Positions 1 to 44,281 of a stretch of DNA of 44,281 nt are shown one piece after another; positions within the stretch are counted from its first letter, which is position 1; every line of letters begins with the position of its first letter. The translations under genes were made by a program, and so were the position numbers. The stretch lies in assembly GCA_944386645.1 (NCBI GenBank), contig CALXBW010000013.1:1-44281 (forward strand), written 5' to 3'. The notes beneath the pieces were generated by a model that saw only the letters and a program-made list of their open reading frames with translations, ran no database searches and had not been told where the DNA came from. The DNA comes from an uncultured Clostridia bacterium. GTDB taxonomy: Bacteria; Bacillota; Clostridia; TANB77; CAG-508.

Positions 1-84
1 ATAGTGGCAAAAGATGATCCAAGTATACAAATAGTAATACCAAAAGAATTTGCACCAGTAATATTGCAGACAGGTACTTTTTAA
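1..84 (+). CDS. 3' end of an unidentified CDS, truncated by the window edge
   Basis: An open frame of 27 codons runs from the window edge to a TAA at 82-84 and ends in the residues VILQTGTF. Codon use (ATA, CCA, GTA, AAA) looks like the genuine genes of this window. Too little remains to name a family. The stop lies at the point where the minus-strand transposase relic begins, so the last codons may have been changed by that insertion. Confidence 0.35.
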   Translation: MVAKDDPSIQIVIPKEFAPVILQTGTF

Positions 85-525
85 TGTACTAAAAAAACTT
101 TCCATTGGTGAATTATCTATTGGTGTGCCTTTTCGTGACATGCTTTGTATAAAGTTATTATTTTCTAATTCTTTTTGAAATGTTAAACTATTATATAAAC
201 TTCCTTGGTCTGAATGAAATATTGTTCCTTCTGGTATTGATTTATCTTTTATTTTTTCAAACATTTTCATTACTGTTACTAATGTTGCACTTTTTCCTAT
301 TTCTCTACTTTCTATCATTTTTGTATGCAAATCTTTTATTGGTGATATATATGTTTTTATTCCAAACATTGATATTTCTGTTATATCTGTTGCCATTTTA
401 TCATATGGGCAACTTGTAGAAAAGTTTCTTTTTAATACATTATGTTTTGGATGTGGTTTTCCTGGATTTATATATTTTTTCTTTGCTCTTATTACTGATA
501 AATATCCGTTTTCTTTTATTGTAGG
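82..525 (-). pseudogene. IS3-family transposase OrfB relic, both ends missing
   Basis: Read on the minus strand, this stretch encodes the C-terminal half of an IS3-family OrfB integrase-core (DDE) transposase. The diagnostic blocks appear in order: a first-aspartate region resembling the family W-x-T-D-I-T box (here MATDITEISMFG), the second-aspartate box HSDQGSLY, and the final box DNSPMESFFSTL with the catalytic glutamate. The N-terminal half and all of OrfA are absent. The frame ends in unrelated sequence near 82, before the normal C-terminus, and no terminal inverted repeats are visible. A MITE-like repeat starting at 521 abuts or interrupts the 5' side. It cannot transpose by itself. Confidence 0.8.
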
Positions 526-648
526 GACGAACAGTGTTCGCCCTAGCTAACGAAGACTTTCTCAAAAACTATTCACTCTTCACCATTCACTATTCATTAT
601 TCATTATTCATTATTCATCGCAACCAAAGGTTGCAGACATAACCCTAC
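521..648. repeat. MITE-like repeat family A, copy 1 (GTAGGG termini)
   Basis: A 128-bp segment starts with GTAGGG and ends with its complement CCCTAC. Just inside the left end is a short palindrome, CGAACAGTGTTCG. The right part has the small hairpin GCAACC-AAA-GGTTGC followed by GACATAACCCTAC. Copy 2 at 30044-30132 has the same ends and the same left-end hairpin, and the hairpin plus GACATAAC recurs at 30293-30318. It is non-coding and looks like a non-autonomous repeat family. Confidence 0.6.
591..618. repeat. Four perfect tandem copies of the 7-mer TATTCAT
   Basis: Exactly four uninterrupted TATTCAT units lie inside repeat family A copy 1, preceded by degenerate units (ATTCACTCTTCACCATTCAC). 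The related module at 30275-30318 has the same flanks but no 7-mer array, so the array expanded in one copy. Confidence 0.85.
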
Positions 649-746
649 TAAATTTATTAATATTAACAACGAAAATTATATAAGTGTAGAACTTTTTGTT
701 TATTAAGAATATTTTAATATTAAATAAAAAAATATTTAATATTTAT

Positions 747-775
747 TTGATAAATTAAACTTACAAAAATGTAAT
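747..775 (+). promoter_or_regulatory. Possible sigma-A promoter for the CmpB-like gene
   Basis: TTGATA (747-752) and TGTAAT (770-775) are separated by exactly 17 bp, 72 bp before the start codon at 848. The surrounding 650-840 region is very AT-rich and has no other gene. Confidence 0.4.
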
Positions 776-847
776 ATTAGATAAATGTATTTCTATACAA
801 ATATATAATTCAAAAAATTATAATATTAATAAAGGTAGGAGTATAAT

Positions 848-1489
848 ATGGATAATGTGAATAAATTTGATAAGTTTATTAAAGTATTTATAATATTTAT
901 GATAGGTAGTGTTATAGGTTATGTAGTTGAAATGATAGTTGCTTTAGTTCAAAATGGATATATTGAATCTAGACAAGGACTTTTATATGGACCATTTACG
1001 CCTGTATATGGAATTGGAATTATAGTATACTATATATTCTTTAGTAAAATAAAAACAAGGGATAAAAAAATAGTATTCTTGTTATCAATGTTAATTGGTG
1101 GAATAACAGAATACTTATGTTCTTTTATTCAAGAAAAAGTTTTTGGAACTATTTCTTGGAATTATTCTGAATGGCTTTTTAATATTAATGGAAGAACTAC
1201 TTTAATACATTGTACATATTGGGGAATTGCTGGTTTATTATATGTATCATACATTGAACCTCTTATACCTAAGATTGAAAATGCAATTAAGAATAATCAT
1301 GTAAGAGTTATAAGTAGTTGTTTAGTTATATGTATGGTATTAAATATAACAATATCTACAATGGCTGCTTTAAGACAAAAAGAGAGAATTGAAGATGTAC
1401 CAGCAAGTGGAACTTTAGATATGTTTTTAGATAAGAATTATCCTAATGAGTATATGGATCAAGTATTTGCAAATAAGAAGCAAGTTTAA
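848..1489 (+). CDS. CmpB-like (ABC_trans_CmpB/DUF1113 family) membrane protein
   Basis: A 213-aa integral membrane protein with about five hydrophobic segments (roughly residues 12-34, 55-68, 75-97, 120-140 and 154-173). The motifs G-Y-V-V-E near the N-terminus, G-P-F-T-P-V-Y-G-I-G in the second segment and N-I-N-G-R-T before the fourth are the conserved blocks of the family often labelled 'putative ABC transporter permease, type IV'. The start is set by GGTAGGAG six bases upstream of ATG. No ATPase gene is adjacent, so a transport role is only inherited from the family name. It is a single-gene transcription unit followed by a terminator at 1508-1555. Confidence 0.8.
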   Translation: MDNVNKFDKFIKVFIIFMIGSVIGYVVEMIVALVQNGYIESRQGLLYGPFTPVYGIGIIVYYIFFSKIKTRDKKIVFLLSMLIGGITEYLCSFIQEKVFGTISWNYSEWLFNINGRTTLIHCTYWGIAGLLYVSYIEPLIPKIENAIKNNHVRVISSCLVICMVLNITISTMAALRQKERIEDVPASGTLDMFLDKNYPNEYMDQVFANKKQV

Positions 1490-1507
1490 AATTATTAATA
1501 TAGTTAG

Positions 1508-1555
1508 AAAAAATAGAAATAATAGAATATTATATTTTATTATTTCTATTTTTTT
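1508..1555 (+). terminator. Rho-independent terminator
   Basis: A perfect 16-bp stem, 1508-1523 with 1539-1554, with a U-rich 3' arm running into further T residues. Confidence 0.75.
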
Positions 1556-1569
1556 GATTAAAAAAACTA

Positions 1570-1600
1570 TTGACTTGGAGTGAACTATAAGTGATAATAT
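1570..1600 (+). promoter_or_regulatory. Orphan MerR-type promoter/operator
   Basis: TTGACT (1570-1575) is followed after an over-long 19-bp spacer by TAATAT (1595-1600). The spacer carries the interrupted dyad ACTTGGAGT-GA-ACTATAAGT (two mismatches between arms), the layout of promoters untwisted by MerR-family activators. A consensus AAAGGAGG and an ATG follow at 1625-1642, but that reading frame stops after four codons. The regulated gene has been lost and a sigma-factor fragment now follows. Confidence 0.55.
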
Positions 1601-1641
1601 GAAAAAATAAATAATAAAAAAATAAAGGAGGAAAATATTAT

Positions 1642-1860
1642 GAAGAAACTATAATAGAAAAGGTTATAGATAGCGAACAGAATTTAGAGATATTAAAAAT
1701 ACTTCATTCTTTAGAAGAACCATATAAAGAAGTTTTTACTTTAAGAGTTTATGGAGAACTTTCATTTAAACAAATTGGTGAAATATTTGATAAAAATGAA
1801 AACTGGGCAAGAGTAACATATTATCGTTCAAAATTAAAAATAAAGGAGAATTTGAAATGA
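1642..1860 (+). pseudogene. ECF sigma factor, C-terminal (region 4) fragment
   Basis: An open frame without a usable start encodes about 72 residues of a sigma-70 family region 4: an acidic lead (IEKVIDSEQNLEILKIL), then L-E-E-P-Y-K-E-V-F-T-L-R and the helix-turn-helix segment SFKQIGEIFDKNENWARVTY. The frame has stop codons upstream at 1618 and beyond. Region 2, needed to bind the -10 element, is missing. Its TGA (1858-1860) overlaps the ATG of the anti-sigma gene in the order usual for sigma/anti-sigma pairs. The fragment probably became fused to the MerR-type promoter and RBS upstream by deletion. Confidence 0.75.
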
Positions 1861-2549
1861 GTAAACAATGTAAAATAGTACAAGATTTATTGCCATTATA
1901 TGTTGATAAAGTATCATCTGACGAGTCAAATGAACTAATTGAGGCACATCTTAAAGAATGTGATGAATGTAATAAAGTTTTAAATATATTAAAGAATGAA
2001 GAAAAAGTGTCAAATGTAGATGAGAAAGATGCAATAAAAAGATTTAATAAAAAGTTGAAACGTAAAAATTTAAAAATTATAATTATTACAATTTTAATAA
2101 TTATATTAGTTACTTTTTTAGGTTGGAGATTATTATATGTCAATGAAACTACAGTTAAATATGAAGATAACTTAGTTAATGTAGAAATACCAGAAGATGA
2201 AGGTATAGATATATATATAAATGCAAAAAATTATAAAAATGGATATGCTATATTAGTAAAAACAGGAGAAAATACTTATGATGTTTATGTAAATATAACA
2301 CAAAATATTTTCACAAAATTATTTAAAGATAATGACAAATCAAACAATTTAATAAGAATAGGAAATAATATGTGTATAGATTTTCAAAGTCAGAGTGTAA
2401 GATTTTATATTCCAGGAGAAGCGGGAAAAATAGAAAATGTTTATTATGTTAATGATGATTATAAAGACATAGTATTTTTACTAGATGAAGATTTGACAAA
2501 ATTAGAAGATAAAACTTTAGTATGGACTGATAAAAAATTTAATGAATAG
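1857..2549 (+). CDS. Anti-sigma factor with N-terminal zinc finger (zf-HC2)
   Basis: A 230-aa single-pass membrane protein. Residues 1-45 form a zf-HC2-type anti-sigma zinc finger (C5 and the H-x3-C-x2-C motif HLKECDEC). A transmembrane helix covers about residues 72-90. The remaining ~140 residues are predicted extracytoplasmic and match nothing I recognise. Such proteins hold an ECF sigma factor at the membrane until a signal releases it. Here the cognate sigma gene directly upstream, overlapping by ATGA, keeps only region 4, so this anti-sigma factor probably has no partner from this locus. The start is supported by the overlap and AAAGGAG upstream. Confidence 0.8.
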   Translation: MSKQCKIVQDLLPLYVDKVSSDESNELIEAHLKECDECNKVLNILKNEEKVSNVDEKDAIKRFNKKLKRKNLKIIIITILIIILVTFLGWRLLYVNETTVKYEDNLVNVEIPEDEGIDIYINAKNYKNGYAILVKTGENTYDVYVNITQNIFTKLFKDNDKSNNLIRIGNNMCIDFQSQSVRFYIPGEAGKIENVYYVNDDYKDIVFLLDEDLTKLEDKTLVWTDKKFNE

Positions 2550-2642
2550 TGAAAAGTGAATAATATAAATGTACTAATGTTTTTCATAATAAAATAACAG
2601 TAATTATTCATAATTAAAAAACTATAAATTAGAAAAATTCCC

Positions 2643-2671
2643 TTGTTGCGAAATAAATTTTGATGTACAAT
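2643..2671 (+). promoter_or_regulatory. Probable sigma-A promoter for the patatin-like gene
   Basis: TTGTTG (2643-2648), exactly 17 bp, then TACAAT (2666-2671), 20 bp before ATG 2692 with AGGAGG in between. Confidence 0.45.
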
Positions 2672-2691
2672 GTCTTTTATAGGAGGTTAAA

Positions 2692-3546
2692 ATGGGAAAA
2701 TCAGTTTTAGTATTAGAAGGCGGAGCAATGAGGAGTTTATATACTTCAGGAGTTTTAGATGTATTTATGAATAATAATATAGATATAGATTGTACAGTTG
2801 GAGTTTCAGCTGGCGCTTTGGTAGGTTCTAACTATGTATCTAATCAAAAAGGAAGGACTGCAAATATAAATATTAATTATTGTAAAGATTCAAAATATAT
2901 AGGAGTAGGAGCAATAAAAAATAATAAAGGATTAATTGGTTTTGATTATTTATTTGGTGAAATAGCTAAAGATAATCCTTTTGATGAGAAAGAGTTTTTT
3001 AGTACTAAGAAAAGATTTGTAACAGGAGTAACGAATTGTATAACAGGTAAAACAGAATACTTTGATAAAGATTTAAAAAATACATATAAATTATTACAAG
3101 CATCTTCTAGTATGCCATTAGTTTCTAAAATTGTAGAAATAAATGGAAAGCCATATCTAGATGGAGCAATAGACTGTAATGTACCAATAGATTGGGCTTT
3201 AGATCAAGGATATGAAAAGATTGTAGTTGTGCTTACAAGAAATAAAGAGTATAGAAAACAACCATTGTCAAATAAAATGAAGAAAATGTACAATTTGGTA
3301 TATAAGAAATATCCTAATTTATTAAAAACTATGTATGATAGACCAAATAAATATAATGAAACTTATGATGAGATAGAAAAATTAGAAAGAGAAAACAGAA
3401 TATTTGTTTTTAGGCCAAAAAATAATGTAGATATATCAAGATTAGAAAGAGATCAAGATAAGTTAAGAGATTTATATGAAGAAGGAATAGATGAAGCTGA
3501 AAAGCAACTAGAGAATTTAAAAAAATATTTAAATGAAGTTTCATAG
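2692..3546 (+). CDS. Patatin-like phospholipase/esterase
   Basis: A 284-aa cytoplasmic protein of the bacterial patatin family (YjjU/RssA-like). Conserved elements are the oxyanion-hole loop G-G-A-M-R (residues 10-14), the nucleophile elbow G-V-S-A-G with catalytic Ser39, and the D-G-A motif with catalytic Asp157, giving a Ser-Asp dyad expected to hydrolyse acyl esters of lipids. The last third is charged and helical. The length is normal for the family. ATG 2692 follows a consensus AGGAGG at 7 bp. It is a single-gene unit between the anti-sigma gene and a hairpin at 3577. The substrate is unknown. Confidence 0.88.
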   Translation: MGKSVLVLEGGAMRSLYTSGVLDVFMNNNIDIDCTVGVSAGALVGSNYVSNQKGRTANININYCKDSKYIGVGAIKNNKGLIGFDYLFGEIAKDNPFDEKEFFSTKKRFVTGVTNCITGKTEYFDKDLKNTYKLLQASSSMPLVSKIVEINGKPYLDGAIDCNVPIDWALDQGYEKIVVVLTRNKEYRKQPLSNKMKKMYNLVYKKYPNLLKTMYDRPNKYNETYDEIEKLERENRIFVFRPKNNVDISRLERDQDKLRDLYEEGIDEAEKQLENLKKYLNEVS

Positions 3547-3576
3547 CGATAATAGTAATAAAAATTATGATTTATG

Positions 3577-3612
3577 TGAGAGTAATTATATTGATAATTA
3601 CTCTCATTTATG
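3577..3612 (+). terminator. Terminator-like hairpin
   Basis: A perfect 13-bp stem, 3577-3589 with 3594-3606, and a 4-nt loop; the following T-run (TTTATGTT) is short. Confidence 0.5.
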
Positions 3613-3885
3613 TTAATATACTATAATGAAAATTAAGATATTTTTAAAATTGGTATAAATTGATAATAAAATGATACATTTAGGTATATTAATTTATAAG
3701 AAAAGTTGATATAATAAAATTGAAGAGTTCTATATTATACATATGTTAAATTATTTTATGAATATCATATAGAAAACCATACAATATTTAAACTTTGGAC
3801 GAAAATTAATATTATTGAATATAAGCTAGAAAGAAAAAAGGGATGTTTTAAATTTAAAGACTTAATAAAAATAGGAGAGTTATAT
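3613..3885. other. AT-rich intergenic region, no gene recognised
   Basis: Very AT-rich spacer before the ABC exporter. The exporter frame stays open upstream to about 3724 but has no start codon there and no family-like residues, so I do not count it as coding. AGGAGAG at 3872-3878 is the exporter RBS. I found no -35/-10 pair with good spacing. Confidence 0.4.
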
Positions 3886-6800
3886 ATGTTACAAATAAAA
3901 AATGTTTTCAAACAATACAAAACAGGAAACTTAGTGCAAAAGGCTTTAGATGATGTAAGTCTAAATTTAAGAGATAATGAATTTGTTGCAATCCTTGGAC
4001 CAAGTGGTTCTGGCAAGACAACGCTTTTAAATATTATTGGTGGTTTGGATCGTTATGATAAAGGTGATTTAATAATTAATGGTATTTCTACAAAAAATTA
4101 TAAAGACAGAGATTGGGATTCTTACCGTAATCATACAATTGGTTTTGTGTTTCAAAGTTATAACTTAATACCACATCAAACTATTTTGGCTAATGTAGAA
4201 CTGGCATTAACTATTTCTGGGGTATCAAAAAGTAAACGTAGACAAAGAGCAATAAAAGCTCTTGAACAAGTAGGACTTGCAAATCAACTTCATAAAAAAC
4301 CAAATCAATTATCTGGAGGACAAATGCAAAGAGTTGCTATTGCAAGAGCTTTAGTAAATAATCCAGATATTGTGCTTGCTGATGAACCAACTGGTGCTTT
4401 AGATAGTGATACTAGTGTTCAAGTTATGGAATTATTAAAAGAAGTTGCAAAAGACCGTTTAGTAGTAATGGTAACACATAATCCAGAATTAGCAGAAAAT
4501 TATGCTACACGTATTGTTAATATAAGAGATGGAAAAATACGTTCTGATACAAATCCTTATATAGTAGAAAATGAGAAAGATAAAAAACTAGTACATAAAA
4601 ATTTAGGAAAAACATCAATGTCTTTTTTAACTTCACTATCACTTAGTTTTAATAATTTAAGAACAAAAAAGGGAAGGACGATATTAACATCTTTTGCAGG
4701 TTCAATTGGTATTATTGGTATAGCACTTATATTATCATTATCAAATGGAGTAAATACATATATAAAATCGGTGGAAGAGGATACTTTGTCGGAATATCCT
4801 CTGCAGATACGAAGTTCAGGTATTGATATAAGTTCAATGCTAGTGGGTTCTAATAATAACGGTGATGAAAATAAAGGAGATATTAATGTCAGTAAACAGT
4901 TAACTAATATGTTTTCAACAATAGGTTCTAACGATTTAACAGCTTTAAAACAATATCTAGAAAGTGATAGTTGTCCTATAAATGAGTATGCAAAGGATAT
5001 TGAATACACTTATGATATTACACCTAGAATTTATAGTTCGGATACAGAAAATTTAAGACAATTAAATCCAGATATTACATTTTCAAGTTTAGGAATGGGT
5101 TCTGGAGCATCTGCTAATAGTATGATGTCTAGTATGATGAGTACAGATGTATTTTTTCAAATGCCAGCTGATGAAAATTTATATAAGGATCAATATGATA
5201 TAAAAGCAGGAAATTGGCCTACTAATTATAATGAATGTGTTTTAGTTTTATCATCAAAAGGCAATGTTAGTGACTTTTTACTATACACATTAGGCTTAAG
5301 AGATTATAGTGAACTAGATGATTTGGTTACTCAATTTTCAAATGGTGAAGATGTAGACACTCCTGATAATTTAGGTTCATATTCTTATGATGATATTCTA
5401 GGAATTACTTTTAAATTAATTAATAGTAGTGATTGTTATGAATATGATGAAGAATATAAAGTTTGGCGTGATAAGACTGATAATACAGAATATATGAAAA
5501 ATATTGTAGAAAATGGAGAAGATTTAAAAATTGTTGGAATTGTGCAACCAAAAGAGGGAGCAACAAGCGCTATGTTATCAACAGGAATATGTTATCCTGA
5601 ATCTTTAACAAATCATGTGATTGAAAATGCAAAAAATAGTAAAATAGTGCAGGAACAATTAGCAAATTCAGAAGTTAATGTATTTACAGGTAAAAGATTT
5701 GATGATACTGAAAAAGAAAATTCTTTTGATATGAATTCATTAATTGATGTAGATACAAATGCTATACAATCAGCTTTTAAGATAGATCAATCTAAAATAA
5801 AAGTGGATTTCGGTAATTTAAATGATGTATTTGCAAAAAATTCATTACCTGCTATAGACATGAATGATATTTTAAGTAATATTAAATTCTCTATGTCAAG
5901 TGAAGATATAAAAGGAATACTAAACGACTTTTTAAAAGGGTATGAATCATATATGCAAGAAAATTCAGAAGTTGATTTTAGTCAAATTGGAGAACAATTA
6001 TCAGACTATTTACAATCAAAAGAAGTTAATGATTTATTAAATAAAAAAATTGCAGAAATTATTAAAGAAAATGGTGGTCTAACCATTACACAAGAACAAA
6101 TGCAAGAAATTATGACAGAGATTTTAGAAGGATATGAAAAGTATGTAAGTGATAATGAATTGATAAGTGTAGACGATTTAGATAAATATCTTATGGAATA
6201 TCTTGAATCTGATGAGGCTAAAAATATCATTACTAATAATTTATCAAAAATAATAAAATCTCAAGATATAGAAACGCAAATATCAACTATAATGGAAAAA
6301 TATATGCAAGATGTTATGAGTTCAATGAGTAAAAGTCTACAAAAAGAAATGCAGTCAAGTATTGCTAGTTTGAGTAAATCGATAGCGGGAGCAATTAGTA
6401 TAGATGAAAATGCTTTTGTGAATGCATTTCATATGAAAATGGATGAGGAAGAGTTATCAGAATTATTTAATTCGCTTATGTCTAAAGAAAATGTTACTTA
6501 TGAAAGCAATTTAAAAAAATTAAATTATGCAAATCTTGATGAACCAAGTGGTATAAATATTTATCCAAAAGATTTTGAAGGAAATAAATCAATTACAAAT
6601 TTGTTAAATGAATATAATACACGTATGCAAGAAGAGGGAAAAGAGGATAAAGTAATTTCATTTACTGATATGGTAGGAACTTTGATGAGTTCAGTAACAA
6701 CTATTGTTAATACAATTAGCTATGTATTAATTGCGTTTGTTGCGATATCTTTAGTTGTTTCTTCTATTATGATTGGTGTTATTACATATATTAGTGTATT

Positions 6801-7119
6801 AGAACGTAAAAAAGAAATAGGAATTTTAAGAGCAATGGGAGCATCTAAACGTAATGTGGCACAAGTATTTAATGCTGAGACTATTATTATTGGTGCACTT
6901 GCGGGAATAATTGGAGTAGGTATTACATTATTATTATTAATTCCTGTAAATAAGATTATTTATGTGATTTCAAATGGAGCCAATGTTAAGGCTATTTTAC
7001 CAATTATAGCAGGAATTATATTAATTGTATTAAGCATAATTTTAACTTTAATTGGAGGAATTATTCCTTCTAAGAAAGCAGCTAAAGAAGATCCTGTATT
7101 AGCATTAAGAAGTGAATAG
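3886..7119 (+). CDS. MacB-type ABC exporter, ATPase fused to FtsX-like permease
   Basis: A 1077-aa fusion protein. Residues 1-230 are an ABC ATPase of the LolD/MacB class: Walker A GPSGSGKT (38-45), signature LSGGQ (142-146), Walker B D-I-V-L-A-D-E (161-167). A transmembrane helix at about 266-287 starts the permease. About 650 predicted extracytoplasmic residues follow, then the FtsX domain with helices near 943-968, 1000-1021 and 1040-1064 and the cytoplasmic loop L-E-R-K-K-E-I-G-I-L-R-A-M-G-A-S. The domain order fits mechanotransmission-type exporters of peptides or antibiotics rather than importers. The extracytoplasmic part is unusually long and contains a duplicated ~50-residue helical segment (678-728 and 742-792). 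No two-component system is adjacent, so the substrate is unknown. Confidence 0.88.
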   Translation: MLQIKNVFKQYKTGNLVQKALDDVSLNLRDNEFVAILGPSGSGKTTLLNIIGGLDRYDKGDLIINGISTKNYKDRDWDSYRNHTIGFVFQSYNLIPHQTILANVELALTISGVSKSKRRQRAIKALEQVGLANQLHKKPNQLSGGQMQRVAIARALVNNPDIVLADEPTGALDSDTSVQVMELLKEVAKDRLVVMVTHNPELAENYATRIVNIRDGKIRSDTNPYIVENEKDKKLVHKNLGKTSMSFLTSLSLSFNNLRTKKGRTILTSFAGSIGIIGIALILSLSNGVNTYIKSVEEDTLSEYPLQIRSSGIDISSMLVGSNNNGDENKGDINVSKQLTNMFSTIGSNDLTALKQYLESDSCPINEYAKDIEYTYDITPRIYSSDTENLRQLNPDITFSSLGMGSGASANSMMSSMMSTDVFFQMPADENLYKDQYDIKAGNWPTNYNECVLVLSSKGNVSDFLLYTLGLRDYSELDDLVTQFSNGEDVDTPDNLGSYSYDDILGITFKLINSSDCYEYDEEYKVWRDKTDNTEYMKNIVENGEDLKIVGIVQPKEGATSAMLSTGICYPESLTNHVIENAKNSKIVQEQLANSEVNVFTGKRFDDTEKENSFDMNSLIDVDTNAIQSAFKIDQSKIKVDFGNLNDVFAKNSLPAIDMNDILSNIKFSMSSEDIKGILNDFLKGYESYMQENSEVDFSQIGEQLSDYLQSKEVNDLLNKKIAEIIKENGGLTITQEQMQEIMTEILEGYEKYVSDNELISVDDLDKYLMEYLESDEAKNIITNNLSKIIKSQDIETQISTIMEKYMQDVMSSMSKSLQKEMQSSIASLSKSIAGAISIDENAFVNAFHMKMDEEELSELFNSLMSKENVTYESNLKKLNYANLDEPSGINIYPKDFEGNKSITNLLNEYNTRMQEEGKEDKVISFTDMVGTLMSSVTTIVNTISYVLIAFVAISLVVSSIMIGVITYISVLERKKEIGILRAMGASKRNVAQVFNAETIIIGALAGIIGVGITLLLLIPVNKIIYVISNGANVKAILPIIAGIILIVLSIILTLIGGIIPSKKAAKEDPVLALRSE

Positions 7120-7147
7120 AATACTAATATATATTACTTAATAGTAT

Positions 7148-7176
7148 TTGCTAAATATAGACAAATATGGTATAAT
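7148..7176 (+). promoter_or_regulatory. Sigma-A promoter
   Basis: TTGCTA (7148-7153), exactly 17 bp, then the perfect TATAAT (7171-7176), 45 bp before ATG 7221. Confidence 0.6.
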
Positions 7177-7220
7177 ATATATGTTATATGACAATTTGTT
7201 TATAGAAAGAGGTGTTAAAA

Positions 7221-7547
7221 ATGTTAGTGGCTTCTATTTATATATTAGTATTATTGATATTTGCTTTAATTGCATTTGCTGTTATGCAGATAAAATTGGC
7301 AGGACTAAATGTAAAAGATTTTATATCATTTATAAAAGCTAATGATATGTTAGATAAATTATATAATTTTGCTCAAAGATATGAAAAATTAACACCAATG
7401 GAGCAACTAATATTTTTAAAAGAAGCAGATGAAGTTTTTAAAGCATTTAACAAAGTACCTGATATGTTGTGGGAAGATGAATACCAAAAGTATTTAAAGG
7501 TACTTAATACATATAGAGATATAAGAGTTTTAAAATGGCAATCATAA
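7221..7547 (+). CDS. Small single-pass membrane protein of unknown function
   Basis: A 108-aa protein. Residues 3-25 form one hydrophobic helix, followed by an 80-residue charged, helical cytoplasmic-type domain rich in Lys, Glu and Tyr that ends V-L-K-W-Q-S. I chose ATG 7221 because AAAGAGGTG lies at the right distance; a GTG at 7212 in the same frame would overlap the Shine-Dalgarno. It has its own promoter and terminator, so it is a monocistron between the ABC exporter and priA. I recognise no family. Confidence 0.65.
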   Translation: MLVASIYILVLLIFALIAFAVMQIKLAGLNVKDFISFIKANDMLDKLYNFAQRYEKLTPMEQLIFLKEADEVFKAFNKVPDMLWEDEYQKYLKVLNTYRDIRVLKWQS

Positions 7548-7619
7548 ATTTAGTATTATATATAAATACAAAATCTAATATAATTAAATAAGTTTATAAT
7601 ATATAATAAATTAGTAATA

Positions 7620-7667
7620 AAAAACAAATGTAAGTTTTATGTAGTAGAAATTACATTTGTTTTTTTA
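7620..7667 (+). terminator. Rho-independent terminator
   Basis: A 14-bp stem, 7620-7633 with 7651-7664, ending in an uninterrupted T tract. Confidence 0.8.
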
Positions 7668-7694
7668 TATTAAATAAGTAAAATTTTATATTTA

Positions 7695-7723
7695 TTGAAA
7701 ATAAAAACAAGAAGTGTTATGAT
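7695..7723 (+). promoter_or_regulatory. Sigma-A promoter for priA-def-fmt
   Basis: TTGAAA (7695-7700), 17 bp, TATGAT (7718-7723), 24 bp before ATG 7747. Confidence 0.55.
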
Positions 7724-7746
7724 ATAAAAAAATAATAGGAGAAAAA

Positions 7747-9984
7747 ATGATTGCAGAAGTAATAATTAATAGTAATGTAAAAAAATTAAATAAAGTATTT
7801 GATTATATTATTCCAGAAAATTTAGTAGAGAGTATAAGAGTTGGAAGTAAAGTTTTGGTTTCTTTTGGTAATGCTAAACAATATAAAGAAGCATTTGTTT
7901 TTGATGTAAAAGATAATTCAGATGTTGCAACAAAAAAAATTATTTCACTAGAAGATAATAATTTGTCTAAAGAAAATATGGAATTTGCAAAACTTATGTC
8001 TAGAATGTATTTTTGTAATATTTATGATTGTATAAAATTAATGTTACCACCAGGTACATATACTAAAAAAATTGAAAATAGAGTTAAAGATAAAACTGGA
8101 AATTTTGTATATTTAAAAAAGAGTATAGAAGAAATAGAAAACGATATAGAAGATAAAATTATAAAAAGTGATAAACAAATAAGAGTGTTAGAGTTCTTAA
8201 AAGATAATGAGGGAATATATATATCAGATTTAGAAATTTTAGCAGATGTAAGTAATTCAATAATTAAGAATTTAGAAAAAAAAGAATATATAGAATTAGT
8301 TGAAGAAAAAATAATGAGGAATCCTTTTAAAGGTAAAAAGGTTGAAAGAGATTATAAATTAAATTTAAATGATGAACAAAAAATGGCTTTTGATACTGTT
8401 AAAAAAGCAATAGATACAAACAAAAGTGAGCAGTTTTTATTATTTGGTGTTACAGGTTCTGGAAAAACAGAAGTTTATATGCAATTAATAGAAGAGGTTA
8501 TTAAAAAAGGAAAAAAAGCTATTATGCTTGTACCAGAAATATCATTAACTCCTCAAATGGTTAATAGATTTTTAGCAAGATTTGGTGATGTTATTGCAGT
8601 TTTACATAGTAAATTATCAGTAGGAGAAAGATATGATGAATGGAATAAAATAAAAAACGATGAAGCAAATATAATAATAGGGGCTAGATCTGCAATTTTT
8701 GCACCAGTGAAAAATTTAGGTATAGTTATAATAGACGAAGAACATGATTCTTCATATAAATCAGATATGACTCCAAGATATAATGCAAAAGATATAGCGA
8801 GATATTTATGTAAAAAAAATAATATACCTTTAATATTAGGTAGTGCTACTCCAGATATAAATACTTATTTTAAAATGAAAAATGGGGAAATAAAATTATT
8901 ATTACTAAGAAATAGAGCTAACAATTTAAGTTTGCCAGATGTAGAAATTATAGATTTAAGAGAAGAATTAGCAAACGGAAATAAATCTATGATAAGTAAT
9001 AGATTATATGAATGTATTAAGAGAAATTTAGAAAATAAAATGCAAACTATATTATTTTTAAATAGAAGAGGATATTCTACTTTTGTAATGTGTAGAGAAT
9101 GTGGGTTTACAGCTAAATGCAAAAATTGTAATATTACATTAACATATCATTCAGATGAAAATAAATTAAAATGTCATTATTGTGGGTATCAGACAAATAA
9201 TTTATATAAATGTCCTATATGTGGTAGTAATAAAATAAAATATTTTGGTGCAGGTACGCAAAAATTAGAAGAAGAGATAAATAAATTATTCAAAGATGTA
9301 AAAACAATAAGAATGGATATAGATACTGTAACAAAGAAAAATTCACATGAAATTATTTTAGACAAATTTAAAAACGAAAATATTGATATTTTAATAGGTA
9401 CACAAATGGTGGTAAAAGGACACCATTTTCCAAAGGTGACTCTTGTGGGAGTTGTAGCTGCAGATGGAAGTTTAAATACAAATGATTTTAGAGCTTCTGA
9501 AAGAACGTTTCAAATATTAACACAAGTTGCAGGAAGGGCAGGAAGAGAAAGTAAAAATGGAAAAGTTATTATACAAACGTATAATAAAGACAATTATAGT
9601 ATACAATATGCTAAAGAACAAAATTATGAAAAATTTTATGAAGATGAGATAAGTATTAGAAGACAGTTGAATTATCCGCCATATTGCGATATAATTTTAT
9701 TTAGCTTACTTTCTAAGTATGAAAAAGAAGCGAAAGATGTTTCTAATTATATGTATAAGATATTAAAGAAAGAATTTAAAACTTATAATAATATAATTAT
9801 TATGAATCCACTTCCAGCTCCAATTAATAAAATAAAAAATAGATATAGATGGAGAATTATAATGAAGTGTAAATTTAGTAATAATATAATAGATACAATA
9901 AATAAAGTGTTAGATGAATTTTACAGTAAAAATTATAAAAATACTAGAATAATTGTAGATGTAAATCCAACAAATATGTATTAA
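7747..9984 (+). CDS. priA: Primosomal replication restart helicase PriA
   Basis: A 745-aa superfamily 2 DNA helicase that reloads the replisome at stalled forks. It has the N-terminal 3' DNA-binding domain, Walker A GVTGSGKT (234-241), the DEEH Walker B (330-333), and eight zinc-binding cysteines (449, 452, 458, 461, 476, 479, 489, 492) that coordinate the two structural zincs of PriA, followed by helicase motifs V-VI (VAGRAGR) and the C-terminal domain. Length is normal. ATG 7747 follows ATAGGAG. It is first in a tight run with def (12-bp gap) and fmt, a common clostridial order. Confidence 0.97.
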   Translation: MIAEVIINSNVKKLNKVFDYIIPENLVESIRVGSKVLVSFGNAKQYKEAFVFDVKDNSDVATKKIISLEDNNLSKENMEFAKLMSRMYFCNIYDCIKLMLPPGTYTKKIENRVKDKTGNFVYLKKSIEEIENDIEDKIIKSDKQIRVLEFLKDNEGIYISDLEILADVSNSIIKNLEKKEYIELVEEKIMRNPFKGKKVERDYKLNLNDEQKMAFDTVKKAIDTNKSEQFLLFGVTGSGKTEVYMQLIEEVIKKGKKAIMLVPEISLTPQMVNRFLARFGDVIAVLHSKLSVGERYDEWNKIKNDEANIIIGARSAIFAPVKNLGIVIIDEEHDSSYKSDMTPRYNAKDIARYLCKKNNIPLILGSATPDINTYFKMKNGEIKLLLLRNRANNLSLPDVEIIDLREELANGNKSMISNRLYECIKRNLENKMQTILFLNRRGYSTFVMCRECGFTAKCKNCNITLTYHSDENKLKCHYCGYQTNNLYKCPICGSNKIKYFGAGTQKLEEEINKLFKDVKTIRMDIDTVTKKNSHEIILDKFKNENIDILIGTQMVVKGHHFPKVTLVGVVAADGSLNTNDFRASERTFQILTQVAGRAGRESKNGKVIIQTYNKDNYSIQYAKEQNYEKFYEDEISIRRQLNYPPYCDIILFSLLSKYEKEAKDVSNYMYKILKKEFKTYNNIIIMNPLPAPINKIKNRYRWRIIMKCKFSNNIIDTINKVLDEFYSKNYKNTRIIVDVNPTNMY

Positions 9985-9995
9985 GGAGGGGTAGT

Positions 9996-10481
9996 GTGGC
10001 TATAAGAAATATAAGAGAGGAAAATGATGAAATATTAAGAAAAAAATCTAAAGAAGTTTTAGAATTAGATGAAAAAACAAGAGTACTTATAGACGATATG
10101 GTTGAAACTATGCATAAATATAACGGATTGGGACTTGCAGCACCGCAAGTAGGTGTTTTAAAAAGAATAGTGGTTATAGATTTATATGATGGAAAAGGTG
10201 TTATTGTTTTAATAAATCCAGTTGTAAAAAAACAAAAAGGTACACAAATTGTAGAAGAGGGATGTTTAAGTTTTCCGAATAAATTTGCTAAAGTAGAAAG
10301 ACCAGAACAAATATGGGTAGAAGCAAAAAATATAAATTGGGAAGATATAAAATTAAAAGGGACAGGTTTATTAGCACAAGCATTAGCACATGAAATAGAT
10401 CATTTAAATGGAGAACTTTTTGTAGATAAAATTATACCAGGAACTTTAGAGATAATAAAAGAAGATACAAGTAATGGATAA
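9996..10481 (+). CDS. def: Peptide deformylase
   Basis: A 161-aa metalloenzyme that removes the formyl group from nascent protein N-termini. The three family motifs are present: G-L-G-L-A-A-P-Q (44-51), E-G-C-L-S (metal ligand Cys90) and H-E-I-D-H (ligands His132 and His136, general acid/base Glu133). It starts at GTG with AAGGAGGGG 5-6 bp upstream. fmt follows after 9 bp, so the enzymes that add and remove the formyl group are co-transcribed. Confidence 0.97.
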   Translation: MAIRNIREENDEILRKKSKEVLELDEKTRVLIDDMVETMHKYNGLGLAAPQVGVLKRIVVIDLYDGKGVIVLINPVVKKQKGTQIVEEGCLSFPNKFAKVERPEQIWVEAKNINWEDIKLKGTGLLAQALAHEIDHLNGELFVDKIIPGTLEIIKEDTSNG

Positions 10482-10490
10482 GGAGAGAGT

Positions 10491-11468
10491 ATGTCAAAAA
10501 TTATATTTATGGGAACACCAGATTTTGCAGAAAAATCTTTAAGAAAATTAAACGAGTCAGATAATAATGATATAATAGCAGTAGTAACAAATACAGATAA
10601 ACCAAGAGGTAGAGGAATGAAATTATTCCAATCACCAGTTAAGCAATATTCAATAGAAAATAATTTAAAAATATATCAACCAGAAAAAATAAAATCAAAT
10701 AAGGATTTTATAGAAACATTAAAAGAACTAGAGCCAGATTTTATTTGTGTTGTAGCATATGGAAAAATATTACCAAAAGAAATACTAGATATACCTAAGT
10801 ATGGATGTATAAATGTTCATGCCTCTTTACTACCTAAATATAGAGGAGCAGCTCCTATACAATGGGCTATAATAAATGGTGAAGAAATAACAGGTGTTAC
10901 AACAATGTATATGGATACTAAAATGGATACGGGAGATATTATACTAGAAAAAGAAGTAAGGATAGGAGAAGATGAAACAACAGGCGAATTGTGGAATAGA
11001 TTAGGAGATTTAGGTGCAGAATTATTATTAGAGACTATCGAGAGAATAAAAGAAGGATCTGCACCAAGAAAGAAGCAAAGTGATAATTATTCTATGGCTC
11101 CAATGTTAAGTAAAGAAATTTCAAAAATTAATTGGAATAAATTGCAAACTAGAGATATAAAAAATTTAGTAAGAGGTTTAAATCCAATTATGGGTGCATA
11201 TGCTATTTTAAATAATAAAAAAATAAAATTTTGGAAAGTAGACAATATAAACAAAGGGGAATTTTTGAATAATTATAAAGTAGAATGTGATATAGATAAT
11301 TTAAAACCAGGTTATATTTTATATGCAAATTCAAAAGACGGACTATTTATAAAAACAAGAGATGGCATACTATCTGTTTTAGAAATACAAGGGGAAAATT
11401 CTAAAAAAATGAATATATATGATTTTTTAAGAGGAAATAGGTTAGAAAAAGGAGAAATATTTGTATAA
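10491..11468 (+). CDS. fmt: Methionyl-tRNA formyltransferase
   Basis: A 325-aa enzyme that formylates initiator Met-tRNA from 10-formyl-THF. The N-terminal Rossmann-type domain starts I-I-F-M-G-T-P-D-F-A and holds the signature S-L-L-P-K-Y-R-G-A-A-P-I-Q (folate binding and catalysis), with the C-terminal tRNA-binding barrel from about residue 205. ATG follows AAGGAGAG. Last gene of the priA-def-fmt run; its one-carbon donor is supplied by Fhs encoded at 15692. Confidence 0.97.
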   Translation: MSKIIFMGTPDFAEKSLRKLNESDNNDIIAVVTNTDKPRGRGMKLFQSPVKQYSIENNLKIYQPEKIKSNKDFIETLKELEPDFICVVAYGKILPKEILDIPKYGCINVHASLLPKYRGAAPIQWAIINGEEITGVTTMYMDTKMDTGDIILEKEVRIGEDETTGELWNRLGDLGAELLLETIERIKEGSAPRKKQSDNYSMAPMLSKEISKINWNKLQTRDIKNLVRGLNPIMGAYAILNNKKIKFWKVDNINKGEFLNNYKVECDIDNLKPGYILYANSKDGLFIKTRDGILSVLEIQGENSKKMNIYDFLRGNRLEKGEIFV

Positions 11469-11483
11469 AATTATAAAAAATGG

Positions 11484-11512
11484 TTGTAAAAATCTATCTA
11501 TATTGATATACT
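11484..11512 (+). promoter_or_regulatory. Sigma-A promoter of the asp23-to-holA block
   Basis: TTGTAA (11484-11489), 17 bp, TATACT (11507-11512), about 64 bp before the Asp23-family start. This is the only clear promoter before a series of closely spaced genes reaching 23495. Confidence 0.55.
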
Positions 11513-11575
11513 TATGTATAGCAAATATAAATGTATCTTATATAATATTATAAAATGTTTAGGAGGAAGTTTATT

Positions 11576-11983
11576 ATGGAAAATGAAAATTTAGAAAATA
11601 TTAAAGAAGAACCAATAAATGAGGATAATACTATAAGAATAGCGGACGATGTTGTAGCTGTTATAGCTGGTGTTGCTGTTTCTGAAATACCTGGAGTATA
11701 TGGAATGGCAGGAGGTTTTGCAGGAGGTATAACAGAAGTTTTAAGTGGAAAGAAAAACTTAAGTAAAGGTATAAAAGTAGAAGTAGGAGAAAAAGATACA
11801 AAAATAGATGTTAACATTATAGTTGAATATGGTACAAGAATACCTGATATCGCATATGAAATACAAAATAGAGTAAAAAAAGCAGTTGAAAATATGACAG
11901 GATTAAAAGTATTAGAAGTTAATGTACATGTACAAGGTGTAAATACAGAATTTGATAAAGATTCTAAGAAAACTGAAGACTAA
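11576..11983 (+). CDS. Asp23/Gls24 family envelope stress protein
   Basis: A 135-aa protein with the Asp23 fold: after an acidic N-terminus comes the conserved core I-A-D-D-V-V-A-V-I-A-G-V-A-V, then G-V-Y-G-M-A-G-G, and later I-V-E-Y-G-T-R-I-P-D-I-A. Asp23 proteins polymerise under the membrane and respond to cell-envelope or alkaline stress. ATG 11576 is chosen because TAGGAGGAAG precedes it; an in-frame ATG at 11555 has no RBS. It is followed by its membrane anchor AmaP and a DUF2273 protein, the usual trio. Confidence 0.93.
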   Translation: MENENLENIKEEPINEDNTIRIADDVVAVIAGVAVSEIPGVYGMAGGFAGGITEVLSGKKNLSKGIKVEVGEKDTKIDVNIIVEYGTRIPDIAYEIQNRVKKAVENMTGLKVLEVNVHVQGVNTEFDKDSKKTED

Positions 11984-12003
11984 AAATAAGTTTGGAGGAT
12001 AAA

Positions 12004-12561
12004 ATGAGAATAATAGAAAAAATAGCCTTAATAATTTTTTCTTATGTAGTATTAATTTTATCTATTATAATGTGTTTATTAGTATTTGGATGGTTAGATG
12101 CAGAATTAGTTAAAAACTTTATAGAAAATATAAAACTTAATTCTACTTTATCTGCAGTAACTTTAGCTGTTTCAGTCATAGCAATTTTATTAGCAATAAA
12201 ATGTATATTTTTTGATTCTACAGGCAAAGAAATATCAAAACAAAGAGAAGGAATATTATTAGAAAATAATGATGGAAAATTATTAATTTCTAAGGAGACT
12301 ATAGAAAATCTAATTGCTTCTGTTGCAAAAGGTTTTGATGGCGCAGAAAATGTAAATAGTAAAGTATATGTGGATAAAGAAAATAATTTAAGTGTTTATG
12401 TTACTTTATTTGTACATCCAGATGCAGTTATAAAAGATTTATCAAATAATTTACAGAATAAGATTAAAGAGGCTGTAAAAAAATCATCAGATTTAGATGT
12501 TAAAGAGGTAAATATAAAAGTAAGAAATATTACTCAAGAAAAATCTGATATGCAGGAATAA
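12004..12561 (+). CDS. amaP: Alkaline shock response membrane anchor AmaP
   Basis: A 185-aa protein with two N-terminal transmembrane helices (about 8-30 and 46-68) forming a hairpin, followed by a cytoplasmic Asp23-like domain containing K-V-Y-V-D-K-E-N-N-L-S-V and E-V-N-I-K-V at the end. AmaP tethers Asp23 polymers to the membrane. The start is ATG 12004, eight bases after GGAGGA; the TTG at 11992 overlaps the RBS and is unlikely. It lies between the Asp23 gene and the DUF2273 gene. Confidence 0.9.
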   Translation: MRIIEKIALIIFSYVVLILSIIMCLLVFGWLDAELVKNFIENIKLNSTLSAVTLAVSVIAILLAIKCIFFDSTGKEISKQREGILLENNDGKLLISKETIENLIASVAKGFDGAENVNSKVYVDKENNLSVYVTLFVHPDAVIKDLSNNLQNKIKEAVKKSSDLDVKEVNIKVRNITQEKSDMQE

Positions 12562-12578
12562 ACCATTGGAGGTTTCAT

Positions 12579-12782
12579 ATGGACAATTTTAAGCAATTTT
12601 TGACACAATATAGAGGAGCGATAATAGGCGCTATAGTAGCGATATTGATATTGTTTACTGAATTATATAAATTAATAATAGGCATAATACTAATATTTGT
12701 GGGAATATATGTAGGAAATTATATTCAAAACAATAAATACAATGTAAAAGAAAAATTAAAAAGATTTATAGATAAGTGGTAA
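12579..12782 (+). CDS. DUF2273 small membrane protein
   Basis: A 67-aa protein with two hydrophobic helices (about 12-28 and 30-48) and a basic C-terminal tail, the DUF2273 pattern usually found beside Asp23/AmaP. GGAGG lies 7 bp before ATG. It probably contributes to the same membrane-associated envelope-stress assembly; the exact role is unknown for the family. Confidence 0.88.
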   Translation: MDNFKQFLTQYRGAIIGAIVAILILFTELYKLIIGIILIFVGIYVGNYIQNNKYNVKEKLKRFIDKW

Positions 12783-12787
12783 AATTG

Positions 12788-12812
12788 GGGCGAAGCAAGC
12801 TAGTCTTCGCCC
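12788..12812. repeat. GGGCGAAG...CTTCGCCC hairpin between DUF2273 and nusB
   Basis: A perfect 8-bp GC-rich stem (12788-12795 with 12805-12812) in an otherwise AT-only gap. Its sequence resembles the GCGAA-rich left end of repeat family A (521, 30044), so it may be a solo end of that family. It lacks a T tract, so I do not call it a terminator. Confidence 0.5.
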
Positions 12813-12842
12813 TAAATTAAGATTATGTGGGGGATAAATATT

Positions 12843-13262
12843 ATGAACAGGTCTAATGCTAGAGAATTATTATTTAAATTATTATATGAATTAGAGATAC
12901 AAAAAGATGATATAAATGGACAAATAGATTTATTTATAGAAAATAATAATATATATGATAAAAATGTTCAGGAATACATAAAAAATGAAGTTGAAGGAAT
13001 ATCTAAAAATATAAATGAAATAAAAAATTTAATATCAAGCAATTTAAAAAAAGATTGGCAAATAGAAAGGTTATCTAAAATAAATCTAGCATTGCTTAAA
13101 CTTGCGATATATGAAATAATATATGAGAAAATTCCATATAAAGTAATAATAAATGAAGTTGTAGAGTTAGCTAAAAAATATGGTGAAGATTCATCACATT
13201 CATTTATAAATGGAGTTTTAGCAAGTGTAGTAAAAGAGAATAATTTAAATGAGGAGGCATGA
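12843..13262 (+). CDS. nusB: Transcription antitermination factor NusB
   Basis: A 139-aa all-helical RNA-binding protein that works with NusE (S10) in rRNA antitermination. Characteristic features are the N-terminal [12 protein letters not shown] and the C-terminal [17 protein letters not shown] followed by [10 protein letters not shown] 12843 follows GGGGGA; an ATG at 12825 is also in frame but has no RBS. The gene lies 3 bp before xseA, as in many Firmicutes. Confidence 0.94.
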
Positions 13263-13265
13263 CAA

Positions 13266-14453
13266 GTGAGACCAGAACCTATAACAGTTACTCAATTAAA
13301 TAAATATATGAAAGATAAAATAGCTGGTGATGAATTTTTAAATAATATATTTATTAAAGGTGAGATTTCTAATTTTAAACATCATTATACTGGTCATATG
13401 TATTTTACATTAAAAGATGAAAACTCACTTATCAAATGTATAATGTTTAAATCTGCTACAGTTAATTTAGATTTTAAACCACAAGATGGTATGAAAGTTT
13501 TAATTTTAGGAACAGTTTCAGTGTATGAAAGAGATGGAGTATACCAAATATATTGTAAAGCAATGAAAGAAGATGGTATTGGAGTATTATATAAAGCTTA
13601 TGAAGAGTTAAAAGAAAAACTTAAAAAAGAAGGTTATTTTAGTAAAGAACACAAAAAGAAAATACCATTTATGCCTGAAACAATAGGAGTATTAACTTCT
13701 AGAACAGGTTCTGTAATTAGAGATATTATTAATGTTTCAACAAGAAGAAATCCAAATGTACATATAAGATTGTTACCTGTACCAGTCCAGGGAGAAGGTG
13801 CAGCAGAAAAAATAGAAGAGGCTATACATATAATGAATGAAAAAAGATTAGCAGATGTAATAATACTAGCAAGAGGTGGAGGATCATTGGAAGATTTATG
13901 GCCATTTAATGAAGAAATAGTAGCAAAGGCAATATATAATTCTGAAATTCCAATTATATCTGCTGTAGGGCATGAAACAGATTTTACAATTGCTGATTTT
14001 GTTGCAGATTTAAGGGCTCCAACTCCTTCTGCTGCTGCAGAATTGGCTGTTGCAGATGTGAACGAATTAATTAATAGGTTAAATATTGATGTTTCAAGAT
14101 GTAAAATGGCACTTACAAAAAAAATAGAGTTAATGAGACTTCAATATGAAAAATGCATGAAATCAACTGTATTTACAGATCCATTACAAAAAATAAATGA
14201 ATATTATTTAAATATTGATAATTGTATAAAAAAAATTGAAAATAGTATAAATATAAAATTGCGAGATTCAAAAATAGAATCCACGAATTTAATTTCAAAA
14301 TTAGATGCATTGAGTCCTTTAAAAACATTAGTTAGAGGTTATTGTATAGTTGAAATGAATAATGAAGTTATTGCAAGAGCAGATGATTTAAAGAAAAATG
14401 ATAAGATTGATTTAAGATTTACAGATGGAGTAAAAAAAGCTATAGTGGAATAA
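13266..14453 (+). CDS. xseA: Exodeoxyribonuclease VII large subunit
   Basis: A 395-aa catalytic subunit of ExoVII, which degrades single-stranded DNA. An N-terminal OB fold (about 1-100, with F-I-K-G-E-I-S-N-F-K and G-H-M-Y-F-T-L-K-D) is followed by the nuclease domain with A-R-G-G-G-S-L-E-D-L-W-P-F-N and A-V-G-H-E-T-D, then a coiled-coil tail. GTG start with GAGGAGG 8 bp upstream. The small subunit gene xseB is close but separated from it by one extra gene, which is unusual. Confidence 0.95.
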   Translation: MRPEPITVTQLNKYMKDKIAGDEFLNNIFIKGEISNFKHHYTGHMYFTLKDENSLIKCIMFKSATVNLDFKPQDGMKVLILGTVSVYERDGVYQIYCKAMKEDGIGVLYKAYEELKEKLKKEGYFSKEHKKKIPFMPETIGVLTSRTGSVIRDIINVSTRRNPNVHIRLLPVPVQGEGAAEKIEEAIHIMNEKRLADVIILARGGGSLEDLWPFNEEIVAKAIYNSEIPIISAVGHETDFTIADFVADLRAPTPSAAAELAVADVNELINRLNIDVSRCKMALTKKIELMRLQYEKCMKSTVFTDPLQKINEYYLNIDNCIKKIENSINIKLRDSKIESTNLISKLDALSPLKTLVRGYCIVEMNNEVIARADDLKKNDKIDLRFTDGVKKAIVE

Positions 14454-14475
14454 TTTAACAAATGAGGTGTGAAAG

Positions 14476-14955
14476 TTGAAGAGTTTATTAAATAAAAAAA
14501 GTATTATTATAACAGTTTTAGTAATTATAGCGGTGGCATTAGCGATTTTTTTAACAGCAAAATTATCTAATATAGAAAATAAGAATGATAATATAGTTAG
14601 TATGGAAAAAATTGATGAGACTAATTTAACAGATAGTCAAAATATTATTAATAACAAGAATATTATAGAAGAAAATGTAGTAGATAATACTATAGAAAAT
14701 AATATAAATAATACTAATAAAAACACAGATTCTAGTTCTGTAGTATCAGATGAAATTACAGATACAGAGGACTATAAAGAAAAAGCAATAAGACTTGTTA
14801 AAGAGGATTGGGGAGAAGATGATAGTGTATATTTTGATATAGCAGAAATAGAAGAAAATGGAATATATAAAGTTTGTGTTAGAGATAAAAACACAACAAA
14901 TGAAGTAATGTGGTATGAAGTTGATGTTGTAAATAATACTGTAAAAATGTTATAA
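14476..14955 (+). CDS. Membrane-anchored protein of unknown function (PepSY-like tail)
   Basis: A 159-aa protein with one N-terminal transmembrane or uncleaved signal segment (about 9-29), then an Asn/Asp/Thr-rich linker (30-95) and a folded C-terminal ~60 residues: Y-K-E-K-A-I-R-L-V-K-E-D-W, an acidic loop, then alternating strands ending V-D-V-V-N-N-T-V-K. The tail resembles a PepSY-type inhibitory domain in strand order, but this is a weak impression. It begins at TTG with GAGGTG upstream. It sits inside the xseA-xseB pair and is presumably co-transcribed without being part of ExoVII. Confidence 0.7.
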   Translation: MKSLLNKKSIIITVLVIIAVALAIFLTAKLSNIENKNDNIVSMEKIDETNLTDSQNIINNKNIIEENVVDNTIENNINNTNKNTDSSSVVSDEITDTEDYKEKAIRLVKEDWGEDDSVYFDIAEIEENGIYKVCVRDKNTTNEVMWYEVDVVNNTVKML

Positions 14956-14969
14956 TGTGGAGGAAGTAG

Positions 14970-15197
14970 ATGGAAAACATAGAGAAGTTAAATTTTGAAG
15001 AAACAATAAAGCAGTTAGAGTTAATTGTGAATGAATTAGAAAAGGGAAATTTAAGTTTAGATGAATCAGTAAAAAAGTTTGAAGAAGGAATAAAATTATC
15101 AAAATTATGTAATCAATTTTTAAATAATGCAGAAAAGAAAATAAATATATTAATAAATAATGATGGAAAATTAGAAGAAGAAAAATTCGAGATATAA
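14970..15197 (+). CDS. xseB: Exodeoxyribonuclease VII small subunit
   Basis: A 75-aa helical protein with the XseB signature F-E-E-T-I-K-Q-L-E-L-I-V-N-E-L-E-K-G-N-L-S-L-D-E-S. Several copies bind one XseA subunit and are needed for ExoVII activity. ATG follows GTGGAGGAAG. Length is normal for the family. Confidence 0.93.
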   Translation: MENIEKLNFEETIKQLELIVNELEKGNLSLDESVKKFEEGIKLSKLCNQFLNNAEKKINILINNDGKLEEEKFEI

Positions 15198-15233
15198 TAA
15201 TCATTACAATTTTAAATAAAAGGGGTTATTAAA

Positions 15234-15674
15234 GTGGATTATTTTATAAGTTTTATTACTAATAAATATATTTATATACCATTTCTTTTGTGGCTAGGAA
15301 TACAAATTTTTAAAGTTTTATGGGATTATAGAAAAGATAGAAAATTTAATGTAAAAAGGTTTTTAGGTGCAGGAGGTATGCCAAGTTCTCATTCAGCAGT
15401 AGTGTGTTCTTTAGCTACATTAATTGGAAAAGAATACGGATTAAATTCTGCAATATTTGGATTATCTGTTATATTTGCATTAGTAGTAATGTATGATGCA
15501 GCAGGTGTAAGAAGAGCAGCAGGAAATCAAGCAAGATTATTAAATAAAATAATAGAAAATCCAGAATTAAATGTACCAACTGTACAGGGAAGATTAGTAG
15601 AAGTTTTAGGACATAATCCAAAAGAGGTACTTGTAGGTGCTTTAATAGGAATATTTGTTGGTGCATTATTATAG
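15234..15674 (+). CDS. Divergent PAP2 family (DUF212) membrane protein
   Basis: A 146-aa membrane protein of the divergent PAP2 family. The phosphatase-like blocks are G-G-M-P-S-S-H-S-A (residues 43-51) and Y-D-A-A-G-V-R-R-A-A-G-N-Q-A; family members also share G-H-x-P-x-E-V near the end. About four helices. GTG start after AGGGG. The family is related to phosphatidic acid phosphatases but its substrate is not established. Members are frequent near xseB or dxs in Clostridia. Confidence 0.9.
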   Translation: MDYFISFITNKYIYIPFLLWLGIQIFKVLWDYRKDRKFNVKRFLGAGGMPSSHSAVVCSLATLIGKEYGLNSAIFGLSVIFALVVMYDAAGVRRAAGNQARLLNKIIENPELNVPTVQGRLVEVLGHNPKEVLVGALIGIFVGALL

Positions 15675-15691
15675 TTAATGGAGGTGCTTGT

Positions 15692-17353
15692 GTGAGTGAT
15701 ATTCAAATAGCAAAAAAAGCGAATCTTAAAAATATATTAGAAATAACGAAAGGATTAAATATAAATGATGAATATATAAGTCAATATGGAAAATATAAAG
15801 CAAAAATATCATATAATTTATATAGTAGCATCAAAAACAATAAAAATGGTAAATTAATACTAGTAACATCTATAAATCCTACCCCTATGGGAGAAGGTAA
15901 AACAACGGTATCAATAGGATTGGCAGATGCTATAAAAAGAATTAATAAAAACGTTATACTAACATTAAGAGAACCATCATTAGGTCCAGTATTTGGACTA
16001 AAAGGTGGCGCTACTGGTGGTGGATATGCACAAGTTGCACCAATGGAAGAAATAAATTTGCATTTCACAGGTGATATACATGCAATAACTTCAGCTAATA
16101 ATTTATTATCTGCAATGATCGATAATCATATATATTTTGGTAATAAATTAAGATTTAAAGAAGTAGTATGGAAAAGATGTTTAGATTTAAATGATAGAGC
16201 ACTAAGAAAGATTGAAATAAATTTAGAAGAAGGAAAAAAATATGTACCAAGAATAGATGGATTTGATATATCTGTAGCATCAGAAATAATGGCGATATTA
16301 TGTTTAGCAACAGATCTTAATGATTTAAAGATTAGACTTGCGAATATAATAGTTGGATATAATGATGTGGGTAATCCAATATATGCAAAAGATTTAAAAG
16401 CAGAAGGTGCAATGCTTGTTTTACTTAAAGAGGCATTTAATCCGAACATTGTTCAAACATTAGAAAATACACCAGCTATTATACATGGTGGTCCATTTGC
16501 CAATATTGCTCATGGATGTAATAGTGTTATATCTACGAAAATGGCCTTAAAATTAAGTGATTATGTTGTAACTGAAGCAGGATTTGGTGCGGATTTAGGT
16601 GCTGAAAAGTTTTTAGATATAAAATGTAGAGTAGGAGATATTAAGCCAGATATTACAGTATGTGTTGCTACTATTAAAGCTTTAAAATATCATGGAGGTA
16701 TGTCAAAAGAAAGTTTAGAAGAAGAAAGTTTAGAATACCTAGAAATAGGAATAAATAATTTATTTAAACATATTGATAATTTAAAAAATAAATTTAATTT
16801 AAATGTAATTGTAGCAATTAATAAATTTAATACAGATAGTGAAAGAGAAATAGAATTTTTAATAGAAAAATTAAATAAGATAAATATAGAAACTAGTTTA
16901 GTAGAAGCTTGGGAAAAAGGAAGTAAAGGAGCTATGGATTTAGCTCAAAAAGTAGTTAAAATTTGTGATGTACAATCAGATTTAAATTATATTTATAATT
17001 TAGATGATGATATATATACAAAAATAAAAAAAATAGCAAAACAAATATATGGAGCAGATGGTGTTGATTTTTCAGAAGAAAGTAGAAAGAATATAGAAAA
17101 AATCAATTCATTAGGATATGGAGATTTACCTGTGTGTATAGCAAAAACGCAGTATTCATTTTCTGATGATCCAAAAAACTTAAAATGTGATGTGCCTTTT
17201 AAAATTCATATTAAAAATGTAATGATAAAAAGTGGTGCGAAGTTTATAGTAGCTTTGGCTGGAAATATTTATACAATGCCAGGATTGCCTGAAAAACCAG
17301 CTGCTGAAACGATTGGGCTAGATGAAAATAATGACATAATCGGAATTTTTTAA
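15692..17353 (+). CDS. fhs: Formate-tetrahydrofolate ligase
   Basis: A 553-aa enzyme making 10-formyl-THF from formate, ATP and THF, a one-carbon entry point typical of anaerobes and the methyl branch of the Wood-Ljungdahl pathway. The P-loop T-P-M-G-E-G-K-T-T (64-72), R-E-P-S-L-G-P-V-F-G-L-K-G-G-A, and P-G-L-P-E-K-P-A-A near the C-terminus are diagnostic. GTG start with GGAGG upstream. Its product feeds Fmt encoded 5 kb upstream and purine synthesis; no other Wood-Ljungdahl genes are visible. Confidence 0.97.
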   Translation: MSDIQIAKKANLKNILEITKGLNINDEYISQYGKYKAKISYNLYSSIKNNKNGKLILVTSINPTPMGEGKTTVSIGLADAIKRINKNVILTLREPSLGPVFGLKGGATGGGYAQVAPMEEINLHFTGDIHAITSANNLLSAMIDNHIYFGNKLRFKEVVWKRCLDLNDRALRKIEINLEEGKKYVPRIDGFDISVASEIMAILCLATDLNDLKIRLANIIVGYNDVGNPIYAKDLKAEGAMLVLLKEAFNPNIVQTLENTPAIIHGGPFANIAHGCNSVISTKMALKLSDYVVTEAGFGADLGAEKFLDIKCRVGDIKPDITVCVATIKALKYHGGMSKESLEEESLEYLEIGINNLFKHIDNLKNKFNLNVIVAINKFNTDSEREIEFLIEKLNKINIETSLVEAWEKGSKGAMDLAQKVVKICDVQSDLNYIYNLDDDIYTKIKKIAKQIYGADGVDFSEESRKNIEKINSLGYGDLPVCIAKTQYSFSDDPKNLKCDVPFKIHIKNVMIKSGAKFIVALAGNIYTMPGLPEKPAAETIGLDENNDIIGIF

Positions 17354-17365
17354 TTAGGGGGAATT

Positions 17366-18286
17366 ATGGATATAAATGATAGCATATACAAAAGTATCAA
17401 AGATATTGTAGGAGAAGAAAATATTCTTATAAATGAACCTATGAAAAAACATACTTCAATAAAAGTTGGAGGAAACGCAGATATTTTTGTAAAGGCAAAT
17501 ACTATAGAAAAAGTAAAAGCTATATATTCATTTGCAAAAAAAGAAAAAATAAATTTAAATGTACTTGGAAATGGTACAAATGTATTAGTAAAAGATAATG
17601 GGATAAGAGGAATTGTATTAAAGATTGATATAGATAAAATAGAAGTAAGAAAAGAAGGGAATAAAGTATATATTAGAGCAGGTGCAGGAGTACCTATTAT
17701 TAAATTATCAAAAATTGCATATGAAAATTCAGCAAAAGGTCTAGAATTTGCAATTGGAATTCCTGGAACATTAGGTGGAGCAATAAAAATGAATGCTGGT
17801 GCATATGGTTCTGAAATGAAAAATATTGTAATGACAACAACATATCTTGATAATAATGGAAATACAAAGAAAGTAACAAATTTAGAACAGGAATTTAAAT
17901 ATAGGAGTAGTATTTTTTTTGAGATTGAAGGAATTATATTAGAATCAGAATTAGAATTGGAATTAGGTGATAAAGAAGAGATTAAAAAGAAAATGAATGA
18001 AAATTTAATAAATAGAAAAGAAAAACAACCTTTAGATAAACCTAGTTGTGGAAGTACTTTTAAAAGAGGTGATGATTTTATAACAGCTAAATTGATTGAT
18101 GAATGTGGTTTAAAAGGATTGTGTGTAGGAGGAGCTATAGTATCTACTAAACATGCTGGATTTGTAATGAATAATGGTAATGCTACAGCAAAAGATTTTA
18201 TAGAATTAACCAATCAAGTCAAAAATGAAGTTTATGAAAAATTTAATAAAAACATAGAACTAGAGGTACAGATAATGGGAGAGTAA
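17366..18286 (+). CDS. murB: UDP-N-acetylenolpyruvoylglucosamine reductase
   Basis: A 306-aa FAD enzyme that makes UDP-MurNAc for peptidoglycan. Visible motifs are K-H-T-S-I-K-V-G-G near the N-terminus, the FAD-binding L-G-N-G-T-N-V-L-V-K-D, P-G-T-L-G-G-A-I-K-M-N-A-G-A-Y-G, and the active-site S-C-G-S-T-F-K-R. Length is normal. It starts at ATG with GGGGG and lies 12 bp after fhs and 18 bp before yvcK. Confidence 0.96.
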   Translation: MDINDSIYKSIKDIVGEENILINEPMKKHTSIKVGGNADIFVKANTIEKVKAIYSFAKKEKINLNVLGNGTNVLVKDNGIRGIVLKIDIDKIEVRKEGNKVYIRAGAGVPIIKLSKIAYENSAKGLEFAIGIPGTLGGAIKMNAGAYGSEMKNIVMTTTYLDNNGNTKKVTNLEQEFKYRSSIFFEIEGIILESELELELGDKEEIKKKMNENLINRKEKQPLDKPSCGSTFKRGDDFITAKLIDECGLKGLCVGGAIVSTKHAGFVMNNGNATAKDFIELTNQVKNEVYEKFNKNIELEVQIMGE

Positions 18287-18304
18287 AAAGGAGGAAAACA
18301 ATTA

Positions 18305-19909
18305 ATGAAAGGATTTCTTACATGGTTTAAAGGTAGTACTAAGATAAAAAGATGGATATTTTTGATATTAATAGGTGCAGCATTAGTTTGTTATGGATTT
18401 TCAAATCTATTAATATATGATGAGATGGGAGTATTTGATGTAATAAAAGTAGTTGCTTCATTTGTTTTTGGATTTATATTCGTAACTTTAGGAATTGTGT
18501 ACATACAAAAAAGAACATTAGAACTTTTAATAGAAGCAAATGAAACATTACCAGAAACACGAAAAAATGCAGGAGTAAATATTCAATCATTAATTTTTAA
18601 TAAAAAGGTATATGAAAAAGGTCCAAAAATTGTTGTAATAGGCGGAGGAAATGGATTAAACATGGTAGTTGAAGGTTTAAAAAATTATACAAGTAATATT
18701 ACAGCAATAGTAATGGTTACAGATTATGGTAATACGCCATCTGATTCAAGAATGCAATTAAATTTATTACCAATGGATGATATAAAAGATAGCATAGCAG
18801 CTTTATCAGAGAATAAAGAAGTGATGGAATATCTTTTGAAATATAAATTTAAAAATGATAGAATGAAAAATTTAGTATTTGGTGATGTGTTATTATCAGC
18901 TATGGAAGAGATTTATGGAAATGTTTCAGATAGTGTTGAGAACACATCTAAAGTTTTAAATATGGTAGGAAGAGTTTTGCCAGTGACATCTGATAAAATT
19001 GACATATGTGCAGAACTAGAAGATGGAACCGTAGTAAAAGAGAAAAATAAAATACCATCAGTTGTATATGATAAAGTTTCAAAAATAAATAGAATATTTA
19101 TAAATCCAACAAATTGCGTTGTAGCACCTGGAGTACTTGAAGCAATAAAAGAAGCCGATGCAATTGTGATTGGACCTGGAAGTATTTATACAAATGTTAT
19201 ACCTAGCTTATTAGTAAAAGGAGTAGCAAGAACGATAAAAGAAAGTAAAGCTTTCAAAATATATATTAGTAATATAATGACACAACCTGGACAAACTGAT
19301 AATTATAGTTTATCAGATCATATAGATGCTATTGTAGAACATGCGGGTGATGGAATTATAGATTATTGTATATGTGATACAGGAGAAATTATACCAGAAT
19401 TTGTTAGAAGATATAATAAATTAGGTTCTGATATAGTTGAAAGAAATTACCAAGATATAAAGAATAAAAATATGAAAATAATACAAAAAAATCTTTCAAG
19501 AATAGAGGGAGAATATATAAGACATGATCCAGATATGGTAGCAAGTACAATAATGGAATTAATTTGTACAGATTTAAAATTTAAAGATCAACAATATAAT
19601 ACTCAATATGTTCTTCTTAATTCAAAATTAAAAAAACAAAAGAAAAATGAAAAGTCAAAAAAGAAAATAAATGATGCAATAAATAAAGAGAGTAAGAAAA
19701 ATCAAAAGAATTCTGAAGATAAATATAAAACAAAGAGTAAATTTAATAAAAAATATAGTGATAGAATAAGAGATATAAAAAATAGTGACAATATTAGAGA
19801 AAAAAATAGAAAGATATTTGAAGAAACAGGTTCATTATATAAAGTTGAAAGTGAAATTGAGAAAAAGGAGGGAAATTATACACCAAGAAGACAAAAGCAT
19901 AAACATTAA
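18305..19909 (+). CDS. yvcK: YvcK/CofD-like (gluconeogenesis factor) with membrane anchor
   Basis: A 534-aa protein. The CofD/YvcK core starts at the nucleotide-binding G-G-G-N-G-L (113-118) and includes T-D-Y-G-N-T-P-S-D-S-R, I-G-P-G-S-I-Y-T-N-V and M-T-Q-P-G-Q-T-D. YvcK binds UDP-sugars and tunes carbon flow into cell-wall precursors, which fits its place beside murB. Two extra parts extend the ~320-aa core: two N-terminal transmembrane helices (about 14-33 and 43-66) and a ~100-residue Lys/Asn-rich C-terminal tail predicted to be disordered. The N-terminal membrane pair is known in clostridial members; the basic tail looks variable. The usual partners rapZ and whiA are not adjacent. Confidence 0.92.
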   Translation: MKGFLTWFKGSTKIKRWIFLILIGAALVCYGFSNLLIYDEMGVFDVIKVVASFVFGFIFVTLGIVYIQKRTLELLIEANETLPETRKNAGVNIQSLIFNKKVYEKGPKIVVIGGGNGLNMVVEGLKNYTSNITAIVMVTDYGNTPSDSRMQLNLLPMDDIKDSIAALSENKEVMEYLLKYKFKNDRMKNLVFGDVLLSAMEEIYGNVSDSVENTSKVLNMVGRVLPVTSDKIDICAELEDGTVVKEKNKIPSVVYDKVSKINRIFINPTNCVVAPGVLEAIKEADAIVIGPGSIYTNVIPSLLVKGVARTIKESKAFKIYISNIMTQPGQTDNYSLSDHIDAIVEHAGDGIIDYCICDTGEIIPEFVRRYNKLGSDIVERNYQDIKNKNMKIIQKNLSRIEGEYIRHDPDMVASTIMELICTDLKFKDQQYNTQYVLLNSKLKKQKKNEKSKKKINDAINKESKKNQKNSEDKYKTKSKFNKKYSDRIRDIKNSDNIREKNRKIFEETGSLYKVESEIEKKEGNYTPRRQKHKH

Positions 19910-19940
19910 AACGTGAGATAAAAAATATGGAGGTATACAT

Positions 19941-22001
19941 ATGAAATTTTTAAATAGAGAAATAGAATTAAAAGATGCATTACAAAGAGAGTGGCTAATT
20001 ACAAATGGAATAGGTGGATATTCTTCATCTACAATTGTAGGTGCAAATACAAGAAAATATCATGGACTTCTAGTTGCACCATTAAATCCACCAGCAAACA
20101 GGTATTTAATATTATCAAAAGTAGATGAAAGTATAGATATAGATGGAAAAAAGCATATATTATACACTAATTTATGTAAGGATTATACATCAGAGGGATA
20201 TAAAAACTTAAATTCGTTTGAAAAGGATTATTTGCCAGTTTTTAAATATAATATTCAAGATATTGAAATTACAAAAACAATATGTATGCAACATTCTAGA
20301 AATACAGTATGTATATTATACAAGATTAAAAATAAAGATAAAAAAGTTAAATTTTCAATAACGCCTCTTTTAAATTTTAGAGACTTTCATTCAATAAGTA
20401 GTGGAAAGAAATTTAATTTGAGAGAGATAATAAAAAATAAGAAGGTAAAAGTAGTTATAGATAATAATTCAGTAGTTCCTATATATATGAATTGTTCAGA
20501 AGGAAATTACATCGAACATAAAAATGATTCTTTTAAAAATATGTTTTATATAAAAGAAGATGAAAGAGGATTTTATCCAGAAGAAAATCATTGTATACCA
20601 GGAAGATATGACATCGAAATTAATGAAAATGAAGAAAAAGAGATTACTTTTACATGTTCATTAGAAGAAAATATTGATGAATTAGATGCAAAAGTAGTTA
20701 TAGATAATGAAATAAAAAGAATAAAAAATATGATTAACAAAACAGAAATATTTAAAGATTATCATATTGATAGAAAATCTAAAGATGCAAAACTAATAAA
20801 AGATTTAATTATTGCAACAGATAATTTTATTGTATATAGACCAAGTTTTAGATTACATACTATAATAGCGGGATATCCATGGTTTTTGGATTGGGGAAGA
20901 GATGCTTTAATTGCATTTGAAGGTTTATTATTAGTAACTAAAAGGTATGATATTGCAAAAGAAGTTTTATATACATTTATAAGAAATATAAAATATGGAT
21001 TAGTTCCTAATGGATATTCTGGTTTTGATAGTAGACCCTTATATAATAGTGTAGATAGTTCTCTTCTATTGTTTGAGCAAATAAATAAATATTTGGAATA
21101 TACAAATGATTATAAATTTGTAAAAAATGATATATTTTTAATTTTAGAAAAAATAATAGATTCTTATATAAAGGGAATAGATTTTGACAATAATAATATA
21201 TATTTGGATGATGATAATTTGATTGTAAGTGGAACAGAGACTACACAAAATACTTGGATGGATGCGAAAATTGATGGTGTTGCGATAACACCAAGAAATG
21301 GAAAAGCAGTTGAGATAAATGCTCTATGGTATAATGCATTAAAAACAATGGAAAATCTTAGTTTAGAGTTTAAAGAAAATGAGAAAGTTGAAAAATATAA
21401 AAAAATGGCTTTAGCTACAAAAAAAGCATTTAATAAGAAGTTTTATAATCATCCAAAGAGAAGTCTTTATGATGTGCTAGGTGATGATAAGATAAGACCT
21501 AATCAACTATTTAGTTTATCTTTAACATATCCAGTACTAGATCCTTCTTGTAAAAATGCAGAACATATAATGAAGACTGTAAGAATGAAATTATTAAATA
21601 AGTATGGATTAAAAACTTTAGCTAAAAATGAAAAAGGATATGTGGATGTTTATGAAGGTAGTCCTTATAAAAGAGATTCGTCATACCATCAGGGTATAAC
21701 ATGGCCATGGCTTCTGGGATTATATAGTTCAGCACAAAAAAATATGATAAAATATGAAAAAAGAAAAACAATAAAAAGGCAATTAGAAGATGAGTATAAT
21801 GCGTTTTTATTAAAAATAAAAAATAATTATAAAAAAGCATTATATAATGATGGTGCAATAGGGTCTATATCTGAGATATATGATTCAGTTCCACCATACA
21901 AAGCAAGAGGAACAATTGCACAAGCTTGGAGTGTATCTGAAGTTTTAAAAATTATATTAGAAGAAAAGAAGGTAAATGGCAATGAGAATTCTAGGTATTG
22001 A
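19941..22001 (+). CDS. Glycogen debranching enzyme (amylo-alpha-1,6-glucosidase type)
   Basis: A 686-aa protein of the archaeal/bacterial glycogen debranching family. The N-terminal beta-sandwich domain begins N-G-I-G-G-Y-S-S-S-T and N-T-R-K-Y-H-G-L-L-V. The C-terminal (alpha/alpha)6 catalytic domain has P-W-F-L-D-W-G-R-D-A-L (313-323), G-S-P-Y-K-R-D-S-S-Y-H-Q-G and A-R-G-T-I-A-Q-A-W-S-V-S-E. It cleaves alpha-1,6 branch glucose from limit dextrins. GGAGG precedes ATG. The end overlaps ruvC, so the two are translationally coupled. No other glycogen genes are in the window. Confidence 0.92.
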   Translation: MKFLNREIELKDALQREWLITNGIGGYSSSTIVGANTRKYHGLLVAPLNPPANRYLILSKVDESIDIDGKKHILYTNLCKDYTSEGYKNLNSFEKDYLPVFKYNIQDIEITKTICMQHSRNTVCILYKIKNKDKKVKFSITPLLNFRDFHSISSGKKFNLREIIKNKKVKVVIDNNSVVPIYMNCSEGNYIEHKNDSFKNMFYIKEDERGFYPEENHCIPGRYDIEINENEEKEITFTCSLEENIDELDAKVVIDNEIKRIKNMINKTEIFKDYHIDRKSKDAKLIKDLIIATDNFIVYRPSFRLHTIIAGYPWFLDWGRDALIAFEGLLLVTKRYDIAKEVLYTFIRNIKYGLVPNGYSGFDSRPLYNSVDSSLLLFEQINKYLEYTNDYKFVKNDIFLILEKIIDSYIKGIDFDNNNIYLDDDNLIVSGTETTQNTWMDAKIDGVAITPRNGKAVEINALWYNALKTMENLSLEFKENEKVEKYKKMALATKKAFNKKFYNHPKRSLYDVLGDDKIRPNQLFSLSLTYPVLDPSCKNAEHIMKTVRMKLLNKYGLKTLAKNEKGYVDVYEGSPYKRDSSYHQGITWPWLLGLYSSAQKNMIKYEKRKTIKRQLEDEYNAFLLKIKNNYKKALYNDGAIGSISEIYDSVPPYKARGTIAQAWSVSEVLKIILEEKKVNGNENSRY

Positions 22002-22476
22002 TCCTGGGTTTGCAATAACTGGTTATAGTGTAATTGATTATATTGGAAATAAATTTAAGCTAATTACAAGTGGAGCAATTACAACAGAAGCTGGTTTGGC
22101 TTTTCCAACTAGATTAACTATTATATATGATGAACTTAGTGAGATAATACATAAATATAATCCAGAGGTTATATCAGTAGAAGAGTTATTTTTTAATCAA
22201 AATATAAAAACAGCTATTAATGTGGCACAAGCAAGAGGGATCGTATTAGTCGTTGGATGTAAAAATTCTATTCCAACATATGAATATACACCTTTACAAA
22301 TTAAACAGGCTGTTGTTGGATATGGAAGGGCAGAAAAAAAACAAGTTCAACAAATGGTTAAAGCAATATTAAATGTTAAAGAGGTTCCAAAATTAGATGA
22401 TATAACAGATAGTATGGCAGCTGCTATATGTCATGCACATTCGTCAAAATTTTCAGAAGAATTTAGAATAAGATAG
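21976..22476 (+). CDS. ruvC: Holliday junction endonuclease RuvC
   Basis: A 166-aa resolvase. The four acidic catalytic residues are visible: Asp9 in G-I-D-P-G, Glu69 in S-V-E-E-L-F-F-N-Q-N, and Asp142 and Asp145 in D-D-I-T-D-S-M-A-A-A. The gene overlaps the debranching-enzyme gene by 26 bp. GAAGG lies before both ATG 21976 and ATG 21982; the second has the better spacing and gives the canonical start M-R-I-L-G-I-D-P-G, so the true protein may be 164 aa. ruvA and ruvB are not adjacent. Confidence 0.95.
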   Translation: MAMRILGIDPGFAITGYSVIDYIGNKFKLITSGAITTEAGLAFPTRLTIIYDELSEIIHKYNPEVISVEELFFNQNIKTAINVAQARGIVLVVGCKNSIPTYEYTPLQIKQAVVGYGRAEKKQVQQMVKAILNVKEVPKLDDITDSMAAAICHAHSSKFSEEFRIR

Positions 22477-22484
22477 GAGAAAAA

Positions 22485-23495
22485 ATGACAGTCAGTGAGT
22501 TAGATAAATTCGTAAAAAATCCAAATGGAATAGTTTTATTTTATGGTGATAATACATATTTATTAGAGCAATATGTAAAAAAAATAAAAAAGAATTTTGG
22601 TGAATGTATACAAGGAATTAATTACGTTGTTGTTGATGAAGACAATGTGAATAGTATTATATCTGATATATCTACACCAGCTTTCGGTTTTGAAAAGAAA
22701 TTAATTATATTGAAAAAGTGTAATTTGTTGAAAAAAGAAGCTAAAACTAAAAATAAAAATCTCTCCATAAAAAATAAATTAAACAATTATATAAAAGAAC
22801 ATATTAATCAAATTAAAGAGTCGACAATTGTAGTAATTATAGAAGATAATGTAGATAAAACAGAATTATTTTCTACAATAGAAAAATATGGATGTGTATA
22901 TAATTTCCAAGAATTAAAACTTAGTGATTTAATAAAAAATATAGTAAATATATTTAGTATGTATAATATAAAAATATCTAATGAAAATGCAAAATATATT
23001 GTAGAATTAGTTGGAACTGATATGCAAGATATTATAAATGAAATATGGAAATTGGTTTCTTATAAAAATAATGAAGGTGAGGTAATAAAAGAAGAAATAG
23101 ATTTAATTGTTACAAAAAAAGTTGAAGCAGTAATATTTGATTTGACAGATAATTTGGGAAATAAAAATATATCAAAAGCGATAGATGTTCTAAATGGATT
23201 ATTATATAATAAAGAACCAATTCAAAAAATTTTAATAACATTATATAATCATTTTAAAAGATTATATATTTATAAATTGTCAGAAAAATATAATATGAGT
23301 GCTTTAGAGTGTTTGAAACTAAAGCCAAATCAAACTTTTCTATTATCAAAATATAAAAAACAATCTTCATATTTTAATGAAGATGAATTAAATAATATAT
23401 TATATGAATTAAGAGAATTAGATTATAAATATAAGGTAGGATTGATTGATTTAAATATAGGGTTAGAAGCTATTATTTGCAAATATTGCAGTTAA
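22485..23495 (+). CDS. holA: DNA polymerase III subunit delta
   Basis: A 336-aa clamp-loader subunit. The N-terminal AAA+-like fold begins G-I-V-L-F-Y-G-D-N-T-Y-L-L-E, typical of HolA, with I-S-T-P-A-F-G-F-E-K-K-L near residue 65 and the helical collar at the C-terminus. ATG follows AGGAG, 8 bp after ruvC. Last gene of the block that starts near 11576; a strong terminator follows. The rpsT gene often found next to holA is absent. Confidence 0.9.
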   Translation: MTVSELDKFVKNPNGIVLFYGDNTYLLEQYVKKIKKNFGECIQGINYVVVDEDNVNSIISDISTPAFGFEKKLIILKKCNLLKKEAKTKNKNLSIKNKLNNYIKEHINQIKESTIVVIIEDNVDKTELFSTIEKYGCVYNFQELKLSDLIKNIVNIFSMYNIKISNENAKYIVELVGTDMQDIINEIWKLVSYKNNEGEVIKEEIDLIVTKKVEAVIFDLTDNLGNKNISKAIDVLNGLLYNKEPIQKILITLYNHFKRLYIYKLSEKYNMSALECLKLKPNQTFLLSKYKKQSSYFNEDELNNILYELRELDYKYKVGLIDLNIGLEAIICKYCS

Positions 23496-23504
23496 TAATG
23501 TATA

Positions 23505-23545
23505 AAAACCTCTCTTTTGTAAAATATTACAAAAGAGGGGTTTTA
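23505..23545 (+). terminator. Rho-independent terminator after holA
   Basis: An 18-bp stem with one G-U wobble (23505-23522 with 23527-23544), loop of about 4 nt, T-rich 3' end. Confidence 0.85.
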
Positions 23546-23574
23546 GTAACTATTCAGCTCTAAGTTACTCTACA

Positions 23575-23693
23575 AGAAAAATCTAATGTATTTTTTATTT
23601 GTAACTCCTAGCATTGCACAGTCTGTAAAACAGACTGTAAGCTTGCTGGTCCCCACGAATTGTTACTTTATAAAAAGTACATTAGATTTTTCT
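23575..23693. repeat. Palindromic MITE-like element (family C) upstream of gpr
   Basis: Perfect 16-bp terminal inverted repeats (23575-23590 and 23678-23693) continue imperfectly for about 15 more bases. The centre holds an 8-bp perfect hairpin (ACAGTCTG, 23618-23625, with CAGACTGT, 23631-23638). The whole 119 bp folds into one long stem. No second copy was seen in this window, so MITE status rests on structure alone; a structured leader RNA is the alternative. Confidence 0.55.
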
Positions 23694-23697
23694 ATAT

Positions 23698-23730
23698 TGA
23701 ATAGTCACAATTTTTATAAAATTTATATAG
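23698..23730 (+). promoter_or_regulatory. Possible sigma-G/F-type promoter of gpr
   Basis: TGAATA (23698-23703) resembles the forespore -35 consensus, and an AT-rich TATATAG (23724-23730) is the best -10 candidate, but the spacing is about 20 bp and the -10 match is weak. gpr is a forespore gene in Bacillus, which motivates the search. Confidence 0.3.
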
Positions 23731-23757
23731 AGCATTTTTGCTTGAATGGAGGTTTTT

Positions 23758-24690
23758 ATGATAAATTTTAAAACAGATTTGGCTGATGAAAGAAGATATA
23801 TATATAGAAAGGCCAATAATCTATCTGATGAAATTCCTGGTATAGAAACATCTGAAAAACAAGAAGATGGGATAAAAACTACAAAGGTAAAAGTATTAAA
23901 TGATGAGGGAGCAAATGCTATAGGAAAGCCCATAGGAAGTTATATTACAATAGATATTAAGAATTTAAGAATTGCACAAAAAGATGAAATAGAAAGTGCA
24001 GCACAAGTTTTAAATAACGAGTTGAAAGATTTATATAATAACCATATAAATAATGGTGAAGATATTTTGGTTGTTGGACTTGGAAATATGAGGGTAACAC
24101 CTGATGCTCTGGGACCAAGAGTAATAAATGATATAGATGTAACAAGACATTTATTAAATTATGCCCCACAATATCTGGAACCAGGAACAAGGTGCGTTAG
24201 TGCTATATCTCCAGGAGTTTTAGGAACTACAGGAATAGAAACACAAGAAATATTACAAGGTATTGTTGAAAGAATTAAACCCAAATTAATAATAGTTATT
24301 GATAGTTTAGCGTCAAAAAGTATGGAAAGAATAAGTAGCACAATACAAATTGCGGATACCGGCATTGTTCCAGGAGCAGGTGTTGGAAATAAAAGGAGAG
24401 AATTAACTATTAATACTTTAGGAGTTCCTGTTATTGCAATAGGTGTACCTACTTGTGTCGATGCTGCTACATTAACTTCTGATTGTTTAGATATCTTTAT
24501 CGAAAAATTACAAGAGGAAGCAAAATCAAATGATTACTTAAATGATTTAAAAAATGAAGATAAATATACAATGATAAAAGAAGCACTTTTACCTAAGAAT
24601 TTTAATTTTATTGTTACTCCAAAAGAAATAGATGATTTAATTGAAAACATGTCATCTGTTATTGCAAGGGGAATAAATTTGTCTTTGTAA
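23758..24690 (+). CDS. gpr: Germination protease GPR (SASP-degrading)
   Basis: A 310-aa aspartic-type protease of family A25 that degrades small acid-soluble spore proteins during germination, starting between T/S-E/D-F/L/I-A and an acidic residue. The N-terminus reads K-T-D-L-A-D-E (5-11), the same motif, which marks the zymogen autoprocessing point after Ala9. The conserved V-V-G-L-G-N, P-D-A-L-G-P-R-V and D-S-L-A-S-K-S blocks are present. ATG 23758 has GGAGG at 5 bp; an ATG at 23746 overlaps that RBS and is unlikely. Single-gene unit, proof of a sporulating organism. Confidence 0.96.
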   Translation: MINFKTDLADERRYIYRKANNLSDEIPGIETSEKQEDGIKTTKVKVLNDEGANAIGKPIGSYITIDIKNLRIAQKDEIESAAQVLNNELKDLYNNHINNGEDILVVGLGNMRVTPDALGPRVINDIDVTRHLLNYAPQYLEPGTRCVSAISPGVLGTTGIETQEILQGIVERIKPKLIIVIDSLASKSMERISSTIQIADTGIVPGAGVGNKRRELTINTLGVPVIAIGVPTCVDAATLTSDCLDIFIEKLQEEAKSNDYLNDLKNEDKYTMIKEALLPKNFNFIVTPKEIDDLIENMSSVIARGINLSL

Positions 24691-24732
24691 CTTTTACTTT
24701 TAATAACCCTATCAAGCTTAATTTAAATTGTC

Positions 24733-24825
24733 AAAAATTAATATATTATTTTATAGGTCTCATATACATCGTAAGAAGGAGCTTACGATGTACAACTACT
24801 TCGACTTTCAAAAATAATATATTAA
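24733..24825. repeat. MITE-like repeat family B, copy 1
   Basis: A ~93-bp element with perfect 15-bp terminal inverted repeats (TTAATATATTATTTT at 24738-24752, complement at 24811-24825) and an internal hairpin CATCGTAAG (24767-24775) / CTTACGATG (24782-24790). Copy 2 lies at 30154-30251 with nearly the same sequence. The hairpin may also help end gpr transcription. Confidence 0.8.
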
Positions 24826-24847
24826 GATTGCTAATTTTAATATTTTC

Positions 24848-24876
24848 TTGAATTTTATATGTAATGATAATATAAT
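24848..24876 (+). promoter_or_regulatory. Sigma-A promoter of the ABC exporter operon
   Basis: TTGAAT (24848-24853), exactly 17 bp, perfect TATAAT (24871-24876), 30 bp before the ATPase start codon; AGGAGG in between. Confidence 0.6.
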
Positions 24877-24905
24877 TATTTTGAAAGTTTTTTAGGAGGA
24901 GAAAA

Positions 24906-25632
24906 ATGATAGAAATAAAAAATGTATCAAAATCTTATGTTAAAGGAAAAAAATCAGTTGACACCTTAGATTTACAAATAAAAAATGGTGAAATTTTTGG
25001 GTTTTTAGGACCAAATCGGAGCAGGGAAGACTACAACTATAAAAATGATAACAGGTATATTAAATCCAGATGAAGGAGATATTTTATTAGATGGAAAAAG
25101 TATTACAAAAACACCAATGGATGCAAAAAGACAATTTGGATATGTGCCAGATAATCCAGATATGTTTGTTAGATTAAAAGGAATAGAGTATTTAAATTTT
25201 ATTGCTGATATATATCAAGTTCCATCTGAGGAAAGAAAAGAAAAAATAGAGCAACTAGCTAAAAAATTTGAAATTTATGATGATTTAGGAAGTACAATAC
25301 AAAGCTATTCACATGGAATGAGACAGAAACTTATAGTTATAAGTGTATTATTACATAATCCAAAAAATTGGATATTAGATGAACCAATGACAGGATTAGA
25401 TCCAAAAGCATCATTTGAATTGAAAGAATTAATGAGAGAACATGCAAAAAATGGTAATACAGTATTTTTCTCAACACATGTATTGGAAGTTGCAGAAAAA
25501 TTATGTGATAGGGTTGGAATTATAAATAGAGGAAAATTAATATTTGTAGGTACATATGAAAAATTAAAGGAACAATTTTCTGAAGATGGAAGTTTAGAAG
25601 AATTATTTTTGGAGATAACAGAAAATGAATAA
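24906..25632 (+). pseudogene. ABC transporter ATPase with a frameshift in the Walker A loop
   Basis: Frame 1 from ATG 24906 (good AGGAGGAG) encodes the usual ATPase start and reaches F-L-G-P-N, then one extra base, most simply C at 25017, throws it out of frame. Removing it gives G-P-N-G-A-G-K-T-T-T and continues into an intact frame to 25632 with S-Y-S-H-G-M-R-Q-K (signature), W-I-L-D-E-P-M-T-G-L-D-P (Walker B) and F-F-S-T-H-V (H-loop). The complete protein would be about 241 aa. All the rest is undamaged and the permease gene overlaps its end, so the shift is recent or a sequencing error. If real, the ATPase is not made. Confidence 0.85.
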
Positions 25633-27265
25633 TATATTATTATTAACAAAAATATTTTTAAAGACCTCTATATTTAGAAATATTAGTAGTTCTAACCAAG
25701 AAAATAAAAAAAATATATTTAAAGCATTAGGAATTATATTAATTGGTATATATGTAGTTGCAGTATTTGGATTTTTGAGTTATCAGATGATAGATATGTT
25801 AAATCAAATGAATCAAGCATCACTATTTTTAGGTTTATGGTTATTATCTACAGCTGTATTAATACTAATACAAGCAATAGCTTCTAGTATGAATTTATTC
25901 TATTTTTCGAAAGATATAGAAAATGTGTTGCCATTACCAATAAAGCCATATCAAATTTTAGTTGCAAAATTTAATGTGTTATTAATAACAGAGTATTTTA
26001 CAGTATTTATGTTTACATTAATACCTTTTATAATTTATGGAATTGTAACAGGAGCTGGACTATTATTTTATTTATATAGTGTTTTAATATTATTAGTATT
26101 TCCAATTATTCCAGCCTTGATATCATGTTTACTAGTTATGATTTTTATGAGTTTTTCAAAATTTGCAAAAAATAAAGATATGTTTCAAATTATTAGCATG
26201 TTTTTAATAATTGGATTTGTAATAATAGTTCAATTGTTTGCACAAAATAATACAGATACATCTCAAGAAGAGATGATACATATGTTAACACAAGCAAATG
26301 GATTAGTAGAGATGGTAGAAAAATATTTTATTACATTAAAACCAGCTGTAGATACTTTAGTAAATTATAGTAGTATTGCTGGAATTATATCATTTGGAGA
26401 ATTATTATTAATATCTATATTATTATATTTACTATTTATAGCATTATCACAAAAATTATATTTAAAAGGAGCAGTAGGAGCTTCTATTAGTGGCAAAAAG
26501 AGTAAGAGTATCAAAAATGAAAAGGGTACATATACAAATAAAAAAGTTTGGAGAAGTTATTTAAAAAAGGAAATGATAATGTTATTTAAAAATCCTATAT
26601 ATTTTATGCAGTGTGTGCTTCCAGCATTTTTATTACCAGTAATATTTGCTATAGTATTTTTTGCTGGTTCAGATGAAAGTTTAAAAGAAATAACTCAAAT
26701 GGCTATAAATCCAACAGTTGTGTTATGTGTTGCAATTGGAATAAATACTTTTTTACTTTCAATGATATTTATATCAGTTACTGCTATATCAAGAGATGGG
26801 CAAAATGCAGTTTTTATGAAATATATACCAGTTCCTTTATACAAACAAATTATATATAAATGTTTACCATCAATTATAATAAGTATTATACCAATTGTAT
26901 TTGTTATTGTTGCTATATCATATCTTTTAAATTATTATAATGTTTTATTTATAATATATAGTTTAATTATTTCAATTTTAATAAGTATATTATATTCATA
27001 TTTAATGATAATCGTAGATTTGAAAAGACCTAAATTAAATTGGGATACTGAATATGCTGTTGTTAAACAGAATTTTAATATGATATTTTGTTTTGCATTT
27101 TCAATTGCAATGATAATAATTATATGTGTAATGGGTGGAACTTTAGCAAATTTTGATATAAATATTGTTGCATTAGTTAGTTCAGTAGTTTTATTATTTT
27201 TAATATATTTAGTAGATAAGTATTTTAGGGTAAAAAGTGATAGATTATTAGATAAAATAACATAA
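25625..27265 (+). CDS. ABC-2-type exporter permease
   Basis: A 546-aa polytopic membrane protein with about 12 hydrophobic segments, resembling the 'putative ABC exporter' permeases of Firmicutes that pair with a separate ATPase. Conserved-looking cytoplasmic pieces are N-V-L-P-L-P-I-K-P-Y-Q-I-L near residue 100 and I-S-R-D-G-Q-N-A near 385. It overlaps the ATPase gene by 8 bp, so translation is coupled. The substrate is unknown. With the upstream frameshift it may have no energising subunit. Confidence 0.8.
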   Translation: MNNILLLTKIFLKTSIFRNISSSNQENKKNIFKALGIILIGIYVVAVFGFLSYQMIDMLNQMNQASLFLGLWLLSTAVLILIQAIASSMNLFYFSKDIENVLPLPIKPYQILVAKFNVLLITEYFTVFMFTLIPFIIYGIVTGAGLLFYLYSVLILLVFPIIPALISCLLVMIFMSFSKFAKNKDMFQIISMFLIIGFVIIVQLFAQNNTDTSQEEMIHMLTQANGLVEMVEKYFITLKPAVDTLVNYSSIAGIISFGELLLISILLYLLFIALSQKLYLKGAVGASISGKKSKSIKNEKGTYTNKKVWRSYLKKEMIMLFKNPIYFMQCVLPAFLLPVIFAIVFFAGSDESLKEITQMAINPTVVLCVAIGINTFLLSMIFISVTAISRDGQNAVFMKYIPVPLYKQIIYKCLPSIIISIIPIVFVIVAISYLLNYYNVLFIIYSLIISILISILYSYLMIIVDLKRPKLNWDTEYAVVKQNFNMIFCFAFSIAMIIIICVMGGTLANFDINIVALVSSVVLLFLIYLVDKYFRVKSDRLLDKIT

Positions 27266-27293
27266 TGAATATATTAAAATATCATGAAAAATA

Positions 27294-27333
27294 CACCTCC
27301 CAATGTTAGATTTTTTGTCTAACATTGGGGGTG
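27294..27333. terminator. Terminator hairpin between convergent genes
   Basis: A 16-bp stem with one bulge (27294-27310 with 27318-27333) between the permease (+) and spoVT (-). The T tract is clearer for leftward transcription (complement of GAAAAATA at 27286-27293), so it probably serves both strands. Confidence 0.65.
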
Positions 27334-27369
27334 CACTTCAATCTTTGGTTTTTCTTATTTTTTAAACAA

Positions 27370-27924
27370 TTATAATTCCATTTGGCTACCTAGAAAACCA
27401 GCAGCCGATTGGACAACTTTTAATTCTACATCACCCATTTTTGTATTTTTATCCTTAGATATTAATATTATACTTCCAATACTATCACCTTGTGAAATTA
27501 TTGGATAGACTACTTGAGAATTATATTTTCTTTCCTTATTATCATTTTGTGTTATAGGTAAAGCTATTTCATTATTTTCCTTACTAGTATATATTTCTTT
27601 ATTGTCCATTATATCTTCAATTTCTGGGCTTAAATTTTGTTGTAAAAATTCTTTCTTAGGAGCACCAGAAACTGCAATAACTGTATCTTTATCTGTTATA
27701 CAGGCTATATGACCAGTTGTTTTAGCTAAAGTTTCAGCATAATTTATTGCAAATTCAGATAATTCTCCGATAGGAGAATATTTTTTTAGTATTATTTCTC
27801 CATCTTTATCTGTAAAAATTTCTAATGGATCGCCTTCTTTTATTCTTAAAGTTTTTCTAATTTCTTTAGGAATAACAATTCTACCTAAATCATCAATTCT
27901 TCTTACTACTCCTGTTGCTTTCAA
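27370..27924 (-). CDS. spoVT: Stage V sporulation protein T (AbrB-family regulator)
   Basis: A 184-aa transcription factor. Residues 1-50 are an AbrB/MazE-type swapped-hairpin DNA-binding domain (A-T-G-V-V-R-R-I-D-D-L-G-R-I-V-I-P-K-E-I-R), and about 55-184 form the GAF-like domain typical of SpoVT. SpoVT modulates late forespore, sigma-G dependent genes in Bacillus and affects germination; gpr just upstream in this window belongs to that class of genes. ATG follows AAAGGAGG on the minus strand. Length matches the family (about 178-184). Confidence 0.94.
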   Translation of the reverse strand: MKATGVVRRIDDLGRIVIPKEIRKTLRIKEGDPLEIFTDKDGEIILKKYSPIGELSEFAINYAETLAKTTGHIACITDKDTVIAVSGAPKKEFLQQNLSPEIEDIMDNKEIYTSKENNEIALPITQNDNKERKYNSQVVYPIISQGDSIGSIILISKDKNTKMGDVELKVVQSAAGFLGSQMEL

Positions 27925-28037
27925 AATTTTACCTCCTTTTTCAATATTTATTATTATTATTAATTTTTATGAAAAAAATATTCATTATTTATTAAAAAAA
28001 GAAAAAAAGTGACAAAATATAATATTTGAGTATAATT

Positions 28038-28066
28038 ATCACAAAAGTAATTGATTTACATAAAAT
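28038..28066 (+). promoter_or_regulatory. Possible sigma-E-type promoter of the cotJ operon
   Basis: CATAAAAT (28059-28066) fits the mother-cell sigma-E -10 pattern CATAnnnT. About 15 bp upstream TCACAAA is a weak match to the -35. It lies 35 bp before the cotJA start. The Bacillus cotJ operon is sigma-E dependent, which supports but does not prove the call. Confidence 0.35.
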
Positions 28067-28100
28067 ATATTATAACTAAAATAAAGGAGGAAATGCAAAA

Positions 28101-28454
28101 ATGTATAGAAATTGCAAATGTAATAAATGTTATATGAACAGTAATAATAGCTGTGAAGATAATATTTACGAAAATATATGTGAAAATGTTCCAAATACAA
28201 TAAATTCAGATGATTATGATATGTGTGATTGTGGATTCGATGAAGAAGATAATCTATTTCCAAGAAATCCGATGTTTGGTCAAAGTTATGTTCCATGGCA
28301 TACTATGAATAAAACTTTTACACCAGAAGTTGGATTAAGAATGGGAACTATTTTTCCAGAATTAGTATCTCCATATCAACCATGTCAATCCATGGAAGAA
28401 ATAGCATATATAGCATCGACAAATAAAATTGGAAGGGGATGTAATAATGGATAA
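28101..28454 (+). CDS. cotJA: Spore coat-associated protein CotJA
   Basis: A 117-aa protein whose C-terminal half carries the CotJA domain: S-Y-V-P-W-H-T-M-N-K-T-F-T-P-E-V-G-L, M-G-T-I-F-P-E-L-V-S-P-Y. The first ~55 residues are a Cys/Asn/Asp-rich extension (C6, C8, C11 and more) not present in short CotJA proteins. RBS AAAGGAGGAAA. First gene of cotJA-cotJB-cotJC, which encodes an inner-coat complex made in the mother cell. It overlaps cotJB by 8 bp. Confidence 0.9.
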   Translation: MYRNCKCNKCYMNSNNSCEDNIYENICENVPNTINSDDYDMCDCGFDEEDNLFPRNPMFGQSYVPWHTMNKTFTPEVGLRMGTIFPELVSPYQPCQSMEEIAYIASTNKIGRGCNNG

Positions 28455-28758
28455 TAATATAAATGAATGTACAGATAATTGTCAAAGAGATAATTGCTCG
28501 TGTAATAATGACAATATGAGGGAACAAATGTTAATGAAAATAAAAGAATTAAATTTTGCAATAATAGAATTAGGTTTATACTTAGATACACATCCAGATG
28601 ATCAAAGAGCGTTATGTATGCATAGGGAATATTGCAAAAAATTAAAAGAATTAAAAGATAAATATCAAAAAGTTTATGGACCACTAACTATATTCTTTCC
28701 TTGTAATAAGTGGAGATGGTTGGAGGAACCATGGCCATGGGAAGGAGGATGTTATTAA
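28447..28758 (+). CDS. cotJB: Spore coat protein CotJB
   Basis: A 103-aa protein with the CotJB core I-K-E-L-N-F-A-I-I-E-L-G-L-Y-L-D-T-H-P-D-D and the C-terminal signature P-W-P-W-E-G-G. A Cys/Asn-rich stretch (about 7-24) precedes it. ATG 28447 is chosen because GGAAGGGG lies upstream. It ends one base before the cotJC ATG, with GGAGG of its own last codons serving as the cotJC RBS. Confidence 0.92.
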   Translation: MDNNINECTDNCQRDNCSCNNDNMREQMLMKIKELNFAIIELGLYLDTHPDDQRALCMHREYCKKLKELKDKYQKVYGPLTIFFPCNKWRWLEEPWPWEGGCY

Positions 28759-28965
28759 ATGTGGGTTTATAAAAAAATGTTAGAATATCCTATTAGAATA
28801 AAAAATACAAATCCAAAATTAGCTAAATTTATAATATCTCAGTATGGAGGACCAGATGGAGAATTAGCTGCATCACTTAGATATTTATCACAAAGATTTG
28901 CTATGCCAGATGAAAAGGCAAAGGCTATATTAAATGATATAGGAACAGAAGAATATGTACCATAA
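28759..28965 (+). pseudogene. cotJC: cotJC, 5' half (interrupted manganese-catalase coat protein)
   Basis: The frame encodes residues 1-65 of CotJC, nearly identical to the family consensus as I recall it (R-I-K-N-T-N-P-K-L-A-K-F-I, Y-G-G-P-D-G-E-L-A-A-S-L), including metal ligand Glu35. After N-D-I-G-T-E-E it runs into three foreign residues (Y-V-P) and a stop. The true continuation, L-A-H-L-E-M-V-G, is found at 38613. The break falls inside the ExxH ligand motif (Glu65...His68). I mark it as a broken gene, but it is probably a reversibly interrupted one: both halves are intact and join in frame through the shared repeat. Confidence 0.95.
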
Positions 28966-28966
28966 T
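28945..28966 (+). repeat. attL: core direct repeat plus right arm of the element
   Basis: ACAGAAGAAT at 28945-28954 is identical to 38604-38613. It is followed, inside the element, by TGTACCATAAT (28956-28966), the exact complement of the arm at 38596-38606 next to the other core. The codon phase of the core (ACA GAA GAA) is the same in both cotJC halves. Confidence 0.88.
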
Positions 28967-29007
28967 GGTGTAAATAGTTAAAAAATTATTATAAATTTGT
29001 ATTAACG

Positions 29008-29032
29008 AATAGTTGATATAGTATTAACTATT
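29008..29032. promoter_or_regulatory. Operator-like inverted repeat upstream of the aldo/keto reductase
   Basis: AATAGTTGATA (29008-29018) and TATTAACTATT (29022-29032) form an 11-bp dyad with one mismatch and a 3-bp spacer, about 100 bp before the reductase start. I found no convincing -35/-10 pair beside it. Confidence 0.4.
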
Positions 29033-29131
29033 TAGAAATTCCTTATTAATTGCATTAATAATATAATATAAATGTTAAAAATGAAGATAAATATTAAATA
29101 AAGTTAATAAAGAAATAAGGAGGATTTTATT

Positions 29132-29977
29132 ATGAGAACATTAAAATTAAATAATGGTATATCAATGCCAGTTTTGGGATTAGGAACATTTATGATGAAA
29201 CCTAATGAAGCAGAAGAAGCAGTATATAATGCACTAAAAAGCGGTTATAGACTTATTGATACAGCAAATGCTTATATGAATGAAAGAGCTGTAGGAAGAG
29301 GAATAAAGAAAAGTGGAGTACCAAGAGAGGAAATATTTTTGGAGTCAAAATTATGGCCAACAGTTTATACAAAAAATACAGCTGTTGATGAAATGCTTGA
29401 AAGATTAGGAGTAGATTATGTTGATTTATTACTTCTTCATCAACCAGCAGGAGATTATTTAGCAGGTTATAAAACAATGGAGAAGGCAGTTAAAGAAGGT
29501 AAAGTAAAAGCAATAGGATTATCAAATTTCGAAGGAAAGCCTTTAGAAGAAATACTTAATAATTGTGAAATTAAACCTACAGTAATTCAAGTTGAAGCAC
29601 ATCCATATTATCCACAAAATGAATTAAAAGAAATAATAAAAAAAGATGATATTCATATTCAAGCTTGGTATCCACTTGGACATGGTGATAAGAGTTTAAT
29701 TGAAGAACCAATCTTTACAGAACTTGCAAAAAAATATGGAAAATCAAATGCACAAATCATACTAAGATGGCATATACAACAAGGAAATATAGTTATTCCT
29801 GGAAGTAAAAATCCAGAACATATTAAGGATAATGCAAATATATTTGATTTTGAATTAACAGATGATGAAATGAATAGAATAGCAAAAATTAATAAAAATA
29901 CGAGATATTATATTCCAAATCCACAATTAACAGCAAGTTATGCAACAATGGAATTAAATCCTGAAGCAGATGTATAA
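29132..29977 (+). CDS. Aldo/keto reductase
   Basis: A 281-aa NADPH-dependent oxidoreductase with a TIM barrel. The catalytic tetrad is complete: Asp43, Tyr48, Lys73 and His103. Family motifs M-P-V-L-G-L-G-T-F, G-Y-R-L-I-D-T-A-N-A-Y and the cofactor loop V-I-P-G-S-K-N-P-E-H are present. It reduces aldehydes or ketones; the substrate is unknown. AAGGAGG lies 9 bp before ATG. First gene inside the cotJC element, transcribed in the same direction as cotJ. Codon use is like the chromosome. Confidence 0.93.
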   Translation: MRTLKLNNGISMPVLGLGTFMMKPNEAEEAVYNALKSGYRLIDTANAYMNERAVGRGIKKSGVPREEIFLESKLWPTVYTKNTAVDEMLERLGVDYVDLLLLHQPAGDYLAGYKTMEKAVKEGKVKAIGLSNFEGKPLEEILNNCEIKPTVIQVEAHPYYPQNELKEIIKKDDIHIQAWYPLGHGDKSLIEEPIFTELAKKYGKSNAQIILRWHIQQGNIVIPGSKNPEHIKDNANIFDFELTDDEMNRIAKINKNTRYYIPNPQLTASYATMELNPEADV

Positions 29978-30043
29978 GTAGAAGAGTGGGTTATAAGCAT
30001 ACAAGTACATTTATACAATTTTTAAAAATATAGTACTAAAAAT

Positions 30044-30132
30044 GTAGGGGGGCGAACGGTGTTCGCTCGAACCAACAAGGACTTACTAAAGAATAAAATA
30101 TTTTCATCTAGAAAATTGCCTTATAACCCTAC
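30044..30132. repeat. MITE-like repeat family A, copy 2
   Basis: An 89-bp segment with GTAGGG at the left, CCCTAC at the right, and the left-end hairpin GGGCGAAC-GGT-GTTCGCTC. The end ATAACCCTAC matches copy 1 (521-648); the middle differs. Confidence 0.6.
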
Positions 30133-30153
30133 AAGAGCATAAATCAAGTTATC

Positions 30154-30251
30154 AAAAATTAATATATTATTTTATCGGTCTCACATGCTTCGTAAGTATG
30201 AGCTTACGATGTACAACTACCTCGACTGTCAAAAATAATATATTAATTTTT
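30154..30251. repeat. MITE-like repeat family B, copy 2
   Basis: Terminal inverted repeats of 20 bp (30154-30173 with 30232-30251) and the internal GCTTACGATGTACAACTAC shared with copy 1 at 24733-24825. Two substitutions in the left hairpin arm make its stem less perfect than in copy 1. Confidence 0.8.
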
Positions 30252-30274
30252 TTGGCTAATTATAGGTGCAAGCC

Positions 30275-30318
30275 AAAACTATTCATTCTTCACCGCAACC
30301 GAAGGTTGCAGACATAAC
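30275..30318. repeat. Repeat module shared with the right half of family A copy 1
   Basis: AAAACTATTCATTCTTCAC, then CGCAACC-GAA-GGTTGCAG and GACATAAC. The same pieces occur at 565-642, where the TATTCAT array separates them. It lies 12 bp past the merR stop codon, so its small hairpin could help end merR transcription. Confidence 0.6.
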
Positions 30319-30329
30319 TATATAGTTAA

Positions 30330-30734
30330 TTATATATCTTCATCGATATCAACTAGATTACTAATGTATTTTGTTTTTCCACTTAAAACATCATTATAAA
30401 ATCCTTGCTTCCAATCAATATAATCAATACTTTTTTGTAACTCTTGTTGTTTTTTTATTAACTCTTGTTTTTTGATTGCAAGAATTTCTTGCCTTTGAGG
30501 TATTGTTGATTGACCTTTTAAGCATAAATCTAAATATTCCTTCATTTCAGCGATACTCATGCCACAATTTTTTAAACAAGATAGAGAATTAATCCATGCA
30601 ATGTTGTTATCACTAAATACACGATAATTATTTTTATTCCTTTTAACATTAGGTATAAGACCTTCATTACAATAATACTTTAGAGTTTCATAAGGCATTC
30701 CAACTTTTTCACAAGTTTCCTTCATTGAATACAT
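30330..30734 (-). CDS. MerR-family transcriptional regulator
   Basis: A 134-aa regulator. The N-terminal winged helix-turn-helix is typical (T-C-E-K-V-G-M-P-Y-E-T-L-K-Y-Y, then G-L-I-P-N-V-K-R, Y-R-V-F-S-D-N-N), followed by the dimerisation coiled coil (about 80-115). No Cys cluster for metal binding is seen at the C-terminus; this is the subgroup next to oxidoreductase genes. The ATG at 30734 has GGAGG; the GTG-type extension upstream overlaps the RBS. It is divergent from a promoter of MerR type (30807) and from the row of decayed redox genes it presumably once controlled. Confidence 0.88.
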   Translation of the reverse strand: MYSMKETCEKVGMPYETLKYYCNEGLIPNVKRNKNNYRVFSDNNIAWINSLSCLKNCGMSIAEMKEYLDLCLKGQSTIPQRQEILAIKKQELIKKQQELQKSIDYIDWKQGFYNDVLSGKTKYISNLVDIDEDI

Positions 30735-30806
30735 AAAAAAACCTCCATTCAAACAATTAGTACTCTAATAAAAATTTATTTTTTAATATAAAATTAAAAA
30801 AAAGTA

Positions 30807-30837
30807 TTGACCGATAGTTACTACCGACAAATATAAT
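30807..30837 (+). promoter_or_regulatory. MerR-activated promoter with 19-bp spacer
   Basis: TTGACC (30807-30812) and a perfect TATAAT (30832-30837) are 19 bp apart, two more than optimal, with a partial dyad (CCGATAGT / ACTACCGA) in the spacer. This is the standard MerR activation geometry, facing away from the merR gene. Its downstream genes are all broken. Confidence 0.7.
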
Positions 30838-30951
30838 TATAGTGTAGAAAATTAAATAAGTCAATCAAAAATTAATTTAAAAAAAAGAAAGGATGAAAAT
30901 ATTATGAATTGGATATTTAGTAAGAGTAAATAAATATAAGGAGGAATTTAG

Positions 30952-31210
30952 ATGAATAAGGTATTAGTTATTTATTATAGCTTTACAGGTAATAGTAAGT
31001 TGAATTAACAAATTATAGAAATTGAAGAATATAAATAGGAGGATAAAAATATGGGGAAAAAGTTCATCAGATAGTATTGAAGGAAGTATGACAGATATTA
31101 GAAATTCAGCACAAGGAGCAAATATATTAGATGGACTTAGATTGTTTGGTTCAAGTGTTGCATCTAGTAGAAGTGCAATTCAAGATTGGCTATCAGAATT
31201 AGGTTTTTAA
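30952..31210 (+). pseudogene. Flavodoxin, internally deleted
   Basis: ATG 30952 (AAGGAGG upstream) encodes K-V-L-V-I-Y-Y-S-F-T-G-N-S-K, the FMN phosphate-binding start of a flavodoxin, and stops at 31008. From about 31049 another frame encodes the flavodoxin C-terminus (I-W-G-K-S-S-S-D-S-I-E-G-S, then A-N-I-L-D-G-L-R-L and W-L-S-E-L-G-F). The ~100 middle residues are gone. A nine-codon ORF with its own RBS (30904-30933) precedes it and may be the remnant of a further gene. Confidence 0.75.
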
Positions 31211-31220
31211 GGAGTAAGAG

Positions 31221-31391
31221 ATGAAAAAAGTAAAAATAATAGTAGATATTTTGATGACAATATTATTTATCTTGCTTATGTGTAATCAGCTAACTGGAAT
31301 ATTTGCACACGAAGTATTAGGAGTAAGTGTAATTAAAGATAATGATGTAGATTTTATTTTAGCAGTAGGAGGAGGTTCTGTAGTAGATTAA
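31221..31391 (+). pseudogene. Fused fragments: DUF4405-like start and iron alcohol dehydrogenase piece
   Basis: A 56-codon frame. Residues 1-36 look like the start of a DUF4405 membrane protein (a hydrophobic helix ending Q-L-T-G-I-F-A-H-E-V-L-G). Residues 37-56 are an internal piece of an iron-containing alcohol dehydrogenase (V-D-F-I-L-A-V-G-G-G-S-V-V-D, NAD-binding). Downstream, 31392-31430 reads E-I-D-L-P-T-T-L-T-E-I in another frame, like the C-terminal LPTTL block of the same dehydrogenase. Two deletions therefore joined three gene parts. Confidence 0.6.
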
Positions 31392-31421
31392 GGAGATAGA
31401 CTTACCAACAACACTTACTGA

Positions 31422-32252
31422 AATATTGTAGATGAGTATTACAAAGATGGATATGATCAAAATAGTGTATTTACATTACAATCAACATCAAAAAGTATTA
31501 CATCTGCTATTTTAGGAATTGCTATTGATAAAGGATATATAGAAAGTGTAAATGTACCAATATCTAATTATTTTCCACAAATACTAGAGTCTGACAGTGA
31601 ATATAAAAAACAAATTACTATATGGAATTTACTTACTCACACAACAGGATTAGATGTAAGCGATACCGCAAATTGGGATGAATGGTTAGCTTCTGATAAT
31701 TGGGTAGATTATGTATTAGATAGACCTGCAACATCAAGTCCAGGAACAGTATTTAATTATTTTACAGGAAATACACATTTATTATCAGCAATAATACAAC
31801 AAGCAACAGGAAAAACTGCATATGAATTTGGAAAAGAATATCTATTTGATCCACTTGATATTGATAGTGTATAGTGTGGAACAGATCCTCAAGGAATTTC
31901 AGATGGTGGTAATGGATTTGCGATGAATGCATATGATATGGATAAAATTGGAGAGTTATATCTAAATAATGGAGTTTGGAATGGTAAGCAAATAATTTCA
32001 GAACAATGGATTAGAGATTCAACAAGTGTTCAATTTACTAGATCATCGGGATCAGCAAATTACGGATATCAATGGTGGGTAAGAACATTTGGGGAACAAA
32101 ACTATCCTGCATATTTTGCACAAGGACATTGGGGACAATATATTTTTGTAGTACCGGATTTAAAGTTAGTTGTTGTTTTTGCAAGTCATTATGAAGGAAG
32201 TTCAAGTATTTATTGGAGATTAATGAATAATATTGTAAACGCTTGTGATTAA
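31422..32252 (+). pseudogene. Serine hydrolase (beta-lactamase/PBP4* family), N-truncated with an in-frame stop
   Basis: One frame from about 31422 carries the class C-type S-x-x-K motif (S-T-S-K-S), L-L-T-H-T-T-G, Y-F-T-G-N in the Y-x-N position, then TAG at 31872-31874, and continues to 32252 with D-P-Q-G-I-S-D-G-G-N-G-F, Y-G-Y-Q-W-W and A-Q-G-H-W-G-Q-Y. The signal peptide and start are missing. The stop most simply arose from CAG to TAG or from the usual TGG region. The 3' part alone (31923-32252) has no RBS. Confidence 0.85.
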
Positions 32253-32346
32253 ACAATAAAATCACTAAAATTTGAAAAAATTGACAAGGAAAAATATAAA
32301 TAATAAAAATAAAAATGGATAGAATAAATTTTGATGGAGGTATAGT

Positions 32347-32397
32347 GTGAAAAACTTGTTTTTCACATTATTAGCTACAATCGCTGTGGTTATTTAA
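32347..32397 (+). CDS. Short hydrophobic leader ORF upstream of the surface-protein gene
   Basis: GTG 32347 with GATGGAGG 6 bp upstream starts a 16-codon frame (M-K-N-L-F-F-T-L-L-A-T-I-A-V-V-I). It looks like the first residues of a signal peptide. It is either a small membrane peptide, a leader, or the remnant of a secreted protein gene cut just after its start. A small hairpin (GAGCGATAATTAGCTC, 32411-32426) separates it from the next RBS. Confidence 0.35.
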   Translation: MKNLFFTLLATIAVVI

Positions 32398-32440
32398 TAA
32401 ATTTTTGTTAGAGCGATAATTAGCTCGAATGGAGGTTAAA

Positions 32441-33577
32441 ATGAAAAAAACAACAAAATTTATTCTATTTTTTATAGCTATAGCTATATTTACAATAATT
32501 ACACCTAATTTAAGTAATGCTCAAAGGGTTGCAAATAACGAAGAAACTTTAAATAGTGAAGTATCAGCTGCAGATCCAGGAGAAACTATTACATTGCAAA
32601 ATGATATAACAGTTACAAAACCTATAGTAATTGCAAAAGAATTAACAATTGACGGTAATGGTCATAATATTGTAGGTTCTAATGATTGGACATCAACTTC
32701 TGGAAATCAAACAATGTTTACAGCACAATTATCTGATGCTAAGCTTACACTTAAAAATATCAATTTAAGAAATGGTCCTAAATATGGTGTGCAATCTTAT
32801 GACGGAGCAACAGTAATTTTAGATAATGTATCAATATCAGGTTTCAGATATGGTGGTGTACTTGCAAATGGTGGTAAAGTAGAGGTTAGAAATTTACATT
32901 TAGGATTTAATGGAACAAACGAAAATAATGGTATTGAAATAGATAAGGGTGCATCTGCTACTAATAATCCAACATTAACAATGAATGGTGTATTAACATC
33001 TGAATCTAATGAAAATGTAATAAGACCTGCTGAAAATGGACATCTTACAGATTTCACAATAACAAATACCCAAAATACAACAAATAAAGTAGTAGTATCT
33101 GGAAATAAAGTAGTGTTAACAGATTCATCTGATAATGTTATTTCAGAAAGTACAATACCAGATAAAGCAACTCCAAGTGGAGATATTCAAAAACTTATTG
33201 TAACAATAATTACTAATGATAAGACAAATAAGATAACAGTGGATTCAGGAAAAACAATAACAGCTGATTTATTAAAGTCTCATATTGAATTAGAAGAAAA
33301 TTATATAATAGATGGTTTTTATAGAGACTCAAACTATACTACAGAATTTAATTTTGATGATCCAATAAATACAGATACAACTGTTTATGCAAAAATTTCT
33401 AAAGTAGAAACATCTATACCAGAAGAACAACCAGATCAAACACCAGAATCTGAAAATCAGGTGAAAGATGAAACACCAAAAACAGGTGTAGAAAGTCACT
33501 TAGAAATTGCAGTATTAACAATATTGTTAGCAACAGCAGCAATAATTGCTATAAGAAATAAAAATATAAAGGGATAG
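32441..33577 (+). CDS. Sortase-anchored surface protein (beta-helix plus InlB-type repeat)
   Basis: A 378-aa secreted protein. A signal peptide (1-29) is followed by about 200 residues with the repeated short strands of a right-handed parallel beta-helix (pectate-lyase/polymorphic-repeat type: T-I-D-G-N-G-H-N-I, L-K-N-I-N-L-R-N-G, V-I-L-D-N-V-S-I-S-G). About 245-310 resemble one Listeria-Bacteroides InlB B-repeat (G-F-Y-R-D-S-N-Y-T-T-E-F-N-F, then V-Y-A-K-I). An acidic Pro-rich linker leads to T-P-K-T-G (345-349), a membrane helix (356-372) and a positive tail: a cell-wall sorting signal of the (S/P/T)PKTG kind used by class B sortases. A class B sortase gene follows. Confidence 0.85.
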   Translation: MKKTTKFILFFIAIAIFTIITPNLSNAQRVANNEETLNSEVSAADPGETITLQNDITVTKPIVIAKELTIDGNGHNIVGSNDWTSTSGNQTMFTAQLSDAKLTLKNINLRNGPKYGVQSYDGATVILDNVSISGFRYGGVLANGGKVEVRNLHLGFNGTNENNGIEIDKGASATNNPTLTMNGVLTSESNENVIRPAENGHLTDFTITNTQNTTNKVVVSGNKVVLTDSSDNVISESTIPDKATPSGDIQKLIVTIITNDKTNKITVDSGKTITADLLKSHIELEENYIIDGFYRDSNYTTEFNFDDPINTDTTVYAKISKVETSIPEEQPDQTPESENQVKDETPKTGVESHLEIAVLTILLATAAIIAIRNKNIKG

Positions 33578-33600
33578 TCTAAAAAGTCTATCCTTTTATT
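33572..33600 (+). terminator. Intercistronic terminator/attenuator
   Basis: GGATAG (33572-33577) pairs with CTATCC (33588-33593) and is followed by TTTTATTATTA. It overlaps the stop codon of the surface-protein gene and precedes the sortase by only 16 bp, so it probably lowers sortase expression relative to substrate. Confidence 0.5.
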
Positions 33601-33615
33601 ATTAATGGTGAATAT

Positions 33616-34452
33616 ATGAAAAAAAGTAAGATGAGAATTATATATGCATTTTTAATTTTAGTAATTATATTATCTATAATATATATCGTAGAATATATAT
33701 TATTAAAAAAAGAAGTTTTGGAAGAAAGTGAATTATTAAATAATTATAATAAAGTTGAATTTATAGTAAACGATTTTATGAAAAATGAAATTATTTCAAA
33801 TGATTTATTACAAAAAATAGGAATTGCAAGTGGAGAGTATAAACAAAATGTAATTCAAAAAACGGAAAGAATTAGTAAATTAAATAAAATTAGAGAGCAA
33901 AATTCAGATATTGTAGGCTGGTTAGAAATAGAAGGGACAAGTATTAATTATCCAGTATTACAAGGAAATGATGATAAATATTATATGAATCATAATTATA
34001 AAAAACAAAAATCTAAAAATGGTTCAATTTTTTTAACAAGCGAGTATAATTGGGATATTCCAAGTGACAATTTATTGATATTTGGACATAATTTAAATAA
34101 TGGAACAATGTTTCAAGAATTATTAAAATATAGCAATGAAGCATTTTATAAGAAACATCCAATAATTCGTTTTACTACTATGGAAGATGATGCTGAGTAT
34201 GAAATTATTTCTGTTTTTAAGTCGAGAGTTTACTATAAATCTGAAAAAAATGTTTTTAGATATTATTATTTTGTAAATGCTAATAGTGAAGAAGAATATA
34301 ATGAATTTGTTAAAAATGCAAAAAAAGCATCATTATACAATATTGATGCCACAGCTAAATATGGAGAACAATTAATAACATTGTCAACATGTTCATATCA
34401 TGTAAAGGATGGAAGATTTGCTGTTGTAGCTAAAAAAATTGAAAAAAAATAG
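33616..34452 (+). CDS. Class B sortase
   Basis: A 278-aa membrane-anchored transpeptidase with an N-terminal helix (about 6-28) and the SrtB fold. Catalytic residues are His158 (L-I-F-G-H-N), Cys259 (L-S-T-C-S-Y) and Arg267 (D-G-R-F-A-V-V). The G-W-L-E-I-E-G-T-S-I-N-Y-P-V-L-Q block is typical of class B. It attaches proteins to peptidoglycan by their C-terminal sorting signal; the obvious substrate is the T-P-K-T-G protein encoded just upstream. No GGAGG precedes ATG 33616 (only ATGGTGAA), so expression may be low. Confidence 0.92.
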   Translation: MKKSKMRIIYAFLILVIILSIIYIVEYILLKKEVLEESELLNNYNKVEFIVNDFMKNEIISNDLLQKIGIASGEYKQNVIQKTERISKLNKIREQNSDIVGWLEIEGTSINYPVLQGNDDKYYMNHNYKKQKSKNGSIFLTSEYNWDIPSDNLLIFGHNLNNGTMFQELLKYSNEAFYKKHPIIRFTTMEDDAEYEIISVFKSRVYYKSEKNVFRYYYFVNANSEEEYNEFVKNAKKASLYNIDATAKYGEQLITLSTCSYHVKDGRFAVVAKKIEKK

Positions 34453-34475
34453 TATAAATTACTATTTTTTTATTT

Positions 34476-34507
34476 CATGCATACATATAAAAAGAGGTGT
34501 ATGCATG
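34476..34507 (+). promoter_or_regulatory. Hairpin that encloses the RBS and start of the 43-aa gene
   Basis: CATGCATAC (34476-34484) and GTATGCATG (34499-34507) are perfect 9-bp complements. The 14-nt loop contains AAAGAGG and the 3' arm contains the start codon, so the mRNA structure would control initiation. A CATACA sequence (34480-34485) inside it recalls a sigma-E -10, but no matching -35 was found. Confidence 0.5.
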
Positions 34508-34636
34508 ATTATTTATGAATATAAGAGTGATTCTACTATAATTAGAATTGATGATAGAGATATTGTGACTAATGAGGAAAATAAAGAGATATTAGATACA
34601 TTATTGAGCTTAGCTATTAAAAAAATTTCAGAGTAA
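34505..34636 (+). CDS. 43-aa protein upstream of the recombinase; candidate directionality factor
   Basis: A 43-aa acidic protein (I-I-Y-E-Y-K-S-D-S-T-I-I-R-I, then an acidic stretch and a C-terminal helix ending A-I-K-K-I-S-E). AAAGAGG lies 7 bp before ATG. It is 78 bp upstream of the serine recombinase and probably co-transcribed. Large serine recombinases need a small partner (recombination directionality factor) to excise; SPbeta uses the 58-aa SprB. Position and size fit such a role, but the sequence shows no family I recognise. Confidence 0.55.
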   Translation: MIIYEYKSDSTIIRIDDRDIVTNEENKEILDTLLSLAIKKISE

Positions 34637-34714
34637 TCCTAAGAGATTTTTAATTTTATTTGAGCTATACTAAACAAATACACAATGTACGAAGTTAAAA
34701 AGAAAGGAGAAATT

Positions 34715-36322
34715 TTGGAAGAAATAATAGAAAGTTATTCTAACGAAAAATTGTTAGATAATCTAGGAGAATATGCAATGTATTTAAGAAAATCAAGAGC
34801 AGATATAGAAGCTGAGGCAAATGGAGAAGGTGAAACACTTGCAAGACATGAAAATATATTGTTAGATTTAGCAAGAAAAAATAAAATAAAAATAGGAAAA
34901 ATATACAAAGAAATAGTAAGTGGTGAAACAATTGAAGCAAGACCAGAAATGCAAAAATTACTGTCAGATGTAAGAAATGATAGATGGAAAGGTGTACTAG
35001 TTGTTGAAGTAGAAAGATTAGCTCGTGGTGAAACAATGGATCAAGGTATTGTAGCAAAGTCATTCAAAATATCTAATACAAAAATAATTACACCAATGAA
35101 AGTTTATGATCCAAATAATGAATTTGATGAGGAATATTTTGAATTTGGATTATTTATGTCAAGAAGAGAATACAAGGTAATTAATAGAAGATTACAAAGA
35201 GGAAGAATTATGTCAGTAAAAGAAGGAAAATATGTTGGAAGTATAGCACCATTTGGATATGATAGAGTCAAAATAAATGGGGATAAAGGTTATACTTTAA
35301 AAAAAAATACAGAGGCAAATACAGTAAAAATAATGTTTGACTTATATGCTTATGACGACTTATCATTGAATGAAGTAACTAGAAAATTAAATAAAATGGG
35401 ATTAAAGCCAAGAAAAAATGAAGAATGGACAGTTTCTACAGTAAGAGGAATATTAGAAAATCCTGTTTATATAGGAAAAATTAAATGGAATGCTAGAAAA
35501 GAAGTAAAAGTATATAAAAATGAAAAATTAGTAAAGACAAGACCGAGAAATAAAGATTACATATTAATAAATGGATTACACAAACCTATTATTGATGACA
35601 AAACATGGAAGATTGTTTCAGCAAAAAGAAGTCTTAATTCTGCACCAGTAGTACATAATAAAGAAGTACAAAATCCTTTATGTGGTTTAGTAATATGTGC
35701 TAAATGTGGTAAGAAAATGAAAAGAAAGTCTTATTCAAAATATAAAAAAGAACCAATCTTATATTGCGACAATCCTAAATGTGATAATATAAGTTCAAAA
35801 ATTTATTATGTAGAAGAAAAAGTTTTAGAGGGATTAAAAAAGTGGGGAGAACAATATAAATTTAATTATCAAAAGTATTTAGAAAAAATAAAGAATAATA
35901 AAATAGAATCTATTGAACAAACAATTATATCTTTGGAACATGAATGTAAAAAAGAAAATAATAAATTATTAAGTATATTTAATTTCCTAGAAGATGGAAC
36001 TTATACAAAAGATATGTTTAAAGCAAGGAAAAAATCGATATTACAAAATATAGAAAAAATTAATGATTCAATTAAAGAATATAAAGAAAAATTGGAAAAA
36101 GAGAAAAAAATGAATAAGAAAAAAGAATTGTTAGTACCTAAAATTGATAATCTTTTTGATATATATGATTTATTAAAAACACCAGAAGAAAAAAATTTTC
36201 TGTTGAAAACTGTATTGAATAAAGTTACTTATTTAAAAACAGAAAAAGCAATAAGAAAGGATTCAGATCCAACAAATTTTATTATAAATTTATATCCTAA
36301 AATTAATAGTTTGAAGTTATAA
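34715..36322 (+). CDS. Large serine recombinase (SprA-like integrase/excisionase)
   Basis: A 535-aa recombinase of the phage integrase type. The resolvase domain has Y-L-R-K-S-R with nucleophile Ser27 and V-E-R-L-A-R-G-E. The recombinase domain includes I-A-P-F-G-Y and V-R-G-I-L-E-N-P-V-Y-I-G. The zinc ribbon has Cys328, Cys331, Cys351 and Cys356, followed by a coiled coil (about 400-470). This order, the extra N-terminal lead before the resolvase domain, and the length match SprA of SPbeta, which excises the phage from spsM in sporulating Bacillus. TTG 34715 is preferred (AGAAAGGAG at 5 bp); in-frame ATG 34685 (545 aa, as SprA) has no RBS. It lies inside the cotJC element and most likely acts on its attL and attR. 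Confidence 0.93.
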   Translation: MEEIIESYSNEKLLDNLGEYAMYLRKSRADIEAEANGEGETLARHENILLDLARKNKIKIGKIYKEIVSGETIEARPEMQKLLSDVRNDRWKGVLVVEVERLARGETMDQGIVAKSFKISNTKIITPMKVYDPNNEFDEEYFEFGLFMSRREYKVINRRLQRGRIMSVKEGKYVGSIAPFGYDRVKINGDKGYTLKKNTEANTVKIMFDLYAYDDLSLNEVTRKLNKMGLKPRKNEEWTVSTVRGILENPVYIGKIKWNARKEVKVYKNEKLVKTRPRNKDYILINGLHKPIIDDKTWKIVSAKRSLNSAPVVHNKEVQNPLCGLVICAKCGKKMKRKSYSKYKKEPILYCDNPKCDNISSKIYYVEEKVLEGLKKWGEQYKFNYQKYLEKIKNNKIESIEQTIISLEHECKKENNKLLSIFNFLEDGTYTKDMFKARKKSILQNIEKINDSIKEYKEKLEKEKKMNKKKELLVPKIDNLFDIYDLLKTPEEKNFLLKTVLNKVTYLKTEKAIRKDSDPTNFIINLYPKINSLKL

Positions 36323-36334
36323 TATCCAATTGGC

Positions 36335-36379
36335 AAAAAGTTCATTAGGTAAATTAATTACACCTTGTGAACTTTTTTT
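36335..36379 (+). terminator. Rho-independent terminator after the recombinase
   Basis: A 10-bp stem (36335-36344 with 36368-36377) with an inner AGGT/ACCT pairing, followed by T residues. Confidence 0.75.
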
Positions 36380-36426
36380 AGTATGTTAACTATTTTACAG
36401 TCAACAGAAGAAAAAACAAAAAAATA

Positions 36427-36516
36427 TTGACATGATGTCAGAATTGTGATATATAACAATTAAAAGTGACACGATGTCAGAAAAATGATATATAATAATT
36501 GACTGACATTGTGTCA
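36427..36516 (+). promoter_or_regulatory. Two tandem promoters with three TGACA-N3-TGTCA operators
   Basis: Palindromes TGACATGATGTCA (36428-36440), TGACACGATGTCA (36467-36479) and TGACATTGTGTCA (36504-36516) are 39 and 37 bp apart. The first two overlap -35 boxes, TTGACA (36427-36432) and GTGACA (36466-36471), each followed after exactly 17 bp by TATATA (36450-36455 and 36489-36494). A 39-bp promoter/operator unit was therefore duplicated. The third lies just before the tetR RBS. The TetR protein encoded next is the natural ligand, implying autorepression. Confidence 0.85.
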
Positions 36517-36542
36517 ATATTATAAATGAAAAGGAGAAAAAT

Positions 36543-37151
36543 ATGGCAAAAGAAATAGTTGATATAAGAAGAGAAGAAATTATAAATGCTTGTGAAAAGC
36601 TTTATGAAAATAACAATTTTAAAGATATAACGATAAAAAACATAGGGGAAGAAACAACATTTTCTCGTACATCAATATATAATTATTTTCATACAAAAGA
36701 AGAGATATTTTTAGCACTTTTTCAAAGAGAATATGAAAGATGGATAGATGAATTAGAAGAAATGTATGACAAAAATTCTACAATGACAAAAGAAATGTTT
36801 GCAGATAAATTGGCACATACAATAGAAAAAAGAAAAAATTTATTAAAATTACTTTCAATGAATATGTATGATATGGAAGATAATAGTAGAATTGAAAGAT
36901 TAGTAGAATTTAAAATGGCTTATGGAACAGCAATAAAGACTGTAAAAAAATGCCTTGACAAGTATTTTGATGATATGACAGAAGAAGAAAAGAAAGACTT
37001 TATATTTTCATTCTTTCCATTTATGTATGGAATATATCCATATACATTTGTAACAGATAAACAAAAAGAAGCAATGTCAAAAGCAGGAGTTCCATTTGAA
37101 TATTTAACAATCTATAATATTACATATAAAGGAATTTTAAAATTATTATAA
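36543..37151 (+). CDS. TetR/AcrR-family repressor
   Basis: A 202-aa regulator. Residues 9-55 form the TetR DNA-binding domain (I-I-N-A-C-E-K-L, then F-S-R-T-S-I-Y-N-Y-F-H-T-K-E-E-I-F recognition helix and hinge); the rest is the helical ligand-binding and dimer domain. AAAGGAG precedes ATG. Three palindromic operators lie directly upstream. The downstream monooxygenase gene starts 25 bp after its stop, so both are in the same regulon and the inducer is probably a substrate of that enzyme. Confidence 0.92.
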   Translation: MAKEIVDIRREEIINACEKLYENNNFKDITIKNIGEETTFSRTSIYNYFHTKEEIFLALFQREYERWIDELEEMYDKNSTMTKEMFADKLAHTIEKRKNLLKLLSMNMYDMEDNSRIERLVEFKMAYGTAIKTVKKCLDKYFDDMTEEEKKDFIFSFFPFMYGIYPYTFVTDKQKEAMSKAGVPFEYLTIYNITYKGILKLL

Positions 37152-37175
37152 GTGATAAATAAAGGAGGTTTTATT

Positions 37176-37469
37176 ATGAGTTTAACAATAAATATTTATT
37201 ATACAGGAGAAAATGGAGCAGCAAAAAAATTTGCAGAGGAAATGGTAGAAAAAGGAGTTGTAGACAGAGTAAGAGCTGAAAAAGGAAATAAAAAATATGA
37301 ATATTTTTTTCCAATGGATGACCAAGAAACTGTTTTATTAATAGATAGATGGGAAAGCGAGGAAGCATTAGATGAACATCATAAATCTCCAATGATGAAA
37401 GAAATAGCAGATTTAAGAGTAAAATATCATCTTCACATGAGAGTAGAGCAGTTTGTTGAAAGAAAATAA
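37176..37469 (+). CDS. Antibiotic biosynthesis monooxygenase (ABM) domain protein
   Basis: A 97-aa single-domain ferredoxin-like protein of the quinol/antibiotic monooxygenase superfamily: strand L-T-I-N-I-Y-Y-T, helix A-A-K-K-F-A-E-E-M, then K-Y-E-Y-F-F-P, L-L-I-D-R-W-E-S-E-E-A-L-D-E-H-H-K-S and the final M-R-V-E-Q-F. Such proteins act without cofactors on quinols or reactive small molecules. AAAGGAGG lies 9 bp before ATG 37176; an ATG-like start at 37152 overlaps the tetR stop and has no RBS. Confidence 0.85.
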   Translation: MSLTINIYYTGENGAAKKFAEEMVEKGVVDRVRAEKGNKKYEYFFPMDDQETVLLIDRWESEEALDEHHKSPMMKEIADLRVKYHLHMRVEQFVERK

Positions 37470-37567
37470 TTAAATTATATGTTTGAATAATGTAAAATAG
37501 AAAAATTATAGCATTAACTTTTAGTAAATACCACATAAACTAATTTGAAATGGCATAATAAATTAAA

Positions 37568-37598
37568 TATTTTATAATATCAATGATATTATAAAATA
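37568..37598 (+). promoter_or_regulatory. 14-bp palindrome over the -10 region of the DUF362 gene
   Basis: 37568-37581 and 37585-37598 are perfect complements with a 3-nt AAT centre. A -35-like TTGAAA (37545-37550) lies 17 bp before the left end, so the -10 (TATTTT) would be inside the left arm. It could be an operator or a 5' mRNA hairpin just ahead of GAAAGGAA. Confidence 0.45.
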
Positions 37599-37621
37599 AA
37601 AAATGAAAGGAACGATTAAAA

Positions 37622-38506
37622 ATGGAAAAAGCAAAAGTATATTTTTGTAAAGAAATAACACCAGAAAACATTGTAAAAATGTTCAAAACATTAGGTAAAG
37701 AATTACCAGGAAAAGTTGCAGTAAAAATGCATTCAGGAGAAAGAGGAAATAAAAACTATTTAAGACCAGAATTTGTAAAAAAGATGATAGATTATGTTGA
37801 TGGAACAGTTGTAGAATGTAACACAGCTTATGAGGGTGCAAGAAATTACACAGAAAAACATTTAAAACTAATCAAGGAACATGAATGGGATAAATACTTT
37901 AAATTTGATCTAATGGATGCAGAAGGACCAGATTTAGCACTAGATGTTCCAAATGGAAAGATATTAAAGAAAAACTATGTTGGAAAAAATTTAGCACAAT
38001 ATGATTCAATGCTTGTATTATCACATTTCAAAGGACATGCAATGGGAGGATATGGTGGAGCATTGAAGCAATTATCAATTGGTTGTGGTTCATCAGCAGG
38101 AAAAACTTTAATTCATACAGCAGGAGTATCAAATAAACAAACTAAATTATTCGATAATTTACCAGAGCAAGATAGATTCTTGGAAGCAATGGCAGATGCA
38201 GCATCATCAGTAGTAGCACATTTTAAAGGAAATATGGCGTTTATTAATGTTATGAAAAATATTTCAAAAGATTGCGATTGTGATGGAAATGCATCAGCAC
38301 CATGTATGAAAGATATTGGAATATTATCATCTATTGACCCAATTGCAATAGATCAAGCATGTTTAGATCTTGTATATAATTCAGAAGATCCTGGAAAAGA
38401 TATTTTAATAAAGAGAATAGAATCTCTACATGGAGTTCATACAATAGAAGCAGCAGCTGAACTTGGATTTGGAACAAGGGAATATGAATTAATAAATGTA
38501 GATTAA
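37622..38506 (+). CDS. DUF362 domain protein
   Basis: A 294-aa soluble protein of the DUF362 family: V-A-V-K-M-H-S-G-E-R-G, N-T-A-Y-E-G-A-R near 75-83, L-S-H-F-K-G-H-A-M-G-G-Y-G-G-A-L-K-Q-L near 140, and D-P-I-A-I-D-Q-A-C near 240. Many members carry 4Fe-4S ferredoxin motifs at the C-terminus; this one lacks them and has only a short Cys cluster (218, 220, 228). It may have a redox or metallocluster role, which is not established. RBS GAAAGGAA. Last gene of the element before attR. Confidence 0.88.
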   Translation: MEKAKVYFCKEITPENIVKMFKTLGKELPGKVAVKMHSGERGNKNYLRPEFVKKMIDYVDGTVVECNTAYEGARNYTEKHLKLIKEHEWDKYFKFDLMDAEGPDLALDVPNGKILKKNYVGKNLAQYDSMLVLSHFKGHAMGGYGGALKQLSIGCGSSAGKTLIHTAGVSNKQTKLFDNLPEQDRFLEAMADAASSVVAHFKGNMAFINVMKNISKDCDCDGNASAPCMKDIGILSSIDPIAIDQACLDLVYNSEDPGKDILIKRIESLHGVHTIEAAAELGFGTREYELINVD

Positions 38507-38512
38507 GATTAC

Positions 38513-38552
38513 AAAATGGTATGGGAAAGCTGGAAACTCATACCATTTTTTT
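38513..38552 (+). terminator. Rho-independent terminator near the right end of the element
   Basis: An 11-bp stem (38513-38523 with 38539-38549) followed by a T run. It would also stop cargo transcription from entering the cotJC 3' half. Confidence 0.8.
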
Positions 38553-38595
38553 AGCTATTTTACAGTAAATATCTTTAATGTTTTCAATTGATATC

Positions 38596-38613
38596 ATTAT
38601 GGTACAGAAGAAT
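38596..38613 (+). repeat. attR: left arm plus core direct repeat
   Basis: ATTATGGTACA (38596-38606) overlaps the core ACAGAAGAAT (38604-38613). The arm complements the one beside attL (28956-28966). In the excised circle the arms would flank the 8-bp spacer GAAGAATA symmetrically. Confidence 0.88.
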
Positions 38614-39023
38614 TAGCTCACTTAGAAATGGTTGGAACAATAGTGCATCAATTGACAAAAGGAGCATCAATAGAAGAAATAAAAGCAGCTGGATTGGGAG
38701 CATATTATACAGATCATGGTGTAGATGTATATCCACAAGCTGCATCTGGAGTGCCTTTTAATGCTGCAGTATTAGCATGTAAGGGTGACCCAATTGCAAA
38801 CTTGCAAGAAGATTTAGCAGCGGAACAAAAAGCAAGAGCAACATATGAAAAATTAATAGATTTATGTCATGATGAACCAGATATAATAGATCCATTAAGA
38901 TTCTTAAGAGAAAGAGAAGTAGTTCATTTTCAAAGATTTGGAGAAGCATTGAGGGGTATACAAGATAAATTGGCAGATAAAAAGTATTATATGAATAATT
39001 GTAATAATCCTTGTATGAATTAA
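38604..39023 (+). pseudogene. cotJC: cotJC, 3' half
   Basis: From the core repeat the frame encodes residues 63-201 of CotJC and stops at TAA 39023: T-E-E-L-A-H-L-E-M-V-G-T-I-V, A-A-G-L-G-A-Y-Y-T-D-H-G, A-A-E-Q-K-A-R (ligand candidate Glu136) and R-E-R-E-V-V-H-F-Q-R-F-G-E (ligand candidate His170). There is no RBS or start at its beginning; the first in-frame ATG (38628) has no Shine-Dalgarno, so it is not translated on its own. No damaging mutation is seen, which argues that the half is still under selection. A strong terminator follows. Confidence 0.95.
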
Positions 39024-39031
39024 TAAAATAC

Positions 39032-39076
39032 AAAAATTTCACTCTGTACATAAAATTGTACAGAGTGAAATTTTTT
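39032..39076 (+). terminator. Strong terminator of the cotJ operon
   Basis: A perfect 19-bp stem (39032-39050 with 39057-39075) running into T residues. Confidence 0.9.
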
Positions 39077-39139
39077 CTAGAATTTATAGTTTGTTGTTGG
39101 TATAAAAAATGATTATTTTTTTATACATAAAAATGAATA

Positions 39140-39168
39140 TTGCTTATGAGTCGTTAATATGTTATAAT
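39140..39168 (+). promoter_or_regulatory. Sigma-A promoter of the tRNA
   Basis: TTGCTT (39140-39145), 17 bp, perfect TATAAT (39163-39168), 30 bp before the tRNA. Confidence 0.65.
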
Positions 39169-39198
39169 TTTGAAGTAATTTATTTATGATGTATATGT

Positions 39199-39274
39199 GC
39201 TCTTATAGCTCAGTAGGTAGAGCAACTGATTCGTAACCAGTAGGTCGGCGGTTCGAATCCGCCTAAGAGCTCCA
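39199..39274 (+). tRNA. tRNA-Thr (anticodon CGT)
   Basis: 76 nt with encoded CCA. The acceptor stem GCTCTTA/TAAGAGC, D arm GCTC...GAGC, anticodon loop TTCGTAA and T arm GGCGG-TTCGAAT-CCGCC are all clear. The anticodon CGT reads ACG (Thr). The pair closing the anticodon loop is A-C rather than a Watson-Crick pair. It lies 175 bp beyond cotJC and is not the attachment site of the element. Confidence 0.95.
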
Positions 39275-39294
39275 TATAAAGAAGGGAGTTACAG

Positions 39295-40200
39295 ATGGGA
39301 TTTTTTGACAAGTTAAAAGAAGGTTTAAATAAAACAAAAAATTCATTTAATGAAAAGATAAATAATGTTTTTAGTAATTTTAGAAAAGTAGATGAAGAGT
39401 TATTAGAAGAATTAGAAGAAGTACTTATAATGTCAGATATAGGAGTAGATGCTTCAACTGAAATAATATCTAATTTAAGAAATAGAATAAAAAAAGAAAA
39501 AATAGAAAATGAAGAAGATGTAAAATTGGCTTTAAGAGAAGAAATGGAGAAAATATTAAGCCTAGATGATAATGATTTAAAATTAGATACAACTCCATCT
39601 GTTATATTAGTGGTAGGAGTAAATGGAGTAGGTAAAACTACATCAATTGGAAAAATAGCAAATAAATTAAAGAAAGAAGGAAAAAAGGTGTTAGTAGCAG
39701 CTGCAGATACATTTAGAGCAGCTGCAGTAGAGCAGTTAGAAATATGGACAAACAGAGCAAATGTAGATATTGTAAAAAAACAAGAAGGAGCTGATCCAGC
39801 ATCAGTTGTATATGATGCTGTAAAAAAAGCAAGAGAAGAAAATTATGATGTTATAATATGTGATACAGCAGGAAGATTACATAATAAAAAATACTTGATG
39901 GATGAGCTAGCAAAAATAAATAGAGTAATTGACAAAGAATTACCAGATGTAAGTAAAGAAACTCTATTAGTTTTAGATGCAACAACTGGACAAAATGCTA
40001 TAAGCCAAGTAAAAGTATTTAAAGAGACTGTGGGATTAACAGGGTTAATACTGACAAAACTAGATGGCTCTGCAAAAGGCGGAGTTGTTTTAGGAATAGT
40101 AAAAGAAAATAAAATTCCTATAAAATTTATAGGAGTTGGAGAACAAATAGATGATATGGAAAAGTTTAATCCTAAAGAATTTGTAAGTGCAATTATATAA
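39295..40200 (+). CDS. ftsY: Signal recognition particle receptor FtsY
   Basis: A 301-aa SRP-type GTPase that docks ribosome-SRP complexes at the membrane. The N domain (1-90) has an amphipathic start G-F-F-D-K-L-K-E-G-L. The G domain has G1 G-V-N-G-V-G-K-T-T (108-116), D-T-A-G-R (190-194) and T-K-L-D-G (254-258), with the closing G-V-G-E-Q-I-D-D-M. The long acidic A domain of E. coli is absent, as usual in Firmicutes. RBS AGGGAG. It lies 20 bp after the tRNA; the usual partners smc and ffh are not here. Confidence 0.97.
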   Translation: MGFFDKLKEGLNKTKNSFNEKINNVFSNFRKVDEELLEELEEVLIMSDIGVDASTEIISNLRNRIKKEKIENEEDVKLALREEMEKILSLDDNDLKLDTTPSVILVVGVNGVGKTTSIGKIANKLKKEGKKVLVAAADTFRAAAVEQLEIWTNRANVDIVKKQEGADPASVVYDAVKKAREENYDVIICDTAGRLHNKKYLMDELAKINRVIDKELPDVSKETLLVLDATTGQNAISQVKVFKETVGLTGLILTKLDGSAKGGVVLGIVKENKIPIKFIGVGEQIDDMEKFNPKEFVSAII

Positions 40201-40252
40201 AAATAATTTATTAAAAAAGAAATAATACTTACCAAAATGGAGGTTTTTGTAA

Positions 40253-43081
40253 ATGGATGAACAAAATAATAAAAATAATACAACAGAAAAAAAACAAACA
40301 AAAAGTAAAAAAAGAATGATATTAGTTGTAGCTTTTATTATTTTAGTTATAATTTTTATGTTCATAAAACTAAGAGGGGATTATTTAAATATTTTAGAAA
40401 TTGGAGAAAATTATGTAGATATATTTAATAAAAATATACAATATAGCTATAGTGTTATGTTAATCAATTTTATTATTATATTCTTATCAATATACATAAC
40501 TACTATATTTATAAAAAAAGGTTTAAAAGTATTTTTTAAAGAAGAAAATAAAGAAATGCCCAAATTGCCAAATAAATCAATATCATTAGTATTGGCTACA
40601 GTTATTTCAATATTAACTTCATCTATGATTACAGAAAAAATAATGCTTTCATTAAATGGTACACTATTTGGTATTGATGATCCTATCTTTGGAATGGATA
40701 TAGGATACTATATATTTCAAAAACCATTTATTGAACTAGGAATATATTATTTTATGATTTTATTTATAATATTGGCTATATATACAGCGATATATTATAT
40801 AGCTGTATTTAACATATATTTTGATGGGATAAATGCAGAAACATTGAAGAAAAGTATGTTTATAAAACAAGTAAGTGTATTTGTAGTACTTATATCAATA
40901 ACAATAGCAGGAATAACATTTGTAAAAACACAAGACATATTATTTCAAGGTTTCTTAGGTTCAGCATTAGATTCAGAAACGGTAATATATGGAGCTGGTT
41001 TAACAGATGCAACAATAAAACTTTGGGGATATAGAATATTAGCAGTAATTATACCTATAGCAGTAATTATAGCAGTAATTAATTTTAGAAAATTAAATAA
41101 TAAAAAAGCTATAATATCATTATGCACAATACCTGTATATTTGGTAATATTATTTGTTGTTATGACAGGATTCCAATTTATATTTGTAAGACCTAATGAA
41201 TTAGATAAAGAAAGAGCATATATAGAAGAAAATATAAAAAACACAAAAAGAGCATATAATATAGAAATAGATGAAAAATCAATAGAAAATTATGAAACAG
41301 TTACAAGGGAACAGATTGATAATAATATAGATTTAATTAATAATATTCCTATAGTAAATGAAGATGTAACGTTAAAGAATTTGAGAGAATATCAGACAAA
41401 TACTGGATATTATACATATAGAGATACAAACTTAGCAAAATATAATATTAATGGAAAAGATACAATATTATATTTAACTCCAAGAGAAATAAATGCAGAA
41501 GAGGGAAGGACGTATAACAGCAAAACATATCAGTACACTCATGGATATGGGGTAATACTATCTTCTGCAACAACTACAAATTCAAATGGAAATTTAGAAT
41601 ATATTCAAAAAGAAATAGAGCAAAGCGATGAAGTAGTAAATATAAATCAACCACGAATATATTTTGGTCTAGATACTAATAATACAATAATGACAAATTT
41701 AAAAAATAAGAAAGAATTTGATTATCCAATAGATAGTACAACAAATCAAGAAAATGTTTATGACGGAGATGCTGGATTAAAATTAAATTTTATTGATAGA
41801 TTAGTTTTAGGTGTAAGAAATGGAGATTTGAAATTAGCATTTAATACAGAAATGACAGATGATACAAAAATAATAACAAATAGAAATATAATAGAAAGAG
41901 CAAAAATGTTGATGCCATATTTAAAATATGATGAAAATCCATATATGGTAATAACAGATGATGGAAGATTAGTTTGGGTACTAGATGCATATACAATAAC
42001 CAATAATTATCCATATTCGCAGGAAACCACAATAGAGATAGATGGTGTTAGAACTAAAATAAATTATATAAGAAATTCAGTAAAAGTTTTAATAGATGCA
42101 TATGATGGAACAACTAAATTTTATATAACAGATACTACAGATCCAATAGTATTAGCTTATCAAAAGATATATCCAACATTATTTGTATCTAATGAAGATA
42201 TACCAGAAGATATAAAAGAACATATAGTATATCCAAAATTCTTATATGATATACAAGCACAGATGTTAACTAGATACCATAATGTACAAACAGAAGTATT
42301 ATATAGAAATGATGATGTTTGGGATATAGCAAGAACAAATACTTCTACTACTTTAAAAAATGTAGGAACTCAAATGGAATCATATTATACTGTAGTAAAA
42401 ACAATAGATTCATTAGAAAATCAATTAGGATTAGTTATACCATATACACCAGATGAGAAACAAAACATAATATCATATTTAGTAGGAACATATGATGGAA
42501 ATAATAAGTTATCTTTATATAAATTTAAATCAGATAGTAATGTACTAGGAATAATGCAATTAGATAATCAAATTGAAATAGATGAGACAATATCTAAAGA
42601 GCTAGATACAATAAATACAACAGGAAGTAGAATTATAAAAGAAATGTATATTATACCATTTAATAATACTATACTTTATATAGAACCAGTATATCAATTA
42701 TTATTAAATAATGAAGCACAGATACCAGTGTTAAAAAAAGTTATTGTGGCTTCTGGAAATAGAGTTGCAATAGGAGATGATTTAAATAAAGCTATTAATA
42801 ATTTATTATCTCAGGAATCATTAGAAATAGATGTTCAAAATACAGATACTCAAGAAGGGTTAATAAATGAAATAATAAAAGCAAATAATAATTTACAAGA
42901 ATCTAGTAATAATAATGACTGGGAATTAATTGGTAGAGATTTGGCAAGACTACAAGAATTAATTGAAAATCTTGAAAAATTAAAAGAGGATGAGGCAAAA
43001 AAGGAACAACCAATAGATGGTGAAACAGAAAATATAATAGATAATAATACGATCGATAATAATGTTATTGTAGAGGAATAA
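40253..43081 (+). CDS. UPF0182 family membrane protein
   Basis: A 942-aa protein of the UPF0182 family. A Lys-rich cytoplasmic start is followed by seven transmembrane helices (about 22-40, 63-86, 105-125, 165-188, 208-226, 258-275 and 287-310) with the signature D-P-I-F-G-M-D-I-G-Y-Y-I-F-Q-K-P-F between helices 3 and 4. A large extracytoplasmic domain (about 310-880) and an acidic Asn/Glu-rich tail follow. The function of the family is not established; size and conserved blocks are normal. GGAGG lies 7 bp before ATG. It may be co-transcribed with ftsY. Confidence 0.93.
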   Translation: MDEQNNKNNTTEKKQTKSKKRMILVVAFIILVIIFMFIKLRGDYLNILEIGENYVDIFNKNIQYSYSVMLINFIIIFLSIYITTIFIKKGLKVFFKEENKEMPKLPNKSISLVLATVISILTSSMITEKIMLSLNGTLFGIDDPIFGMDIGYYIFQKPFIELGIYYFMILFIILAIYTAIYYIAVFNIYFDGINAETLKKSMFIKQVSVFVVLISITIAGITFVKTQDILFQGFLGSALDSETVIYGAGLTDATIKLWGYRILAVIIPIAVIIAVINFRKLNNKKAIISLCTIPVYLVILFVVMTGFQFIFVRPNELDKERAYIEENIKNTKRAYNIEIDEKSIENYETVTREQIDNNIDLINNIPIVNEDVTLKNLREYQTNTGYYTYRDTNLAKYNINGKDTILYLTPREINAEEGRTYNSKTYQYTHGYGVILSSATTTNSNGNLEYIQKEIEQSDEVVNINQPRIYFGLDTNNTIMTNLKNKKEFDYPIDSTTNQENVYDGDAGLKLNFIDRLVLGVRNGDLKLAFNTEMTDDTKIITNRNIIERAKMLMPYLKYDENPYMVITDDGRLVWVLDAYTITNNYPYSQETTIEIDGVRTKINYIRNSVKVLIDAYDGTTKFYITDTTDPIVLAYQKIYPTLFVSNEDIPEDIKEHIVYPKFLYDIQAQMLTRYHNVQTEVLYRNDDVWDIARTNTSTTLKNVGTQMESYYTVVKTIDSLENQLGLVIPYTPDEKQNIISYLVGTYDGNNKLSLYKFKSDSNVLGIMQLDNQIEIDETISKELDTINTTGSRIIKEMYIIPFNNTILYIEPVYQLLLNNEAQIPVLKKVIVASGNRVAIGDDLNKAINNLLSQESLEIDVQNTDTQEGLINEIIKANNNLQESSNNNDWELIGRDLARLQELIENLEKLKEDEAKKEQPIDGETENIIDNNTIDNNVIVEE

Positions 43082-43089
43082 AATTTATA

Positions 43090-43122
43090 AAAAAACCAAC
43101 TATATAAATAGGTGGTTTTTTT
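43090..43122 (+). terminator. Terminator/attenuator covering the next gene's RBS
   Basis: An 11-bp stem with one mismatch (AAAAAACCAAC side from 43090, GGTGGTTTTTT side to about 43121), ending in T residues. The 3' arm includes AGGTGG, the Shine-Dalgarno of the gene starting at 43123, so one structure both ends transcription and masks translation. Confidence 0.6.
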
Positions 43123-43404
43123 ATGTTAAAGAAAAAATTATATAAAAAAGTTGATGAATTAAATGAAATATTAACAAAATCAAATATAAGTGAAATAGCA
43201 TATATATTAGGCAGTAGAAAAGAAATATTTTTTAGAAATGTATTTGCGGGAATTGCAAGGGGAATAGGAATTGGAATAGGTTTTACAATTATAACAGCAG
43301 TAATAATATATTTCCTACAAAAATTAGTGAAATTAAATATACCAATAATAGGTGAATATGTAGCTGATATTGTAGAAATAGTTCAACAAAATAAGATATA
43401 TTAA
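43123..43404 (+). CDS. DUF5665 family small membrane protein
   Basis: A 93-aa protein: a charged N-terminal half (L-N-E-I-L-T-K-S-N-I-S-E-I-A-Y-I-L-G-S-R-K-E) followed by the Gly-rich helix G-I-A-R-G-I-G-I-G-I-G-F-T-I and a second hydrophobic stretch. This layout fits DUF5665, small membrane proteins of unknown function in Clostridia. The start codon directly follows the terminator-like hairpin at 43090. Confidence 0.8.
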   Translation: MLKKKLYKKVDELNEILTKSNISEIAYILGSRKEIFFRNVFAGIARGIGIGIGFTIITAVIIYFLQKLVKLNIPIIGEYVADIVEIVQQNKIY

Positions 43405-43406
43405 AA

Positions 43407-43440
43407 AAAGAATAAATAATTTGAACATTATTTATTCTTT
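43407..43440. terminator. Bidirectional terminator
   Basis: A perfect 14-bp stem (43407-43420 with 43427-43440), preceded by A and followed by T-rich sequence, between convergent genes. It overlaps the last codons of the minus-strand gene. Confidence 0.75.
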
Positions 43441-43581
43441 ATCATTTTTATTTTCATCATCAATATCTTTTTTTAAGAAATCTTCTAAATTTTTACAATC
43501 TCCGTCTAAATCTATTTCAATATCATTTAAGTTTCCAGATAAATTTAAATCTTTATAAAAATCATCTTTTTTTGTAAGCAT
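43432..43581 (-). CDS. Small acidic protein of unknown function
   Basis: A 49-aa, very acidic protein (D-L-N-L-S-G-N-L-N-D-I-E-I-D-L-D-G-D in the middle, D-I-D-D-E-N-K-N-D-K-E at the end). ATG at 43581 is chosen because AAAGG lies about 12 bp upstream; the longer frame upstream is rich in Phe/Leu and looks like non-coding AT sequence. I recognise no family. Low complexity makes the call uncertain, although the reading frame ends exactly at a terminator. Confidence 0.45.
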   Translation of the reverse strand: MLTKKDDFYKDLNLSGNLNDIEIDLDGDCKNLEDFLKKDIDDENKNDKE

Positions 43582-43647
43582 AAAGAACACCAACCTTTCA
43601 TCAATATAAATATAACATAAATTGATAAAAAATACAATTGGTAAAAA

Positions 43648-43682
43648 GTGAAAAAACAGACTACTAAAAAATAGTAGTCTGT
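43648..43682 (-). terminator. Terminator of the 43691-43999 gene
   Basis: A perfect 11-bp stem (43656-43666 with 43672-43682), followed in the leftward direction by a run of T (complement of AAAAAA at 43651-43656). Confidence 0.85.
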
Positions 43683-43690
43683 AAAGAATG

Positions 43691-43999
43691 TCATCGTACA
43701 ATATCATATGTACGTTGACGAAGAAAACAGTACTTTATTTTTAATTTTTTATATATTAAGAGTAAAGATTGAGTTTGTCTCAATCTTGATTCCACTAAAG
43801 AGTCCATTTCTTGAGTCTTATGTTTACTCAATTGGTCTATTTTTTCTTGAATAAACATAAGCGCGTTTTCTACAGCCCAACAATTAGCCTTTTGATAATT
43901 AAACCGATTTGACTTAATTTCTAAAGTAAACGGGTTATTAATAGAACCTTTCCAAATAGAATAGCCTTTAGGGATCTTAATATTGTTTTCTTGTGTCAT
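43691..43999 (-). CDS. Protein of unknown function
   Basis: A 102-aa soluble protein beginning M-T-Q-E-N-N-I-K-I-P-K-G-Y-S-I-W-K-G-S, with helical segments 45-95 and a basic end (L-R-Q-R-T-Y-D-I-V-R). AAAGGAG lies 11 bp before ATG 43999; it has its own promoter and terminator. Several codons (CGC, AGC, CAA, CCC) are richer in G/C than the neighbours, suggesting that it may have been acquired. I recognise no family. Confidence 0.6.
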   Translation of the reverse strand: MTQENNIKIPKGYSIWKGSINNPFTLEIKSNRFNYQKANCWAVENALMFIQEKIDQLSKHKTQEMDSLVESRLRQTQSLLLIYKKLKIKYCFLRQRTYDIVR

Positions 44000-44044
44000 G
44001 AGAAATAACACTCCTTTTGTAAAAAAATTTTAAGTACAATAGTT

Positions 44045-44073
44045 ATTATACTACGAATGATATAAAAAAACAA
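44045..44073 (-). promoter_or_regulatory. Sigma-A promoter of the 43691-43999 gene
   Basis: On the minus strand TTGTTT (44073-44068), exactly 17 bp, perfect TATAAT (44050-44045), about 45 bp before the start. Confidence 0.6.
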
Positions 44074-44104
44074 TATAAATTTACATAAAAATTGAACTAA
44101 AATA

Positions 44105-44136
44105 AAAACACAGTTTAGCTATATTTACTGTGCTTT
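44105..44136 (-). terminator. Terminator after the LamG-like gene
   Basis: CACAGT (44109-44114) pairs with ACTGTG (44127-44132); flanking AAA/TTT extends the stem past one mismatch, and T residues follow in the leftward direction. Confidence 0.6.
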
Positions 44137-44143
44137 TACAAAA

Positions 44144-44281
44144 TTAATAATTATTTACTGTTGTATTATAATTATATTCTACTTCTTTTTCTGTTAAAGG
44201 TCTATTATATACTCTTGATGCATATATATCACCATAAAATGGATATTTATAATTCTCCTTATCTGTGGATGGATTTATAGT
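44144..44281 (-). CDS. 3' end of a LamG/concanavalin-like domain protein (partial)
   Basis: The last 45 codons of a minus-strand gene whose start lies beyond the window. The sequence Y-P-F-Y-G-D-I-Y-A-S-R-V-Y-N-R-P-L-T-E-K-E-V matches the closing strands of LamG-type carbohydrate or surface-binding domains (G-x-I-x-x-x-R-I-Y-N-R-A-L-T-x-x-E-I). Such domains are usually part of large secreted proteins or pilin-like proteins. The stop is TAA at 44146-44144. Confidence 0.7.
   Translation of the reverse strand, partial: TINPSTDKENYKYPFYGDIYASRVYNRPLTEKEVEYNYNTTVNNY

Follow-up and report, generated by a model that had tools for sequence, protein, structure and literature searches.

A large-serine-integrase element at codon 65 of cotJC in an uncultured Clostridia bacterium and its predicted precise excision

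The window analyzed here, a stretch of 44,281 nucleotides from an uncultured Clostridia bacterium, carries the mother-cell coat gene cotJC in two halves separated by a 9.66-kb DNA element. The element encodes a large serine integrase and lies at codon 65 (site A) of the only cotJC copy found. We predict that it is excised precisely, which would rebuild cotJC, probably in mother cells during sporulation, and we give this reading a probability of about 0.7. Neither excision nor a circle or junction was observed, and the assembly of the genome (G000; 1.69 Mb, 72 contigs, 96.86% complete) holds no rejoined attB. The window exemplifies a pattern that runs through the class, which the first-pass annotation of this DNA had missed.

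Both halves of cotJC are undamaged, as that annotation had claimed and as the sequence and the coverage of PF05067 confirm. Exon 1 (28759..28952, forward strand) starts with the ATG at 28759, comprises codons 1-64 and the GA of codon 65, and matches PF05067 positions 1-66. Exon 2 (38610..39023, forward strand) comprises codons 65-201 and the stop, is open for 137 codons from the GA, and matches positions 62-197. The halves lie within the cotJ operon downstream of cotJA (28101-28454) and cotJB (28429-28758), both on the forward strand and each matching one of the two Pfam families listed for the operon (PF11007 and PF12652). CotJA, CotJB and SpoVT were confirmed as neighbors of the split gene, SpoIVA is encoded elsewhere in the genome, and sporulation genes are present. 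The adjoining genes and the att-like ends of the element support the earlier proposal of a recombinase-bearing, precise insertion in a mother-cell coat gene. A second intact cotJC, the proviso attached to that proposal, was looked for in the draft genome and only the two halves were found.

An identical 10-bp core, ACAGAAGAAT, is present in the same codon phase at both breakpoints (28945..28954 and 38604..38613, forward strand), the copies being 9,659 bp apart. The repeat had been placed at 28944-28954 and holds up, with its start corrected to 28945. When the flanks were joined at the repeat by script, the expected frame of 201 codons was obtained, with NDIGTEELAHLE read across the joint. In-frame rejoining had also been offered as an argument for a developmental rearrangement. 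The rejoining stands, but it carries little weight for developmental use because integration by serine integrases is conservative; in-frame repair is automatic for this class of enzyme and is expected of any such insertion.

The ends of the element resemble the attachment sites of large serine integrases. The inner left arm on the attL side (TGTACCATAATG, 28956..28967) and the inner right arm on the attR side (CATTATGGTACA, 38595..38606) are exact reverse complements, and therefore the joined ends of the element form a palindrome centred on GA. Palindromic attP sequences with this GA centre occur in the window and at 11 viral attP sites. GA is also the base pair common to the cross-species breakpoints, and in one locus (L059 of genome G030) the two core copies share only GA at the joint. 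Because a palindromic attP centred on GA is combined with a phage-type large serine integrase, the crossover is placed inside codon 65, with the predicted crossover dinucleotide at 28951-28952 and 38610-38611 and an intervening element of 9,659 bp (28953..38611). Two features of a skin-type element are in place, a core repeat at both ends from which excision would rebuild the frame and an encoded site-specific recombinase, and recombination of the two ends by the element's own integrase is predicted.

The integrase (34685..36322, forward strand; 545 aa) matches the Resolvase, Recombinase and zinc-ribbon families (PF00239, PF07508 and PF13408) above their cut-offs and the PHROGs integrase family phrog_95. 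In 61 of the 76 loci having both, the integrase lies 300 bp or less from a core; unlike most of these, the window's integrase is 2.3 kb from the nearest core. Directly 5' of the recombinase is a 43-codon ORF (34505..34636, forward strand), a candidate recombination directionality factor that matched nothing in PHROGs or NCBIfam and has relatives in the same place in 28/76 loci. It is preceded by a GCATACATAT box and a hairpin that covers its ribosome-binding site and start codon (34479..34509, forward strand; -15.7 kcal/mol, z -3.56). Of 23 loci, 20 have a CATA box 12-32 bases 5' of the small ORF, versus 24 of 256 other gene starts. A clear hairpin (z -2.0 or lower) covers the small-ORF start in only 11 of the 23. 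With one mismatch allowed, the window has 9 copies of the GCATACATAT motif versus 6.5 expected, which is no over-representation, and no box of this type was seen before spoIVA. Read against what we take to be the sigma-E/K consensus, the CATA box may be a mother-cell promoter of the sigma-E/K type. The 43-codon protein made from it would switch the integrase to excision, and recombination between the element ends would then excise the element precisely and rebuild cotJC. The hairpin would silence read-through transcripts and so restrict excision to sporulation. As in the case of skin, the element would persist in the spore, since the mother cell is lost.

The remaining genes of the element are cargo. 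They encode an aldo/keto reductase (29132..29977, forward; PF00248), with a relative in the site-A element of L071; a MerR-family regulator (30330..30752, reverse; PF13411), with a relative in L062; an LPXTG-type surface protein (32429..33577, forward) with weak, sub-cut-off Flg_new and EF0750_LPXTG matches and relatives in L070, L075 and L082; a class B sortase (33616..34452, forward; PF04203), for which TIGR03064 scores 151 bits, slightly under the cut-off of 153.75; a TetR-family regulator (36543..37151, forward; PF00440, PF17929); a protein of the antibiotic-biosynthesis-monooxygenase fold (37152..37469, forward; PF03992); and a DUF362 protein (37622..38506, forward; PF04015) whose relatives lie in site-A elements (L053 and L073). 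Between the MerR and surface protein genes is gene debris (30753..32252, forward) whose final part, riddled with stops, is what remains of the C terminus of a PF00144 (beta-lactamase-fold) gene; it covers only positions 224-312 of 329, with stops upstream in frame. The cotJC exons are intact beside this decayed cargo. No phage structural family of the kind expected in a complete prophage was found in a Pfam scan of 10 window ORFs, nine of them inside the element, and a PHROGs scan of five proteins returned one integrase, the rest having no match or a match of unknown function. The only Rfam match was one tRNA, which is located outside the element.

Interruption of cotJC was found in 15 of 56 related genomes. 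The gene is broken at about codons 28, 65, 101 and 137, that is, at site A and three further sites, and some genomes carry two or three elements; of the 80 loci found with the recombinase, 54 have cotJC broken at site A, and this break recurs in other genera. Fourteen other complete site-A elements (3.3-10.1 kb) are in the same size class as the window element. The cores are in phase in 36/36 left and 62/62 right site-A exons, a count in which the patterns were written after viewing the sequences, seven loci were excluded beforehand and three loci were counted twice. Stop-free left exons number 30 of 32, the two exceptions being L061, with a CGG shift, and L096, where there is a second break site. 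The idea that CGG insertions in cotJC protect attB was rejected, as L061 carries an element alongside its CGG insertion, L047 has a CGG at a different place in the gene, and genes other than cotJC also show CGG shifts. Matching attP palindromes occur in unintegrated form in 11 viral contigs, and in 10 of these an integrase homologue lies 11-63 bp from the site. Elements of this family continue to move, with phages and small islands repeatedly entering codon 65, and some stay as small residents with changing cargo.

These data also bear on a different explanation, in which the elements are ordinary mobile DNA, cotJC is a mere attB in a dispensable gene that is inactivated, and excision occurs only on element movement and has no developmental role. 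We regard this as unlikely, though deserving real weight. Movement between hosts is indicated by sequence comparisons of L141 with L148, whose integrases are 97.0% alike and whose cotJC exons are 76% alike, and of L061 with L064; the exons may accordingly be intact through the youth of the insertions. The phage relatives with attP point the same way, as do the 16 of 72 viral loci that carry a cotJC exon. Such integrases often target one conserved gene, according to PMC10083194, and loss of cotJC is described as mild in C. difficile in PMC11222575. Against this, all 55 right exons examined over codons 65-101 are stop-free, and profile scans found no phage or transfer gene in the small elements of the window and L061. 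Additionally, relatives of the integrase break LysM-GH18 genes, which we take to be spore genes.

Selection on the split gene argues in the same direction. Between G000 and its congener G002, both split at site A, cotJC has 31 synonymous and 9 non-synonymous differences and no stop over 134 codons, whereas 2,000 neutral simulations gave a mean of 30.5 and a minimum of 22 non-synonymous differences, with stops in 96.5%. This strong purifying selection may partly reflect the time before insertion, since the G002 integrase is closer to that of L061 (89.5%) than to that of G000 (76%) and the outer arms of the two elements differ; the elements may be separate insertions and not one that was inherited. 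The dS between the two genomes is 0.32-0.70 for four element genes and 0.44-0.50 for four flanking host genes; in most other pairs dS is too near saturation to date insertions. Developmental use of the insertion is favored by the coat-gene target, the intact exons beside decayed cargo, the purifying selection between the split congeners and the CATA box before the integrase operon.

It could also be proposed that the gene has undergone fission, each half being translated on its own and the two products forming a functional CotJC with no DNA rearrangement. Each half has an open frame and a start codon (28759 and 38628), but the first ATG of the right half is codon 71, so the conserved codons 65-70, which are kept in all 62 right exons, would lie outside a separate right-half protein. 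The gene also breaks at four different places, and fission is very improbable. A chimera of two unrelated places, conceivable in a draft assembly of 72 contigs, is hardly credible, as core and arms match, other assemblies break at the same bases, and both site-A cores are on one contig in 15 distinct loci, several from separate assemblies. One contig (G057:C40, L063/L242) shares 99.4% identity across 19.4 kb with an element integrated in G056 (L243) and has an attP-like joint at its end. Its reading as a closed circle proving excision was rejected; its ends do not overlap and the sequence past the joint belongs to the left end of another element, and so it is read as a tandem or hybrid.

If precise excision is confirmed, programmed gene rebuilding in sporulation recurs around one coat gene across Clostridia, with several elements in one gene, and is not an oddity limited to a handful of genes in Bacillus and Clostridium. 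In a broader view, serine-integrase elements act as DNA introns that occupy as many as four fixed codons of cotJC across Clostridia, sometimes two or three in one gene, and the mother cell removes each with a dedicated recombinase so that the coat protein can be made; this view is tentative and somewhat short of an even chance. The loci provide many natural integrase/attP/attB sets of different sequences with one common target. They open to experiment the question of why mobile elements settle in genes of the mother cell, from which they can be excised at no cost to the germ line. Direct tests are possible in cultured hosts, among them Lachnotalea glycerini DSM 28816 (L139), which has elements at about codons 26 and 65.

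Skin-type rearrangement of sporulation genes is already known, and the interruption of cotJC, of which no report was found in the literature searched, is the new part. The skin elements in sigK of B. subtilis and C. difficile (skinCd) likewise have a serine recombinase, a mother-cell target gene, a short core repeat, in-frame rebuilding and a small partner gene. PMC5025042 describes the skinCd recombinase as constitutive and its directionality factor, CD1234, as controlled by sigma-E and SpoIIID. The window differs in that the target is a coat gene of the Mn-catalase family and not a regulator, the candidate factor is directly before the recombinase, and excision is a prediction. The gin element in gerE of B. 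cereus ATCC10987 is likewise a small non-phage element with a serine recombinase that rebuilds a coat-regulator gene and has a 9-bp core, but as described in PMC5595907, the main text of which does not mention cotJC, it is 28.6 kb, has three recombinases and lies in a transcription factor gene. Site-specific entry into one conserved gene is also known from large serine integrases that have a unique target; the main text of PMC10083194 names no spore coat or catalase target. The attR of the phi027 prophage of C. difficile R20291 adjoins a cotJC-like gene, CDR20291_1465, which by its description in PMC11222575 is downstream of attR and not interrupted. SPbeta in spsM, vfbin in spoVFB, vrin in spoVR and yin in yabG also lie within sporulation genes that excision rebuilds or is predicted to rebuild (PMC4191935, PMC10747680). 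As these elements are described there, each gene has one site, whereas cotJC is broken at four sites and carries as many as three elements together.

The first-pass annotation described cotJC as split into two undamaged halves with an identical 10-bp repeat in equal codon phase at both breakpoints, and reading of the sequence at both halves bears this out, with the repeats spaced 9,659 bp apart. The genes cotJA and cotJB lie immediately upstream and spoVT lies further out. A second intact cotJC, which would make the split copy dispensable, was raised as a counterargument, and a search for PF05067 (Pfam) in the genome of the window (G000; 1.69 Mb, 72 contigs, 96.86% complete) returned these two halves only. 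The same assembly contains spoIVA and sigma-E/K-like genes. The insertion is a genuine integrase element and belongs to a broad family that targets cotJC. Its most probable role is a developmental one, in which excision would rebuild cotJC. The open-access main texts searched describe no interrupted cotJC.

The relatives search covered 56 genomes (G-handles; L-handles denote single loci), G000 included. Among these, cotJC is intact in 20, contiguous with a CGG frame shift in 7, interrupted in 15, represented by weak distant matches in 5, and not found in 9. The interrupted copies have both halves on a single contig in six genomes (G000, G002, G006, G011, G027, and G029), halves on two contigs in four (G015, G018, G030, and G035), and one visible half in five (G004, G008, G019, G020, and G026), and a partial second cotJC piece is present in 3 of the 20 intact genomes (G009, G022, and G023). 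In a GTDB contig scan with the recombinase as query, 80 loci were taken from 155 relatives; 55 of the 80 contain a cotJC exon and 54 contain the core of site A, the break at codon 65 that is used in the window. The recombinase loci include some from the isolates Anaeromonas frigoriresistens, Hominisplanchenecus faecis, Clostridium methylpentosum DSM 5476, and Lachnotalea glycerini DSM 28816. A cotJC exon was also found in 16 of 72 viral loci, with site A in every one. All site-A exons examined are in phase (left 36/36, right 62/62). For this count the phase patterns were composed post hoc, once the sequences had been viewed; one contig start and six contiguous copies with the CGG shift, seven loci in all, had been set aside beforehand; and identical DNA was entered twice as L036/L070, L037/L073, and L039/L076. 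No stops were found among 55 right exons.

Three further break sites are present in cotJC. Site B (codon about 101) is represented by 14 left and 6 right halves, with both in four loci, and site C (about 137), counting halves whose joint is visible, by 9 left and 7 right, with both in three distinct loci. Site D (about 26-30) is seen as right halves only, four of which are adjoined by a second recombinase (L089, L099, L134, and L139). G002 carries elements at A and C, and the edges of A, B, and C are visible in L062. Wherever both halves exist, the joint was judged by eye to be in frame.

The 12-base sequences inside the element that adjoin the repeat at each end are exact reverse complements, so that joining the ends on excision would give a palindrome with GA at its centre. 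This agrees with the relatives' breakpoints, where GA is always common to both core copies, including G030 (left GAA vs right GAG). A 44-base attP search pattern, derived from the consensus arms (TGATAAC..TGGTAC and its mirror), matches in 11 viral contigs, and a homologue of the window's integrase lies by the site in 10 of them, its aligned end being 11-63 bp away; no integrase homologue was found within the stretch examined of the remaining contig (L222). These contigs appear to be phages that carry the cotJC site in its unintegrated form. Two further, distant serine recombinases are encoded in G000, at G000:C10:4158-5654 (27% identity) and G000:C3:89328-90839 (25%).

In G000 and in the congeneric G002 alike, cotJC is split at site A; their exons show 31 synonymous and 9 non-synonymous differences and are free of stops. 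Across 2,000 neutral simulations the non-synonymous count never fell below 22, and a stop arose in 96.5%. The dS values of four shared element genes (0.32, 0.58, 0.65, and 0.70) and of four flanking host genes (0.44-0.50) fit a long-resident element. The G002 integrase is 89.5% identical to that of L061 and 76% to that of G000, and these identities, like the arm sequences, point to replacement or to independent entry; the exon constraint may therefore partly predate the insertion. Horizontal movement of the elements is real, since the integrases of L141 and L148 are 97.0% alike and their host cotJC exons 76% alike.

Fifteen distinct complete site-A elements range from 3.3 to 10.1 kb in the stretches examined, whose 10-kb flanks would let longer ones escape the count; the G056 element measures about 19.6 kb. 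A 19.4-kb stretch is 99.4% identical in two genomes (L242 in G057:C40 and L243 in G056:C13; see also L244), integrated in cotJC in one and ending in the other at an attP-like joint to a different element's arm, perhaps as a tandem pair. The cargo is modular: from the window's element, which also contains gene debris, the aldo/keto reductase has a relative in L071, the MerR regulator in L062, the LPXTG protein and the sortase in L070, L075, and L082, and the DUF362 protein in L053 and L073. The 4.2-kb cotJC element of L061 contains an AAA ATPase and RloB pair resembling AbiL (L061:7737-9707), which is likely defence cargo.

Directly 5' of the integrase is a 43-codon ORF (34505..34636, +), a candidate recombination directionality factor with relatives in 28 of 76 loci and no match among the PHROG and NCBIfam families. 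A CATA box lies 12-32 bases 5' of this ORF in 20/23 loci vs 24/256 other gene starts, a contrast that cannot serve as a probability because the loci are related. The window's copy of the box forms one arm of a 12-bp hairpin spanning the ribosome-binding site and start codon of the ORF, and a hairpin at this position has a z of -2.0 or lower against mononucleotide shuffles in 11 of 23 loci. By eye, CATA is also conserved upstream of the cotJ operon; a CATA-type box was sought at spoIVA and none was seen, and the window shows no excess of the motif. A second exact GCATACATAT is found in the window at 20280-20289 (-).

In this clade CGG seems to act as a +1 frameshift signal, CGGN being read as one residue, mostly at an expected Gly. 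As a codon CGG is almost missing: it is counted once in 11,057 codons of the window and 9/24,625 and 5/15,394 times in two sets of relatives, vs 444/39,461 in distant Clostridia; it lies within 25 codons of a stop in 12 of 14 cases in the two sets of relatives, and the single CGG of the window does not. A CGG shift is required by both the sigma-E-like and the sigma-K-like gene of G000 and by the ABC ATPase at 25017 of the window; shifted loci include G000:C4:23393-24050 (L245), G000:C5:70888-71569 (L246), and many in relatives, and the 84 candidates are genuine only in part. For some Firmicutes, CGG is described as a reassigned or unassigned codon (PMC8629427). In contiguous or split cotJC copies, one extra base creates an in-frame CGG at codons 62-67 (L033, L034, L035, L057, and L058), codon 62 (L061), codon 30 (L052, L043, and L023), or codons 34 and 62 (L047), mostly at sites A or D with codon 34 of L047 as the exception. 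Three cotJC-type recombinase genes share a CGG shift at one common position (L054:14524, L104:10988, and L114 near 10984).

Relatives of the integrase also adjoin other broken genes. Eight targets were scanned among the 25 recombinase loci without cotJC, and the broken gene encodes a LysM/GH18 or GH18 protein in five (L092, L111, L123, L125, and L140) and asparagine synthase in three (L103, L120, and L122). In B. subtilis, the genes for the LysM-GH18 proteins (YaaH/SleL) and for AsnO/YisO are spore-stage genes.
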